Shown in pieces: positions 1 to 37,751 of a DNA stretch of 37,751 bases. Position 1 is the first letter of the stretch; each line of letters opens with the position of its first letter. A program made the position numbers and the translations under genes. The stretch comes from a virus. The notes under the pieces were generated by a model. That model was not told the DNA's origin, searched no databases, and saw only the letters and a program-made list of their open reading frames with translations. Where the stretch lies: the IMG/VR virus record IMGVR_UViG_3300031825_000050, positions 1 to 37,751 of that record. One strand, written 5' to 3'.

Positions 1-159
1 TCCGGCGCATCCCTGTTATTTCTCGCACTCCTGGGTAGCCTAGCTGCCTGGACCGGTGGTGCATCGGTAATGACGGCGGCTGTACGGGTGACGTTCTGGG
101 GAGCCCTGGCGATGGCCCTGACTGCGGGAGTCGGGCGATTCTTTGGGGTAACTACCTGA
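1..159 (+). CDS. VIT1/CCC1-family metal transporter, C-terminal fragment
   Basis: The open frame enters from the left edge and stops at 157-159, giving the last 52 residues. The fragment is hydrophobic and ends in RVTFWGALAMALTAGVGRFF, which I recognise as the typical C-terminal helix of bacterial VIT (vacuolar iron transporter, CCC1-like) membrane proteins that move Fe2+ or Mn2+ across the inner membrane. This is host chromosome, outside the prophage. The N-terminus is outside the window, so membrane topology and metal site cannot be judged. The family call rests on recall of this short conserved tail. Confidence 0.7.
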   Translation, partial: SGASLLFLALLGSLAAWTGGASVMTAAVRVTFWGALAMALTAGVGRFFGVTT

Positions 160-442
160 TTTTGTGGTTCCTATTCCTAAAGTTGCCCCGGCTCAACGTG
201 CCTCGCCGCCCCCAGTCGAAGGTGCGTTAGGAGAAATGAGCGGTGCGTCTGTCGAGACAACTCAAGGCGCCATGGGGAAGCCCCCCGCGGGAAGCTGGAT
301 CGTTTCAGGCTTGAGCGCACCACTTCACCGGACTACGCAGCTAGCAAGAGGGGCGTTTCCATAGAGTGGGATCGATTGCTCGGACAGGCGGGAAGTGGCG
401 ATAGCCTGGCTGCCTGCAGAGAAAAAACGAACGGTAGAAAAT
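160..442. other. Host intergenic stretch, no gene seen
   Basis: About 280 bases between the transporter stop and the tRNA-side terminator. Short open frames exist on both strands (for example 164-364), but none has a convincing ribosome binding site or recognisable protein. Before integration this was the region just downstream of tRNA-Ser. Confidence 0.5.
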
Positions 443-472
443 GAAAAAGCCCATGTAATCATGGGCTTTTTC
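443..472. terminator. Rho-independent terminator beside attL
   Basis: A perfect 13-bp inverted repeat (GAAAAAGCCCATG at 443-455, CATGGGCTTTTTC at 460-472) has a TAAT loop and A/T tracts on both sides, so it can work in both directions. In the uninserted chromosome it would lie a few bases beyond the 3' end of leftward tRNA-Ser(UGA), so it is probably the original tRNA terminator now separated from its gene by the prophage. Confidence 0.8.
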
Positions 473-479
473 GAAAAAA

Positions 480-508
480 TGGCGGAGGCGGTGAGATTCG
501 AACTCACG
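480..508. repeat. attL: attL core: 29-bp copy of the tRNA-Ser 3' end
   Basis: These 29 bases are identical to 36850-36878, the T-arm, acceptor strand and CCA end of tRNA-Ser on the minus strand. Identity stops abruptly at both ends. The copy lacks the rest of the tRNA, so it is the displaced chromosomal 3' end left by site-specific integration. It marks the left boundary of the prophage. Confidence 0.93.
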
Positions 509-1124
509 ATTTGGCGTTTTTAGCGCATCGAGGTCCCGTATTTACTGGGCTGCAGAGCAGTTGAGTGGATGAATCTGTTCCCAGAATGTTCCCATGAATG
601 GAAGCGTGCGCGGGAGGAAATGGCCGTACGGTGGGGGGAGTACACATTTTTTGTTGACCCACCAAAATCAGGTAATTTTGGTTAGGTTTTGATTTTTTAG
701 GAAAAATCTCTTTTAAATCAATTGGTTGAGAGATATTCGAAAAGGTAATTTTTGGGTTGTCTGGAGGTAAGGGACTTACCTGAACTCATGGTTGTCTTGC
801 CGAAACAAAAAATCCTTATAAATCAGTGAATTAGAGAAAAATTACCTCGAGGCTTACCAACGATTACCCGTCAAGGTTAGCGGTCTAGGCCAGTAAATAC
901 GAGGGCTCCAGCTTAGGCTGAGAGGCTCATAACCAAAATTACCCGTTTCGGTTTTACCCCCTGGGTCCCTGGCTGGATAGCGAGGCCCAGCATCTTCAGG
1001 AACGGCAGGGCCTTCGCAGGGATTCGCAGGCATTTTACCCACCTCGAACTCATCCAGGGCCCCCGTACTGGGCTGGCGGGACGCTGCTGCAGGGCCGCAG
1101 AAAAAGCGACATATTTAGCCCGCA
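509..1124. other. Non-coding attachment/cos arm with repeats
   Basis: No convincing gene lies between attL and the cos candidate. The stretch holds a pair of TTCCCA hexamers 11 bp apart (578-583, 589-594), also found in the attR arm. It also holds an AT-rich segment with iterated GGTAATTTT motifs: plus strand at 671 and 744, minus strand at 837-846, 862-869 and 930-943. A hairpin ACCAAAAT/ATTTTGGT lies at 661-682 and a small palindrome GGTAAG/CTTACC at 766-780. These look like protein-binding sites, for integrase or accessory factors or for terminase, rather than coding sequence. Roles are inferred. Confidence 0.55.
671..943. repeat. Inverted copies of GGTAATTTTGGTTA
   Basis: GGTAATTTTGGTTA occurs at 671-684 on the plus strand and, perfectly, at 930-943 on the minus strand. 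Degenerate copies lie between them (744-758 plus; 837-846 and 862-869 minus). The array sits between attL and cos and may be arm-type integrase sites or a terminase-binding array. No equivalent full-length copy was seen near attR. Confidence 0.6.
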
Positions 1125-1143
1125 GGCGTGGCGGGGGGACGAC
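1125..1143. other. cos: Putative cos site (cohesive-end packaging site)
   Basis: GGCGTGGCGGGG at 1125-1136 matches the first twelve bases of the 19-base cohesive end of coliphage 186 as I remember it, and is close to that of P2 (GGCGAGGCGGGG). The flanks are GC-rich with a short AT patch (ATATTTA) at 1111-1117. The position, between the attachment site and the leftmost cargo, matches the attP-cos-ctx order of phiCTX. Exact nick positions cannot be read from sequence. Confidence 0.65.
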
Positions 1144-1271
1144 GGCGCGCGCCGGGTGCTGGTAGGGGCGGAGTGATGGCCGAGCGGGCGGGCGCCTGCA
1201 GGTGAAGGGTAGGGGATGCGGTGGGTGTCGGTGAATCGGGCCGCGTGCGGGCCGTGAGGCGGCCGGAAAGC

Positions 1272-1302
1272 AAAAGGCCCGGTGGAGATAGCCGGGCCTT
1301 TT
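1272..1302. terminator. Bidirectional terminator downstream of the AbiV gene
   Basis: The inverted repeat AAAAGGCCCGG (1272-1282) and CCGGGCCTTTT (1292-1302) has a 9-base loop and A/T tracts on both sides. It lies about 50 bases after the stop of the leftward AbiV-like gene, ends that transcript, and shields cos and the attachment arm. Confidence 0.85.
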
Positions 1303-1353
1303 GTCTAGAGAGTGGAGGTTAGGTCGGTAGACAAAGCGGTGCTGTTGTCTGCC

Positions 1354-1974
1354 CTACTTGCTAACGATGTCAAAAATATTAGTTAGCTCTTTATCAATCT
1401 CAAATGTATAGTCGGTTAGTCCGACAAGTCGATCATCCCAAGCTTCTAAAGCGAGCAGCAATATTTCTCGTGCTTCTTTTTTAGTAAATATATCTTTGGG
1501 GGTTGTGAATTTGCCGTTCGCTGAATTAATGTAAAGTGATGACTCTCTAACTCTGATGAGTTCTCCTGTTTCTGCCATATTTAGTAGCTCTCGAACCCTT
1601 TCCTCTCCAATGGCGTTTGGTAATCTGGTGCCGACTGCAATAACTTCTTGTAAAGCAATTGAGTGCTTCGCCTTATGACTAAATAGGTGATCTTCTTTTC
1701 GATTTTTCGCTGGGGCCGTTAAGCTTTCATTTCGATAAAGTGCTATTTTTAGCTTTGCAATTTCTTCAATTGCAGTGATGGCAATAAATATGCTTGTTGG
1801 AAATGATTCGGACACATAAAGCTGAAAAGCACTATGCAGTAATCCACTTATATGGTTGCAGCCGCGGTTGAACTCGGATGAAAGATTTTCTTTGCTAAAG
1901 AATACTTGGCCTTTTGCTTCTGCTTCGAGTGCTAACTGAATTTTTCGATGTGCGGCCTTATAATCAATCTCCAT
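1354..1974 (-). CDS. AbiV-family abortive infection protein (HEPN-like)
   Basis: A 206-residue, probably all-helical protein. I see TAIEEIAK (residues 67-74) and FSHKAKH (98-104), the pair of conserved blocks I associate with AbiV proteins, which belong to the HEPN superfamily. Lactococcal AbiV blocks phage development by inhibiting phage protein synthesis; whether this homologue does the same is inferred. The ATG has an AGGAG about nine bases upstream. The gene is markedly AT-rich compared with the structural genes, which points to separate acquisition. It is leftward, downstream of the FRG gene with a 167-base gap, and ends at a strong terminator. The likely role is a cargo gene protecting the lysogen from other phages. 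Confidence 0.75.
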   Translation of the reverse strand: MEIDYKAAHRKIQLALEAEAKGQVFFSKENLSSEFNRGCNHISGLLHSAFQLYVSESFPTSIFIAITAIEEIAKLKIALYRNESLTAPAKNRKEDHLFSHKAKHSIALQEVIAVGTRLPNAIGEERVRELLNMAETGELIRVRESSLYINSANGKFTTPKDIFTKKEAREILLLALEAWDDRLVGLTDYTFEIDKELTNIFDIVSK

Positions 1975-2141
1975 GCCTGTCTACTCCTAACATATAGCGC
2001 GGCCGGCGCTGTGCGGCTTCATTACACAGAACCAGCGACTGAAGGTGAAATGTTGCGCGAGCATATTATGCGATTATTTCTTCAACTGCTCTGGCGCCTG
2101 CTAAATTTGGTTGTGGGCGGCTACTGAATCTTCGCAATTTT

Positions 2142-3014
2142 TTACAATTCACCAGACAGTTTACGTGCTCTCTTCCATTCTATGGCCGATTTTGCAGCAC
2201 CATCAAAACCAGGGAATAGGGAAGCAGCGGAGATTCCATATCTTTCACATCGTTTAAGTAGCTCTGGAACGTGTTGGCTGTCAGTTGTGATCTGGTAAAT
2301 ATAGAGACTTTCGTTTTCTGAAAAAACTCTATGTGAATCTTCTTCTATGGTTTCAATTGAAAGTATAGTATTTCTTCCGGTACTCTTTTGTCTGTGAAAA
2401 GTGAAGACGCCTCTTTGTGCTGCAAGATTTACGCTTGTGCTACCTGGCATAGATAAAAAAACAATGTCTTCACTTTTGCTCTTAAGTTCTTTTGTATCAA
2501 AGGCCCAGATTGAAATCTTCTCTGGTAGATCATCTTTTGCAAGCGCTTGAGATGCCGCAAAGTATATTGCGGTCAATGGATTTGTTGTCCAATCTAACAG
2601 CCTTGTCGGTACTCCGTGATGTTGTGCTAGCGCGATAAAGTTGTAGTACTCTAAAGATGGCCACTCATCGGTAGATATTCCATACTTATCTGCGAAGTTG
2701 AAGAATTCCATTGCCTCTCTGAATTCTCTGGAATCATTCGGTATTCTGTGTCCCATCTGGTCACAATAATAAAGAAAACCACTCAGGATTCTATGCTCCA
2801 TGAAAATGGTGAAATCCGCATGGCTTCTGCTATCAATGTATGCTGCGTACCTTTTGATAGTCATGGATCGGAGAATAGAAGGTACCAGTTTCCAGTTTGC
2901 ATCACCTTGTCCCCTGAAAATTGGAGACCCAAAGCTTTCAAAGAACCCCCCTATCGGAGACAGGTAGTCCCAGAATTCATCAATACAAACAAAGTCTTTT
3001 ATAACTACGGTCAT
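2142..3014 (-). CDS. FRG-domain protein, probable defence cargo
   Basis: A 290-residue protein named for the FRG box: PIFRGQGDANWKLVPSILR at residues 31-49, then AQHHGVPTRLLDWTTNP at 130-146 and AIYFAA at 149-154. These are the hallmark blocks of the FRG domain (named after its N-terminal motif), whose biochemical activity is not established to my knowledge; members occur in phage-defence and mobile contexts. No signal peptide or membrane segment is seen. The ATG at 3014 is the only reasonable start because an in-frame stop lies three codons upstream, but the ribosome binding site is weak. The gene is AT-rich, leftward, and sits between portal gene Q and the AbiV-like gene. Confidence 0.75.
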   Translation of the reverse strand: MTVVIKDFVCIDEFWDYLSPIGGFFESFGSPIFRGQGDANWKLVPSILRSMTIKRYAAYIDSRSHADFTIFMEHRILSGFLYYCDQMGHRIPNDSREFREAMEFFNFADKYGISTDEWPSLEYYNFIALAQHHGVPTRLLDWTTNPLTAIYFAASQALAKDDLPEKISIWAFDTKELKSKSEDIVFLSMPGSTSVNLAAQRGVFTFHRQKSTGRNTILSIETIEEDSHRVFSENESLYIYQITTDSQHVPELLKRCERYGISAASLFPGFDGAAKSAIEWKRARKLSGEL

Positions 3015-3221
3015 GTGGATGCATCATCTGTAACTAGAGTTAGTTCTGATAAATAAAGTTGGCAGTGACAAATGTCTTCGACCAACACTGTCTGGAATAT
3101 GGATTCCTCGACCACGCCGACCTTATACACTACGTGCACCAATACTAGTCAGTCCCTCAATCAGGTCATCTGCTTCGACATTCCGAAGGTAAGCAGGAGC
3201 CGATAGGCCGGCATGGATGGC

Positions 3222-4229
3222 TCAGCCGGTCGTACCCGGTAGCTCATAGGGCTTGAACTGGATCACCTCTTCGCCGACCCATTCGTTTACCTGCAGCATG
3301 CGCGCCTGCACCGGCTCCAGCTCGTTGGCAGCGTAGACCAGCGCCGCGTCGCGGATCGAGCCGAAGCCCCCGGCGTTCTGCGGGACGATGCCCATCAGCT
3401 GCGGCGGGATGCGCAGCCCGGCCAGCATGTCGTCGCGGGTAATGTTCTTGATCCCGGCGAACTCGTCCTTGGCCGCCACCTCGCTGATCGGGATCAGCTG
3501 GATGCCGTCCTTCTTGCCGTTCGGACTGTAGAGGAACAGGTTGCGGAAGTTGCCCGGCCCCTTCGAGTTCTTCAACGCCTCGCGCATCGCATCGATGTCG
3601 GCTTGGTTCTGCGCGGCATCGGTGACGTAGAGGATGAACCCGGCGTGCGAGCCGTTGAGGTAGTAGCGCCGGCGGAACAGGGTGGCCGACTCGTTGAGCA
3701 GCGCTGCCTGCAGGGCGGCCATCCACTCCGGAAGGCCGTAGATCTCCTGGTGAATGTCCGCCTCGCGCAGGTGGAACACGCTGCCGGGGTCGAACTCATG
3801 CACGTCCGCCCCGCTCTGCACCATGAAGAACCGCTCGTCGCGGCCGCGGCGCATGTACTTGGCCAGCGGCGGCTGCAGGCTCAGAACGCCGCCGAGGCGG
3901 TTGCGCCGCGCCTCCAGGTAGGCGTTGCCGCACCACAGCCAGTCCAGGGCGAACTGCTCGAACGCCTGCCGGCTCAGCTTGGGGTGCGGCACGAAGGTGC
4001 GGCTGAGCATGTTGCGCTTGAAGGTCAACCCGGACTGCAGGTAGACGCTGGCGCGGGTCGCGCGGGCCAGCCCGTCGAGGTTGATCGGCGGCTCGTACCA
4101 GCAGCCGTTCCACCAGGACTCCAGATAGTCGAGCAGCTCGCGCCCGTCGAGCACCGGGGTGGGGTCGCCGAAGGTGAACGCCTCGATCCCCGGCATGGGG
4201 GCGGCCTGCGCCGGCAGTTGGTCGGTCAT
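3222..4229 (-). CDS. Q: Portal protein (P2 gpQ-like)
   Basis: A 335-residue portal protein, close to the roughly 344 of P2 gpQ. The dodecameric portal forms the DNA entry vertex of the capsid and docks terminase. Family features include DWLWCGNAYLE, the YLNGSHAGFILYVTD stretch and the C-terminal KDEFAGIKNITRDDML...RIPPQLMGI segment typical of PBSX/P2-type portals. The ATG at 4229 overlaps the stop of terminase gene P by one base (TGATG), so the two are translationally coupled; a longer in-frame opening to 5021 is only the antisense-like extension through P. It is transcribed leftward from the region shared with O. Confidence 0.93.
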   Translation of the reverse strand: MTDQLPAQAAPMPGIEAFTFGDPTPVLDGRELLDYLESWWNGCWYEPPINLDGLARATRASVYLQSGLTFKRNMLSRTFVPHPKLSRQAFEQFALDWLWCGNAYLEARRNRLGGVLSLQPPLAKYMRRGRDERFFMVQSGADVHEFDPGSVFHLREADIHQEIYGLPEWMAALQAALLNESATLFRRRYYLNGSHAGFILYVTDAAQNQADIDAMREALKNSKGPGNFRNLFLYSPNGKKDGIQLIPISEVAAKDEFAGIKNITRDDMLAGLRIPPQLMGIVPQNAGGFGSIRDAALVYAANELEPVQARMLQVNEWVGEEVIQFKPYELPGTTG

Positions 4230-5992
4230 CAGCAAATCTCCATGATGCTGGTGTTCTGGGCAGTCGCGCCCTCCAGCGGTTCGTTGTGCAGGGCATGGAA
4301 CAGCGCCCAGGCCAGGTCGGCGTGGCCGGTCTCGTCGGTGCGCCCGGCGGTGTAGGTCATCTGGCGGCCGCTGGCCGTCATCGTCTTGCGGATCGCCATC
4401 AGGCTGGAGGCCATGTCGGTCCAGCCGGCGTCGAATTCCAGGCGGCCCTTGTGGATCACGTCCCAGGCCTTCATCACCAGCCGGCTCTTCACCTCCGGCG
4501 AGTAGCTGAAGGTGGTCAGGCCGGGGAAGAACTGGCGCACGAGCTGGGCGACGCCGCTGCCCATGCCGGTCATGTCGATGCCGATGTAGGTCACCCAGTA
4601 GCGCTGCGTCACCTGGCGGATCGCCTCGGCTTGGGCGGAGAAGTCCATGCCGCGGAACTGGTGGCGCTCCAGCACGCGGAACTTGCCGCCCGGGACCAAG
4701 GGCGGGGCGACCACAACCAGGCCGGCGCTGTCGCCGGTCTCGGCCGGGTCGTAGCCGACCCACACCGCCCGATCGCCGAACGGGCGAGCGGCGAACGGCT
4801 TGTAGTCCTCGCCCCACTCGACCCAGCTGTCGACCATGCATGGCTGCAGCATGGCCAGCGGGAACACGCTCGCCCCGTCGTCGACGAACTCGCACATCAG
4901 CAGGTTGGCGAACTGCTCGGCGTTGTACTCGAAGCGCAGCTCGTCCAGGTCGAACAGGTCGCAGCCGCGCTGCTCGGCGTCGAGGATGGTGACGATCTGC
5001 CGCCAGATCTTGTCCTCGCACAGCCGGCCCTGGGCCAGCGCGTCGTGGCTGACGTCGAGCTTGAGGTGCTTGGCCGTCGGCTTGCCCTTGTTCAGCCGCT
5101 CACCGGTCCACCAGCGGTAGGCCGGGTGGCCCATGGAGGAGGGCGTCGAGAAGTAGGTCTTGCGCCACCTCTTTTGCATGGCCATGCCCGAGGCGACCTT
5201 GTTCAGCTCCTCGAAGCCGTAGACCCAGAAGAACTCGTCGAAGTAGAAGTTGCCCGAGCGGCCCTGGGCGGTACGGAAGTTGGTGCCGAGGAAGTGCAGC
5301 TCGGCGCCGTTCCACAGCACGATGGGGTCGCCGGTCAGCTGCGTGCCGAGCACCTCGCGGACGAAGTCCTGCATGTAGTTCTTGAACTGGTGGGCCTGGG
5401 CCTTGCTCGCCGAGAGGAAGATCTGGTTGCGCCCGGTGAGGATCGCGTCGATCAGCGCCTCGCGGGCGAAGTAGAAGGTCGCGCCGATCTGCCGGCTCTT
5501 CAGCAGCATGCGCGTGCGCATGTTCATCGCCCGGTACCAGTCCAGCTGATACTCGAAGCAGCCGTCGCGGAAGGCCTCCTCGAGCTTCTCGATGTCCTCT
5601 TCGCTGAACTCGTTGCGCTTGGGCGCCCGCTTCGGCCCCTCGTTGCGCTTGGCCAGGTTCGGATTGAGCTCGGTTTCGGTACCGCCGCCCTGGTAGCGCT
5701 GGATGCGCGCCTGGCGTTCCAGCTGGCGGTGCAGCAGGTCGATTTCCTTGAAGTCTCCGCCGGTCTTGCCGTCCTTGAGGATCAGCTGGACCAGCCGTGC
5801 CTCCAGGGCGCCGCCGATGCGCTCGACGTTGTCCGCCCGGTCCCAGTCGTCGCGGGACTTCCAGGAGTGGACGGTCTTTTCCTTCTCGCCGAGGTGTTCG
5901 GCGATCTCGGTGATACGCCAGCCCATCCAGTACAGGAATTTGGCCTGTCGGCGGCTGTCGCGCTGGGCGGGGAGTTCGGGGGGAGTATTCAT
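4229..5992 (-). CDS. P: Terminase large subunit, ATPase/nuclease (P2 gpP-like)
   Basis: A 587-residue packaging motor subunit, about the length of P2 gpP. The N-terminal helix-turn-helix (residues 15-46) fits DNA recognition. A Walker A-like loop KSRQIGAT (165-172) and Walker B FYFDE (249-253) form the ATPase. The RNase H-like nuclease shows VGYDPAETGDSAG (412-424, Asp415) and GIDMTG (471-476, Asp473), with a late GHADLAWALFHA helix. With small subunit gpM it cuts cos and drives DNA through the gpQ portal. It is divergent from O, with 157 bases between the two starts holding the activator site at 6040. The ATG at 5992 is the first good start. Confidence 0.95.
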   Translation of the reverse strand: MNTPPELPAQRDSRRQAKFLYWMGWRITEIAEHLGEKEKTVHSWKSRDDWDRADNVERIGGALEARLVQLILKDGKTGGDFKEIDLLHRQLERQARIQRYQGGGTETELNPNLAKRNEGPKRAPKRNEFSEEDIEKLEEAFRDGCFEYQLDWYRAMNMRTRMLLKSRQIGATFYFAREALIDAILTGRNQIFLSASKAQAHQFKNYMQDFVREVLGTQLTGDPIVLWNGAELHFLGTNFRTAQGRSGNFYFDEFFWVYGFEELNKVASGMAMQKRWRKTYFSTPSSMGHPAYRWWTGERLNKGKPTAKHLKLDVSHDALAQGRLCEDKIWRQIVTILDAEQRGCDLFDLDELRFEYNAEQFANLLMCEFVDDGASVFPLAMLQPCMVDSWVEWGEDYKPFAARPFGDRAVWVGYDPAETGDSAGLVVVAPPLVPGGKFRVLERHQFRGMDFSAQAEAIRQVTQRYWVTYIGIDMTGMGSGVAQLVRQFFPGLTTFSYSPEVKSRLVMKAWDVIHKGRLEFDAGWTDMASSLMAIRKTMTASGRQMTYTAGRTDETGHADLAWALFHALHNEPLEGATAQNTSIMEIC

Positions 5993-6039
5993 GGCGCCGA
6001 TCCTGCCGTCCGCGCGCGCGACCCGTTAGCGCCGCGCCC

Positions 6040-6058
6040 TGTAGCGCCCGCCGCTACA
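6040..6058. promoter_or_regulatory. Ogr/Delta-type late activator site, P/O promoter region
   Basis: TGTAGCGCCCGCCGCTACA is a 19-bp interrupted palindrome with 7-bp arms. It lies between divergent genes P and O, where P2 has its late promoters PP and PO. The same block, followed by ACCCCCGC, recurs before V and FI. P2 Ogr binds TGT-N12-ACA centred near -55; here the spacing is TGT-N13-ACA. No obvious -10 or -35 box is visible, as expected for an activator-dependent promoter. Being a palindrome, it could serve both directions. Confidence 0.8.
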
Positions 6059-6149
6059 ACCCCCGCTCGTTGTCCCCCTCCGTTCGTGCGCCGACCATGC
6101 CCTCACCGCACCGCTGCACCGCAGCAGAACGAATCGAGGGACTCACCCC

Positions 6150-6995
6150 ATGGCCGACAACGCCAAGAAATACCGCTCCCGCTTCTTCCGCGTCGCCGTC
6201 GAAGGCGCGACCACCGACGGCCGCACCATCGAACGCCAGTGGCTGGTCGACGCCGCCGAGACCTACAGCCCCACCACCTACGGCGCCCGCGTATGGATGG
6301 AGCACCTGCGCAGCATGACCGCCGACAGCCCGTTCCGCGCCTACGGCGACGTGGTCGCCCTGAAGACCGAGGAAGTCGACATCGGCGGCGCCAAGAAGCT
6401 GGCCCTGTTCGCCCAGATCGAGCCGACCGCCGACCTGGTCGCCATGGTCAACAAGGCCAAGCAGAAGCTCTACACCAGCATCGAGATCACCCCGAAGTTC
6501 GCCGACAGCGGCCGCGCCTACCTGTCCGGCCTGGCCGTCACCGACACCCCGGCCAGCCTCGGCACCGAGATGCTCGCCTTCTGCGCCCAGAACCCGGACG
6601 CCTCGCCGCTCAAGGCGCGCAAGCAGGCGCCGGACAACCTGTTCAGCGAGGCCGCCGAGGTCGAGCTGCAGTTCGAGGAAGTCGAGGACAAGCCCGGCCT
6701 CGGTGCCGTGCTGCTCTCCAAGGTCCATGCGCTGCTCAAGGGCAAGCAGGCCAAGGACGACACCGAGTTCGCCCAGGTCGGCCAGGCCGTCGAGGCCATC
6801 GCCGAACACGTCAAGGACCTGCCCGAGCAGTTCGCCCAGAACGACCAGCGCGTCACCGCGCTGACCGGCCAGGTGCAGTCCCTGCAGACCGAGCTGACCG
6901 ACCTCAAGACCAAGCTCGGCAACACCGCCGACCACAGCCAGCAGCAGCGCCCGCCGGCCACCGGCGGCAACGGCCGCATCGAAACCGACTGCTGA
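6150..6995 (+). CDS. O: Capsid scaffold and maturation protease (P2 gpO-like)
   Basis: A 281-residue protein (P2 gpO about 284). The N-terminal half is a serine protease and the C-terminal helical part acts as internal scaffold for gpN assembly. The triad described for P2 gpO (Asp19, His48, Ser107) maps well to Asp23, His52 (WMEHLRSM) and Ser110 (YTSIEI). The region from about residue 205 to 265 is coiled-coil-like and followed by a Gln/Pro/Gly tail. GAGGGA upstream of the ATG serves as ribosome binding site. It is the first gene of the rightward head operon, 24 bases before N. Confidence 0.95.
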   Translation: MADNAKKYRSRFFRVAVEGATTDGRTIERQWLVDAAETYSPTTYGARVWMEHLRSMTADSPFRAYGDVVALKTEEVDIGGAKKLALFAQIEPTADLVAMVNKAKQKLYTSIEITPKFADSGRAYLSGLAVTDTPASLGTEMLAFCAQNPDASPLKARKQAPDNLFSEAAEVELQFEEVEDKPGLGAVLLSKVHALLKGKQAKDDTEFAQVGQAVEAIAEHVKDLPEQFAQNDQRVTALTGQVQSLQTELTDLKTKLGNTADHSQQQRPPATGGNGRIETDC

Positions 6996-7019
6996 TTTCC
7001 GCCTTCTCCGGAGCACCCC

Positions 7020-8027
7020 ATGCGCAACGACACCCGACAACTCTTCGACGCCTTCCTCAACCAGCTCGCCCAGCTCAACGGGGTGGCCGACGTCAGCCGC
7101 AAATTCACGGTTTCCCCGACCGTCGAACAGCGGTTGGAAAACCGCATTCAGGAATCCAGCGCCTTCCTCTCGTCGATCAACATGATCGGCGTGCCGCAGC
7201 AGAGCGGCGAAAAGATCGGCCTCGGCGTTTCCGGCCCGGTCGCCAGCACCACCGACACCGCCGTCAAGGACCGCGAGACCTCCGACTTGTCCGCGCTGGA
7301 CGGCCGCGGTTACACCTGTCTGCAGACCAACTTCGACACCCACCTGACCTACGCCAAGCTGGACGCCTGGGCCAAGTTCCCCGATTTCCAGACCCGCATC
7401 CGCGACGCCATCGTCAAGCGGCAGGCGCTGGACCGCATCCTGATCGGCTGGAACGGCACCTCCCATGCCGCCACCTCCGACCCGGTGAACAACCCGTTGC
7501 GCCAGGACGTCAACGTCGGCTGGCTGCAGAAGATGCGCGACGAGAATGCGGCCCGGGTGCTCAAGGAAGTGGCCGCCGCCAGCGGCAAGATCAACGTCGG
7601 CAACAACGGCGACTTCGCCAACCTCGACGCGCTGGTCTTCGACTTGGTCAACGAGATGCTCGAACCCTGGTACCAGGAAGACACCGACCTGGTGGTCATC
7701 TGCGGCCGCAAGCTGCTGGCCGACAAGTACTTCCCCCTCGTCAACCAGAACCAGGCGCCGACCGAGCAGCTGGCCGCCGACGTCATCATCAGCCAGAAGC
7801 GCATCGGCAACCTGCCGGCGGTACGGGTGCCGTACTTCCCGGCCAACGCCCTGCTGGTCACGCGCCTGGATAACCTGTCGATCTACTGGCAGGAGGCCTC
7901 CCGTCGGCGCAACGTCGTCGACAACTCCAAGCGCGACCGCATCGAGAACTACGAGTCGAGCAACGACGCCTACGTCATCGAAGACCTTGGCTGCGCGGCC
8001 ATGGCCGAAAACATCGTGCTGGTGTGA
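7020..8027 (+). CDS. N: Major capsid protein (P2 gpN-like)
   Basis: A 335-residue major capsid protein with the HK97-type fold expected for P2 gpN (about 357). The N-terminus starts with the RQLFDAFLNQLAQLNGV segment that gpO removes during maturation in P2. Conserved stretches include FTVSPTVEQRLENRIQES, the ILIGWNGTSHA motif and the C-terminal RDRIENYESSNDAYVIEDL. TCCGGAG lies just before the ATG. It is located between scaffold O and small terminase M. Confidence 0.96.
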   Translation: MRNDTRQLFDAFLNQLAQLNGVADVSRKFTVSPTVEQRLENRIQESSAFLSSINMIGVPQQSGEKIGLGVSGPVASTTDTAVKDRETSDLSALDGRGYTCLQTNFDTHLTYAKLDAWAKFPDFQTRIRDAIVKRQALDRILIGWNGTSHAATSDPVNNPLRQDVNVGWLQKMRDENAARVLKEVAAASGKINVGNNGDFANLDALVFDLVNEMLEPWYQEDTDLVVICGRKLLADKYFPLVNQNQAPTEQLAADVIISQKRIGNLPAVRVPYFPANALLVTRLDNLSIYWQEASRRRNVVDNSKRDRIENYESSNDAYVIEDLGCAAMAENIVLV

Positions 8028-8035
8028 GGTAGTCC

Positions 8036-8770
8036 ATGAGCCACTGCCGCCAACACTTCCAGCGCATCACTGCCGCCGAGGCTGCTGCCAGCGCCTCGCC
8101 GCAGCAGGGCATGGCCGGCGCCAATGCCTACGAACTGCAACTGGCTCAGCTTGCCCAGGACCGCCTGCGCCTCAAGCAGATCCAGAGCGGGGAGGGCAAG
8201 GCCAGGCTCAAGCAGCAACTGCTGCCGGCCTATGTCCCCTATGTCGAGGGCGTACTCGCCGCCGGACGCGGCGCCCAGGACGAGGTGCTGACCACCGTGA
8301 TGGTCTGGCGCATCGACGCCGGCGATTACGCCGGGGCCCTGGATATCGCCGCCTACGTGCTCGAGCACAATCTGGTGATGCCGGATCGCTTCGCTCGCAC
8401 CACCGGCTGCCTGATCGCCGAGGAGATCGCCGAGGCCGCCCTCAAGGCGCAGCGCGCCGGCGAGCTGTTCGATGCGCAGATTCTCGCCCGCGCTGGCGAG
8501 CTGACCCGTGAGCAGGACATGCCCGACGAGGCCCGCGCCAAGCTGCACCTGGCCTATGCCCGTGCCGTCCTGGAGCCGGTCGACGAGGCGAGCCCGGACC
8601 TCGACCGCCTGCAGGCCGGCATCGCCAACCTGCGCCGCGCCATCGAGCTGCACGGTAGCTGCGGTGCCAAGAAAGACCTGGAGCGCGCCGAGCGCCTCCT
8701 CAAGAAATACGCCCCGACCGGCGACGAGCCCGCCCCGCAAGGGCAGGGCGACGCCCCGGCCGAGGGCTGA
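8036..8770 (+). CDS. M: Terminase small subunit (P2 gpM-like)
   Basis: A 244-residue protein, nearly the length of P2 gpM (about 247). It is mainly helical and recognises cos as partner of gpP; in P2 it contributes to cos cleavage. The family pattern ANAYELQLAQLAQDRLRLKQIQ near the N-terminus, then the VMVWRIDAGDYAGALDIA and RTTGCLIAEEIAEAAL blocks, are typical. The C-terminal tail is rich in Pro, Gly and acidic residues. It follows N by eight bases, and a 97-base gap separates it from L. Confidence 0.93.
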   Translation: MSHCRQHFQRITAAEAAASASPQQGMAGANAYELQLAQLAQDRLRLKQIQSGEGKARLKQQLLPAYVPYVEGVLAAGRGAQDEVLTTVMVWRIDAGDYAGALDIAAYVLEHNLVMPDRFARTTGCLIAEEIAEAALKAQRAGELFDAQILARAGELTREQDMPDEARAKLHLAYARAVLEPVDEASPDLDRLQAGIANLRRAIELHGSCGAKKDLERAERLLKKYAPTGDEPAPQGQGDAPAEG

Positions 8771-8867
8771 CCGAGCGTACCCCGCACCCCGGCGGCTCGG
8801 GGCCGATCCACCGCCGGCAACGGCCCCGTGGTGACGCCCCGACCACCGCCGAACCAGGACCCCGAGC

Positions 8868-9341
8868 ATGAGCGGATTCATCGCCACCAGCGGCATCGCG
8901 CCTGCCAGCGAGCCGTACCCGATCACCAACGACGGCTGGTTCCCAGACCTGGACGGCGCCCACGTTCGCGCCGCCCTGCGCCTGGACTCCAGCATCACCG
9001 ATGCCCGCCTGGAAACCGCAGCAGTCAACGCCCTGATCGAGGTGAACCGGGAGCTGCGCGACTACAAGGCGGCACGTCAGGCCGAGGGCCATGCCGCCCT
9101 GGCCGCGGTCCCAGCCGAGTCGGTTCAGGGCGAGAGCGAACTGCTGCATCTGTACCGCCGGGCCGTCTACTGCTCCGCCGGCGCCGAGCTGGCCGAGCGC
9201 TACCGCAGCTACGACAGCACCGACAAGGGCCACGCCAACGCCGACGAGCTGACCCCGAGCATCGACGAGTACCGCCGCGACGCCCGCTGGGCGATCAGCC
9301 GCCTGCTCGGCCGCGGGCACACCACCGTGGAGCTGATCTGA
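8868..9341 (+). CDS. L: Head completion protein (P2 gpL-like)
   Basis: A 157-residue protein (P2 gpL about 169) that stabilises the filled head and forms the connector ring between portal and tail. The opening block ITNDGWFPDLDGAHVRAALR and the C-terminal RRDARWAISRLLGRGHTTVELI are characteristic. The stop overlaps the ATG of X by one base (TGATG), showing translational coupling. Confidence 0.93.
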   Translation: MSGFIATSGIAPASEPYPITNDGWFPDLDGAHVRAALRLDSSITDARLETAAVNALIEVNRELRDYKAARQAEGHAALAAVPAESVQGESELLHLYRRAVYCSAGAELAERYRSYDSTDKGHANADELTPSIDEYRRDARWAISRLLGRGHTTVELI

Positions 9342-9550
9342 TGGCCACCGTCATCGCCCGCCAGGGCGACACCCTCGACGCCCTCTGCTGGCGGCACTAC
9401 GGCCGCACCGCCGGCGTCGTCGAGGCGGTGCTCGACGCCAACCCCGGTCTGGCCGACCTCGGCCCGGTGCTGCCCCATGGCCAGCCGGTCGAGCTGCCTG
9501 ACCAGGCCCCGCCCGTGACCACCCAAACCGTCGTCCAGCTGTGGGACTGA
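9341..9550 (+). CDS. X: Tail protein X, LysM-like (P2 gpX-like)
   Basis: A 69-residue protein (P2 gpX 67). ARQGDTLDALCWRHYG and VLDANPGLADLGPVLPHGQ form a LysM-like fold, and VELPD is the typical end of the motif. gpX is essential for P2 tails and is thought to sit at the tail or baseplate hub. The ATG at 9341 is chosen by overlap with the L stop; the longer in-frame opening from 8828 runs antisense-like through L in another frame and is not a gene. Confidence 0.93.
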   Translation: MATVIARQGDTLDALCWRHYGRTAGVVEAVLDANPGLADLGPVLPHGQPVELPDQAPPVTTQTVVQLWD

Positions 9551-9571
9551 CCCGCAGCCCAAGGAGTCCCC

Positions 9572-9787
9572 ATGGACAACCAGAACATCGTCCAGGCCGC
9601 CGCCATCGAGGCGGTCAAATCCGCCCCGCCGGTGGCCGTCACCGGCGCGATGATCGCCGGCATGACCCTTAGCGACTGGGTCACCGTCCTGACCGGCATC
9701 TACGTCCTGCTGCAGATCGCCGTCCTGCTGCTCAAGGCGTGGCGCGAGCGCCGGGCCGAGCGCAAGCAGGAGGGCACCGCGCCATGA
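9572..9787 (+). CDS. Putative phage holin
   Basis: A 71-residue protein with one clear membrane helix (about residues 34-54, WVTVLTGIYVLLQIAVLLL) and a weaker hydrophobic stretch before it (about 19-30). A strongly basic tail (KAWRERRAERKQEG) fits the cytoplasmic end of a holin. AAGGAG precedes the ATG. Its stop overlaps the start of the endolysin by four bases (ATGA), and it lies between X and the endolysin as gpY does in P2. The function follows from position and topology; with a SAR endolysin it may act as a pinholin. Confidence 0.8.
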   Translation: MDNQNIVQAAAIEAVKSAPPVAVTGAMIAGMTLSDWVTVLTGIYVLLQIAVLLLKAWRERRAERKQEGTAP

Positions 9788-10278
9788 AGCCCCGGATCAC
9801 CATCGCCGCCCTGTCGCTCAGTGCCGCGGCCTTCGCCGGTATCCTGACCCGTGAAGGGTTCAGCCCGCAGGCCTATCCGGACCCCACCCGCGGCGAGTCC
9901 CTGCCGACCCTCGGCTTCGGCTCGACCTCCGGCGTGCGGATGGGCGACACCATCACGCCGGTCGCCGCGATCAACCGCAGCCTGCGCGAGGTGACGGAAT
10001 TCGAGTCCTCGATTAAGCGCTGCGTGACGGTGCCGCTCTATCAGGCCGAGTACGACGCCTACCTGTCCCTGGCGCACAACATCGGCACGGGAGCGTTCTG
10101 CGGCTCGACCGTCGTCAAGCGGCTGAACGCTGAGGACTACCGTGGCGCCTGCGAGGCGATCCTGCTGTTCAAGTACTCCAACGGCCACGACTGCTCCAAG
10201 CCTGGAAACCGGATCTGTCCAGGGCTATGGGCTGACCGTCAGCGCGTCTACCAGCAGTGCATGGGGGCGCAGCCATGA
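9784..10278 (+). CDS. SAR-type lysozyme endolysin (GH24)
   Basis: A 164-residue muramidase that cleaves peptidoglycan. The first ~20 residues (ITIAALSLSAAAFAGIL) form a weakly hydrophobic Ala/Ser/Gly-rich helix like the signal-anchor-release segment of phage 21 R. The catalytic set is visible as Glu24 (TREG), Asp33 (YPDP) and Thr42 in PTLGFGST, matching Glu11-Asp20-Thr26 of T4 lysozyme. The late cysteines (CEAI, DCSKPGNRIC, QQC) resemble those of related SAR lysozymes. The start overlaps the holin stop. The in-frame extension to 9739 lies inside the holin and is rejected. Confidence 0.9.
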   Translation: MKPRITIAALSLSAAAFAGILTREGFSPQAYPDPTRGESLPTLGFGSTSGVRMGDTITPVAAINRSLREVTEFESSIKRCVTVPLYQAEYDAYLSLAHNIGTGAFCGSTVVKRLNAEDYRGACEAILLFKYSNGHDCSKPGNRICPGLWADRQRVYQQCMGAQP

Positions 10279-10365
10279 GTTTTTCGTAGCGGGCGCCGTC
10301 GATCCCGGTCGCCCCGAGCTTCACCCCCCTGTCTTCTGAGCGGTTCATAACGAGGAGCAAGCTGC

Positions 10366-11541
10366 ATGATGTTTGATATCCGACGTGGTGATTGCCTGGC
10401 GCTGTTGCGCCAAATGCCGGAGAGCAGTATCGACAGCATCGTCACCGATCCACCCTATGGCCTGTCCTTCATGGGCCAGCAGTGGGATCACGATGTGCCG
10501 GGCGTCGAGGTATGGGCCGAATGTTTCCGAGTGCTCAAGCCGGGCGGGCACCTGCTGGCGTTTGCCGGCACGCGCACTCAGCACCGGATGGCGCAGCGCA
10601 TCGAAGACGCCGGCTTCCAGATCCGCGACATGATCGCTTGGGCCTACGGCTCCGGCTTTCCCAAGTCCTGCAATGTCACCGAGTCGATGGAGCACTACCT
10701 GGCTGGCGAGCCGCCCGCTGTGGTCACGCCCTTCGTTCGCCCCGACGTCTACCGGATCACTGCCTTCCTGCGCGCGGCCCGCGACAAGGCTGGCTGGACG
10801 AATCGCCAAATCGATGCGCTGTTCGGCACCAATGGCATGGCCGGCCACTGGACGACCGCGGGTTCGCAGCCGCAGGTGCCATCGCTGCCGCAATGGAAGG
10901 TGCTGCAGGAGGCGCTTGGCTTCGGTAACGAATGGGATGCCCTGGTCGCCGAGATCGGCGCCAAGGAGCGGCCCGAGGGCTCGGCGCAGGACGCTAAGCC
11001 CCGTTTCCTGCAATCGCTCGAAAAAACCCGCGTTTCGGCGCCGGCCGATGGCTGGGGAACCGGGCTCAAGCCCGCCCTGGAGCCCATCACCGTGGCACGC
11101 AAGCCGCCCAAGGGATCGACCGTCCATAACGTCCGGGCCCTGGGGACCGGCGCGCTGAACATTAGGGATTGCCGGGTGCCCTTTGCCGGGAATGAGAGTG
11201 GCAAGAGCGAGGCGGGACGCTGGCCTGCCAATCTGCTGCACGACGGCAGCGAGGAGGTCACGGGCGTTCTGGGAGAGGCGGCCCGCTTTTTCTACTGTCC
11301 GAAGGCGAGCAAGCAGGATCGGGAAGCCGGCAACAGCCATCCGACGGTCAAGCCCACCGAGCTGATGCGCTACCTCTGCCGCCTGGTGACGCCTCCGGGC
11401 GGTACCGTCCTCGATCCGTTCATGGGCAGCGGTAGTACCGGGAAGGCCGCCGTGCTCGAAGGCTTCCGCTTCGTCGGCTGCGAGCTGTCCGACGAGTATG
11501 CCGACATCGCCATGGCCCGTATTCAACGGGCTGCGGCCTAG
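10366..11541 (+). CDS. DNA methyltransferase inserted in the lysis cassette
   Basis: A 391-residue amino-methyltransferase of the N4-cytosine/N6-adenine type. The catalytic motif IV TDPPYG is at residues 27-32 and the AdoMet-binding motif DPFMGSGST at 350-358, so the order is IV...TRD...I as in beta-class enzymes. The middle (about 100-300) is a variable target-recognition region. GAGGAG nine bases before the ATG is a strong ribosome binding site; a second ATG follows at once. No partner endonuclease is adjacent, so it is an orphan that may protect phage DNA from host restriction. It separates endolysin from Rz, which are normally adjacent, and so looks like an inserted extra gene. Target sequence unknown. 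Confidence 0.9.
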   Translation: MMFDIRRGDCLALLRQMPESSIDSIVTDPPYGLSFMGQQWDHDVPGVEVWAECFRVLKPGGHLLAFAGTRTQHRMAQRIEDAGFQIRDMIAWAYGSGFPKSCNVTESMEHYLAGEPPAVVTPFVRPDVYRITAFLRAARDKAGWTNRQIDALFGTNGMAGHWTTAGSQPQVPSLPQWKVLQEALGFGNEWDALVAEIGAKERPEGSAQDAKPRFLQSLEKTRVSAPADGWGTGLKPALEPITVARKPPKGSTVHNVRALGTGALNIRDCRVPFAGNESGKSEAGRWPANLLHDGSEEVTGVLGEAARFFYCPKASKQDREAGNSHPTVKPTELMRYLCRLVTPPGGTVLDPFMGSGSTGKAAVLEGFRFVGCELSDEYADIAMARIQRAAA

Positions 11542-11550
11542 GGTACCGGC

Positions 11551-11988
11551 ATGCTCGCGCGCATCTTATTGCAGATCGCCCTGGTCGCCGGCCTGGCCCT
11601 CTATATCTGGGGGCTGGGCAACCGGCTCGACGCCGCCCAGGTCGACCTGACGCTCGCCAACGGCCGCGCCGACCAGGCCGAGCGGCTCGCCACCCTTCAC
11701 CAGGCCAACGCCGAGCGGATCGCCGGCCAGCTCAGCGACGAGCGCACGGCCCAGGCCAAGCTGCGCACCGAGCAGAACGCCCTGCGCCGCGCCCTGACCA
11801 CCCGCCAACAGCAGATCGAGGATCTCACCCGTGAAAACCAGGAACTACGCGACTGGGCTGATCAGCTGCTGCCTGCTGCTGCTCGCGGCCTGCGGCAACG
11901 CCCCGACCTTACCGGCGCTGCCGCCTATCGCCAGTGGCTGTCCGGCCGTGGTGCCGTGCCGGCTGCCGCCGACCCAGCCGGCCCGTAA
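11551..11988 (+). CDS. Rz: Rz-like inner-membrane spanin (LysB-type)
   Basis: A 145-residue protein with an N-terminal membrane anchor (ILLQIALVAGLALYIWGL) and a long periplasmic Gln/Arg/Glu-rich coiled coil (about residues 25-100), then a Pro/Ala-rich end. This is the inner-membrane half of the spanin that fuses inner and outer membranes in the last step of lysis. The outer-membrane partner starts inside it in another frame at 11831. It begins nine bases after the methyltransferase stop. Confidence 0.9.
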   Translation: MLARILLQIALVAGLALYIWGLGNRLDAAQVDLTLANGRADQAERLATLHQANAERIAGQLSDERTAQAKLRTEQNALRRALTTRQQQIEDLTRENQELRDWADQLLPAAARGLRQRPDLTGAAAYRQWLSGRGAVPAAADPAGP

Positions 11989-12097
11989 CGGCGACCTGCT
12001 CGCCGACCAGGACGCGACCGAAGCGGCCTGGGCCGAGTGCGCCGCCCAGGTCGACATGGTCTACGACTACCAGCAGAAACAGGCAGCCCAGCCATGA
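11831..12097 (+). CDS. Rz1: Rz1-like outer-membrane spanin lipoprotein (LysC-type)
   Basis: An 88-residue lipoprotein encoded largely inside Rz in the +1 frame. The signal peptide ends in a lipobox LLAAC, giving a lipidated Cys21, followed by a Pro-rich segment (APTLPALPPI) as in other Rz1 proteins. It pairs with Rz across the periplasm. Nested Rz/Rz1 architecture is a known hallmark of phage lysis cassettes. Its stop overlaps the ATG of R by four bases (ATGA). Confidence 0.9.
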   Translation: MKTRNYATGLISCCLLLLAACGNAPTLPALPPIASGCPAVVPCRLPPTQPARNGDLLADQDATEAAWAECAAQVDMVYDYQQKQAAQP

Positions 12098-12573
12098 ACA
12101 AGCCAGAATCCCTGCGCGCCCACCTGCTGAGCGCGGTGCCCGAGCTGCGCTGCAACCCCGACCGCCTGCTGGTCTTCATCGACGACGGCAAGCTGCGCAG
12201 CACCGCGGCGCCCGGCCTGTCGTTCGAGTACAGCTACACCCTCAACGTCATCCTCACCGACTTCGCCGGGCATCCGGACGCGGTGGCCATCCCGCTGTTC
12301 GCCTGGGTCCTGGTCAACCAGAGCGAGCTGATGACCAACCTGGAGAAGGGCAAGGACGCCATTGCCTTCACCGCGGAACTCCTCGACCACAGCAAGGTGG
12401 ACCTGTCCATCCGGCTGCCGCTCACCGAGCGGGTCATCGTCAAGCCGCAGCCGGACGGCACCCTGCAGGTCAGCCATCCGCCGGAGCCGGTCCCCGAGGC
12501 GCCGTTCAGCCTCGGCGCCCTGCGTGTCGAAACGCCGGACGGCGAGCTGCTCGCCGAGTGGGGCGGGGCATGA
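12094..12573 (+). CDS. R: Tail completion protein (P2 gpR-like)
   Basis: A 159-residue protein (P2 gpR about 155). It begins KPESLRAHLLSAVPELRCNP and contains FEYSYTLNVILTDFAGHPD, the family signature. In P2, gpR and gpS complete the head-proximal tail end. The ATG at 12094 is fixed by overlap with the Rz1 stop; the longer in-frame opening to 12037 lies inside Rz1. Its own stop overlaps the S start. Confidence 0.92.
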   Translation: MNKPESLRAHLLSAVPELRCNPDRLLVFIDDGKLRSTAAPGLSFEYSYTLNVILTDFAGHPDAVAIPLFAWVLVNQSELMTNLEKGKDAIAFTAELLDHSKVDLSIRLPLTERVIVKPQPDGTLQVSHPPEPVPEAPFSLGALRVETPDGELLAEWGGA

Positions 12574-13229
12574 GCGACGACCTGAGCCGCCTCGAAGACT
12601 GGGCCGGAGCCCTGCTGGCCCGTCTGAGCGCGGCAGAGCGCCGACAGCTCAACGTCTCCATCGCCCGCGACCTGCGTCGCAGCCAGCAACGGCGCATCAA
12701 GGCCAACCGCAATCCGGACGGCAGCGCTTATGCCCTGCGCAAGCAGGCGAAGGAGGCGCGAGCCAAGCCGGTCCGCTTCCTCTACCGGAAACCGAACGGC
12801 ACCGAGCGCCTGGTCGATATGCGCAGCTGGGGCTACCAGGGCAAGCTGATGGTCGGCTACGACCGCGAGGCGGACGCTATCCGCAGCTTCAACCGCGAAC
12901 GGGTGGTGCGCTTTCTCAAGCCGGGCGGCGGCAGCGCCGGCGGTGCCCTGCGCAGCAAGCGCGGGAGCATCAAGCGCCAGGCCATGTTCAAGAAGATCGG
13001 CGCGGTGCGTTTCCTCAAGATCCAGAGCGATCCGAACCTCATCGCCGTCGGCTTCCTCGGCCGGACGGCTCATCTGGCCGGCATCCACCAGTTCGGCCTG
13101 CGCGACCGCCCCGGGCGGGGCGCTCCCGAGACCCAGTACGAGCGCCGCGAGCTGCTCGGATTCACCGACGCCGATCTCGACCTGATCCGCGATCGGCTGC
13201 TCGAGCACTTGGCCGGCTGGCGGGGTTGA
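12570..13229 (+). CDS. S: Tail completion / virion morphogenesis protein (P2 gpS-like)
   Basis: A 219-residue protein, longer than P2 gpS (about 150). The N-terminal part RLEDWAGALLARLSAAERRQL and RDLRRSQQRRIKANRNPDG is typical of the phage virion morphogenesis family. The extra length lies in the middle, a basic region around residues 100-140. The last part HLAGIHQFGLRDRP is also characteristic. The ATG at 12570 overlaps the R stop (ATGA). It is the last gene before the V promoter. Confidence 0.92.
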   Translation: MSDDLSRLEDWAGALLARLSAAERRQLNVSIARDLRRSQQRRIKANRNPDGSAYALRKQAKEARAKPVRFLYRKPNGTERLVDMRSWGYQGKLMVGYDREADAIRSFNRERVVRFLKPGGGSAGGALRSKRGSIKRQAMFKKIGAVRFLKIQSDPNLIAVGFLGRTAHLAGIHQFGLRDRPGRGAPETQYERRELLGFTDADLDLIRDRLLEHLAGWRG

Positions 13230-13232
13230 TCC

Positions 13233-13251
13233 TGTAGCGCCCGCCGCTACA
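13233..13251 (+). promoter_or_regulatory. Ogr/Delta-type late activator site before V
   Basis: TGTAGCGCCCGCCGCTACA, identical to the copy at 6040-6058, starts four bases after the S stop and 67 bases before the V start. It corresponds to the P2 late promoter PV. The identical downstream ACCCCCGC suggests that selection extends beyond the palindrome. Confidence 0.82.
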
Positions 13252-13299
13252 ACCCCCGCCAGGCGACACCCGCGCGCACGACGGGCCAGCATGCGGCCC

Positions 13300-13833
13300 A
13301 TGAACAGCACCGACCTTCTCCGCCGCCTCGAAAACCTGATCCGCCTCGGCACCATCGCCGAGGTCGATCCGAAGCCCCCGCGCTGCCGGGTGAAAACCGG
13401 CGGCCTGCTCACCGGCTGGCTGCCCTGGTTCGCCGTGCGCGCCGGTGAGGACCGCGAGTGGGACATGCCCAGCGTCGGCGAGCAGTGCGTGGTGTTCTCG
13501 CCCTCCGGCGAGCCGGCGGTGGGCGTCGTGTTCGTCGGTTTCTACTCCGACGCCTGCCCGGCTCCGGATGACAGCCCGACCCGTCATCGCCGCACCTACC
13601 GCGACGGCGCCGTGGTCGAGTACGACCGCGAGAGCAGCCAGTACCTCATCGATATTCCCGCCGGTGGCAAGTACACCCTGCGCTGTGGTCCGGTAATCCT
13701 TGAGCTGTCGGACCAGGGCGTGAAAATCACCGGCCTGCTTTCGGTCAGCGATGACGTGATCGCCCGCCTTATCAGCCTGATCGGGCACCGACACCCGGGC
13801 GACAGCGGCGGCATGACGGAGGCTCCGCAATGA
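13300..13833 (+). CDS. V: Baseplate central spike (P2 gpV-like)
   Basis: A 177-residue protein (P2 gpV about 211), so the spike shaft is shorter than in P2. The N-terminal OB-like domain shows GTIAEVDPKPPRCRVKTGG and WLPWFAVRAG, then a beta-helical stretch (DGAVVEYDRESSQYLIDI) and the C-terminal GHRHPGDSGG. The HxH pair in this motif binds the metal at the needle tip in P2-type spikes. I start at ATG 13300; an in-frame ATG at 13291 adds three residues, and neither has a clear Shine-Dalgarno. It is the first gene of the V-W-J-I-H late operon; the stop overlaps W. Confidence 0.95.
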   Translation: MNSTDLLRRLENLIRLGTIAEVDPKPPRCRVKTGGLLTGWLPWFAVRAGEDREWDMPSVGEQCVVFSPSGEPAVGVVFVGFYSDACPAPDDSPTRHRRTYRDGAVVEYDRESSQYLIDIPAGGKYTLRCGPVILELSDQGVKITGLLSVSDDVIARLISLIGHRHPGDSGGMTEAPQ

Positions 13834-14183
13834 TCGGCATGTCCCGTAGTACCGGCCGCACTCTGGACGACTCGGCCCACCTGATCCAGTCGATCGGAGA
13901 CATCCTTAGCACGCCCATCGGCTCGCGGGTCATGCGCCGCGAGTACGGCAGCCTGGTGCCTGACCTGATCGACCAGCCGCTCAACGGCGGCCTGGTGGTC
14001 AGCCTCTACGCCGCCGTGGTGATGGCCCTGATGCGCTGGGAGCCGCGCCTGCGGATCAGCCGCGTGCAGCTCTACCGGGGCGATAGCGCCGGCGCCGCCG
14101 TGATCGAGATTGAGGCCACCCGGGTCGACACCAACGCCGCCACCAACCTGCGGGTGCCGCTGCAGCGGGGGGCTGCCGCATGA
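13830..14183 (+). CDS. W: Baseplate wedge protein (P2 gpW-like, gp25 family)
   Basis: A 117-residue protein, the length of P2 gpW. GRTLDDSAHLIQSIGDILSTPIGSRVMRREYGS carries the gp25-like signature of the wedge core: the EPR-type segment is represented by RREYGS. It joins gpJ and gpI around the hub formed by gpV and gpD. Both ends overlap neighbours by four bases (ATGA), so it is translationally coupled to V and J. Confidence 0.95.
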   Translation: MIGMSRSTGRTLDDSAHLIQSIGDILSTPIGSRVMRREYGSLVPDLIDQPLNGGLVVSLYAAVVMALMRWEPRLRISRVQLYRGDSAGAAVIEIEATRVDTNAATNLRVPLQRGAAA

Positions 14184-15097
14184 ACACGACCTTCACGCCC
14201 GTCGACCTTTCCCAGCTACCGGACCCGCAGGTGGTCGAGACTATCGACTACGAGCAGATCCTCGCCGAGCGTAAGGCTTATGCCGTCGGCCTGTGGCCGG
14301 CGGACGAGCAGGCGGCCATCGCTGCGCTCCTGGAGCTGGAGTCGGAGCCCCTGACCAAGCTGCTGCAGGAAAACGCTTATCGCGAGACCCTCTGGCGGCA
14401 GCGGGTCAACGAGGCCGCCCTGGCCACTCTGCTGGCCAAGGCCAAAGGACCCGATCTGGACCAGGTCGCCGCCAACTTCAACGTCCAGCGCCTGGTCGTC
14501 ATCCCGGCCGATCCGACCGCCAGTCCGCCGGTCGAGGCCGTCCTGGAGAGCGACGACAGCCTGCGCGAACGCGCCCAGATGGCCTTCGAGGGGCTGAGCA
14601 CCGCCGGCCCGCGCAACAGCTACATCTTCCACGCTCTCAGCGCCGATGGCCGGGTGGCCGATGCTACCGTCAACAGCCCGAGCCCGGCGGTGGCCGTGGT
14701 CACCATTCAGAGCGCCTTGGGCGACGGCACGGCCGATCCGGCGCTGATCGACGCCGTCGACGCCTACCTCAGCGACGAGGACCGCCGCCCGGTGGCCGAT
14801 CGCCTGACCGTCCAGAGCGCCGAGGTGTTGCCCTACCAGGTGAGCGCCGTGCTCCACCTCGTCACCGTCGGCCCGGAGGCCGAGCCGATCCGCTCTGCGG
14901 CCGAGGTCCGATTGGCCGCCTACGTCAACCAGCGCCGCCGGCTGGGTGTGGAGGTGAATGCCTCAGCCCTGCATGCCGTGCTGTTCGTCGAGGGCGTGCG
15001 CAAGGTCGAACTCGTCGGCTGGGTGGATATCGTCCCGACCGATGCCCAGGCGGCCTACTGCACCGGCTACAGCGTAACCGTCGCGGAGCCCGCATGA
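14180..15097 (+). CDS. J: Baseplate assembly protein J (P2 gpJ-like)
   Basis: A 305-residue wedge protein (P2 gpJ about 302). Typical blocks are the opening VDLSQLPDPQVVETIDYEQI, AQMAFEGLSTAGPRNSYIFHAL and the DAYLSDEDRRPVADRLTV region. It is related to Mu gp47 and T4 gp6 and forms the baseplate periphery with W and I. Overlaps W and I by four bases each. Confidence 0.95.
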   Translation: MNTTFTPVDLSQLPDPQVVETIDYEQILAERKAYAVGLWPADEQAAIAALLELESEPLTKLLQENAYRETLWRQRVNEAALATLLAKAKGPDLDQVAANFNVQRLVVIPADPTASPPVEAVLESDDSLRERAQMAFEGLSTAGPRNSYIFHALSADGRVADATVNSPSPAVAVVTIQSALGDGTADPALIDAVDAYLSDEDRRPVADRLTVQSAEVLPYQVSAVLHLVTVGPEAEPIRSAAEVRLAAYVNQRRRLGVEVNASALHAVLFVEGVRKVELVGWVDIVPTDAQAAYCTGYSVTVAEPA

Positions 15098-15717
15098 CGC
15101 TGTTGCCGCCCAATGCCACCACCCTGGAGCGCCAGGCCGCCGAAGCCCTGGCGCAGATCGAGCGCGTTCCGGTCCCGATCCGCGATCTGCTCAACCCGGA
15201 CCGCTGCCCGGTCGGCCTGCTGCCGTACCTGGCCTGGGCCTTCTCGGTGGACCGCTGGAACAGCGCCTGGCCGGAAAGTGCCAAGCGCCGGGCGATCAAG
15301 GCCGCGTATTTCATTCACGCGCACAAGGGCACCCTCGGCGCACTGCGCCGGGTGGTGGAGCCGCTCGGCTACCTGATCGAGGTCGAGGAGTGGTGGGAGA
15401 CCGAACCGCCCGGTACGCCCGGCACTTTCGCTCTGGTGGTCGGCGTGCACGACACCGGTATCACCGACGAGATGTACCTGGAGCTCGAGCGCCTGATCGA
15501 CGACGCCAAGCCGGTCAGCCGCCACCTCACCGGGCTCGCCATCGGGCTGGATATCGGCGGCGGTTTATATCTGGGCGTCGGCCTGGCCGAGGGCGACGAA
15601 ATCAGCGTTTACCCGCCGGCCTGCCCCGACATCGAAATCACCGGAGCCGTCGGCCCTGCCGGCCGTGAGCACAGCATCGACACCCTGGACATTGCTCCCC
15701 TGGATATAGCGCCATGA
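15094..15717 (+). CDS. I: Tail protein I (P2 gpI-like)
   Basis: A 207-residue baseplate protein (P2 gpI about 176); it links the wedge to the tail fibre. Characteristic are LLNPDRCPVGLLPYLAWAFSVD, WPESAKRRAI and HKGTLGALRRVVEPLGY. The last 30 residues (HSIDTLDIAPLDIAP) contain a small repeated DIAP motif and make it longer than in P2. The start is fixed by overlap with the J stop; the opening from 14293 in the same frame crosses J and is spurious. The stop overlaps H. Confidence 0.95.
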   Translation: MTLLPPNATTLERQAAEALAQIERVPVPIRDLLNPDRCPVGLLPYLAWAFSVDRWNSAWPESAKRRAIKAAYFIHAHKGTLGALRRVVEPLGYLIEVEEWWETEPPGTPGTFALVVGVHDTGITDEMYLELERLIDDAKPVSRHLTGLAIGLDIGGGLYLGVGLAEGDEISVYPPACPDIEITGAVGPAGREHSIDTLDIAPLDIAP

Positions 15718-17567
15718 CAGACCAGAACAGCCAGTTTTTCGCCATCCTCACGGCGGTAGGCGAGGCCAAGCAGGCCAATGCCGATGCCCTCGGCCTTGCC
15801 TGGAAGATCACCCAGATGGGCGTCGGCGACGCCAACGGCACCGACCCCATCCCGGATCGCCTGCAGACGGACTTGATCAACGAACGCCGGCGGGCACCGC
15901 TCAACAAGCTCGGCATCGACCCGGACAACGCCGCCATCATCGTCGCCGAGCAAGTCATCCCGGCCGATGTCGGCGGGTGGTGGATTCGCGAGATCGGCCT
16001 GTACGACGAGGACGGCGACCTGATCGCCGTGGGCAACTGCGCCCCCAGCTACAAGCCGCTGCTCAGCCAGGGCTCCACCCGTACCCAAGTGGTGCGGATG
16101 AGCCTGATCGTCAGCAGCGCCGCCACTGTGCAGCTGAAGATCGATCCCAGCGTGGTGCTGGCTACTCGACAGTATGTCGATACCGAATACTCGAAGAAGG
16201 TCAGCCGGGAAGGCGACAGCATGTCGGGCCCGCTGCGTGCAGACGCCGGCGTGCGGGCCAAGAAGGGGCTGCCGGAAAACGATGCCTCGAATCTGGGGTA
16301 TTCCTTCGAGACCGATGGCGATACCGGCCTCTTCGCCGATATCGGTGATACCGAGACGACCGGCAGCGACCTCGTCCTCATGGTCGATGGGCACGAGCTG
16401 GCACGTTTCGGCGACGGAGGAACGGTCATTCCCGATGCCTCGCTGCCCGGAACCCCCTCGGCGCCGACAGCGCCTCCCGGTACCCATAGCCTGCAACTGG
16501 CCAATACGGCATTCGTGCAGGAGACGCTCTCCACCGCTCTGCGCTGGACGATCGTGCCCAGTGGCTACGTCGCCCGCGCGGGTGACCGGATCACCCTCAA
16601 TAACCGCGTGGATTCCCCCTCGGTACTCCTGCCCGAAGCACCGCTCTTCGGCGACGAGATACAGCTGATGCCGTACCCCTTCACGCAATACAGCCGGTTT
16701 CCCGTGACAGTTGATGGCAACGGGAAACCCATCATGGGCCTGAGCGAGACGATGGCCATCAACGAGGACAATGTCATGTGTTCCTGCAAGTTTCTGGGCA
16801 AGCTCTGGGGCTGGGTCGTCGAAAAAATGGGCCACTCGGGTAACTCGTTCACCCTCGACAACTACACGGCGCGCGCCTACGGGCCCAACGCCATCCAGCG
16901 ATTCGACGCCCGCATCGTCAAAGGGGCGCCGCTGGTGATGATGGTGCATGGGGGCGGCTGGGTTTCGGGCGATCGGGCGGCGGCCAACCTGGCCAATGGG
17001 GCGTACATCCAGCGGTTCCCGGATCAGTATGGATTCGGCTTTGCGTCCATCGACTACACCCTGGCCGACGCCTCGAACCACTCCTACCCGGCCGCCGTCA
17101 ATGACGTGATTACTGCGGCGGACTATTTCAAGAACACGCTCGGCGTCACCGGCATCCATATCCTCGGCACGTCGGCCGGCGCCAACCTGGCCGCGCTGGC
17201 GGTGATCGCCAGGCCGGATCTGTTCTCGTCGTTCATCGGCTATTACGGCGCCTACGACCTGACGCAGCTGGGCGAATTCTCCGCCGACGTGCAGGCCGAT
17301 ATCGGCCTGTTCACCACCGACCCGGCCGCAGCCAGCCCAACGCGGCAGGCGGGTGCCTGGAGCACCCCGGCGCTGCTGATCCACGGCGATGCGGATACCA
17401 CGGTCCTTCCCAAGCAGAGTGCAGATTTTGGCGCCGCCATTGGCGTGAACCCCATCGTCGTCGCCGGGGCAGCCCATGCATTTCCGATCTTTGGCGACCC
17501 AGCCGGGACTCTGCCGACGCACGCCAAGGCCGTCTTCAATTTCATTGACCAGGTAACCGAGAAATGA
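15714..17567 (+). CDS. H: Tail fibre with C-terminal alpha/beta-hydrolase (esterase) domain
   Basis: A 617-residue fibre. Residues 1-150 are the conserved P2 gpH baseplate-binding domain (MTDQNSQFFAILTAVGEAKQ, GGWWIREIGLYDEDGDLIAV). A tail-fibre repeat GDSMSGPL lies at 167-174, followed by beta-rich linkers to about 380. Residues about 385-617 are unlike a normal fibre tip: HGGGW (412-416) is an oxyanion-hole motif, GTSAG (485-489) the nucleophile elbow with Ser487, HGDAD (557-561) the acid site (probably Asp561) and AAHAF (586-590) gives His588. This is a complete esterase/lipase triad of the HGGG class. It may remove O-acetyl or similar ester groups from O-antigen or capsule during adsorption; that substrate is inferred. 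Overlaps both neighbours by four bases. Confidence 0.92.
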   Translation: MTDQNSQFFAILTAVGEAKQANADALGLAWKITQMGVGDANGTDPIPDRLQTDLINERRRAPLNKLGIDPDNAAIIVAEQVIPADVGGWWIREIGLYDEDGDLIAVGNCAPSYKPLLSQGSTRTQVVRMSLIVSSAATVQLKIDPSVVLATRQYVDTEYSKKVSREGDSMSGPLRADAGVRAKKGLPENDASNLGYSFETDGDTGLFADIGDTETTGSDLVLMVDGHELARFGDGGTVIPDASLPGTPSAPTAPPGTHSLQLANTAFVQETLSTALRWTIVPSGYVARAGDRITLNNRVDSPSVLLPEAPLFGDEIQLMPYPFTQYSRFPVTVDGNGKPIMGLSETMAINEDNVMCSCKFLGKLWGWVVEKMGHSGNSFTLDNYTARAYGPNAIQRFDARIVKGAPLVMMVHGGGWVSGDRAAANLANGAYIQRFPDQYGFGFASIDYTLADASNHSYPAAVNDVITAADYFKNTLGVTGIHILGTSAGANLAALAVIARPDLFSSFIGYYGAYDLTQLGEFSADVQADIGLFTTDPAAASPTRQAGAWSTPALLIHGDADTTVLPKQSADFGAAIGVNPIVVAGAAHAFPIFGDPAGTLPTHAKAVFNFIDQVTEK

Positions 17568-18523
17568 GTCGATTCACCGATTTCTTTGGGGTGTCTGATT
17601 TTGGCGCTGGTGGCGGCAATATCTTTGCCGGAATCCGGCCGCCTAAATTCGCGTCGTTTGGGAATAGCGAGAACTTTTCCAAGTCCGGCAATTGGATGAC
17701 GGAGAACTTCGTCATTCCCAACCACCTCGGTTATATCCTCGGGATCAACTTCGGTTACAAAGTCACTGTCGCGACGTGGAACAACACGCTCGTCTGGTAC
17801 GTTACCGACGGGAGTCTGGGGGCAAACTCGGTAATTAGTGCCCTGATCTATAACCAGGTGCTGGATAAGTGGTACTTCTCCTCGACTGGCGCGTTTGTCG
17901 GCGTGTATGAGGTGAATATCCTGACCGGCGCTCGCACGTTGGTTACGCCTACCGTCCCCGCATTCCTGGCCCAAGCGTTTCCGACCTATGCCTGCCTCTC
18001 GTACTGCAATGCCGAAGGGCTCTATGAGTGGCGCGACGGCAATACCATCCGCAAATACTCCCAGAACTTCGTGGAGGTGCAGAATCGGGCGTTCGTCGCG
18101 GCGAATAACGTCAACGACGCGGCCTGGTACTACACCGAGGACTGCAAGATTCGGGCGCAGTCGATAACCAGCTGGAAGGGGCAGGGCACCTCGAACACCA
18201 CCACGGTGAACCCCGCCAGCCCTCGGCTACTGATCGAGCGCTACGGCAGTCGCCGGTTGGTCGATCTGACCGCGGAGATGGTCTTCAGCGCCAGAACCGA
18301 CGACCTATCTGCCTCGACTATGACGCCCATGGTGCCCACCATGTCGACCGGAGCGTTCCTGGGCAACGCAGTTCGACTCGGAGTGTACGCCCGAGATGTG
18401 AGCGTGATTGCCGACCCCTACCTTGTGGACCGCGTGGATTATGACCGCTGGCTGAGCGACGTCGCCGATGCACTGGGCATGCCGTCCGCACCGGCCTTCT
18501 ATGGAGACTGGACCAATGTCTAA
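17564..18523 (+). CDS. Unassigned tail-fibre-locus protein
   Basis: A 319-residue protein that I do not recognise. It starts MSRFTDFFGVSDFGAGGG and is rich in aromatic residues, Asn, Thr and Gly, with no membrane helix, in keeping with a beta-rich structural or receptor-binding protein. Base composition is lower in GC than the neighbours. Its ATG overlaps the fibre stop by four bases, and it in turn overlaps the next gene by eight. In P2 this position holds gpG, the fibre assembly chaperone, but this protein is too long and too different. A second adhesin or fibre tip is the most likely role, by position only. Confidence 0.75.
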   Translation: MSRFTDFFGVSDFGAGGGNIFAGIRPPKFASFGNSENFSKSGNWMTENFVIPNHLGYILGINFGYKVTVATWNNTLVWYVTDGSLGANSVISALIYNQVLDKWYFSSTGAFVGVYEVNILTGARTLVTPTVPAFLAQAFPTYACLSYCNAEGLYEWRDGNTIRKYSQNFVEVQNRAFVAANNVNDAAWYYTEDCKIRAQSITSWKGQGTSNTTTVNPASPRLLIERYGSRRLVDLTAEMVFSARTDDLSASTMTPMVPTMSTGAFLGNAVRLGVYARDVSVIADPYLVDRVDYDRWLSDVADALGMPSAPAFYGDWTNV

Positions 18524-18953
18524 ATTCGTTTCGTTCCCGCTGCAGCTTGACGGTGCGCGCATCGTTTATCCGGACGATATTTCGCGGTTCGCGGACACGG
18601 TCGTCGAGGGCGAGACGGTCCATGCCGTATATCTCGGTGCGCTGGATTTGCCCCCGTCCGACCATTTCCGCCAGCGCCTGCTCGCCAGCGTCATCGTCTC
18701 CATCAAGCAGGCCGCGTTCGTGGCGATCAACGAGCTCGACGGCGAGGGCGGCTGGCGTCGCCAGCGGGCCGACGACAAGAAGGCACTGGGGGACTCGACG
18801 CTTTTCGATCAGTTGCTCGCCAGTCGAGAGGCCATCCGCTCCCGCTCCAATGCCCTGGAGGCGGAAGTGGCGGCGATGACGTATGACGAGCTGCTGGCGT
18901 TCGATCCGCTGGCCGTCCTGCGGCAGGCCGCGGGACAACTGCTACCCGCCTGA
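18516..18953 (+). CDS. Unassigned protein at the gpG position (possible fibre chaperone)
   Basis: A 145-residue protein, mixed N-terminal half (FVSFPLQLDGARIVYPDDIS) and helical, charged C-terminal half (DQLLASREAIRSRSNALEAEV). The ATG at 18516 lies inside the end of the previous gene; the in-frame opening to 18468 is not needed. It is the last gene before the FI promoter, where P2 encodes tail fibre assembly protein G, so an assembly or chaperone role is plausible. I find no motif that proves it. Confidence 0.72.
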   Translation: MSKFVSFPLQLDGARIVYPDDISRFADTVVEGETVHAVYLGALDLPPSDHFRQRLLASVIVSIKQAAFVAINELDGEGGWRRQRADDKKALGDSTLFDQLLASREAIRSRSNALEAEVAAMTYDELLAFDPLAVLRQAAGQLLPA

Positions 18954-18956
18954 TCC

Positions 18957-18975
18957 TGTAGCGCCTGCCGCTACA
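18957..18975 (+). promoter_or_regulatory. Ogr/Delta-type late activator site before FI
   Basis: TGTAGCGCCTGCCGCTACA differs from the other two copies by one base in the central spacer, with both 7-bp arms kept and the same ACCCCCGC downstream. It lies 78 bases before the sheath gene, at the place of P2 promoter PF. Confidence 0.82.
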
Positions 18976-19052
18976 ACCCCCGCCGCTGGTCGGCGCCTCT
19001 CGCGCGCGACACCCTGCGCAGGACTCAACCCCCTGCGCAGGAGTTGCCAGCA

Positions 19053-20246
19053 ATGGCCGCAACCGATTTCCAACATGGCGTGCGCGTCCTCGAAGTCAAC
19101 GAGGGCAGCCGCCCGATCCGCACCGTCTCCACCGCCATCGTCGGCCTGATCTGCACCGGCTCCGACGCCGATGCGGCGATGTTCCCCCTGGATACGCCGG
19201 TCCTGGTCACCGACGTGCTCACCGCCGCCGGCAAGGCCGGCACCCTCGGCACCCTGGCCCAGAGCCTGGACGCCATCGCCGACCAGGCCAGCCCGGTCAC
19301 CGTGGTGGTGCGCGTGGCGGACGGGGAGGGCGCCGACGCCGCCGCGAAGGAAGCCGACCAGACCACCAAGCTGATCGGCGGCGTCACCGCCTCCGGCCAG
19401 TACACCGGCATGAAGGCCCTGCTCGCGGCCGAGGCCCAGCTCGGCGTCAAGCCGCGCATCCTCGGCGTGCCCGGGCTGGATAGCCAGGCCGTCACCACCG
19501 AACTGATTCCCATCGCCCAGAAGCTGCGCGGCTTCGTCTACGCCAACGCCTGGGACTGCCAGACCGTCGCCGAGGCCATTGCCTACCGCGCCAACTTCAG
19601 CGCCCGCGAACTGATGCTGATCTGGCCCGACTTCCTCGCCTGGGACACCACGGCCAACGCCGCCGAGCAGGCGGCCGCCGTCGCCCGCGCCCTCGGCCTG
19701 CGCGCCCAGATCGACCAGCAGACCGGCTGGCACAAGACCCTGTCCAACGTCCCGGTCAACGGCGTCACCGGCCTGTCCAAGGACATCTACTGGGACCTGC
19801 AGAACCCCGACACCGACGCCGGCCTGCTCAACGCCAGCGAGGTCACCACCCTGATCCGCCGCGACGGCTTCCGCTTCTGGGGCTCGCGCACCTGCTCGGC
19901 CGACCCGCTGTTCGCCTTCGAGAACTACACCCGCACCGCCCAGGTGCTGGCCGACACCATGGCCGAGGCGCAGTTCTGGGCGGTGGACAAGCCCATGTAT
20001 CCGTCCCTGGTGCGCGACATCGTCGAGGGCATCAACGCCAAGTTCCGCGAGCTGACCCGCCTGGGCTACCTGCTGGGTGGCGAGGCCTGGTACGACGAGG
20101 CTGCCAACGACGCCACCACCCTCAAGGCCGGGCGGCTGATCCTCGACTACGACTACACCCCGGTGCCGCCGCTCGAAGACCTGACCCTGCGCCAACGCAT
20201 CACCGACCGCTACCTGCTGACCTTCGCCAGCCAGGTCAACGGCTGA
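19053..20246 (+). CDS. FI: Tail sheath protein (P2 gpFI-like)
   Basis: A 397-residue contractile sheath subunit (P2 gpFI 396). The N-terminal DFQHGVRVLEVNEGSRPIRT, the central KPRILGVPGLD and the C-terminal DLTLRQRITDRYLLTFASQV are typical. The sheath contracts to push the tube through the envelope. GCAGGAG lies nine bases before ATG 19053; a TTG nine bases upstream is in frame but unlikely. First gene of the FI-D operon. Confidence 0.96.
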   Translation: MAATDFQHGVRVLEVNEGSRPIRTVSTAIVGLICTGSDADAAMFPLDTPVLVTDVLTAAGKAGTLGTLAQSLDAIADQASPVTVVVRVADGEGADAAAKEADQTTKLIGGVTASGQYTGMKALLAAEAQLGVKPRILGVPGLDSQAVTTELIPIAQKLRGFVYANAWDCQTVAEAIAYRANFSARELMLIWPDFLAWDTTANAAEQAAAVARALGLRAQIDQQTGWHKTLSNVPVNGVTGLSKDIYWDLQNPDTDAGLLNASEVTTLIRRDGFRFWGSRTCSADPLFAFENYTRTAQVLADTMAEAQFWAVDKPMYPSLVRDIVEGINAKFRELTRLGYLLGGEAWYDEAANDATTLKAGRLILDYDYTPVPPLEDLTLRQRITDRYLLTFASQVNG

Positions 20247-20291
20247 CCCATTCACCCGCGCGGCGCCGGCCGCGCCTAGGAGAGCGCCCCC

Positions 20292-20807
20292 ATGGCCCTG
20301 CCCAAGAAGCTCAAGCACCTGAACCTGTTCAACGACGGCAACAGCTACCTCGGCGTCGTCGGCTCCGTCACCCTGCCCAAGCTGGGTCGCAAGCTGGAGT
20401 CGTTCCGCGGCGGCGGCATGGACGGCCCGGTCAAGGTCGACCTGGGCCACAGCGACGACGGCCTCCAGCTGGAGTGGACCCTCGGCGGCTGGGATCTGAC
20501 CCTCCTCAAGCAGTTCGGCATGGTCAAGGCCGACGGCGTGCAGCTGCGTTTCGCCGGCTCCGTGCAGCGCGACGACACCGGCGAGGTCAGCGCGGTGGAA
20601 GTGGTCGTGCGTGGCCGGCACGAGGAGATCGACTTCGGCGACGCCAAGCCCGGCGAGGATACCGAGCACAAGATCACCACCACCTGCACCTACTACAAGC
20701 TCAGCGTCGACAACGAGCCGATCGTCGAGATCGACCTGCTCAACTTCGTCTTCATCGTGGACGGCGAGGACCTGCTCGCCGAGCACCGCACCGCCCTCGG
20801 CATTTGA
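20292..20807 (+). CDS. FII: Tail tube protein (P2 gpFII-like)
   Basis: A 171-residue tube subunit (P2 gpFII 172). PKKLKHLNLFNDGNSYLGVV at the start and GRHEEIDFGDAKPGEDTEHK in the second half are strongly characteristic. It polymerises into the inner tube around the tape measure. AGGAGAG precedes the ATG. Confidence 0.96.
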   Translation: MALPKKLKHLNLFNDGNSYLGVVGSVTLPKLGRKLESFRGGGMDGPVKVDLGHSDDGLQLEWTLGGWDLTLLKQFGMVKADGVQLRFAGSVQRDDTGEVSAVEVVVRGRHEEIDFGDAKPGEDTEHKITTTCTYYKLSVDNEPIVEIDLLNFVFIVDGEDLLAEHRTALGI

Positions 20808-20869
20808 ACCCAGGTGCCGGCCGTCGCCGGCGTCCTTTCCCTCTCAGCACTACCACCAGGAGTAGCACC

Positions 20870-21172
20870 ATGACCCAACCGACCTACAGCGATCCCATCG
20901 TCCTCGAACAACCGGTCAAGCGCGGCGAGCAGCAGATCGCCGAGATCACCCTGCGCAAACCCGCTGCCGGCGAGCTGCGCGGGCTCAAGCTGGCCGACCT
21001 GATCAACGGCGACGTCAGCGCCACCATCCGCCTGGTTCCGCGCATCAGCCAGCCGAGCCTCACCGAGCCGGAGGTCGCCGCGCTGGACATCGCCGACCTG
21101 CTGGCCTGCGCGGACGCCGTCGCTTTTTTCTTGCAGAAGAAGCCGGCAACCACGGCCTCCCCCGAAGCGTAG
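20870..21172 (+). CDS. E: Tail assembly protein E (P2 gpE-like)
   Basis: A 100-residue tail assembly chaperone (P2 gpE about 91) with PIVLEQPVKRGEQQIAEITL and RKPAAGELRGLKLADL. It is made in excess over the frameshifted E+E' form and both help build the tape measure-tube complex. CAGGAG lies upstream of the ATG. The run of T at 21124-21129 near its end is the slippery site for the extended product. Confidence 0.93.
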   Translation: MTQPTYSDPIVLEQPVKRGEQQIAEITLRKPAAGELRGLKLADLINGDVSATIRLVPRISQPSLTEPEVAALDIADLLACADAVAFFLQKKPATTASPEA

Positions 21173-21309
21173 ACGAGGCGATGGCGGACATCGCCCTGGT
21201 CTTCCACTGGGGACCGGAGACGATGGCCGCCATGCCCCTGCCCGAACTGATGGACTGGCGCGAGCGCGCCCGAGAACGATGGGAACTCATGCATGGCGCG
21301 GGATCTTAG
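20870..21309 (+). CDS. E+E': E+E' fusion made by programmed -1 frameshift
   Basis: The heptamer T TTT TTC at 21124-21130 lies in the E frame as codons TTT TTC. Slipping back one base joins E to an overlapping open frame that continues with AEEAGNHGLPRSVDEAMADI and ends at 21309. The extension has the E' signature (DIALVFHW and LPELMDWRERARERWE). This reproduces the P2 E/E' arrangement (P2 uses T TTT TTG). The fused product would be about 146 residues. The frames were checked by position (E in frame 2, E' in frame 1). The end overlaps the T start by 17 bases. Confidence 0.9.
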
Positions 21310-24031
21310 CCTCAAGGTCAACCTCAAGGCCCTGGACAACGCCACCAAGCCGATGCGCTCGGTGCTCGCCGGCGCGCAGGGCCTGGGCCGCGCCCTGCGC
21401 GACACCCGCGACGAACTCAAGGGCCTGCAGGCCCGGCAGAAGGACGTCTCCAGCTTCCGCAGCCTGAAGAGCGAGAGCGAGCGGACCGGCGCCGCCCTGC
21501 AGGCCAACCGCGACAAGATCCGCCAGCTCTCCCGGGAGCTGGCCAATACCGAAGCGCCGACCAAGGCGCTCAGCAAGGCGTTCCAGAGCGCGGTGCGCGA
21601 GGGCCAGACGCTCAAGCAGAAGCTCGGCGAACAGCAGCGCCAGTTGCAGTCGCTGCGCGACGAACTGGGCCAGGCGGGCGTTGCCTTCCAATCGCTGGAC
21701 GGCAAGCTCAGAGGCCTGAACCCGAGCGAAGGCCTGGCCGCCTACGAAAAGGCGCTCCGCCAGCAGATCGACAGCGCCAACCGCAGCATCGAAGACCAGG
21801 AGCGGCGCCTCAAGCGCCTGACCATCCAGCAGCAGCGCCTGGCCAAGGCCCGTGACGCCCACGCCAGAACCCAGGGGCTGGCCGGCAGCATGGCCGCCAC
21901 CGGCGCCGGCGGGGTGGCCTCCGGCAGCGGCATCCTCTACACCGGCATGCGGCTGATCGACCCGCAGCTCGCCGCCCAGCAGCAGGGTTCGCGGATCGCC
22001 GCGCAGAACGGCGAGGCGGGCAAGGCCGGGCAGTACACCGGCATCGTCCGGCGCATGCGCGCCGACGGCGTGAGCGGCGACACCGCAGCCATCGGCGAGG
22101 CCGTCTCCGCGACCAGCAGCACCCTGCGGGCCCTGGGCAAGGTCAGCGACGCGGAGCTGGAGCGCGCCTCGCGCAAGGCGCTCGACCTGGCCACCGTCAT
22201 GGGCGGCGACCTGGCCGAGCAGGTGCAGACGGTCGGCATCCTCATGAAGAACGGCCTGGCGGCCAACAGCGACCAGGCCTTCGACCTGCTGACCCGTGGG
22301 CTGCAGCAGGTCTCGACGCAGATGCGCGGCGAGATGCCGGAGATCCTCCATGAGTATTCCACCCACTTCCGCAACATGGGCTTCAGTGGCCAGGAGACCA
22401 TGAGCCTGCTGGTGGACATGGCCAAGCAGGGCAAGTACGCCCTGGACAAGACCGGCGACGCCATCAAGGAATTCAGCATCCGCGGCTCGGACATGTCGAA
22501 GAAGAGCCAGGAGGCCTACAAGACCATCGGCCTTGATGCGCAGAAAATGTCGGATGCAATCGCCAGCGGTGGCCCCAAGGCGCGCGAAGCCCTGGCGAAA
22601 ACGGCCAAGGGCCTGCTAGCCATCAAGAGCCCGGCGGACCGGGCCAATGCCGCCATCGCCCTGTTCGGCACGCCGGTGGAGGACCTCTCCATCGACCAGA
22701 TCCCCGCCTTCCTCAAGGCGCTGGCGGGCGGCACCGATCACCTGGGCCGGTTCGAGGGCGCGGCCGACCAACTCGGCACCACCCTGCGCGACAACCTGAG
22801 CGGCGACATCGCCCGGCTCTCCGGGGCCTGGAGCGAGCTGGGGTCCTCGCTGATGGAGAGCCAGGACGGCGCACTGCGGTCTCTCGTCCAGACCATCACC
22901 GGCCTGGTCACGGGGATGAAGAGCTGGGCGGCCGAGCATCCGGTGCTGACCGGTCACATCGTCAAGACCGCCCTCGGTCTCGGCCTGCTGATGGCGCTCG
23001 GCGGCGGCCTCACCCTGGTACTCGGCAGCATCCTCGGTCCGCTGGCCATGGTCCGCTACGGCATGATGCTGTTCGGCATCCGCAGCCTGGGCCTGGCCGG
23101 CACACTGACTAGCCTGGCCCGCACCGCGCTGCCGCTGGTGGCCCAGGGCATCCAGCTGGTCGGCCGGGCCCTGTTGATGAACCCCATCGGTTTGGCCGTC
23201 ACCGCCATCGCCGGCGGCGCCTTCCTGATCTGGCAGAACTGGGAAACCCTGGGGCCGAAGTTCAAGGCGATATGGGCCGAGATCCAGCTCGCCGGCACCC
23301 TGACCATGGACTGGTTCGCCGGCCTGCCGGCCCGCTTCGTCCAGCTCGGCGGCGATATCCTGCGCGGCCTGGCCAGCGGCATCACCGGCGCCCTCGGCAG
23401 CGTCAAGGAGGCCGTCGTCGGCGCCGGGGAGGGCGCCATCGGCTGGTTCAAGGAGAAGCTCGGCATCCACTCGCCGTCGCGGGTGTTCGCCGAGCTGGGC
23501 GGCTACACCATGGCCGGACTCGAGCAGGGCATCCAGACCGGGCAGAAGAACCCGTTCGCCGCCCTGGACCAGACCGCCCAGGGCATGGCGCAGAAGGGGC
23601 AGGCGATTGCCGATGCCAACCCCTTCGCCGCCCTGGACGGCGCTGCCCAGGCCGCGCCCAAGCTGGCCGGCGCCGGCAATCCTTTTGCCGCGCTGGACTC
23701 GGCTGCCAAGGCCGCGCCCAAGGTGGCCAGCTCCGGCAATCCCTTCGCCGCGCTGGACTCGGCTGCCAAGGCCGCGCCCAAGGCGGCCAGCGCCGGCAAC
23801 CCCTTCGCCGCGCTGGGCCGTCAGCCGCCGGCGGTCGACAACCGACCGGCCCTGGCTGCGGCCCGTCCCGCCGCGGCGCCGGCCGCGGGCGGCAACACCT
23901 ACAACATCACCGTCCACGCTACGCCGGGCATGGACCCGCAAGCGATCGGCCGCGCCGTCGCCGCCGAGCTGGACCGCCGCGAACGCTCGCAGCAGGCCAG
24001 CACCCGCAGCGCGCTCTACGACCGGGAGTGA
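21293..24031 (+). CDS. T: Tail tape measure protein (P2 gpT-like)
   Basis: A 912-residue protein (P2 gpT about 815). Residues 1-200 are coiled coil (TKPMRSVLAGAQGLGRALRD, many Gln/Arg/Glu heptads). The middle (about 220-500) is the conserved tape measure core, and hydrophobic segments follow around 560-640 (GLGLLMALGGGLTLVLGSIL). A classical KEKLGIHSPSRVF motif lies near residue 730. The last part contains five NPFAAL repeats. It sets tail length and is ejected with the DNA. The ATG lies within the end of E'. Confidence 0.95.
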   Translation: MARDLSLKVNLKALDNATKPMRSVLAGAQGLGRALRDTRDELKGLQARQKDVSSFRSLKSESERTGAALQANRDKIRQLSRELANTEAPTKALSKAFQSAVREGQTLKQKLGEQQRQLQSLRDELGQAGVAFQSLDGKLRGLNPSEGLAAYEKALRQQIDSANRSIEDQERRLKRLTIQQQRLAKARDAHARTQGLAGSMAATGAGGVASGSGILYTGMRLIDPQLAAQQQGSRIAAQNGEAGKAGQYTGIVRRMRADGVSGDTAAIGEAVSATSSTLRALGKVSDAELERASRKALDLATVMGGDLAEQVQTVGILMKNGLAANSDQAFDLLTRGLQQVSTQMRGEMPEILHEYSTHFRNMGFSGQETMSLLVDMAKQGKYALDKTGDAIKEFSIRGSDMSKKSQEAYKTIGLDAQKMSDAIASGGPKAREALAKTAKGLLAIKSPADRANAAIALFGTPVEDLSIDQIPAFLKALAGGTDHLGRFEGAADQLGTTLRDNLSGDIARLSGAWSELGSSLMESQDGALRSLVQTITGLVTGMKSWAAEHPVLTGHIVKTALGLGLLMALGGGLTLVLGSILGPLAMVRYGMMLFGIRSLGLAGTLTSLARTALPLVAQGIQLVGRALLMNPIGLAVTAIAGGAFLIWQNWETLGPKFKAIWAEIQLAGTLTMDWFAGLPARFVQLGGDILRGLASGITGALGSVKEAVVGAGEGAIGWFKEKLGIHSPSRVFAELGGYTMAGLEQGIQTGQKNPFAALDQTAQGMAQKGQAIADANPFAALDGAAQAAPKLAGAGNPFAALDSAAKAAPKVASSGNPFAALDSAAKAAPKAASAGNPFAALGRQPPAVDNRPALAAARPAAAPAAGGNTYNITVHATPGMDPQAIGRAVAAELDRRERSQQASTRSALYDRE
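23549..23818 (+). repeat. 60-bp tandem repeat within the tape measure gene
   Basis: Five copies of a unit encoding NPFAAL start at 23549, 23618, 23678, 23738 and 23798. The last three intervals are exactly 60 bp (20 residues) and the first is 69. The units from 23678 on are nearly identical at the DNA level, pointing to recent duplication. The reading frame is kept throughout. Confidence 0.9.
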
Positions 24032-24037
24032 CCCGCC

Positions 24038-24478
24038 ATGATGATGGCCCTCGGCATGTTCGTCTTCAGCCTGGAGACCCTGGCCTATCAGGAGTTCCAG
24101 CGCCAGACCCAATGGCGCCACGGCTCAACCAGCCGCATCGGCACCAACCCGGCGCGCCAGTACCTCGGGCGCGGCGACGACACCATCACCCTGCCGGGCG
24201 TGCTTCTCCCGGCCCTGGCCGGCACGCCCACCAGCCTGGACGTGCTGCGCGACATGGCCGACAGCGGCAAGGCCTGGGCCCTGGTGGAGGGCACCGGGCG
24301 CGTCTACGGCGCCTGGATCATCGAATCCCTCAGCGAGACCCGCACGCTGTTCTTTCCCGACGGCGCCGCTCGCCGCATCGAGTTCACCCTGACGCTCCAG
24401 CGCATCGACGACGACCGAGTCGACCTGCTCGGCAACCTCGCCGGCAGCGCCGGAAACCTGCTGGGGTGGATGCTATGA
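24038..24478 (+). CDS. U: Tail protein U (P2 gpU-like)
   Basis: A 146-residue protein (P2 gpU about 159), a tail tube terminus or hub-associated protein. GMFVFSLETLAYQEFQRQTQ, ARQYLGRGDDTITLPGVLLP and the EFTLTLQRIDDD block are typical. It starts six bases after T, and its stop overlaps the D start by four bases. Confidence 0.95.
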   Translation: MMMALGMFVFSLETLAYQEFQRQTQWRHGSTSRIGTNPARQYLGRGDDTITLPGVLLPALAGTPTSLDVLRDMADSGKAWALVEGTGRVYGAWIIESLSETRTLFFPDGAARRIEFTLTLQRIDDDRVDLLGNLAGSAGNLLGWML

Positions 24479-25728
24479 GCGACCCGATCAGCGGCTACCT
24501 GAACCAGGCGGCGTCCGCCTACCGCAACGCCACAGCCTACGCGCGGCCGATCTGCCGGCTGGTGGTCAACGGCCAGGACATCACCGCCGCCGTCACCCAA
24601 CGCCTGGTCGGCATCGAACTCACCGACAACCGCGGCATGGAGGCCGACCAGCTCACCGTCACCCTGTCCGACCACGACGGCCTGCTGGCCATCCCGCCCC
24701 GCGGTGCCGAGGTGCGCCTGTGGCTGGGCTGGAGCGACACCGGCCTGGTAGACAAGGGCCGCTACACCGTGGACGAAGTGGAGCACAGCGGTGCGCCGGA
24801 CGTGCTCAGCATCCGCGCCCGCAGCGCCGACCTGCGCTCCGGGCTCAAGGGCCGCCGCGAGCGCAGCTGGCACGGGCAGACCCTCGGCGCCGTCGTCCAG
24901 GCCATCGCCGCCGCCTACGGCCTCACCCCGGTGATCGGCGCCGGTCTGGCGAATATCCCGCTGGCCCATCTCGACCAGGCCAACGAGAGCGACGCCAACC
25001 TGCTGAGCCGCCTCGGCCAGCAGCACGACGCCATCGCCACCGTGAAGGCCGGACGGCTGCTGTTCATGCCGGTGGGGCAGTCCACCACCGCCAGCGGCCT
25101 GCCGCTGCCCCATGTCACCCTGACCCGGCAGGACGGCGATCAGCACCGCTACCTGGAAGCCGACCGCGACAGCTATACCGGCGTGCGCGCCTACTACTAC
25201 GAGGTCAACAGCGCCGAGAAGAAACAGGCTATCGCCGGCGGCGACGACAGCAACCTCAAGGACCTGCGCCACGTCTACAGCGACCGGCAGAGCGCCCTGG
25301 TCGCCGCCGGAGCCGAATGGCGGCGCCTGCAGCGCGGCACGGCCACGCTCAGCTACACCCTGGCCAAGGGCCGGCCGGACCTGATCCCGGAGCTGACCTA
25401 CTCCCTGGTCGGCATCAAGCCCGAGATCGCCGCCTACGTTTGGCTGGGCGGCAACATCCGCCACAGCTTCACGGCCGAGGCCTACACCACCAGCCTGGAG
25501 CTGGACTCCAAGCTGCCGGATGCGGAGGAGGTGGCCGAGCTAGCGGAGGAGGGAAACTACACCGGCATCGTCGCCTGGTACCGGGACGGCAAGAACGGCG
25601 AGCAGAAGCAGATCACCAAGGGCGACATGACCCGGCCCAAGCGGTTGACCCACCTGTACGAGAGCAAGGCCAGTGCGGAGAAGGTGGCGGAGCGGGAGTG
25701 GAAACGGTTGCAGACCGCGCAGGCATGA
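24475..25728 (+). CDS. D: Baseplate hub / late control protein D (P2 gpD-like)
   Basis: A 417-residue hub protein (P2 gpD about 387), structurally like T4 gp27. It contains LVGIELTDNRGMEADQLTVT, SWHGQTLGAVVQAIAAAYGL and AHLDQANESDANLLSRLGQQ. It connects tube, gpU and the gpV spike. The ATG is fixed by overlap with the U stop; the in-frame opening from 23272 crosses T and U. Last gene of the late FI-D operon; a strong hairpin follows three bases later. Confidence 0.95.
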   Translation: MSDPISGYLNQAASAYRNATAYARPICRLVVNGQDITAAVTQRLVGIELTDNRGMEADQLTVTLSDHDGLLAIPPRGAEVRLWLGWSDTGLVDKGRYTVDEVEHSGAPDVLSIRARSADLRSGLKGRRERSWHGQTLGAVVQAIAAAYGLTPVIGAGLANIPLAHLDQANESDANLLSRLGQQHDAIATVKAGRLLFMPVGQSTTASGLPLPHVTLTRQDGDQHRYLEADRDSYTGVRAYYYEVNSAEKKQAIAGGDDSNLKDLRHVYSDRQSALVAAGAEWRRLQRGTATLSYTLAKGRPDLIPELTYSLVGIKPEIAAYVWLGGNIRHSFTAEAYTTSLELDSKLPDAEEVAELAEEGNYTGIVAWYRDGKNGEQKQITKGDMTRPKRLTHLYESKASAEKVAEREWKRLQTAQA

Positions 25729-25730
25729 AG

Positions 25731-25753
25731 AAGGGCGCCAAGGCGCCCTTTTC
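25731..25753 (+). terminator. Terminator of the late tail operon
   Basis: AAGGGCGCC (25731-25739) pairs with GGCGCCCTT (25742-25750) and is followed by TTT. It begins three bases after the D stop. It also faces the leftward cargo operon whose last stop is at 25828. Confidence 0.88.
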
Positions 25754-25827
25754 TAGAGTTTGCAGACTGTGAGTTTTCTCCGCTAACCCCCCCACATTCC
25801 GTGAATGCCATGCATGAGGACAAGCGG

Positions 25828-27249
25828 TCAAGACATCATAAAGGCATCAACATCAGCAACGGTGCGTAGTATTTCACTTTCCTTGACTTGATAAGCAGTA
25901 GCAAGCTCGGCACTTCTGCACAAAATTAGCCTGCGATTTAATTCGAAATCGAATGCGGCTTTTGTTAGATCCCCAAGCTTATCGAATTTGGCATCGATTT
26001 CAGCAATAACACGTTTACTTGCCTCGTCGAGCCTATCTAGAAAAGCTTGCATCTCTGCACGCACTCTCGCACCATCTGCTTTGGTTAGACCAACTGCAAA
26101 TTGGGTGAGCATTTTTCCTGAGATTGATCCAATAACAGCGCCAAGCACTGGAATCGGAATAAGTGTTTGCCCTGCTACAGTTGCCAAGCCAACGATGGCA
26201 GATTCAGAACAAATAGCTAAGCCGAGTTCTAGGAACTCCTCAGTGTTAATCTTTCCCGATGCAAGGTCAGCTGATAAGGAAGCAACTCCTTTGGTGGCAC
26301 TTACTATTGCGCCGGCAAATGGTGCAGATAAGTCGGCATAGTTGGTTAGGATGTAAATTGATCCGCCCGCTATTGCGCCGCCAACTCCAGATTTACTTGC
26401 ATCAATGCCAACTTCTTTCCAATCTTCAGCAGTGAGTTCTCCTTTAAAGATGTTCTTGCCGCCCTTATATTTACGATAAAGGGATACTGACAGCCCTATG
26501 CCTGCAGCAAGACCTCCAGCGATTGCTGAGGCCTGGGCAGCACCAGCTAGAGAGGGCTGATGGTCTGCTTGAATCTGCTCCTTTTTGAGATCACTCTCTC
26601 GTTTTATGTCTTGTTCATGTCGATCAATAGTTCGGTGTACTGCTCCTTGTTGAGGCTCTGCATAGGTGGAGATGCCAGGGCGTACAACCTCATCAAAAGG
26701 CTTTCCAGTTAACCTTTCAATTTCTGCTATCTTTTCTAGAATCGCAGTCTTAGCATGAGGGTCATTTCTTAATCTAAGAATGTCTTCATATTGATCTTTG
26801 GGGATGTGATAGTATGAGGAGCCATCGCGTCCAAAATTACTATATTTATTCATGTGCTCAAGCACGCCTTTCAGCGTGTTGTTTGCACCGTTATAGAATT
26901 TGGATTGGACGGCATCGCCGTTGATAATATAGTCAACGCTATCAGTGCGGCCGATATTATCAATGCTTGCTGTTAGTGTCTCTCCTTTAAGGGCTGATCG
27001 AGCGTTTCGTATCCCAACCTCAAGCTGCTCGGCAATTTCACCATGCTTTGTTGCTGGATTTCCTAAGATGTTTTCAGGAGAGCCAATAAAGTTTCGTATT
27101 TTTTGCATCTCCTCCATTGCGGAGGAGAAAGCTTTGTCTGTGTTGTGTAGAGATGTTGTTTTTGCTTGTTCTCTGGCATTGTTAATAATGTCAACTACGA
27201 TGCCGCTAAGCTGGTCTTCGACGGTATGAGATGTGCGTGAACGGCTCAT
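25828..27249 (-). CDS. Unknown cargo protein; possible PD-(D/E)XK-like half plus Gly/Ala-rich hydrophobic half
   Basis: A 473-residue protein of unknown family. The N-terminal half is soluble; it has KHGEIAEQLEVGI (Glu71, Glu74) and then VDYIINGDAVQSKF (Asp106, Gln115, Lys117). The spaced E...D...QxK pattern recalls restriction-endonuclease-like folds such as Mrr, which use QxK, but this is only a motif reading. The C-terminal half has three Gly/Ala-rich hydrophobic stretches (about 233-256, 287-325, 350-388) and then a helical tail (398-430, ARVRAEMQAFLDRLDEASKR). It is AT-rich and leftward. The ATG overlaps the stop of the 27246 gene by four bases, so the two are coupled. No match to any P2 structural or regulatory gene. 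It is a candidate effector or sensor of a defence operon. Confidence 0.8.
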   Translation of the reverse strand: MSRSRTSHTVEDQLSGIVVDIINNAREQAKTTSLHNTDKAFSSAMEEMQKIRNFIGSPENILGNPATKHGEIAEQLEVGIRNARSALKGETLTASIDNIGRTDSVDYIINGDAVQSKFYNGANNTLKGVLEHMNKYSNFGRDGSSYYHIPKDQYEDILRLRNDPHAKTAILEKIAEIERLTGKPFDEVVRPGISTYAEPQQGAVHRTIDRHEQDIKRESDLKKEQIQADHQPSLAGAAQASAIAGGLAAGIGLSVSLYRKYKGGKNIFKGELTAEDWKEVGIDASKSGVGGAIAGGSIYILTNYADLSAPFAGAIVSATKGVASLSADLASGKINTEEFLELGLAICSESAIVGLATVAGQTLIPIPVLGAVIGSISGKMLTQFAVGLTKADGARVRAEMQAFLDRLDEASKRVIAEIDAKFDKLGDLTKAAFDFELNRRLILCRSAELATAYQVKESEILRTVADVDAFMMS

Positions 27250-28100
27250 TTAACATCTATCTTAAGATTGAGAAGTTTGGATAGCGATCTAACGTGGTTG
27301 ATTAGGGCGCCGATCTGCTCGCGTTGTTCACGATTGAAATATGCATAGTCACGAGGGGCTTTGTATAGTAAATGGCTAAATAACTTGTCAAGACCGTCCA
27401 GGTGACTCTTTGTTAGATCTTTGATTCTTACAATTTCACGTAGTGCCGCGTTAAGAGTTGCAGTGTGCGTGGAGATTTTCTTTCGCTGCTTATTAGCATC
27501 TTCTGCAATCTTTCCATTCTGGCGACGCATATAAAGACCGCTCCCTACCAGAGCAGTGCTTCCAATTATCACGCCGACTGGACCTGCTAGCGCCAGTAAG
27601 GCTGATCCGGCGCTCATTCCGCCACCACCTGCAGCTAAGGCTCCACCACCTAACCATGCCAAGGCCGCATTTGCCGCAGCTGCACCTGACAGAGCGGAAA
27701 TAGCTGTGCCGGTAGAGGCGGTTCCAAAAGTGGTGGCAATGGCCATTGCAGCCGTAGGTGCAAGGGCTGCGGTACCTACACCAGCAGCAACGCCCGCAGC
27801 CGAAGCGCCGCCAGCCTTCACGCTTGCCTTCTGTGCCTCTACCTCTAACTCATGCAGAATGTTAGTGAAGATGGTAAATTCGGCCTTGTATTCAGAAAAG
27901 GTTTTATCAAACTCTTTTGGCTTGTTAGCAAGAGAGTTGATATAAGCCTCAATGGCCGGAATTATTCCTTTGCTACTAGATGCTCGAAGCTCATAGAGTT
28001 TAATGGATGCTTCTTGCGTGGTTTTGCACTGTTTCTCGTATTCTTTATGAGTTCTCTCTAGTGCCTCTAGTGCTTCCTTCTTTAATCCGCCGTTTAACAT
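27246..28100 (-). CDS. Unknown cargo protein with coiled coil and glycine-zipper-like segment
   Basis: A 284-residue protein. Residues 1-95 are helical and charged (coiled-coil-like). Residues 97-190 are a long Gly/Ala/Ser-rich hydrophobic stretch (for example GTASTGTAISALSGAAA and GGGALAAGGGGMSAGSALL) ending in AGPVGVIIGSTALVGSGLYM. Residues 195-284 are again helical and basic. This layout is compatible with a membrane-inserting, pore-type effector held by coiled coils; that role is inferred. AAGGA lies upstream of the ATG. It is the middle gene of a three-gene leftward AT-rich operon, 52 bases after the NYN gene and overlapping the last gene. Base composition within the Gly/Ala part is higher in GC, as the residues demand. 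Confidence 0.8.
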   Translation of the reverse strand: MLNGGLKKEALEALERTHKEYEKQCKTTQEASIKLYELRASSSKGIIPAIEAYINSLANKPKEFDKTFSEYKAEFTIFTNILHELEVEAQKASVKAGGASAAGVAAGVGTAALAPTAAMAIATTFGTASTGTAISALSGAAAANAALAWLGGGALAAGGGGMSAGSALLALAGPVGVIIGSTALVGSGLYMRRQNGKIAEDANKQRKKISTHTATLNAALREIVRIKDLTKSHLDGLDKLFSHLLYKAPRDYAYFNREQREQIGALINHVRSLSKLLNLKIDVK

Positions 28101-28152
28101 CTTGTAATTCCTTAATTGCTGAGTTGTAGCTCTTTTGCATCGAGCGCTGATT

Positions 28153-28881
28153 CTATCTATGTAAGTTGTTTCGTATTTTTACGTGTAGATGGTTGACGAT
28201 CCCAGCAGAGTCTGGCACCTCTTTGCATTCCAGATATCCTTGTTGCCGAACTAAAGTGCTGAGCTTTGTAAAGCCATAGTTTCGCGGGTCAAAGGATGTG
28301 TTGTTTTTACTGATGAAGTATCCAACAGCTGAAAGCTTAGCCCATCCGTCATCATGCGAGGTTTCATTAATTGCATGAGATAGAAGATCTTTTAGGTTAG
28401 GCAGATCTTCTACTGTCGCTGATGCATTTTGGTTGTCAACTTTACGTAAGACCTCTAAGAAAACAAACTTATCGCATGCTGCGATAAATGACTCTGGCGT
28501 CTTTCTCTCGCCGAATCCATAAACTACTTTCCCTGCTTCCCGTAGGCGCGTCGCAAGTCTCGTGAAGTCGCTGTCGCTCGAAACTATGCAGAAGCCATCA
28601 ACATGGCCTGCATAAAGGATGTCCATGGCATCTATAATGAAAGCTGAGTCTGTAGAGTTTTTGCCTTTGGTATATGCAAACTGCTGCATGGGCTGGATTG
28701 CATAACGGTGCAGTTGGTCTTTCCACCTTACTAAATTTTGTGTGGTCCAGTCTCCATAAGCACGTTTGATTGTGGCTACTCCAAATTTCGTTACTTCTTC
28801 TAATAGTTCTTTGATAACGGATGATGAAGCGTTGTCCGCGTCAATCAGTACAGCAAGTTTTGCTGGGTCCTTATTTGACAT
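28153..28881 (-). CDS. NYN-domain RNase with C-terminal OST-HTH/LOTUS domain
   Basis: A 242-residue protein. The NYN (PIN-like) nuclease fold shows LIDADNAS (Asp14, Asp16, Asn17), the STDSAFIIDAMDILY block (Asp78, Asp84) and IVSSDSDFTRLATRLREAG (Asp103, Asp105), which together make the acidic metal site. After a linker near 145-158, residues 160-238 (LKDLLSHAINE, FDPRNYGFTKLSTLVRQQGY) fit an OST-HTH/LOTUS RNA-binding domain, as in bacterial LabA-like proteins. It would bind and cut RNA, or act as a regulator. It is the first gene of the three-gene leftward cargo operon and AT-rich. No convincing promoter box could be fixed upstream of 28881. Confidence 0.88.
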   Translation of the reverse strand: MSNKDPAKLAVLIDADNASSSVIKELLEEVTKFGVATIKRAYGDWTTQNLVRWKDQLHRYAIQPMQQFAYTKGKNSTDSAFIIDAMDILYAGHVDGFCIVSSDSDFTRLATRLREAGKVVYGFGERKTPESFIAACDKFVFLEVLRKVDNQNASATVEDLPNLKDLLSHAINETSHDDGWAKLSAVGYFISKNNTSFDPRNYGFTKLSTLVRQQGYLECKEVPDSAGIVNHLHVKIRNNLHR

Positions 28882-28972
28882 AGAGGCCTCTCTGTATGAT
28901 CACAAGTATTGGTTTAACAGCTGCAATTACTTGGCTCGCTGTCATCTGCACAGGTGATGGTCTGAGCAACCA

Positions 28973-29431
28973 CTACTGATATTCCAAGACCTCACCAGCA
29001 GCGAGGCGCTTCTGTTCGTCCTCTGTCAGTTGCCACAAGGCTTCCTCGGTTGAGGCTATTGCATTTGAGCGCAGGAGAAAGGGAAACCGTTCGGAAAGAC
29101 CATGAAGAGGGGCTGTGTTATGCAACAGCCGTGGCGGTGTTCCGTTCAGGTAGAACGCCAGCTGGAAAAAACTCTTGGAGTAAACCGGTAGTTCGACTGC
29201 TTTGACGCGTAAGGCGCGCGCGTCTTTGGCAGCAGGAGCATTGGCGAGATTTTTCAGCAGGGAAAGGGTCAGGCCTGGTTTCTTTCCTTGCTGGTGATGC
29301 TCATGGAGATAGTTGAGAAGCCAATAAACGCCCTGTAGCGAAAAGGTGTACTGGTATCCATGGATGTCCTTTTCCACTGCAATGCCGCGCTGCATCAGGT
29401 GCAACTCATCCTTGGTGCTCAATGTAGCCAT
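28973..29431 (-). CDS. Unknown protein downstream of the repressor
   Basis: A 152-residue soluble protein of unknown family. The start region STKDELHLMQRGIAVEKDI is followed by a hydrophobic/aromatic core (FSLQGVYWLLNYLHEH), and the C-terminus is acidic (LTEDEQKRLAAGEVLEY). No membrane segment or known motif. It starts 34 bases after the repressor stop on the same strand, so it is probably co-transcribed and made in the lysogen. A role in lysogeny or superinfection exclusion is possible but not shown. Confidence 0.75.
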   Translation of the reverse strand: MATLSTKDELHLMQRGIAVEKDIHGYQYTFSLQGVYWLLNYLHEHHQQGKKPGLTLSLLKNLANAPAAKDARALRVKAVELPVYSKSFFQLAFYLNGTPPRLLHNTAPLHGLSERFPFLLRSNAIASTEEALWQLTEDEQKRLAAGEVLEYQ

Positions 29432-29465
29432 GCTGTCCCTCTAATCTGTACCAATTGGGAACAGA

Positions 29466-29891
29466 TTAAGCTGGCCTTTTGATATCAGCAACAACCGCTT
29501 CCAACGTCTGAACTCGCTGCTCGAGGACGGTCAGGCGTTTCTTTTCCTCAGCAGCGTCTTGTATCTCCCGCTGCTCGGCCTCGGTGAGTGAGCGGAACAG
29601 GGCCAGGATGGCCTCTTCCCGGGGATTGTGGGCCGGGCTGCTGGGCGCGGGAGCCGGCGCAGCCGACTCCCCGCGGAACATAGGGCCTTCTCCTGTAAGC
29701 AGCCAATCCAGAGAAAGGTTTTTCTCTTGAGCGACCTTTACACATTCTGAGTAAGGGATCGTCCCTCTATTGCGCCAATTACCAACAGTCGAGCGTTTAG
29801 TGCCCATGGCGAGACAGAGGGCCGAATCGTCTTTAACGCCGAAAACAAGCTGTAACCGGTCAAGCACGGCGGCTGCATCTGTTTTACTCAA
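29466..29891 (-). CDS. C: Phage repressor C (CI-type helix-turn-helix, no peptidase domain)
   Basis: A 141-residue DNA-binding protein. Residues 5-67 are a CI-repressor-type HTH domain (LDRLQLVFGVKDDSALCLAM, STVGNWRNRGTIPYSECV, LSLDWLLTGEGPM). A Pro/Ala linker and a short coiled coil (EEKKRLTVLEQRVQTLEAVV) follow, likely for oligomerisation. There is no S24 peptidase domain, so RecA-stimulated self-cleavage is not expected. I choose TTG 29891 because the leftward promoter I infer would start near 29928, downstream of the longer opening at 29963, and AAGGGG lies upstream of this TTG. It maintains lysogeny by binding the switch region to its right. Confidence 0.85.
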   Translation of the reverse strand: MSKTDAAAVLDRLQLVFGVKDDSALCLAMGTKRSTVGNWRNRGTIPYSECVKVAQEKNLSLDWLLTGEGPMFRGESAAPAPAPSSPAHNPREEAILALFRSLTEAEQREIQDAAEEKKRLTVLEQRVQTLEAVVADIKRPA

Positions 29892-29963
29892 TTTGGGTAA
29901 AATCCCCTTGACTTGCTCGAAATGGGTAAATAGGCTTACACGCAATGAGTACAGTCTAACCAA
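29892..29963. promoter_or_regulatory. Lysogeny switch: divergent PC/PR promoters with GGGTAAA operators
   Basis: Rightward: TTGACT (29908-29913), 17 bp, TAGGCT (29931-29936). Leftward on the minus strand: TTGGTT (29963-29958), 17 bp, TGTAAG (29940-29935). The -10 boxes overlap, so firing of one should exclude the other. GGGTAAA occurs at 29895-29901 and 29924-29930 in similar AT-rich context (consensus AWWTGGGTAAAWW), the second inside the PR spacer. These are the likely operators of repressor C. Assignments are by eye. Confidence 0.65.
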
Positions 29964-29980
29964 CCGAGAATCAATGAACC

Positions 29981-30079
29981 ATGAGCTACCTACTCACTGC
30001 TTTAAGCGGCCTCGCTAAGCGCCAGGAAGAGACGCTCCCGGCGCAATCGAGCGCTATGGGCACTCAAGGCCAGGTCTGA
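29981..30079 (+). CDS. Possible 32-residue leader peptide gene
   Basis: A short open frame (MSYLLTALSGLAKRQEETL...) begins about 38 bases after the inferred PR start point and ends 11 bases before the next gene. There is no strong ribosome binding site, and no family is recognised. It is the first open frame of the early transcript and may be a small phage protein or a leader. Low confidence. Confidence 0.35.
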   Translation: MSYLLTALSGLAKRQEETLPAQSSAMGTQGQV

Positions 30080-30089
30080 CGAGGCCCCG

Positions 30090-30362
30090 ATGAACAAAAA
30101 CCAGATCCGTGCCCGCCTCGTCGAGAAGGGCAGCAGCTTTCGCCAGTTCGCCCTGGCAAACGGCTACGAGCCGCGCCATGTCACCCAGGTGGTCGCCCGC
30201 TGGGCCGGTGCCGACCGACTGCCGAACGGCCGGCAGGCCTTCGCCATTCTCCGCGATCTGTCGCGGGAGATCGGTAGCGAGGTGCTGCCCGGCATCCTCG
30301 GCCCGCAAGAGGGTGGGGATTCCAGCGAAGCGAGCAGCCCTGCGGAGAACAGTAATGGCTAA
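30090..30362 (+). CDS. BcepMu gp16-like small DNA-binding protein (possible Cox analogue)
   Basis: A 90-residue protein whose body (NKNQIRARLVEKGSSFRQFA, then VTQVVARWAG) is an HTH-like fold that I recognise as the BcepMu gp16 phage-associated family. The C-terminal ~20 residues are acidic and low-complexity. Its place, first full gene of the early operon opposite the repressor, is where P2 encodes Cox, which represses PC and directs excision. A Cox role is inferred from position. The ATG is preceded by GACGAGG. Confidence 0.75.
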   Translation: MNKNQIRARLVEKGSSFRQFALANGYEPRHVTQVVARWAGADRLPNGRQAFAILRDLSREIGSEVLPGILGPQEGGDSSEASSPAENSNG

Positions 30363-30849
30363 GTGCTCAGCGGAAAAACAGAATCGGAAACCTCCTGTTC
30401 TGGAAACCCGCCGCCAGGTGATGAGCGCAGTGGTGTGCGACTACCCGGGCGGCCGCGAGTGTGCCGCTGCGCGGTTGGGGCTGCGCTTGAAGCAGTTCGA
30501 CAACCACGTCTACGAGAACACCGGCAGCCGCCCGCTCAGCGACGAGCAGATCCACCTGCTCGAACAGGTGACCGGCACCGTCCACTTCCCGAACTACGTC
30601 GCCGGCCTGTACGGCGGGGTGTTCGTGCGGATCGACGATCCCGAGCGGCTGGACAACATCGAGCTCTACGAGCGCTCCATCAAAACCGCCGTGCGGCGCG
30701 GGGAGGTGGACAAGATCATCGCCGAGGCATTGGCTGATGGCGTCATCCAGGAGCACGAGGTCGCCGCGATTCTCGCCGCTCACCGGGCACACATCGCAGC
30801 GCGGCATGCCGAGGTGCAGGCGGTGATCGTTCTGCACAGCAATCAGTAA
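30355..30849 (+). CDS. YmfL-like putative regulatory protein
   Basis: A 164-residue protein. VMSAVVCDYPGGRECAAARL and LKQFDNHVYENTGSRPLSDE are typical of the YmfL/CII-like phage regulatory family: a DNA-binding N-terminus recognising early control sites. The C-terminal part is helical (RSIKTAVRRGEVDKIIAEAL). The ATG at 30355 overlaps the previous gene by eight bases; the longer opening from 30109 runs out of frame through that gene. Its exact target is unknown. Confidence 0.78.
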   Translation: MAKCSAEKQNRKPPVLETRRQVMSAVVCDYPGGRECAAARLGLRLKQFDNHVYENTGSRPLSDEQIHLLEQVTGTVHFPNYVAGLYGGVFVRIDDPERLDNIELYERSIKTAVRRGEVDKIIAEALADGVIQEHEVAAILAAHRAHIAARHAEVQAVIVLHSNQ

Positions 30850-30859
30850 GGAGCCTTCC

Positions 30860-31402
30860 ATGTCTACCAGCCTTATCCCTGTATTCAACGGCGACCTCGA
30901 TGGGCGCTCCCAGCAGCTCTGCGATGCGCGTGATCTTCACCAGTTCCTGCAGGTAGGCCGCGATTTCAGCAACTGGATCAAGGGCCGCATTGAGCAATAC
31001 GGCTTCGTTGAAGGCGAGGGCTTTTCGCCCGTTTTGGCGAAAAGTACCGGTGGCAGACCGGGTCTGGAGTACCACCTCACCCTCGACATGGCCAAGGAGC
31101 TGGCCATGGTTGAGAACAACGAAAAGGGCCGTCAGGTACGCCGCTACTTCATCGCCATGGAGCGGGAGGCGCGGGAAAGCCGTGGGGCTACCTACCTGAG
31201 CGTCGGCCAGCAACTGGCGATTCACCGGCAGGTGCCCAAGCTGCTCGGCCTGCTCAAGACGGAAACCGCTCCAGCCATCCGCCAGACCCTGTACGCGCAG
31301 CTCTGCCAGCACTGCCACTTGCTGGCCATTCCGGCGCCTTCGCTGGAGAGCGTGGGGCGCAGCAAGCCGGAGAACGGCGATCTGTTTCCGGCACAGGGCT
31401 GA
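30860..31402 (+). CDS. AntA/AntB-family antirepressor
   Basis: A 180-residue protein. LCDARDLHQFLQVGRDFSNW and KGRIEQYGFVEGEGF form the AntA/AntB domain, and LTLDMAKELAMVENNEKGRQ with RRYFIAMERE completes it (to about residue 108). The C-terminal part is a variable helical domain. Such proteins can bind and inactivate phage repressors. Because repressor C lacks a peptidase domain, this gene may offer an induction route, but the interaction is inferred. AAGGAG precedes the ATG. Confidence 0.88.
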   Translation: MSTSLIPVFNGDLDGRSQQLCDARDLHQFLQVGRDFSNWIKGRIEQYGFVEGEGFSPVLAKSTGGRPGLEYHLTLDMAKELAMVENNEKGRQVRRYFIAMEREARESRGATYLSVGQQLAIHRQVPKLLGLLKTETAPAIRQTLYAQLCQHCHLLAIPAPSLESVGRSKPENGDLFPAQG

Positions 31403-31407
31403 GCCCG

Positions 31408-31701
31408 ATGAGCAGTACTTACAAGCTCGTTTGCCCGCATTGCCATGGGCGCATGCGCATCCGCACCTCGGAAGGCCAACACATCTTCCTGCGCATCGCC
31501 TACCTGCAGTGCACCAACGAGGCCTGTTCCTGGAGCGTTCGGGCCGAGTTTCAGATGACCCACGAAATGGCCCCGAGCGGCATGCCGAACCCGACGGTAC
31601 AGCTGCCGCAGGCAACCCGGGCACACCGCCGCGAGGCGATGCGTTCGGTGGACGACACGCAACTAGATCTGGTCGATCAACTGGAGAGCGAAGCGCTATG
31701 A
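31408..31701 (+). CDS. ogr: Ogr/Delta-type zinc-finger activator of late genes
   Basis: A 97-residue protein with Cys9, Cys12, Cys35 and Cys40 (C-X2-C-X22-C-X4-C), the exact zinc-binding spacing of P2 Ogr and P4 Delta. The following SWSVRAEFQMTHEMAPSGMP is also the family hallmark. It would bind the palindromes at 6040, 13233 and 18957 and recruit RNA polymerase through the alpha subunit, as P2 Ogr does. In P2 ogr lies after D; here it is in the early operon, which fits an early-to-late relay. The stop overlaps the next start (ATGA). Confidence 0.93.
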   Translation: MSSTYKLVCPHCHGRMRIRTSEGQHIFLRIAYLQCTNEACSWSVRAEFQMTHEMAPSGMPNPTVQLPQATRAHRREAMRSVDDTQLDLVDQLESEAL

Positions 31702-32063
31702 GCAGTACAGAGGTGAAAGCCATGGATTACCGCGAGCAGATGCAACAGGCCGCCCTCGACTTCCTCCGTCGCCATCAGGCCGAGCATCTGGGCGACGATC
31801 AGCGCCTGTTCGAGCGGGCCTGCGACTACCTGGTGAATGGTCTGGACGTGCCGGCCTTCATGGCGCCGCGTTTGGCCCATCTGGCCATGACCCAACTGGT
31901 CGAGCGCCCGGCCCGCGTCATCGTCGCCCGCGCCGCCAGCGATGCCGAGCGCGCCTGCCTGGTCAACTCGCTGACCGGCGAGAGCGCCCTGGTTCCCCAG
32001 CGGTGGTTGCCGCATCGCCTGCAGTGCCTGGCAGCGCCTCCAGCGGCCGCCGTCACTCGCTGA
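31698..32063 (+). CDS. Small unknown early protein
   Basis: A 121-residue, mainly helical protein. QMQQAALDFLRRHQAEHLGD starts the domain; PAFMAPRLAHLAMTQLVERP follows. No catalytic or metal motif is seen. It is translationally coupled to ogr by a four-base overlap. An in-frame ATG at 31722 (MDYREQ) is an alternative start. Function unknown. Confidence 0.75.
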   Translation: MSSTEVKAMDYREQMQQAALDFLRRHQAEHLGDDQRLFERACDYLVNGLDVPAFMAPRLAHLAMTQLVERPARVIVARAASDAERACLVNSLTGESALVPQRWLPHRLQCLAAPPAAAVTR

Positions 32064-32138
32064 CACTCCCTTGAATTAACCCCTCTCCATACCCGCCAGA
32101 GCGCGGGTAGGGGGAAGTTGCGCCCGAAAGGTGGCTTT

Positions 32139-32372
32139 ATGAGCAGTATCACCCTGGAAATCCGGCTCGACCGGCAGCAGGCAGAGGCCTATCTGCGCTG
32201 GCTGGTGAGCCAATACGAACAGGTCATGGCCGAGTGCTGGTACGACGACCGCTACCGCCACACTCCGACCGGCTTCCGCGGCCCCCGCATCCTCAAGGAC
32301 CACCCGCACATCGTCGGCATCGGCCGCTCGGCGCGTGAGCTGCACAAGCGGCTGCAGGAGTGTGGGCTGTGA
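32139..32372 (+). CDS. Small unknown early protein
   Basis: A 77-residue protein starting MSSITLEIRLDRQQAEAYLR, with a GFRGPRILKDHP segment. No known motif. The ATG at 32139 has AAAGGTGG upstream; an in-frame start at 32118 is less likely. Its stop overlaps the GTG of the primase gene by four bases (GTGA), so it is coupled to replication. Confidence 0.72.
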   Translation: MSSITLEIRLDRQQAEAYLRWLVSQYEQVMAECWYDDRYRHTPTGFRGPRILKDHPHIVGIGRSARELHKRLQECGL

Positions 32373-35128
32373 CCAAGAGTTTTCCCATGGACCCCGCGAT
32401 CCGCGGTGAGGTGCTGCGCCGCCTGGAGCAGGACTACGGCCTCAAGCCGCGCTCCGGCACGAAGTATCTGCGCGGCGGCCAGTGCCCGGCCTGCGGCAAG
32501 AAGGAGCTGTTCAGCCGGCAGGACGAGCCCTGGTTCATCAAGTGCGGCCGGGAGTCGAAGTGCGGCCAGCAGTGGCATGTTAAGGAGCTGTACGAGGACC
32601 TGTTCGACGACTGGAGCAAGCGTGCGCCGTCCACCGAAAAGGAGCCGACCGCCACGGCCAAGAGCTACCTGCAGAACGCCCGTGGCTTTCGTCTGGAGCT
32701 GATCGAGGGCTGGTACACCCAGGAGAACTACTGGAGCCGCGAGCTGGGAGAGGGCAGCGCCACCGTGCGTTTCGCCCTGGAGCAGGGCGGCTACTGGGAG
32801 CGGCTGATCGACCGTCCGCACCGCTTCGGCAAGCAGAAGGCGCGCTTCGCTCCCGGCCAGTCGCCCAAGGGGCATTGGTGGTGCCCGCCGTGCGTGGATC
32901 TGTTCCAGGTCAGCGAGCTATGGATCGTCGAGGGCATCTTCGACGCCATAGCCCTGCTGCACCACGGAATCGCGGCCGTGTCGGCCATGAGCTGCAACCT
33001 GTTCCCGGGCGAGTCGCTCAAGGAACTGGCGCGCAACCGCGGCGGCAAGTTGCCGCGTCTGGTCTGGGCGCTGGACAACGAGCCGGGCGCACAGCGCTAT
33101 ACCCGCCGCTGGGTGAGGGCCGCGCGCGAGCTGGGCTACGCCTGCGAGGCCGCGCAGATCCCGCAGCGCGACGGGCGCAAGGTGGACTGGAACGACCTGC
33201 ATCAGCGCTGGCAGTTCGTCGAGGGCGACGACCAGCGCGCCGAGCAGCGCGAGCGCGACCTCAAGGAGGCCCGCCACCAGGGTGCGCTGCTGATCGCCGA
33301 GAGCGCCGCGGAAAAGGCGATTCTGCTGTACGAGTGGCGCGAGCGGCACGAATTCCACTTCGGCTTCGAGAACCGCCTGTACTGGTTCAAGCTCGACCTG
33401 GAGAAGTTCAACAAGGCCAAGCAGGCCCTCGAGGACAGCGAGCACCAGGACGACAAGCTGCTCAACGATCGGCAGATGCGCGAGAAGGCGCTGCGCCAGT
33501 CCGGCTGCGTGGTGGAGATCGCCAACTGCTACCCGCAGGCGCTGTATTTCCAGCGCAACGAGGTGACGGACGAGGCCTGGTACTACTTCCGCATCGACTT
33601 TCCGCACGATGCGCCGCCGGTACGCAACACCTTCACCGGCGGCCAGGTCGCGGCCGCGTCGGAGTTCAAGAAGCGCCTGCTGGGCATGGCGGCGGGCGCC
33701 GTGTTCACCGGGACCGGCGCCCAGCTGGACAAGATCATGAAGGACCAGCTGTTCGGCCTGAAAACCGTGCAGACCATCGACTACATCGGCTACAGCAAGG
33801 AGCACGGCTGCTACGTGTTCGGCGACCTGGCCGTGCGCGGCGGCATCGTGGAGCAGGCCAACAGCGAGGACTACTTCGAATTCAAGCAGCTGCGCCTAAA
33901 GACGCTGCAGAAGAGCATCCGCCTGGAGATCGCCCGGGACGACAAGGGCTACCGGGCCGAGTGGCTGGACTGGCTGTGGACCTGCTTCGGTGCCCAGGGC
34001 ATCGTCGCGCTGGCGTTCTGGTTCGGCTCGCTATTCGCCGAGCAGATCCGCACCGAGTTCCAGAGCTTCCCGTTCCTGGAGGTGACCGGCGAGGCCGGGG
34101 CGGGCAAGTCGACCCTGCTGATGTTCCTCTGGAAGCTGTTCGGCCGCCCGGACGAGGAGGGCAAGGACCCGTCGAAGATGTCCAAGGCCGGCCTGCGCCG
34201 CTGGATGGGGCAGGTATCCTGCATGCCGCTGGTACTGCTCGAGGCCGACCGCAGCGACAACGACCGCACCGCCGCCAAGGCTTACGACTGGGACGAGCTC
34301 AAGCCGCTGTTCAACGGCGGCACCCTGGGCGTGACCGGGGTGAAAACAGCGGGCAACGAGACTTACGAGCCGCCGTTCCGCGGGACCATCGTCATCAGTC
34401 AGAACGCCACCGTCGAGGCGAGCGAGGCGATCCTCACCCGTATCGTCAAGCTGCACTTCGTCCGGCCGCAGGTCACCAGCGCGAGCCGCGCCGCGGCGGA
34501 CAACCTCAACCACCTGAGCGCCCTGGACGTGAGCCACTTCCTGCTGATGGCCGCCAAGGCCGAGGGGAGGGTGCTGGAGGCGTTCCGCGAGCGGGTGAGG
34601 GCGCACGAGCAGGCTCTGCGTGCCCTGGGCGAGATCCGCATCGAGCGGATCATCAAGAACCACGCCCAGTTGTTGGCCCTGGTCGATGCGCTGCGCTTGG
34701 TGATCCCGCTGGGCGAGGAGCAGCACGCCGCCGCCCTTCGCGAACTCACCGACATGGCCATCGCTAGGCAGAGTTCCGTGAACGCGGACCCGGTTGAGGT
34801 TGCCGAGTTCTGGGAGGTGTTCGACTACCTGCAGGGGATCAACGACGAACCGGTGGTGGACCACAGCAAGAAGCCGGACGTGATCGCCATCAACCTCAAC
34901 GAGTTCTGCGAGCGCGCCGCCGAGCACCGCCAGAAGCTGGCCGACATCGGCACCCTGCGCAACCTGCTGCCCAACAGCCGCTCGCGCAAGTTCCTAGAGA
35001 AGAACCGGGCCGTCGATAGCGCCGTGCGCGCGGCTTTCAACCTGCGCAACCCCATGTCCAGCCGTTGCACCACGGTGAAGTGCTGGATGTTCCAGAACCC
35101 CGACGCCGGCAAGCGCGGCAACGCTTGA
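32369..35128 (+). CDS. Toprim primase / P-loop helicase replication protein
   Basis: A 919-residue replication protein. The N-terminal zinc site (Cys39, Cys42, Cys59, Cys65) is a primase-type finger. A Toprim catalytic domain follows, with WIVEG (Glu188) and WALDNE (Asp236). The C-terminal part is a helicase-like ATPase with GEAGAGKST (574-582) and VVLEADRS-type Walker B around LLEADRSDND. It should prime and unwind phage DNA. P2 instead uses gpA, a rolling-circle nickase; no gpA-like HUH motif is seen here. The start is GTG 32369, overlapping the upstream stop; ATG 32387 is an alternative. Largest gene of the early operon. Confidence 0.9.
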   Translation: MTKSFPMDPAIRGEVLRRLEQDYGLKPRSGTKYLRGGQCPACGKKELFSRQDEPWFIKCGRESKCGQQWHVKELYEDLFDDWSKRAPSTEKEPTATAKSYLQNARGFRLELIEGWYTQENYWSRELGEGSATVRFALEQGGYWERLIDRPHRFGKQKARFAPGQSPKGHWWCPPCVDLFQVSELWIVEGIFDAIALLHHGIAAVSAMSCNLFPGESLKELARNRGGKLPRLVWALDNEPGAQRYTRRWVRAARELGYACEAAQIPQRDGRKVDWNDLHQRWQFVEGDDQRAEQRERDLKEARHQGALLIAESAAEKAILLYEWRERHEFHFGFENRLYWFKLDLEKFNKAKQALEDSEHQDDKLLNDRQMREKALRQSGCVVEIANCYPQALYFQRNEVTDEAWYYFRIDFPHDAPPVRNTFTGGQVAAASEFKKRLLGMAAGAVFTGTGAQLDKIMKDQLFGLKTVQTIDYIGYSKEHGCYVFGDLAVRGGIVEQANSEDYFEFKQLRLKTLQKSIRLEIARDDKGYRAEWLDWLWTCFGAQGIVALAFWFGSLFAEQIRTEFQSFPFLEVTGEAGAGKSTLLMFLWKLFGRPDEEGKDPSKMSKAGLRRWMGQVSCMPLVLLEADRSDNDRTAAKAYDWDELKPLFNGGTLGVTGVKTAGNETYEPPFRGTIVISQNATVEASEAILTRIVKLHFVRPQVTSASRAAADNLNHLSALDVSHFLLMAAKAEGRVLEAFRERVRAHEQALRALGEIRIERIIKNHAQLLALVDALRLVIPLGEEQHAAALRELTDMAIARQSSVNADPVEVAEFWEVFDYLQGINDEPVVDHSKKPDVIAINLNEFCERAAEHRQKLADIGTLRNLLPNSRSRKFLEKNRAVDSAVRAAFNLRNPMSSRCTTVKCWMFQNPDAGKRGNA

Positions 35129-35138
35129 TCGGCTGTAT

Positions 35139-35383
35139 CAACCCCAAGGAGAAGCACCATGCGCAACGACGACAACGACCTCTACCGGCCCAGCCGCCAC
35201 GAAATCCTGGCCGCCCTGGGAATCAACGGTCTGGCCCTGGCTGCCCTGCTGGTTGCGGGTTATCTCACCCCAGACCTGCTGAGCATCCTGTTTCGCTGAT
35301 CACTGCGCTCAGCGCGAAAACAAGAAGGCCCCGGAGGGCGGCAACCCTCCGAGGCCGGACCAACCCCAAGGAGAAGCACCATG
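35139..35383 (+). repeat. Duplicated 23-bp translation start region
   Basis: An identical 23-bp block (CAACCCCAAGGAGAAGC then ACCATG) occurs at 35139-35161 and 35361-35383, each with AAGGAG seven bases before an ATG. Between them lies a hairpin at 35327-35356 with 11 of 12 pairs but no T tract. Suggests duplication of a ribosome binding region, or selection for it. Confidence 0.85.
35159..35299 (+). CDS. Small single-pass membrane protein
   Basis: A 46-residue protein. A charged N-terminus (MRNDDNDLYRPSRHEIL) is followed by a hydrophobic helix (AALGINGLALAALLVAGYL) and ends SILFR. AAGGAG gives a strong ribosome binding site. It lies 30 bases after the primase gene. The function is unknown; such small membrane proteins are common at this place in Pseudomonas phages, from memory. 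Confidence 0.68.
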   Translation: MRNDDNDLYRPSRHEILAALGINGLALAALLVAGYLTPDLLSILFR

Positions 35384-35443
35384 CAAGCACAAAACCAAGA
35401 AGTCAGTACCGAGGATGCACTGCCAGTGGCGCCGGCGCAATGA
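35381..35443 (+). CDS. Possible 20-residue peptide
   Basis: A very short frame (MQAQNQEVSTEDALPVAPAQ) uses the second copy of the 23-bp start region with a perfect AAGGAG. Its small size and lack of known family make expression uncertain, but the preserved initiation signal is hard to ignore. Confidence 0.4.
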   Translation: MQAQNQEVSTEDALPVAPAQ

Positions 35444-35476
35444 GTGGCTGACCTAGAAGCTCGCGCTACCAGTTCT

Positions 35477-35498
35477 GGGCCCTGTAACGGGCCCTTTT
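35477..35498 (+). terminator. Terminator between early operon and integrase
   Basis: GGGCCC (35477-35482) and GGGCCC (35489-35494) form a stem with a six-base loop, followed by TTTT. It would stop the early transcript before int, so int should have its own or read-through expression. Confidence 0.8.
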
Positions 35499-35558
35499 GC
35501 ATTGGGAGAACAGGGGCTCCAGTAGATTGCCCCTTTTCGGCTTTGCATGGGGAAGCAG

Positions 35559-36728
35559 ATGGCAGATGGAGTGGAGATCCGTGGCAATTCGCTGCGGGTC
35601 TATTTTCGTTACGACGGCGAGCTGTGCCGGGAGCAGATCCCTGGCGGCGCATCGCCGGCCAACCAGGAGCATGCCCGGCGACTGGTGGAGATCATCGAGT
35701 TCGAGATTCAGGCGGGTACGTTCGATTACGCCCGGCACTTCCCTGACTCGGCCAGGGTGAAAACCAACACCCTGGGGCATTACATCGACCTGTGGCTGGA
35801 TATCAAGCGCAACGATATGTCGGCCAGCGGGTTTCGGGGCTACCTGAGCCGCGTGGAGAACCACATCCGGCCTCGCTGGGGCGAGCAGCAGGCCGACAGA
35901 ATCGACCACCTGGACCTGCAGCACTGGGTGCAGCGCGATCTGATGCCCACGCTGCACAACAAGACCGTGCGCGAGATCGTCAGCCACCTGCGCCAGATCT
36001 TCCGCCTGTATCGGACGCGCAACAAATCGGCCCATGACCCGACCGATGGAATCGTCATCAAGCTGCCGGATGCGGACGACCCGGACCCGTTTTCGCGTGA
36101 CGAGATCCGCCAGATCCTCGAAACCGAAACTGAGCGCGCCCACGAGCTGAACATGATCGAGTTCATGCTCTGGACCGGTCCGCGCGTGAGCGAGGCCATG
36201 GCGCTGGCCTGGGAGGATGTCGACCTCGAAGCCGGTACGGTGGCATTCCGGCGGGCGAGGGTGCGCAGCCAGTACAAGGTGACCAAGACGCGGCGCTCAA
36301 CGCGGCGGGTGGCACTCCTGGCGCCAGCACTACGCGCGCTACGGGCGCAGGCGAAGCTGACCCAGCACCTGCCGCCGGTGGAGATCGAGTACACCGATCG
36401 GGACAACCGGACCAAGCGCAAGCAGAAGGTGAGGTTCGTGTTCCTGAACAGCGCGAGCGGCGAGCCGTATTCGACATCAGACACGCTGCGCAACGGTTGG
36501 TGGAAGTCTCACTTGAAGAAGGCGGGAGTGAGGCAGCGCGGGCCGAACCAGTGTCGGCATACGTTCGCCAGTCAGATGCTGAGTAGTGGAATCGCGCCGC
36601 CGGAGTGGATCGCCGATCAGATGGGGCACACGTCCACGGCGATGATTTTCAAGCACTACGCCAAGTGGATCAGCAAGGACGGCCCGGACTATCCGAGCCT
36701 GATCAACCAGGCGCTTAATCTGTCCTGA
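35559..36728 (+). CDS. int: Tyrosine-type phage integrase
   Basis: A 389-residue site-specific recombinase. Residues 1-65 (VEIRGNSLRVYFRYDGELCR) form an arm-binding domain of the DUF3596 type and about 70-165 a core-binding SAM-like domain (LGHYIDLWLDIKRNDMSASG). The catalytic domain carries Arg209 (TGPRVSEAMAL), Arg333/His334 (QCRHTFAS), His357 (QMGHTS) and the nucleophile Tyr367 (FKHYAKW). The His of the classical HxxR box is replaced by Asn, as in several integrases of this type. I prefer ATG 35559, which has GGGGAAG upstream, over ATG 35547. It lies 121 bases from attR and should integrate and, with an excisionase, excise the prophage at tRNA-Ser. Confidence 0.93.
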   Translation: MADGVEIRGNSLRVYFRYDGELCREQIPGGASPANQEHARRLVEIIEFEIQAGTFDYARHFPDSARVKTNTLGHYIDLWLDIKRNDMSASGFRGYLSRVENHIRPRWGEQQADRIDHLDLQHWVQRDLMPTLHNKTVREIVSHLRQIFRLYRTRNKSAHDPTDGIVIKLPDADDPDPFSRDEIRQILETETERAHELNMIEFMLWTGPRVSEAMALAWEDVDLEAGTVAFRRARVRSQYKVTKTRRSTRRVALLAPALRALRAQAKLTQHLPPVEIEYTDRDNRTKRKQKVRFVFLNSASGEPYSTSDTLRNGWWKSHLKKAGVRQRGPNQCRHTFASQMLSSGIAPPEWIADQMGHTSTAMIFKHYAKWISKDGPDYPSLINQALNLS

Positions 36729-36849
36729 TCAACCATCGCGGGGGCCTGTTCTGGGCTCCCCAGACCCAACCCAGATTCCCAATTTGTTCCCATATCGCTC
36801 CCTTTTCGGGCTTCGCTTCTGAAAACTCTAGGAAAATCAGTAGGTTAGG
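36729..36849. other. attR arm with paired TTCCCA sites
   Basis: Non-coding. TTCCCA occurs at 36776-36781 and 36787-36792, 11 bp apart, as in the attL arm at 578 and 589. A TCTGGG-CTC-CCCAGA palindrome lies at 36750-36764. No promoter could be fixed. Likely holds integrase arm-type sites. Confidence 0.55.
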
Positions 36850-36878
36850 TGGCGGAGGCGGTGAGATTCGAACTCACG
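36850..36878. repeat. attR: attR core within tRNA-Ser
   Basis: The 29-bp block is identical to 480-508. It covers the T-arm/acceptor 3' half of the tRNA and its encoded CCA. It restores the tRNA and defines the right boundary of the prophage. Confidence 0.93.
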
Positions 36879-36939
36879 GAAGAGTCTCCCCTTCGGCGGT
36901 TTTCAAGACCGCTGCCTTAAACCACTCGGCCACACCTCC
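36850..36939 (-). tRNA. serT-like: tRNA-Ser(UGA)
   Basis: A 90-base minus-strand tRNA with acceptor GGAGGTG pairing to CGCCTCC, discriminator G and encoded CCA. The anticodon loop CTTGAAA gives anticodon TGA. The long variable arm (CGAAGGGGAGACTCTTCC) is that of a class II serine tRNA, and the T-loop TTCGAAT is standard. It reads UCA and, by wobble, other UCN codons. It is the integration target and stays intact, because the phage supplies the 3' end. Confidence 0.95.
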
Positions 36940-37063
36940 GCATTGGTGCGGGCGGCAATCTTACCGGATCGTATTGGTCTGTCAAACGGTTGATTCGCCG
37001 TCTGTTCCTTTGCTGTGACGAGAGTCGGCCCGGCCGTTTTTTCAACGGACCGGGTCGGAGCGT

Positions 37064-37751
37064 TCAGGCGGGGGTCCCCTCCATCTGCTCGCACTCATAA
37101 CGTGCTGCGGTCTGGCGGAGTTTCTCCGCGATTCGGGCGCGCAGGCTGGGCGGGGACTCCACCACCAGGGCGTCGCTCTGGGAAAGAATCCACCATTGCA
37201 ATTGCCAGGTGTCGCTCATGGTCGCGCGCAGGCGGTAACCGTCCGGAAGCTTTTCCAGGGTCATGTCCGGGGACAGCGGCGTTTCCCCGAGCAGGCGAGC
37301 GAGGTTGTCGCTGATCCAGGCCTGCAGCTCGATCTTGCTGGGGGTGCCGAATTGCAGGGCATCGCTGGCCAGGTAATCCTGCAGGTCGAAGTGCGCCAGC
37401 CCGTCGGCGGGGGTCGGCAGGATCTCGGCCTGGCGGAACCGGTGGGTGGCGTACTGGCGGATGTCGTCGTAGGGTGGCGAGGTGCAGATCAGGTAGGCGA
37501 CCGGACCGCGCTGGACCAGGGCCAGCGGGTTCAGGACCAGTTCGCGTTCCTTGTCGTTGTGGGCGGAGTAGTAGCGGCAGCGCAGCTGTTTTTCCTGCAG
37601 CAGCGCCTCCTGCAAGGTCTCCAAGATGTCCGCCGGGATCTGCGGCGGCTGCAGGTTCAGATCGGGATGGACGCAGGCGACCTTGTCCAGCCAGCGGAGC
37701 GTCTGGTTGCGCTCGGCGAGGCTTTCCAGCTTTTGCCGGGCGAAGCGGAAA
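37064..37751 (-). CDS. WYL-domain transcriptional regulator, N-terminus cut by window end
   Basis: The frame is open to the right edge, with at least 228 residues and without the HTH start. The WYL-type region is recognisable: KQLRCRYYSAHNDKERELVL, NPLALVQRGPVAYLIC and the HRFRQAEIL segment. Upstream in the same frame I read RWLDKVACVHPDLNLQPPQI, typical of YafY-like regulators before the WYL domain. A TTG at 37624 is an internal codon rather than the start. Such proteins bind DNA and sense ligands, often nucleic acids. Host gene, outside the prophage. Confidence 0.82.
   Translation of the reverse strand, partial: FRFARQKLESLAERNQTLRWLDKVACVHPDLNLQPPQIPADILETLQEALLQEKQLRCRYYSAHNDKERELVLNPLALVQRGPVAYLICTSPPYDDIRQYATHRFRQAEILPTPADGLAHFDLQDYLASDALQFGTPSKIELQAWISDNLARLLGETPLSPDMTLEKLPDGYRLRATMSDTWQLQWWILSQSDALVVESPPSLRARIAEKLRQTAARYECEQMEGTPA

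What the first reader, a model, noticed from the sequence alone, without database searches (positions are those of the whole stretch)
1354..3014. AbiV-like and FRG-domain genes at the phiCTX cytotoxin position
In phiCTX the order is attP-cos-ctx followed by late genes. Here the same slot, between cos and Q, carries an AT-rich pair with abortive-infection features. This marks the locus as a variable cargo site. The two genes may act together, or be independent morons, since a 167-base gap separates them.
Basis: partly seen in the sequence, partly recalled or inferred. Interest (0 to 1): 0.62.

Follow-up and report, generated by a model that had tools for sequence, protein, structure and literature searches.

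The report
Defence-gene cargo beside phage cos site
A phiCTX-like prophage carries two foreign, probably independent anti-phage genes (an AbiV-type HEPN protein and an FRG-domain protein with an ADP-ribosyltransferase-like fold) in a slot that related phages fill with other genes, so it is a new example of a known kind of phage-borne defence hotspot.

Summary
Two AT-rich genes (GC 0.39 and 0.41, against about 0.67 in Q and P) lie between the cos site (about 1125-1143) and portal gene Q (3222-4229) of a P2/phiCTX-like prophage in tRNA-Ser. Gene 1354-1974 is a clear AbiV (PADLOC 7e-67; solved homologues 9bj5/6/7 at 1e-34). Gene 2142-3014 is a clear FRG protein (Pfam 6e-20); its high-confidence model resembles ADP-ribosyltransferases. 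The slot is variable: 45 Q-cos slots gave 35 gene arrangements, and none of the others holds either gene. The closest relative found (portal 94% identical) carries another gene there. This refutes the 'fixed core gene' alternative. The cos-Q hotspot itself is published (phiCTX ctx, phiRSY1, E. coli P2). No recurrent FRG-AbiV unit was found: no AbiV near about 160 FRG genes, and none of 48 FRG genes within 10 kb of a HEPN-type Abi gene in 348 Pseudomonadaceae genomes. Best reading: two independently acquired single-gene defences, whose activity is inferred and untested. A broader pattern emerged: FRG genes recur in P2-like phages, in the cos-Q slot and an S-V slot. New member of a known kind.

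The parts
480..508 (.). attachment-site copy (29 bp identical to 36850-36878 at the 3' end of tRNA-Ser)
1125..1143 (.). putative cos site, P2-type GGCGTGGCGGGGGGA (start inferred; exact cut not known)
   Evidence: Smp131 record base 1 aligns to window 1125; motif scan; the block around 1016-1153 is conserved in Citexvirus records
1267..1303 (.). hairpin with T-runs on both sides (terminator-like on both strands) between the cargo and cos; approximate limits
   Evidence: RNA folds -22.4 (minus strand, z -3.8) and -27.2 kcal/mol (plus strand, z -3.2)
1354..1974 (-). AbiV-family HEPN protein, 206 aa; Shine-Dalgarno-like AGGAG upstream
   Evidence: PADLOC AbiV 7.4e-67, TIGR04498 9e-27, PF18728 2e-15, 9bj5/9bj7 at 9e-35/1e-34; conserved H100, R143, E70, E71
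1975..2141 (-). 167-base intergenic gap; no promoter-like or terminator-like site above chance, no Rfam match
2142..3014 (-). FRG-domain protein, 290 aa, predicted ADP-ribosyltransferase-like fold
   Evidence: PF08867 6e-20, PADLOC PDC-S15 1.5e-38, phrog_4962 5e-55, model pLDDT 91.9, structure comparison
3222..4229 (-). portal gene Q, inner border of the slot
   Evidence: 335 aa; about 72% protein identity to Citexvirus portals

Best explanation
The interval is the cos-Q accessory slot of a Citexvirus-like (phiCTX group) P2-type prophage. In this phage it holds two separately acquired, single-gene anti-phage effectors that act in the lysogen against competing phages. (1) FRG protein: a cytosolic enzyme with an ADP-ribosyltransferase-like fold. 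It probably stays off until it senses infection, then uses NAD+, either draining it, making an ADP-ribose signal, or modifying a target. (2) AbiV: a HEPN protein that stays inactive until a product of the invading phage triggers it, and then blocks phage gene expression by attacking or binding RNA or the translation apparatus. Shown here: gene identities, position, foreign composition, slot variability, ART-like fold of the FRG model, conserved candidate HEPN residues. Inferred: expression in the lysogen, anti-phage activity, triggers and chemistry.
For: Families. Slot and att anatomy. Foreign composition. Slot variability. ART-like fold: model pLDDT 91.9; rows 1-30 of the VIA comparison are nearly all ADP-ribosyltransferases or ART-fold toxins at Z 5.3-3.3 (one exception, 6yhn), while unrelated rows below reach at most 2.6; R34, G35, H132, G134, P136, T137, D141 and Q200 are identical in 55 of 55 homologues. 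PMC9503650 places Frg in the ART superfamily and suggests NADase activity. AbiV keeps the features described for the family in PMC3710099: the Rx4-6H arginine is present but its histidine is replaced (R143ESSLY) and a second conserved His lies before it (H100). Independence. Hotspot precedent: PMC9122126, PMC5694545.
Against: No experiment on either gene. Z of at most 5.3 for the FRG fold is low in absolute terms, and Foldseek alone gave no significant match. The FRG chemistry is a literature prediction. AbiV lacks the canonical HEPN RNase motif. The gap between the genes shows no promoter above chance, so co-transcription is possible and would fit a joint unit as well.
Confidence: 0.66

Rival explanations
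1. FRG and AbiV form one two-gene defence system, for example an NAD+-using FRG enzyme that makes a signal or modification which switches on the AbiV RNase-like effector.
For: Same strand, adjacent, similar composition; no terminator or promoter above chance between them. Elsewhere single FRG genes lie beside other HEPN-type or RNA-linked genes: AbiU2 in L094, Abi_2 in plasmid L011, AlbA_2 in L095 and L098/L099.
Against: No AbiV-like gene near any of about 160 FRG loci with up to 6 kb flanks. In 348 Pseudomonadaceae genomes 6 have AbiV, 45 have FRG, 1 has both on different contigs; none of 48 FRG genes lies within 10 kb of AbiV, AbiU2 or Abi_2 on the same contig. The three plasmid AbiV genes examined (L173-L175) have no FRG neighbour in the annotated stretch. 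FRG partners in tight operons elsewhere are other families.
Confidence: 0.1
2. The genes are lysogenic-conversion cargo with a role other than defence, for example host stress or fitness, as ctx is in phiCTX.
For: The same slot carries a toxin gene in phiCTX and many slot genes in relatives have no defence-family match.
Against: Both families are linked to phage defence in curated libraries and papers, and the P2 cos-proximal slot is a proven reservoir of anti-phage systems in E. coli.
Confidence: 0.17
3. The genes are passengers: intact but not expressed or no longer functional in this prophage.
For: No recognisable sigma-70 promoter above chance; a weak ribosome-binding site before FRG (by eye).
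Against: Both reading frames are intact with conserved key residues; AbiV has a good ribosome-binding site; readthrough from the P-Q operon is possible.
Confidence: 0.12

Closest known systems
phiCTX (Citexvirus) cos-orf1 slot carrying ctx
   Same: Same phage group, same order att-cos-cargo-Q (phiCTX order by PMC5694545 and the finding). Citexvirus records Dobby, Sirocco, D14A and PACL fill the slot with other genes or almost nothing.
   Different: The cargo here is two putative anti-phage genes, not a cytotoxin; portal protein only about 72% identical to Citexvirus records.
Anti-phage hotspot of E. coli P2-like phages (Rousset et al. 2022, PMC9122126)
   Same: Small cos-proximal locus with rapid turnover, bordered by gpQ, holding single or few-gene defence systems.
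   Different: There the locus runs from gpA to gpQ and the P2 reference carries old and tin in it. Here the cargo lies on the Q side of cos, with att on the other side. The term FRG does not occur in that paper's main text.
AbiV of Lactococcus and the solved AbiV proteins 9bj5, 9bj6, 9bj7
   Same: Full-length profile match; residues 32-202 align with 9bj5 at 9e-35.
   Different: Prophage-borne in a Gram-negative context, about 30-35% identical to the AbiV proteins aligned here; trigger unknown.
FRG / PDC-S15 candidate defence proteins; FRG protein of Salmonella phage SEN8
   Same: Full-length FRG relatives, also in P2-like phages.
   Different: SEN8 FRG is 36% identical and sits between tail genes S and V; the nearest relatives of the window FRG (48-50%) lie in Methylobacter and Methylotenera MAGs and a 4-kb viral contig.

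Membership tests
AbiV family | full-length match above curated cut-off | tested here: met
   TIGR04498 94.2 bits vs cut-off 27; PF18728 57.6 vs 27.1; PADLOC AbiV 7.4e-67
AbiV family | HEPN site variant: Rx4-6H arginine kept, histidine lost, alternative upstream His conserved (PMC3710099) | tested here: met
   R143ESSLY and H100 identical in all 5 aligned members at those positions (R143, H100 invariant); assignment of H100 as the alternative His is my reading of PMC3710099
AbiV family | blocks phage after activation by a phage protein | not testable with these tools
   needs experiment
FRG domain (ART superfamily) | PF08867 above curated cut-off, with the FRG motif | tested here: met
   72.3 bits vs 25; F33-R34-G35; R34 and G35 in 55 of 55 homologues
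FRG domain (ART superfamily) | ADP-ribosyltransferase fold | tested here: met
   model pLDDT 91.9; ART rows at Z 5.3-3.3 stand above unrelated rows at 2.6 or less. Support is modest: Foldseek alone not significant
FRG domain (ART superfamily) | NAD+ use | not testable with these tools
   predicted in PMC9503650
P2-like cos-Q accessory hotspot | lies between cos and portal gene Q | tested here: met
   cos about 1125-1143, Q 3222-4229
P2-like cos-Q accessory hotspot | gene content turns over between close relatives | tested here: met
   35 arrangements in 45 slots, 58 protein clusters; 94%-portal relative has different cargo
P2-like cos-Q accessory hotspot | content gives phage resistance | not testable with these tools
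   needs experiment
Joint FRG-AbiV system | the two genes co-occur as neighbours across genomes | tested here: not met

The most novel reading that the evidence does not exclude
The FRG enzyme and AbiV act as one rare two-component abortive-infection system, with NAD+-based sensing or signalling by an ART-fold protein coupled to a HEPN effector, assembled inside the cos-Q slot. More generally, P2-like phages may be a preferred vehicle in which FRG enzymes are combined with different RNA-targeting partners (AbiV here, AlbA_2 in L095 and L098/L099, AbiU2 in viral locus L094, whose phage type was not established).
Probability: 0.1. Interest if true: 0.6.

Novelty: new member of a known kind. Interest (0 to 1): 0.36.

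Why it matters
It extends the cos-proximal defence hotspot of P2-like phages, documented in E. coli, to the phiCTX group, whose slot is best known for a toxin gene. It puts two little-studied effectors, FRG and AbiV, in a tractable temperate-phage setting. FRG proteins have no solved structure by sequence search and I found no tested mechanism in the papers searched; their repeated capture by P2-like phages in two slots suggests that they are worth testing as anti-phage enzymes.

Tried and rejected
Joint FRG-AbiV unit: not supported. Wider FRG-HEPN linkage (AbiU2, Abi_2): seen in single loci, but none of 48 FRG genes in Pseudomonadaceae is so linked. Integron-cassette reading of the AT-rich pair: the 167-base gap was inspected by eye, no matching pair of recombination core sites was seen and the fold is not better than shuffles. 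Promoter in the gap: 3 promoter-like sites in 1100-3400 against 3.3 expected, none in the gap. Ogr-type late-promoter dyads: three in the window, none in the slot. Structured RNA in the slot: no Rfam match. AbiV model from one sequence was poor (pLDDT 57.9) and was not used; solved homologues were used instead. Exact relatives of the window pair: none in viral contigs by single-protein search, none in phages for AbiV, none in viral contigs with an AbiV alignment. The cytotoxin gene of phiCTX was deliberately not fetched.

Full report
OBSERVATION. They are not chance frames: GC3 is 0.32 and 0.36 in a phage whose Q and P genes have 0.94-0.95, randomised sequence gives stop-free runs of at most 192 codons, and the family matches are decisive. 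The window is an IMG/VR record of 37,751 bases. The prophage lies between two 29-bp att copies, 480-508 and 36850-36878; the second ends an intact tRNA-Ser(tga). Portal gene Q is 3222-4229 (-) and the terminase P gene reaches 5992. The cos site is inferred at 1125-1143: the Smp131 record, which appears to open at cos, aligns base 1 to window 1125 (89.7% over 29 bases), where GGCGTGGCGGGGGGA resembles the P2 cos sequence (P2 sequence from memory), and 1016-1153 is a conserved block in Citexvirus records. A literature source confirms that ctx of phiCTX lies between cos and its gpQ-equivalent (PMC5694545).

WHAT THE GENES ARE. The 206-aa protein is AbiV: PADLOC AbiV 7.4e-67, TIGR04498 94 bits (cut-off 27), PF18728 above cut-off. 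By sequence it matches three solved AbiV entries, 9bj5, 9bj6 and 9bj7 (about 1e-34). AbiV is a HEPN family that lacks the His of the usual Rx4-6H motif but keeps the Arg and has another conserved His (PMC3710099); the window protein has R143ESSLY and H100, with R143, Y148 and H100 invariant in the five-member alignment. The 290-aa protein is an FRG-domain protein: PF08867 72 bits (cut-off 25), PADLOC candidate PDC-S15, phrog_4962. A model from 55 homologues has mean pLDDT 91.9. Foldseek alone is not significant, but realignment of its candidates puts ADP-ribosyltransferases or ART-fold toxins in nearly all of the first 30 rows (Z 5.3-3.3, including KptA, Arr and DarT; one exception), with unrelated rows below at 2.6 or less. 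This agrees with the published placement of Frg in the ART superfamily as a possible NADase (PMC9503650). R34 and G35 of the FRG motif, H132, G134, P136, T137, D141 and Q200 are identical in all 55.

VARIABLE SLOT. Four Citexvirus records hold other genes or almost nothing between Q and cos: Dobby and PACL three ORFs, Sirocco three others, D14A 158 bases. Of 80 viral contigs with related portals, plus these records, Smp131 and the window, 45 had a recognisable slot: 35 different arrangements and 58 protein clusters by a simple ORF caller. The profile searches found no AbiV outside the window and the reference plasmids, and no FRG in the portal-selected loci, within the fetched stretch. The closest relative, L176 (portal 94% identical), has an unrelated 349-aa ORF after Q. 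Slot genes elsewhere include methyltransferases, Rmr-type proteins, toxin-antitoxin and SRAP genes. The hotspot is known: PMC5694545 cites earlier work for it, and Rousset et al. found 1,650 arrangements at the cos-proximal locus of E. coli P2-like phages and validated anti-phage systems there (PMC9122126).

TOGETHER OR INDEPENDENT. About 80 FRG loci from bacterial and archaeal genomes and 80 from viral contigs contain no AbiV-like gene within the fetched flanks. In 348 Pseudomonadaceae genomes AbiV occurs in 6 and FRG in 45; one genome has both, on different contigs. Adding AbiU2 and Abi_2, none of 48 FRG genes lies within 10 kb of any of the HEPN-type Abi genes on the same contig. So no conserved pair was found; the neighbourhood looks like the chance result of two captures in one slot. 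Co-transcription is still possible: no promoter or terminator above chance lies between the genes, AbiV has a good ribosome-binding site, and a strong hairpin with T-runs closes the cargo before cos. No Ogr-type dyad lies in the slot.

ORIGIN OF THE FRG GENE. Of the 80 viral FRG loci, 26 also carry P2-like structural genes (a 27th locus in that list, L033, comes from a bacterial genome). FRG sits near Q/cos in a few (L095, L096, L098, L099) and downstream of gene M, in the S-V region as in Salmonella phage SEN8, in most of the others (the S-V position was read from annotation only in SEN8 and inferred from distance elsewhere). In a 91-row tree the S-V genes fall in two well separated parts of the tree, and the window FRG belongs to a supported clade of 9 with chromosomal, plasmid and viral genes, sister to a clade holding the other cos-Q genes. 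The tree tool's own count of label changes ignores unlabelled rows and is not used here. Repeated capture is the simplest reading.

MECHANISM. Shown: identities, position, composition, slot turnover, fold resemblance. Inferred: the genes are expressed in the lysogen and stop or kill infection by competing phages, FRG through NAD+ use and AbiV through a HEPN-type block on RNA or translation after triggering by a phage product. The AbiV trigger model comes from lactococcal work, cited from general knowledge.

VERDICT.

Noticed in passing
window 25828-28881 (-): A second AT-rich cargo site between the tail genes and the repressor: PADLOC candidate two-gene system PDC-M09B (2e-180) and PDC-M09A (1e-115), plus a NYN nuclease / OST-HTH (LOTUS) protein. 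The prophage thus carries two defence-like cargo sites.
   Followed up: partly
window 6040-6058, 13233-13251, 18957-18975: Three near-identical dyads TGTAGCGCC(C/T)GCCGCTACA, 0.03 matches expected by chance: probably Ogr-type late activator sites (inference).
   Followed up: partly
L101-L106, L111, L124, L125, L128 and others; SEN8 L004:4971-5906: FRG genes recur in P2-like phages in the S-V region, from at least two separate parts of the FRG tree.
   Followed up: partly
L022:2817-10479: In a Neisseriaceae MAG an FRG gene lies between recC and recB, overlapping the recC end by 8 bases: a possible RecBCD-linked guard. Seen in one locus only.
   Followed up: partly
L277, L278, L279: Three Pseudomonadaceae genomes have FRG followed within 4 bases by a GmrSD_N (DUF262) gene, the partner conserved down to 38% identity: a recurrent FRG two-gene operon.
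   Followed up: partly
L049, L064, L069 (Chloroflexota): An RVT_1 reverse transcriptase gene directly precedes FRG in three loci: possible retron-like or Abi-RT system with an FRG effector. No Rfam match; the 150-base leader folds better than nearly all shuffles in L069 only.
   Followed up: partly
L095:6862-7836, L098:2611-3954 and L099:4447-5790: In two cos-Q slots of other P2-like phages the gene after FRG is a Schlafen AlbA_2 protein (just under the cut-off in L098/L099, which look like copies of one locus).
   Followed up: partly
L301:4678-9194: FRG inserted next to a type I restriction hsdR-like gene with a duplicated 5' fragment of it on the other side (HSDR_N seen among neighbour matches).
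   Followed up: no
window 23549-23816: 60-base coding repeats within the 21293-24031 ORF, 3-4 copies.
   Followed up: no
window 443-472: A strong hairpin with T-run directly beside the att copy (z -7.7).
   Followed up: no
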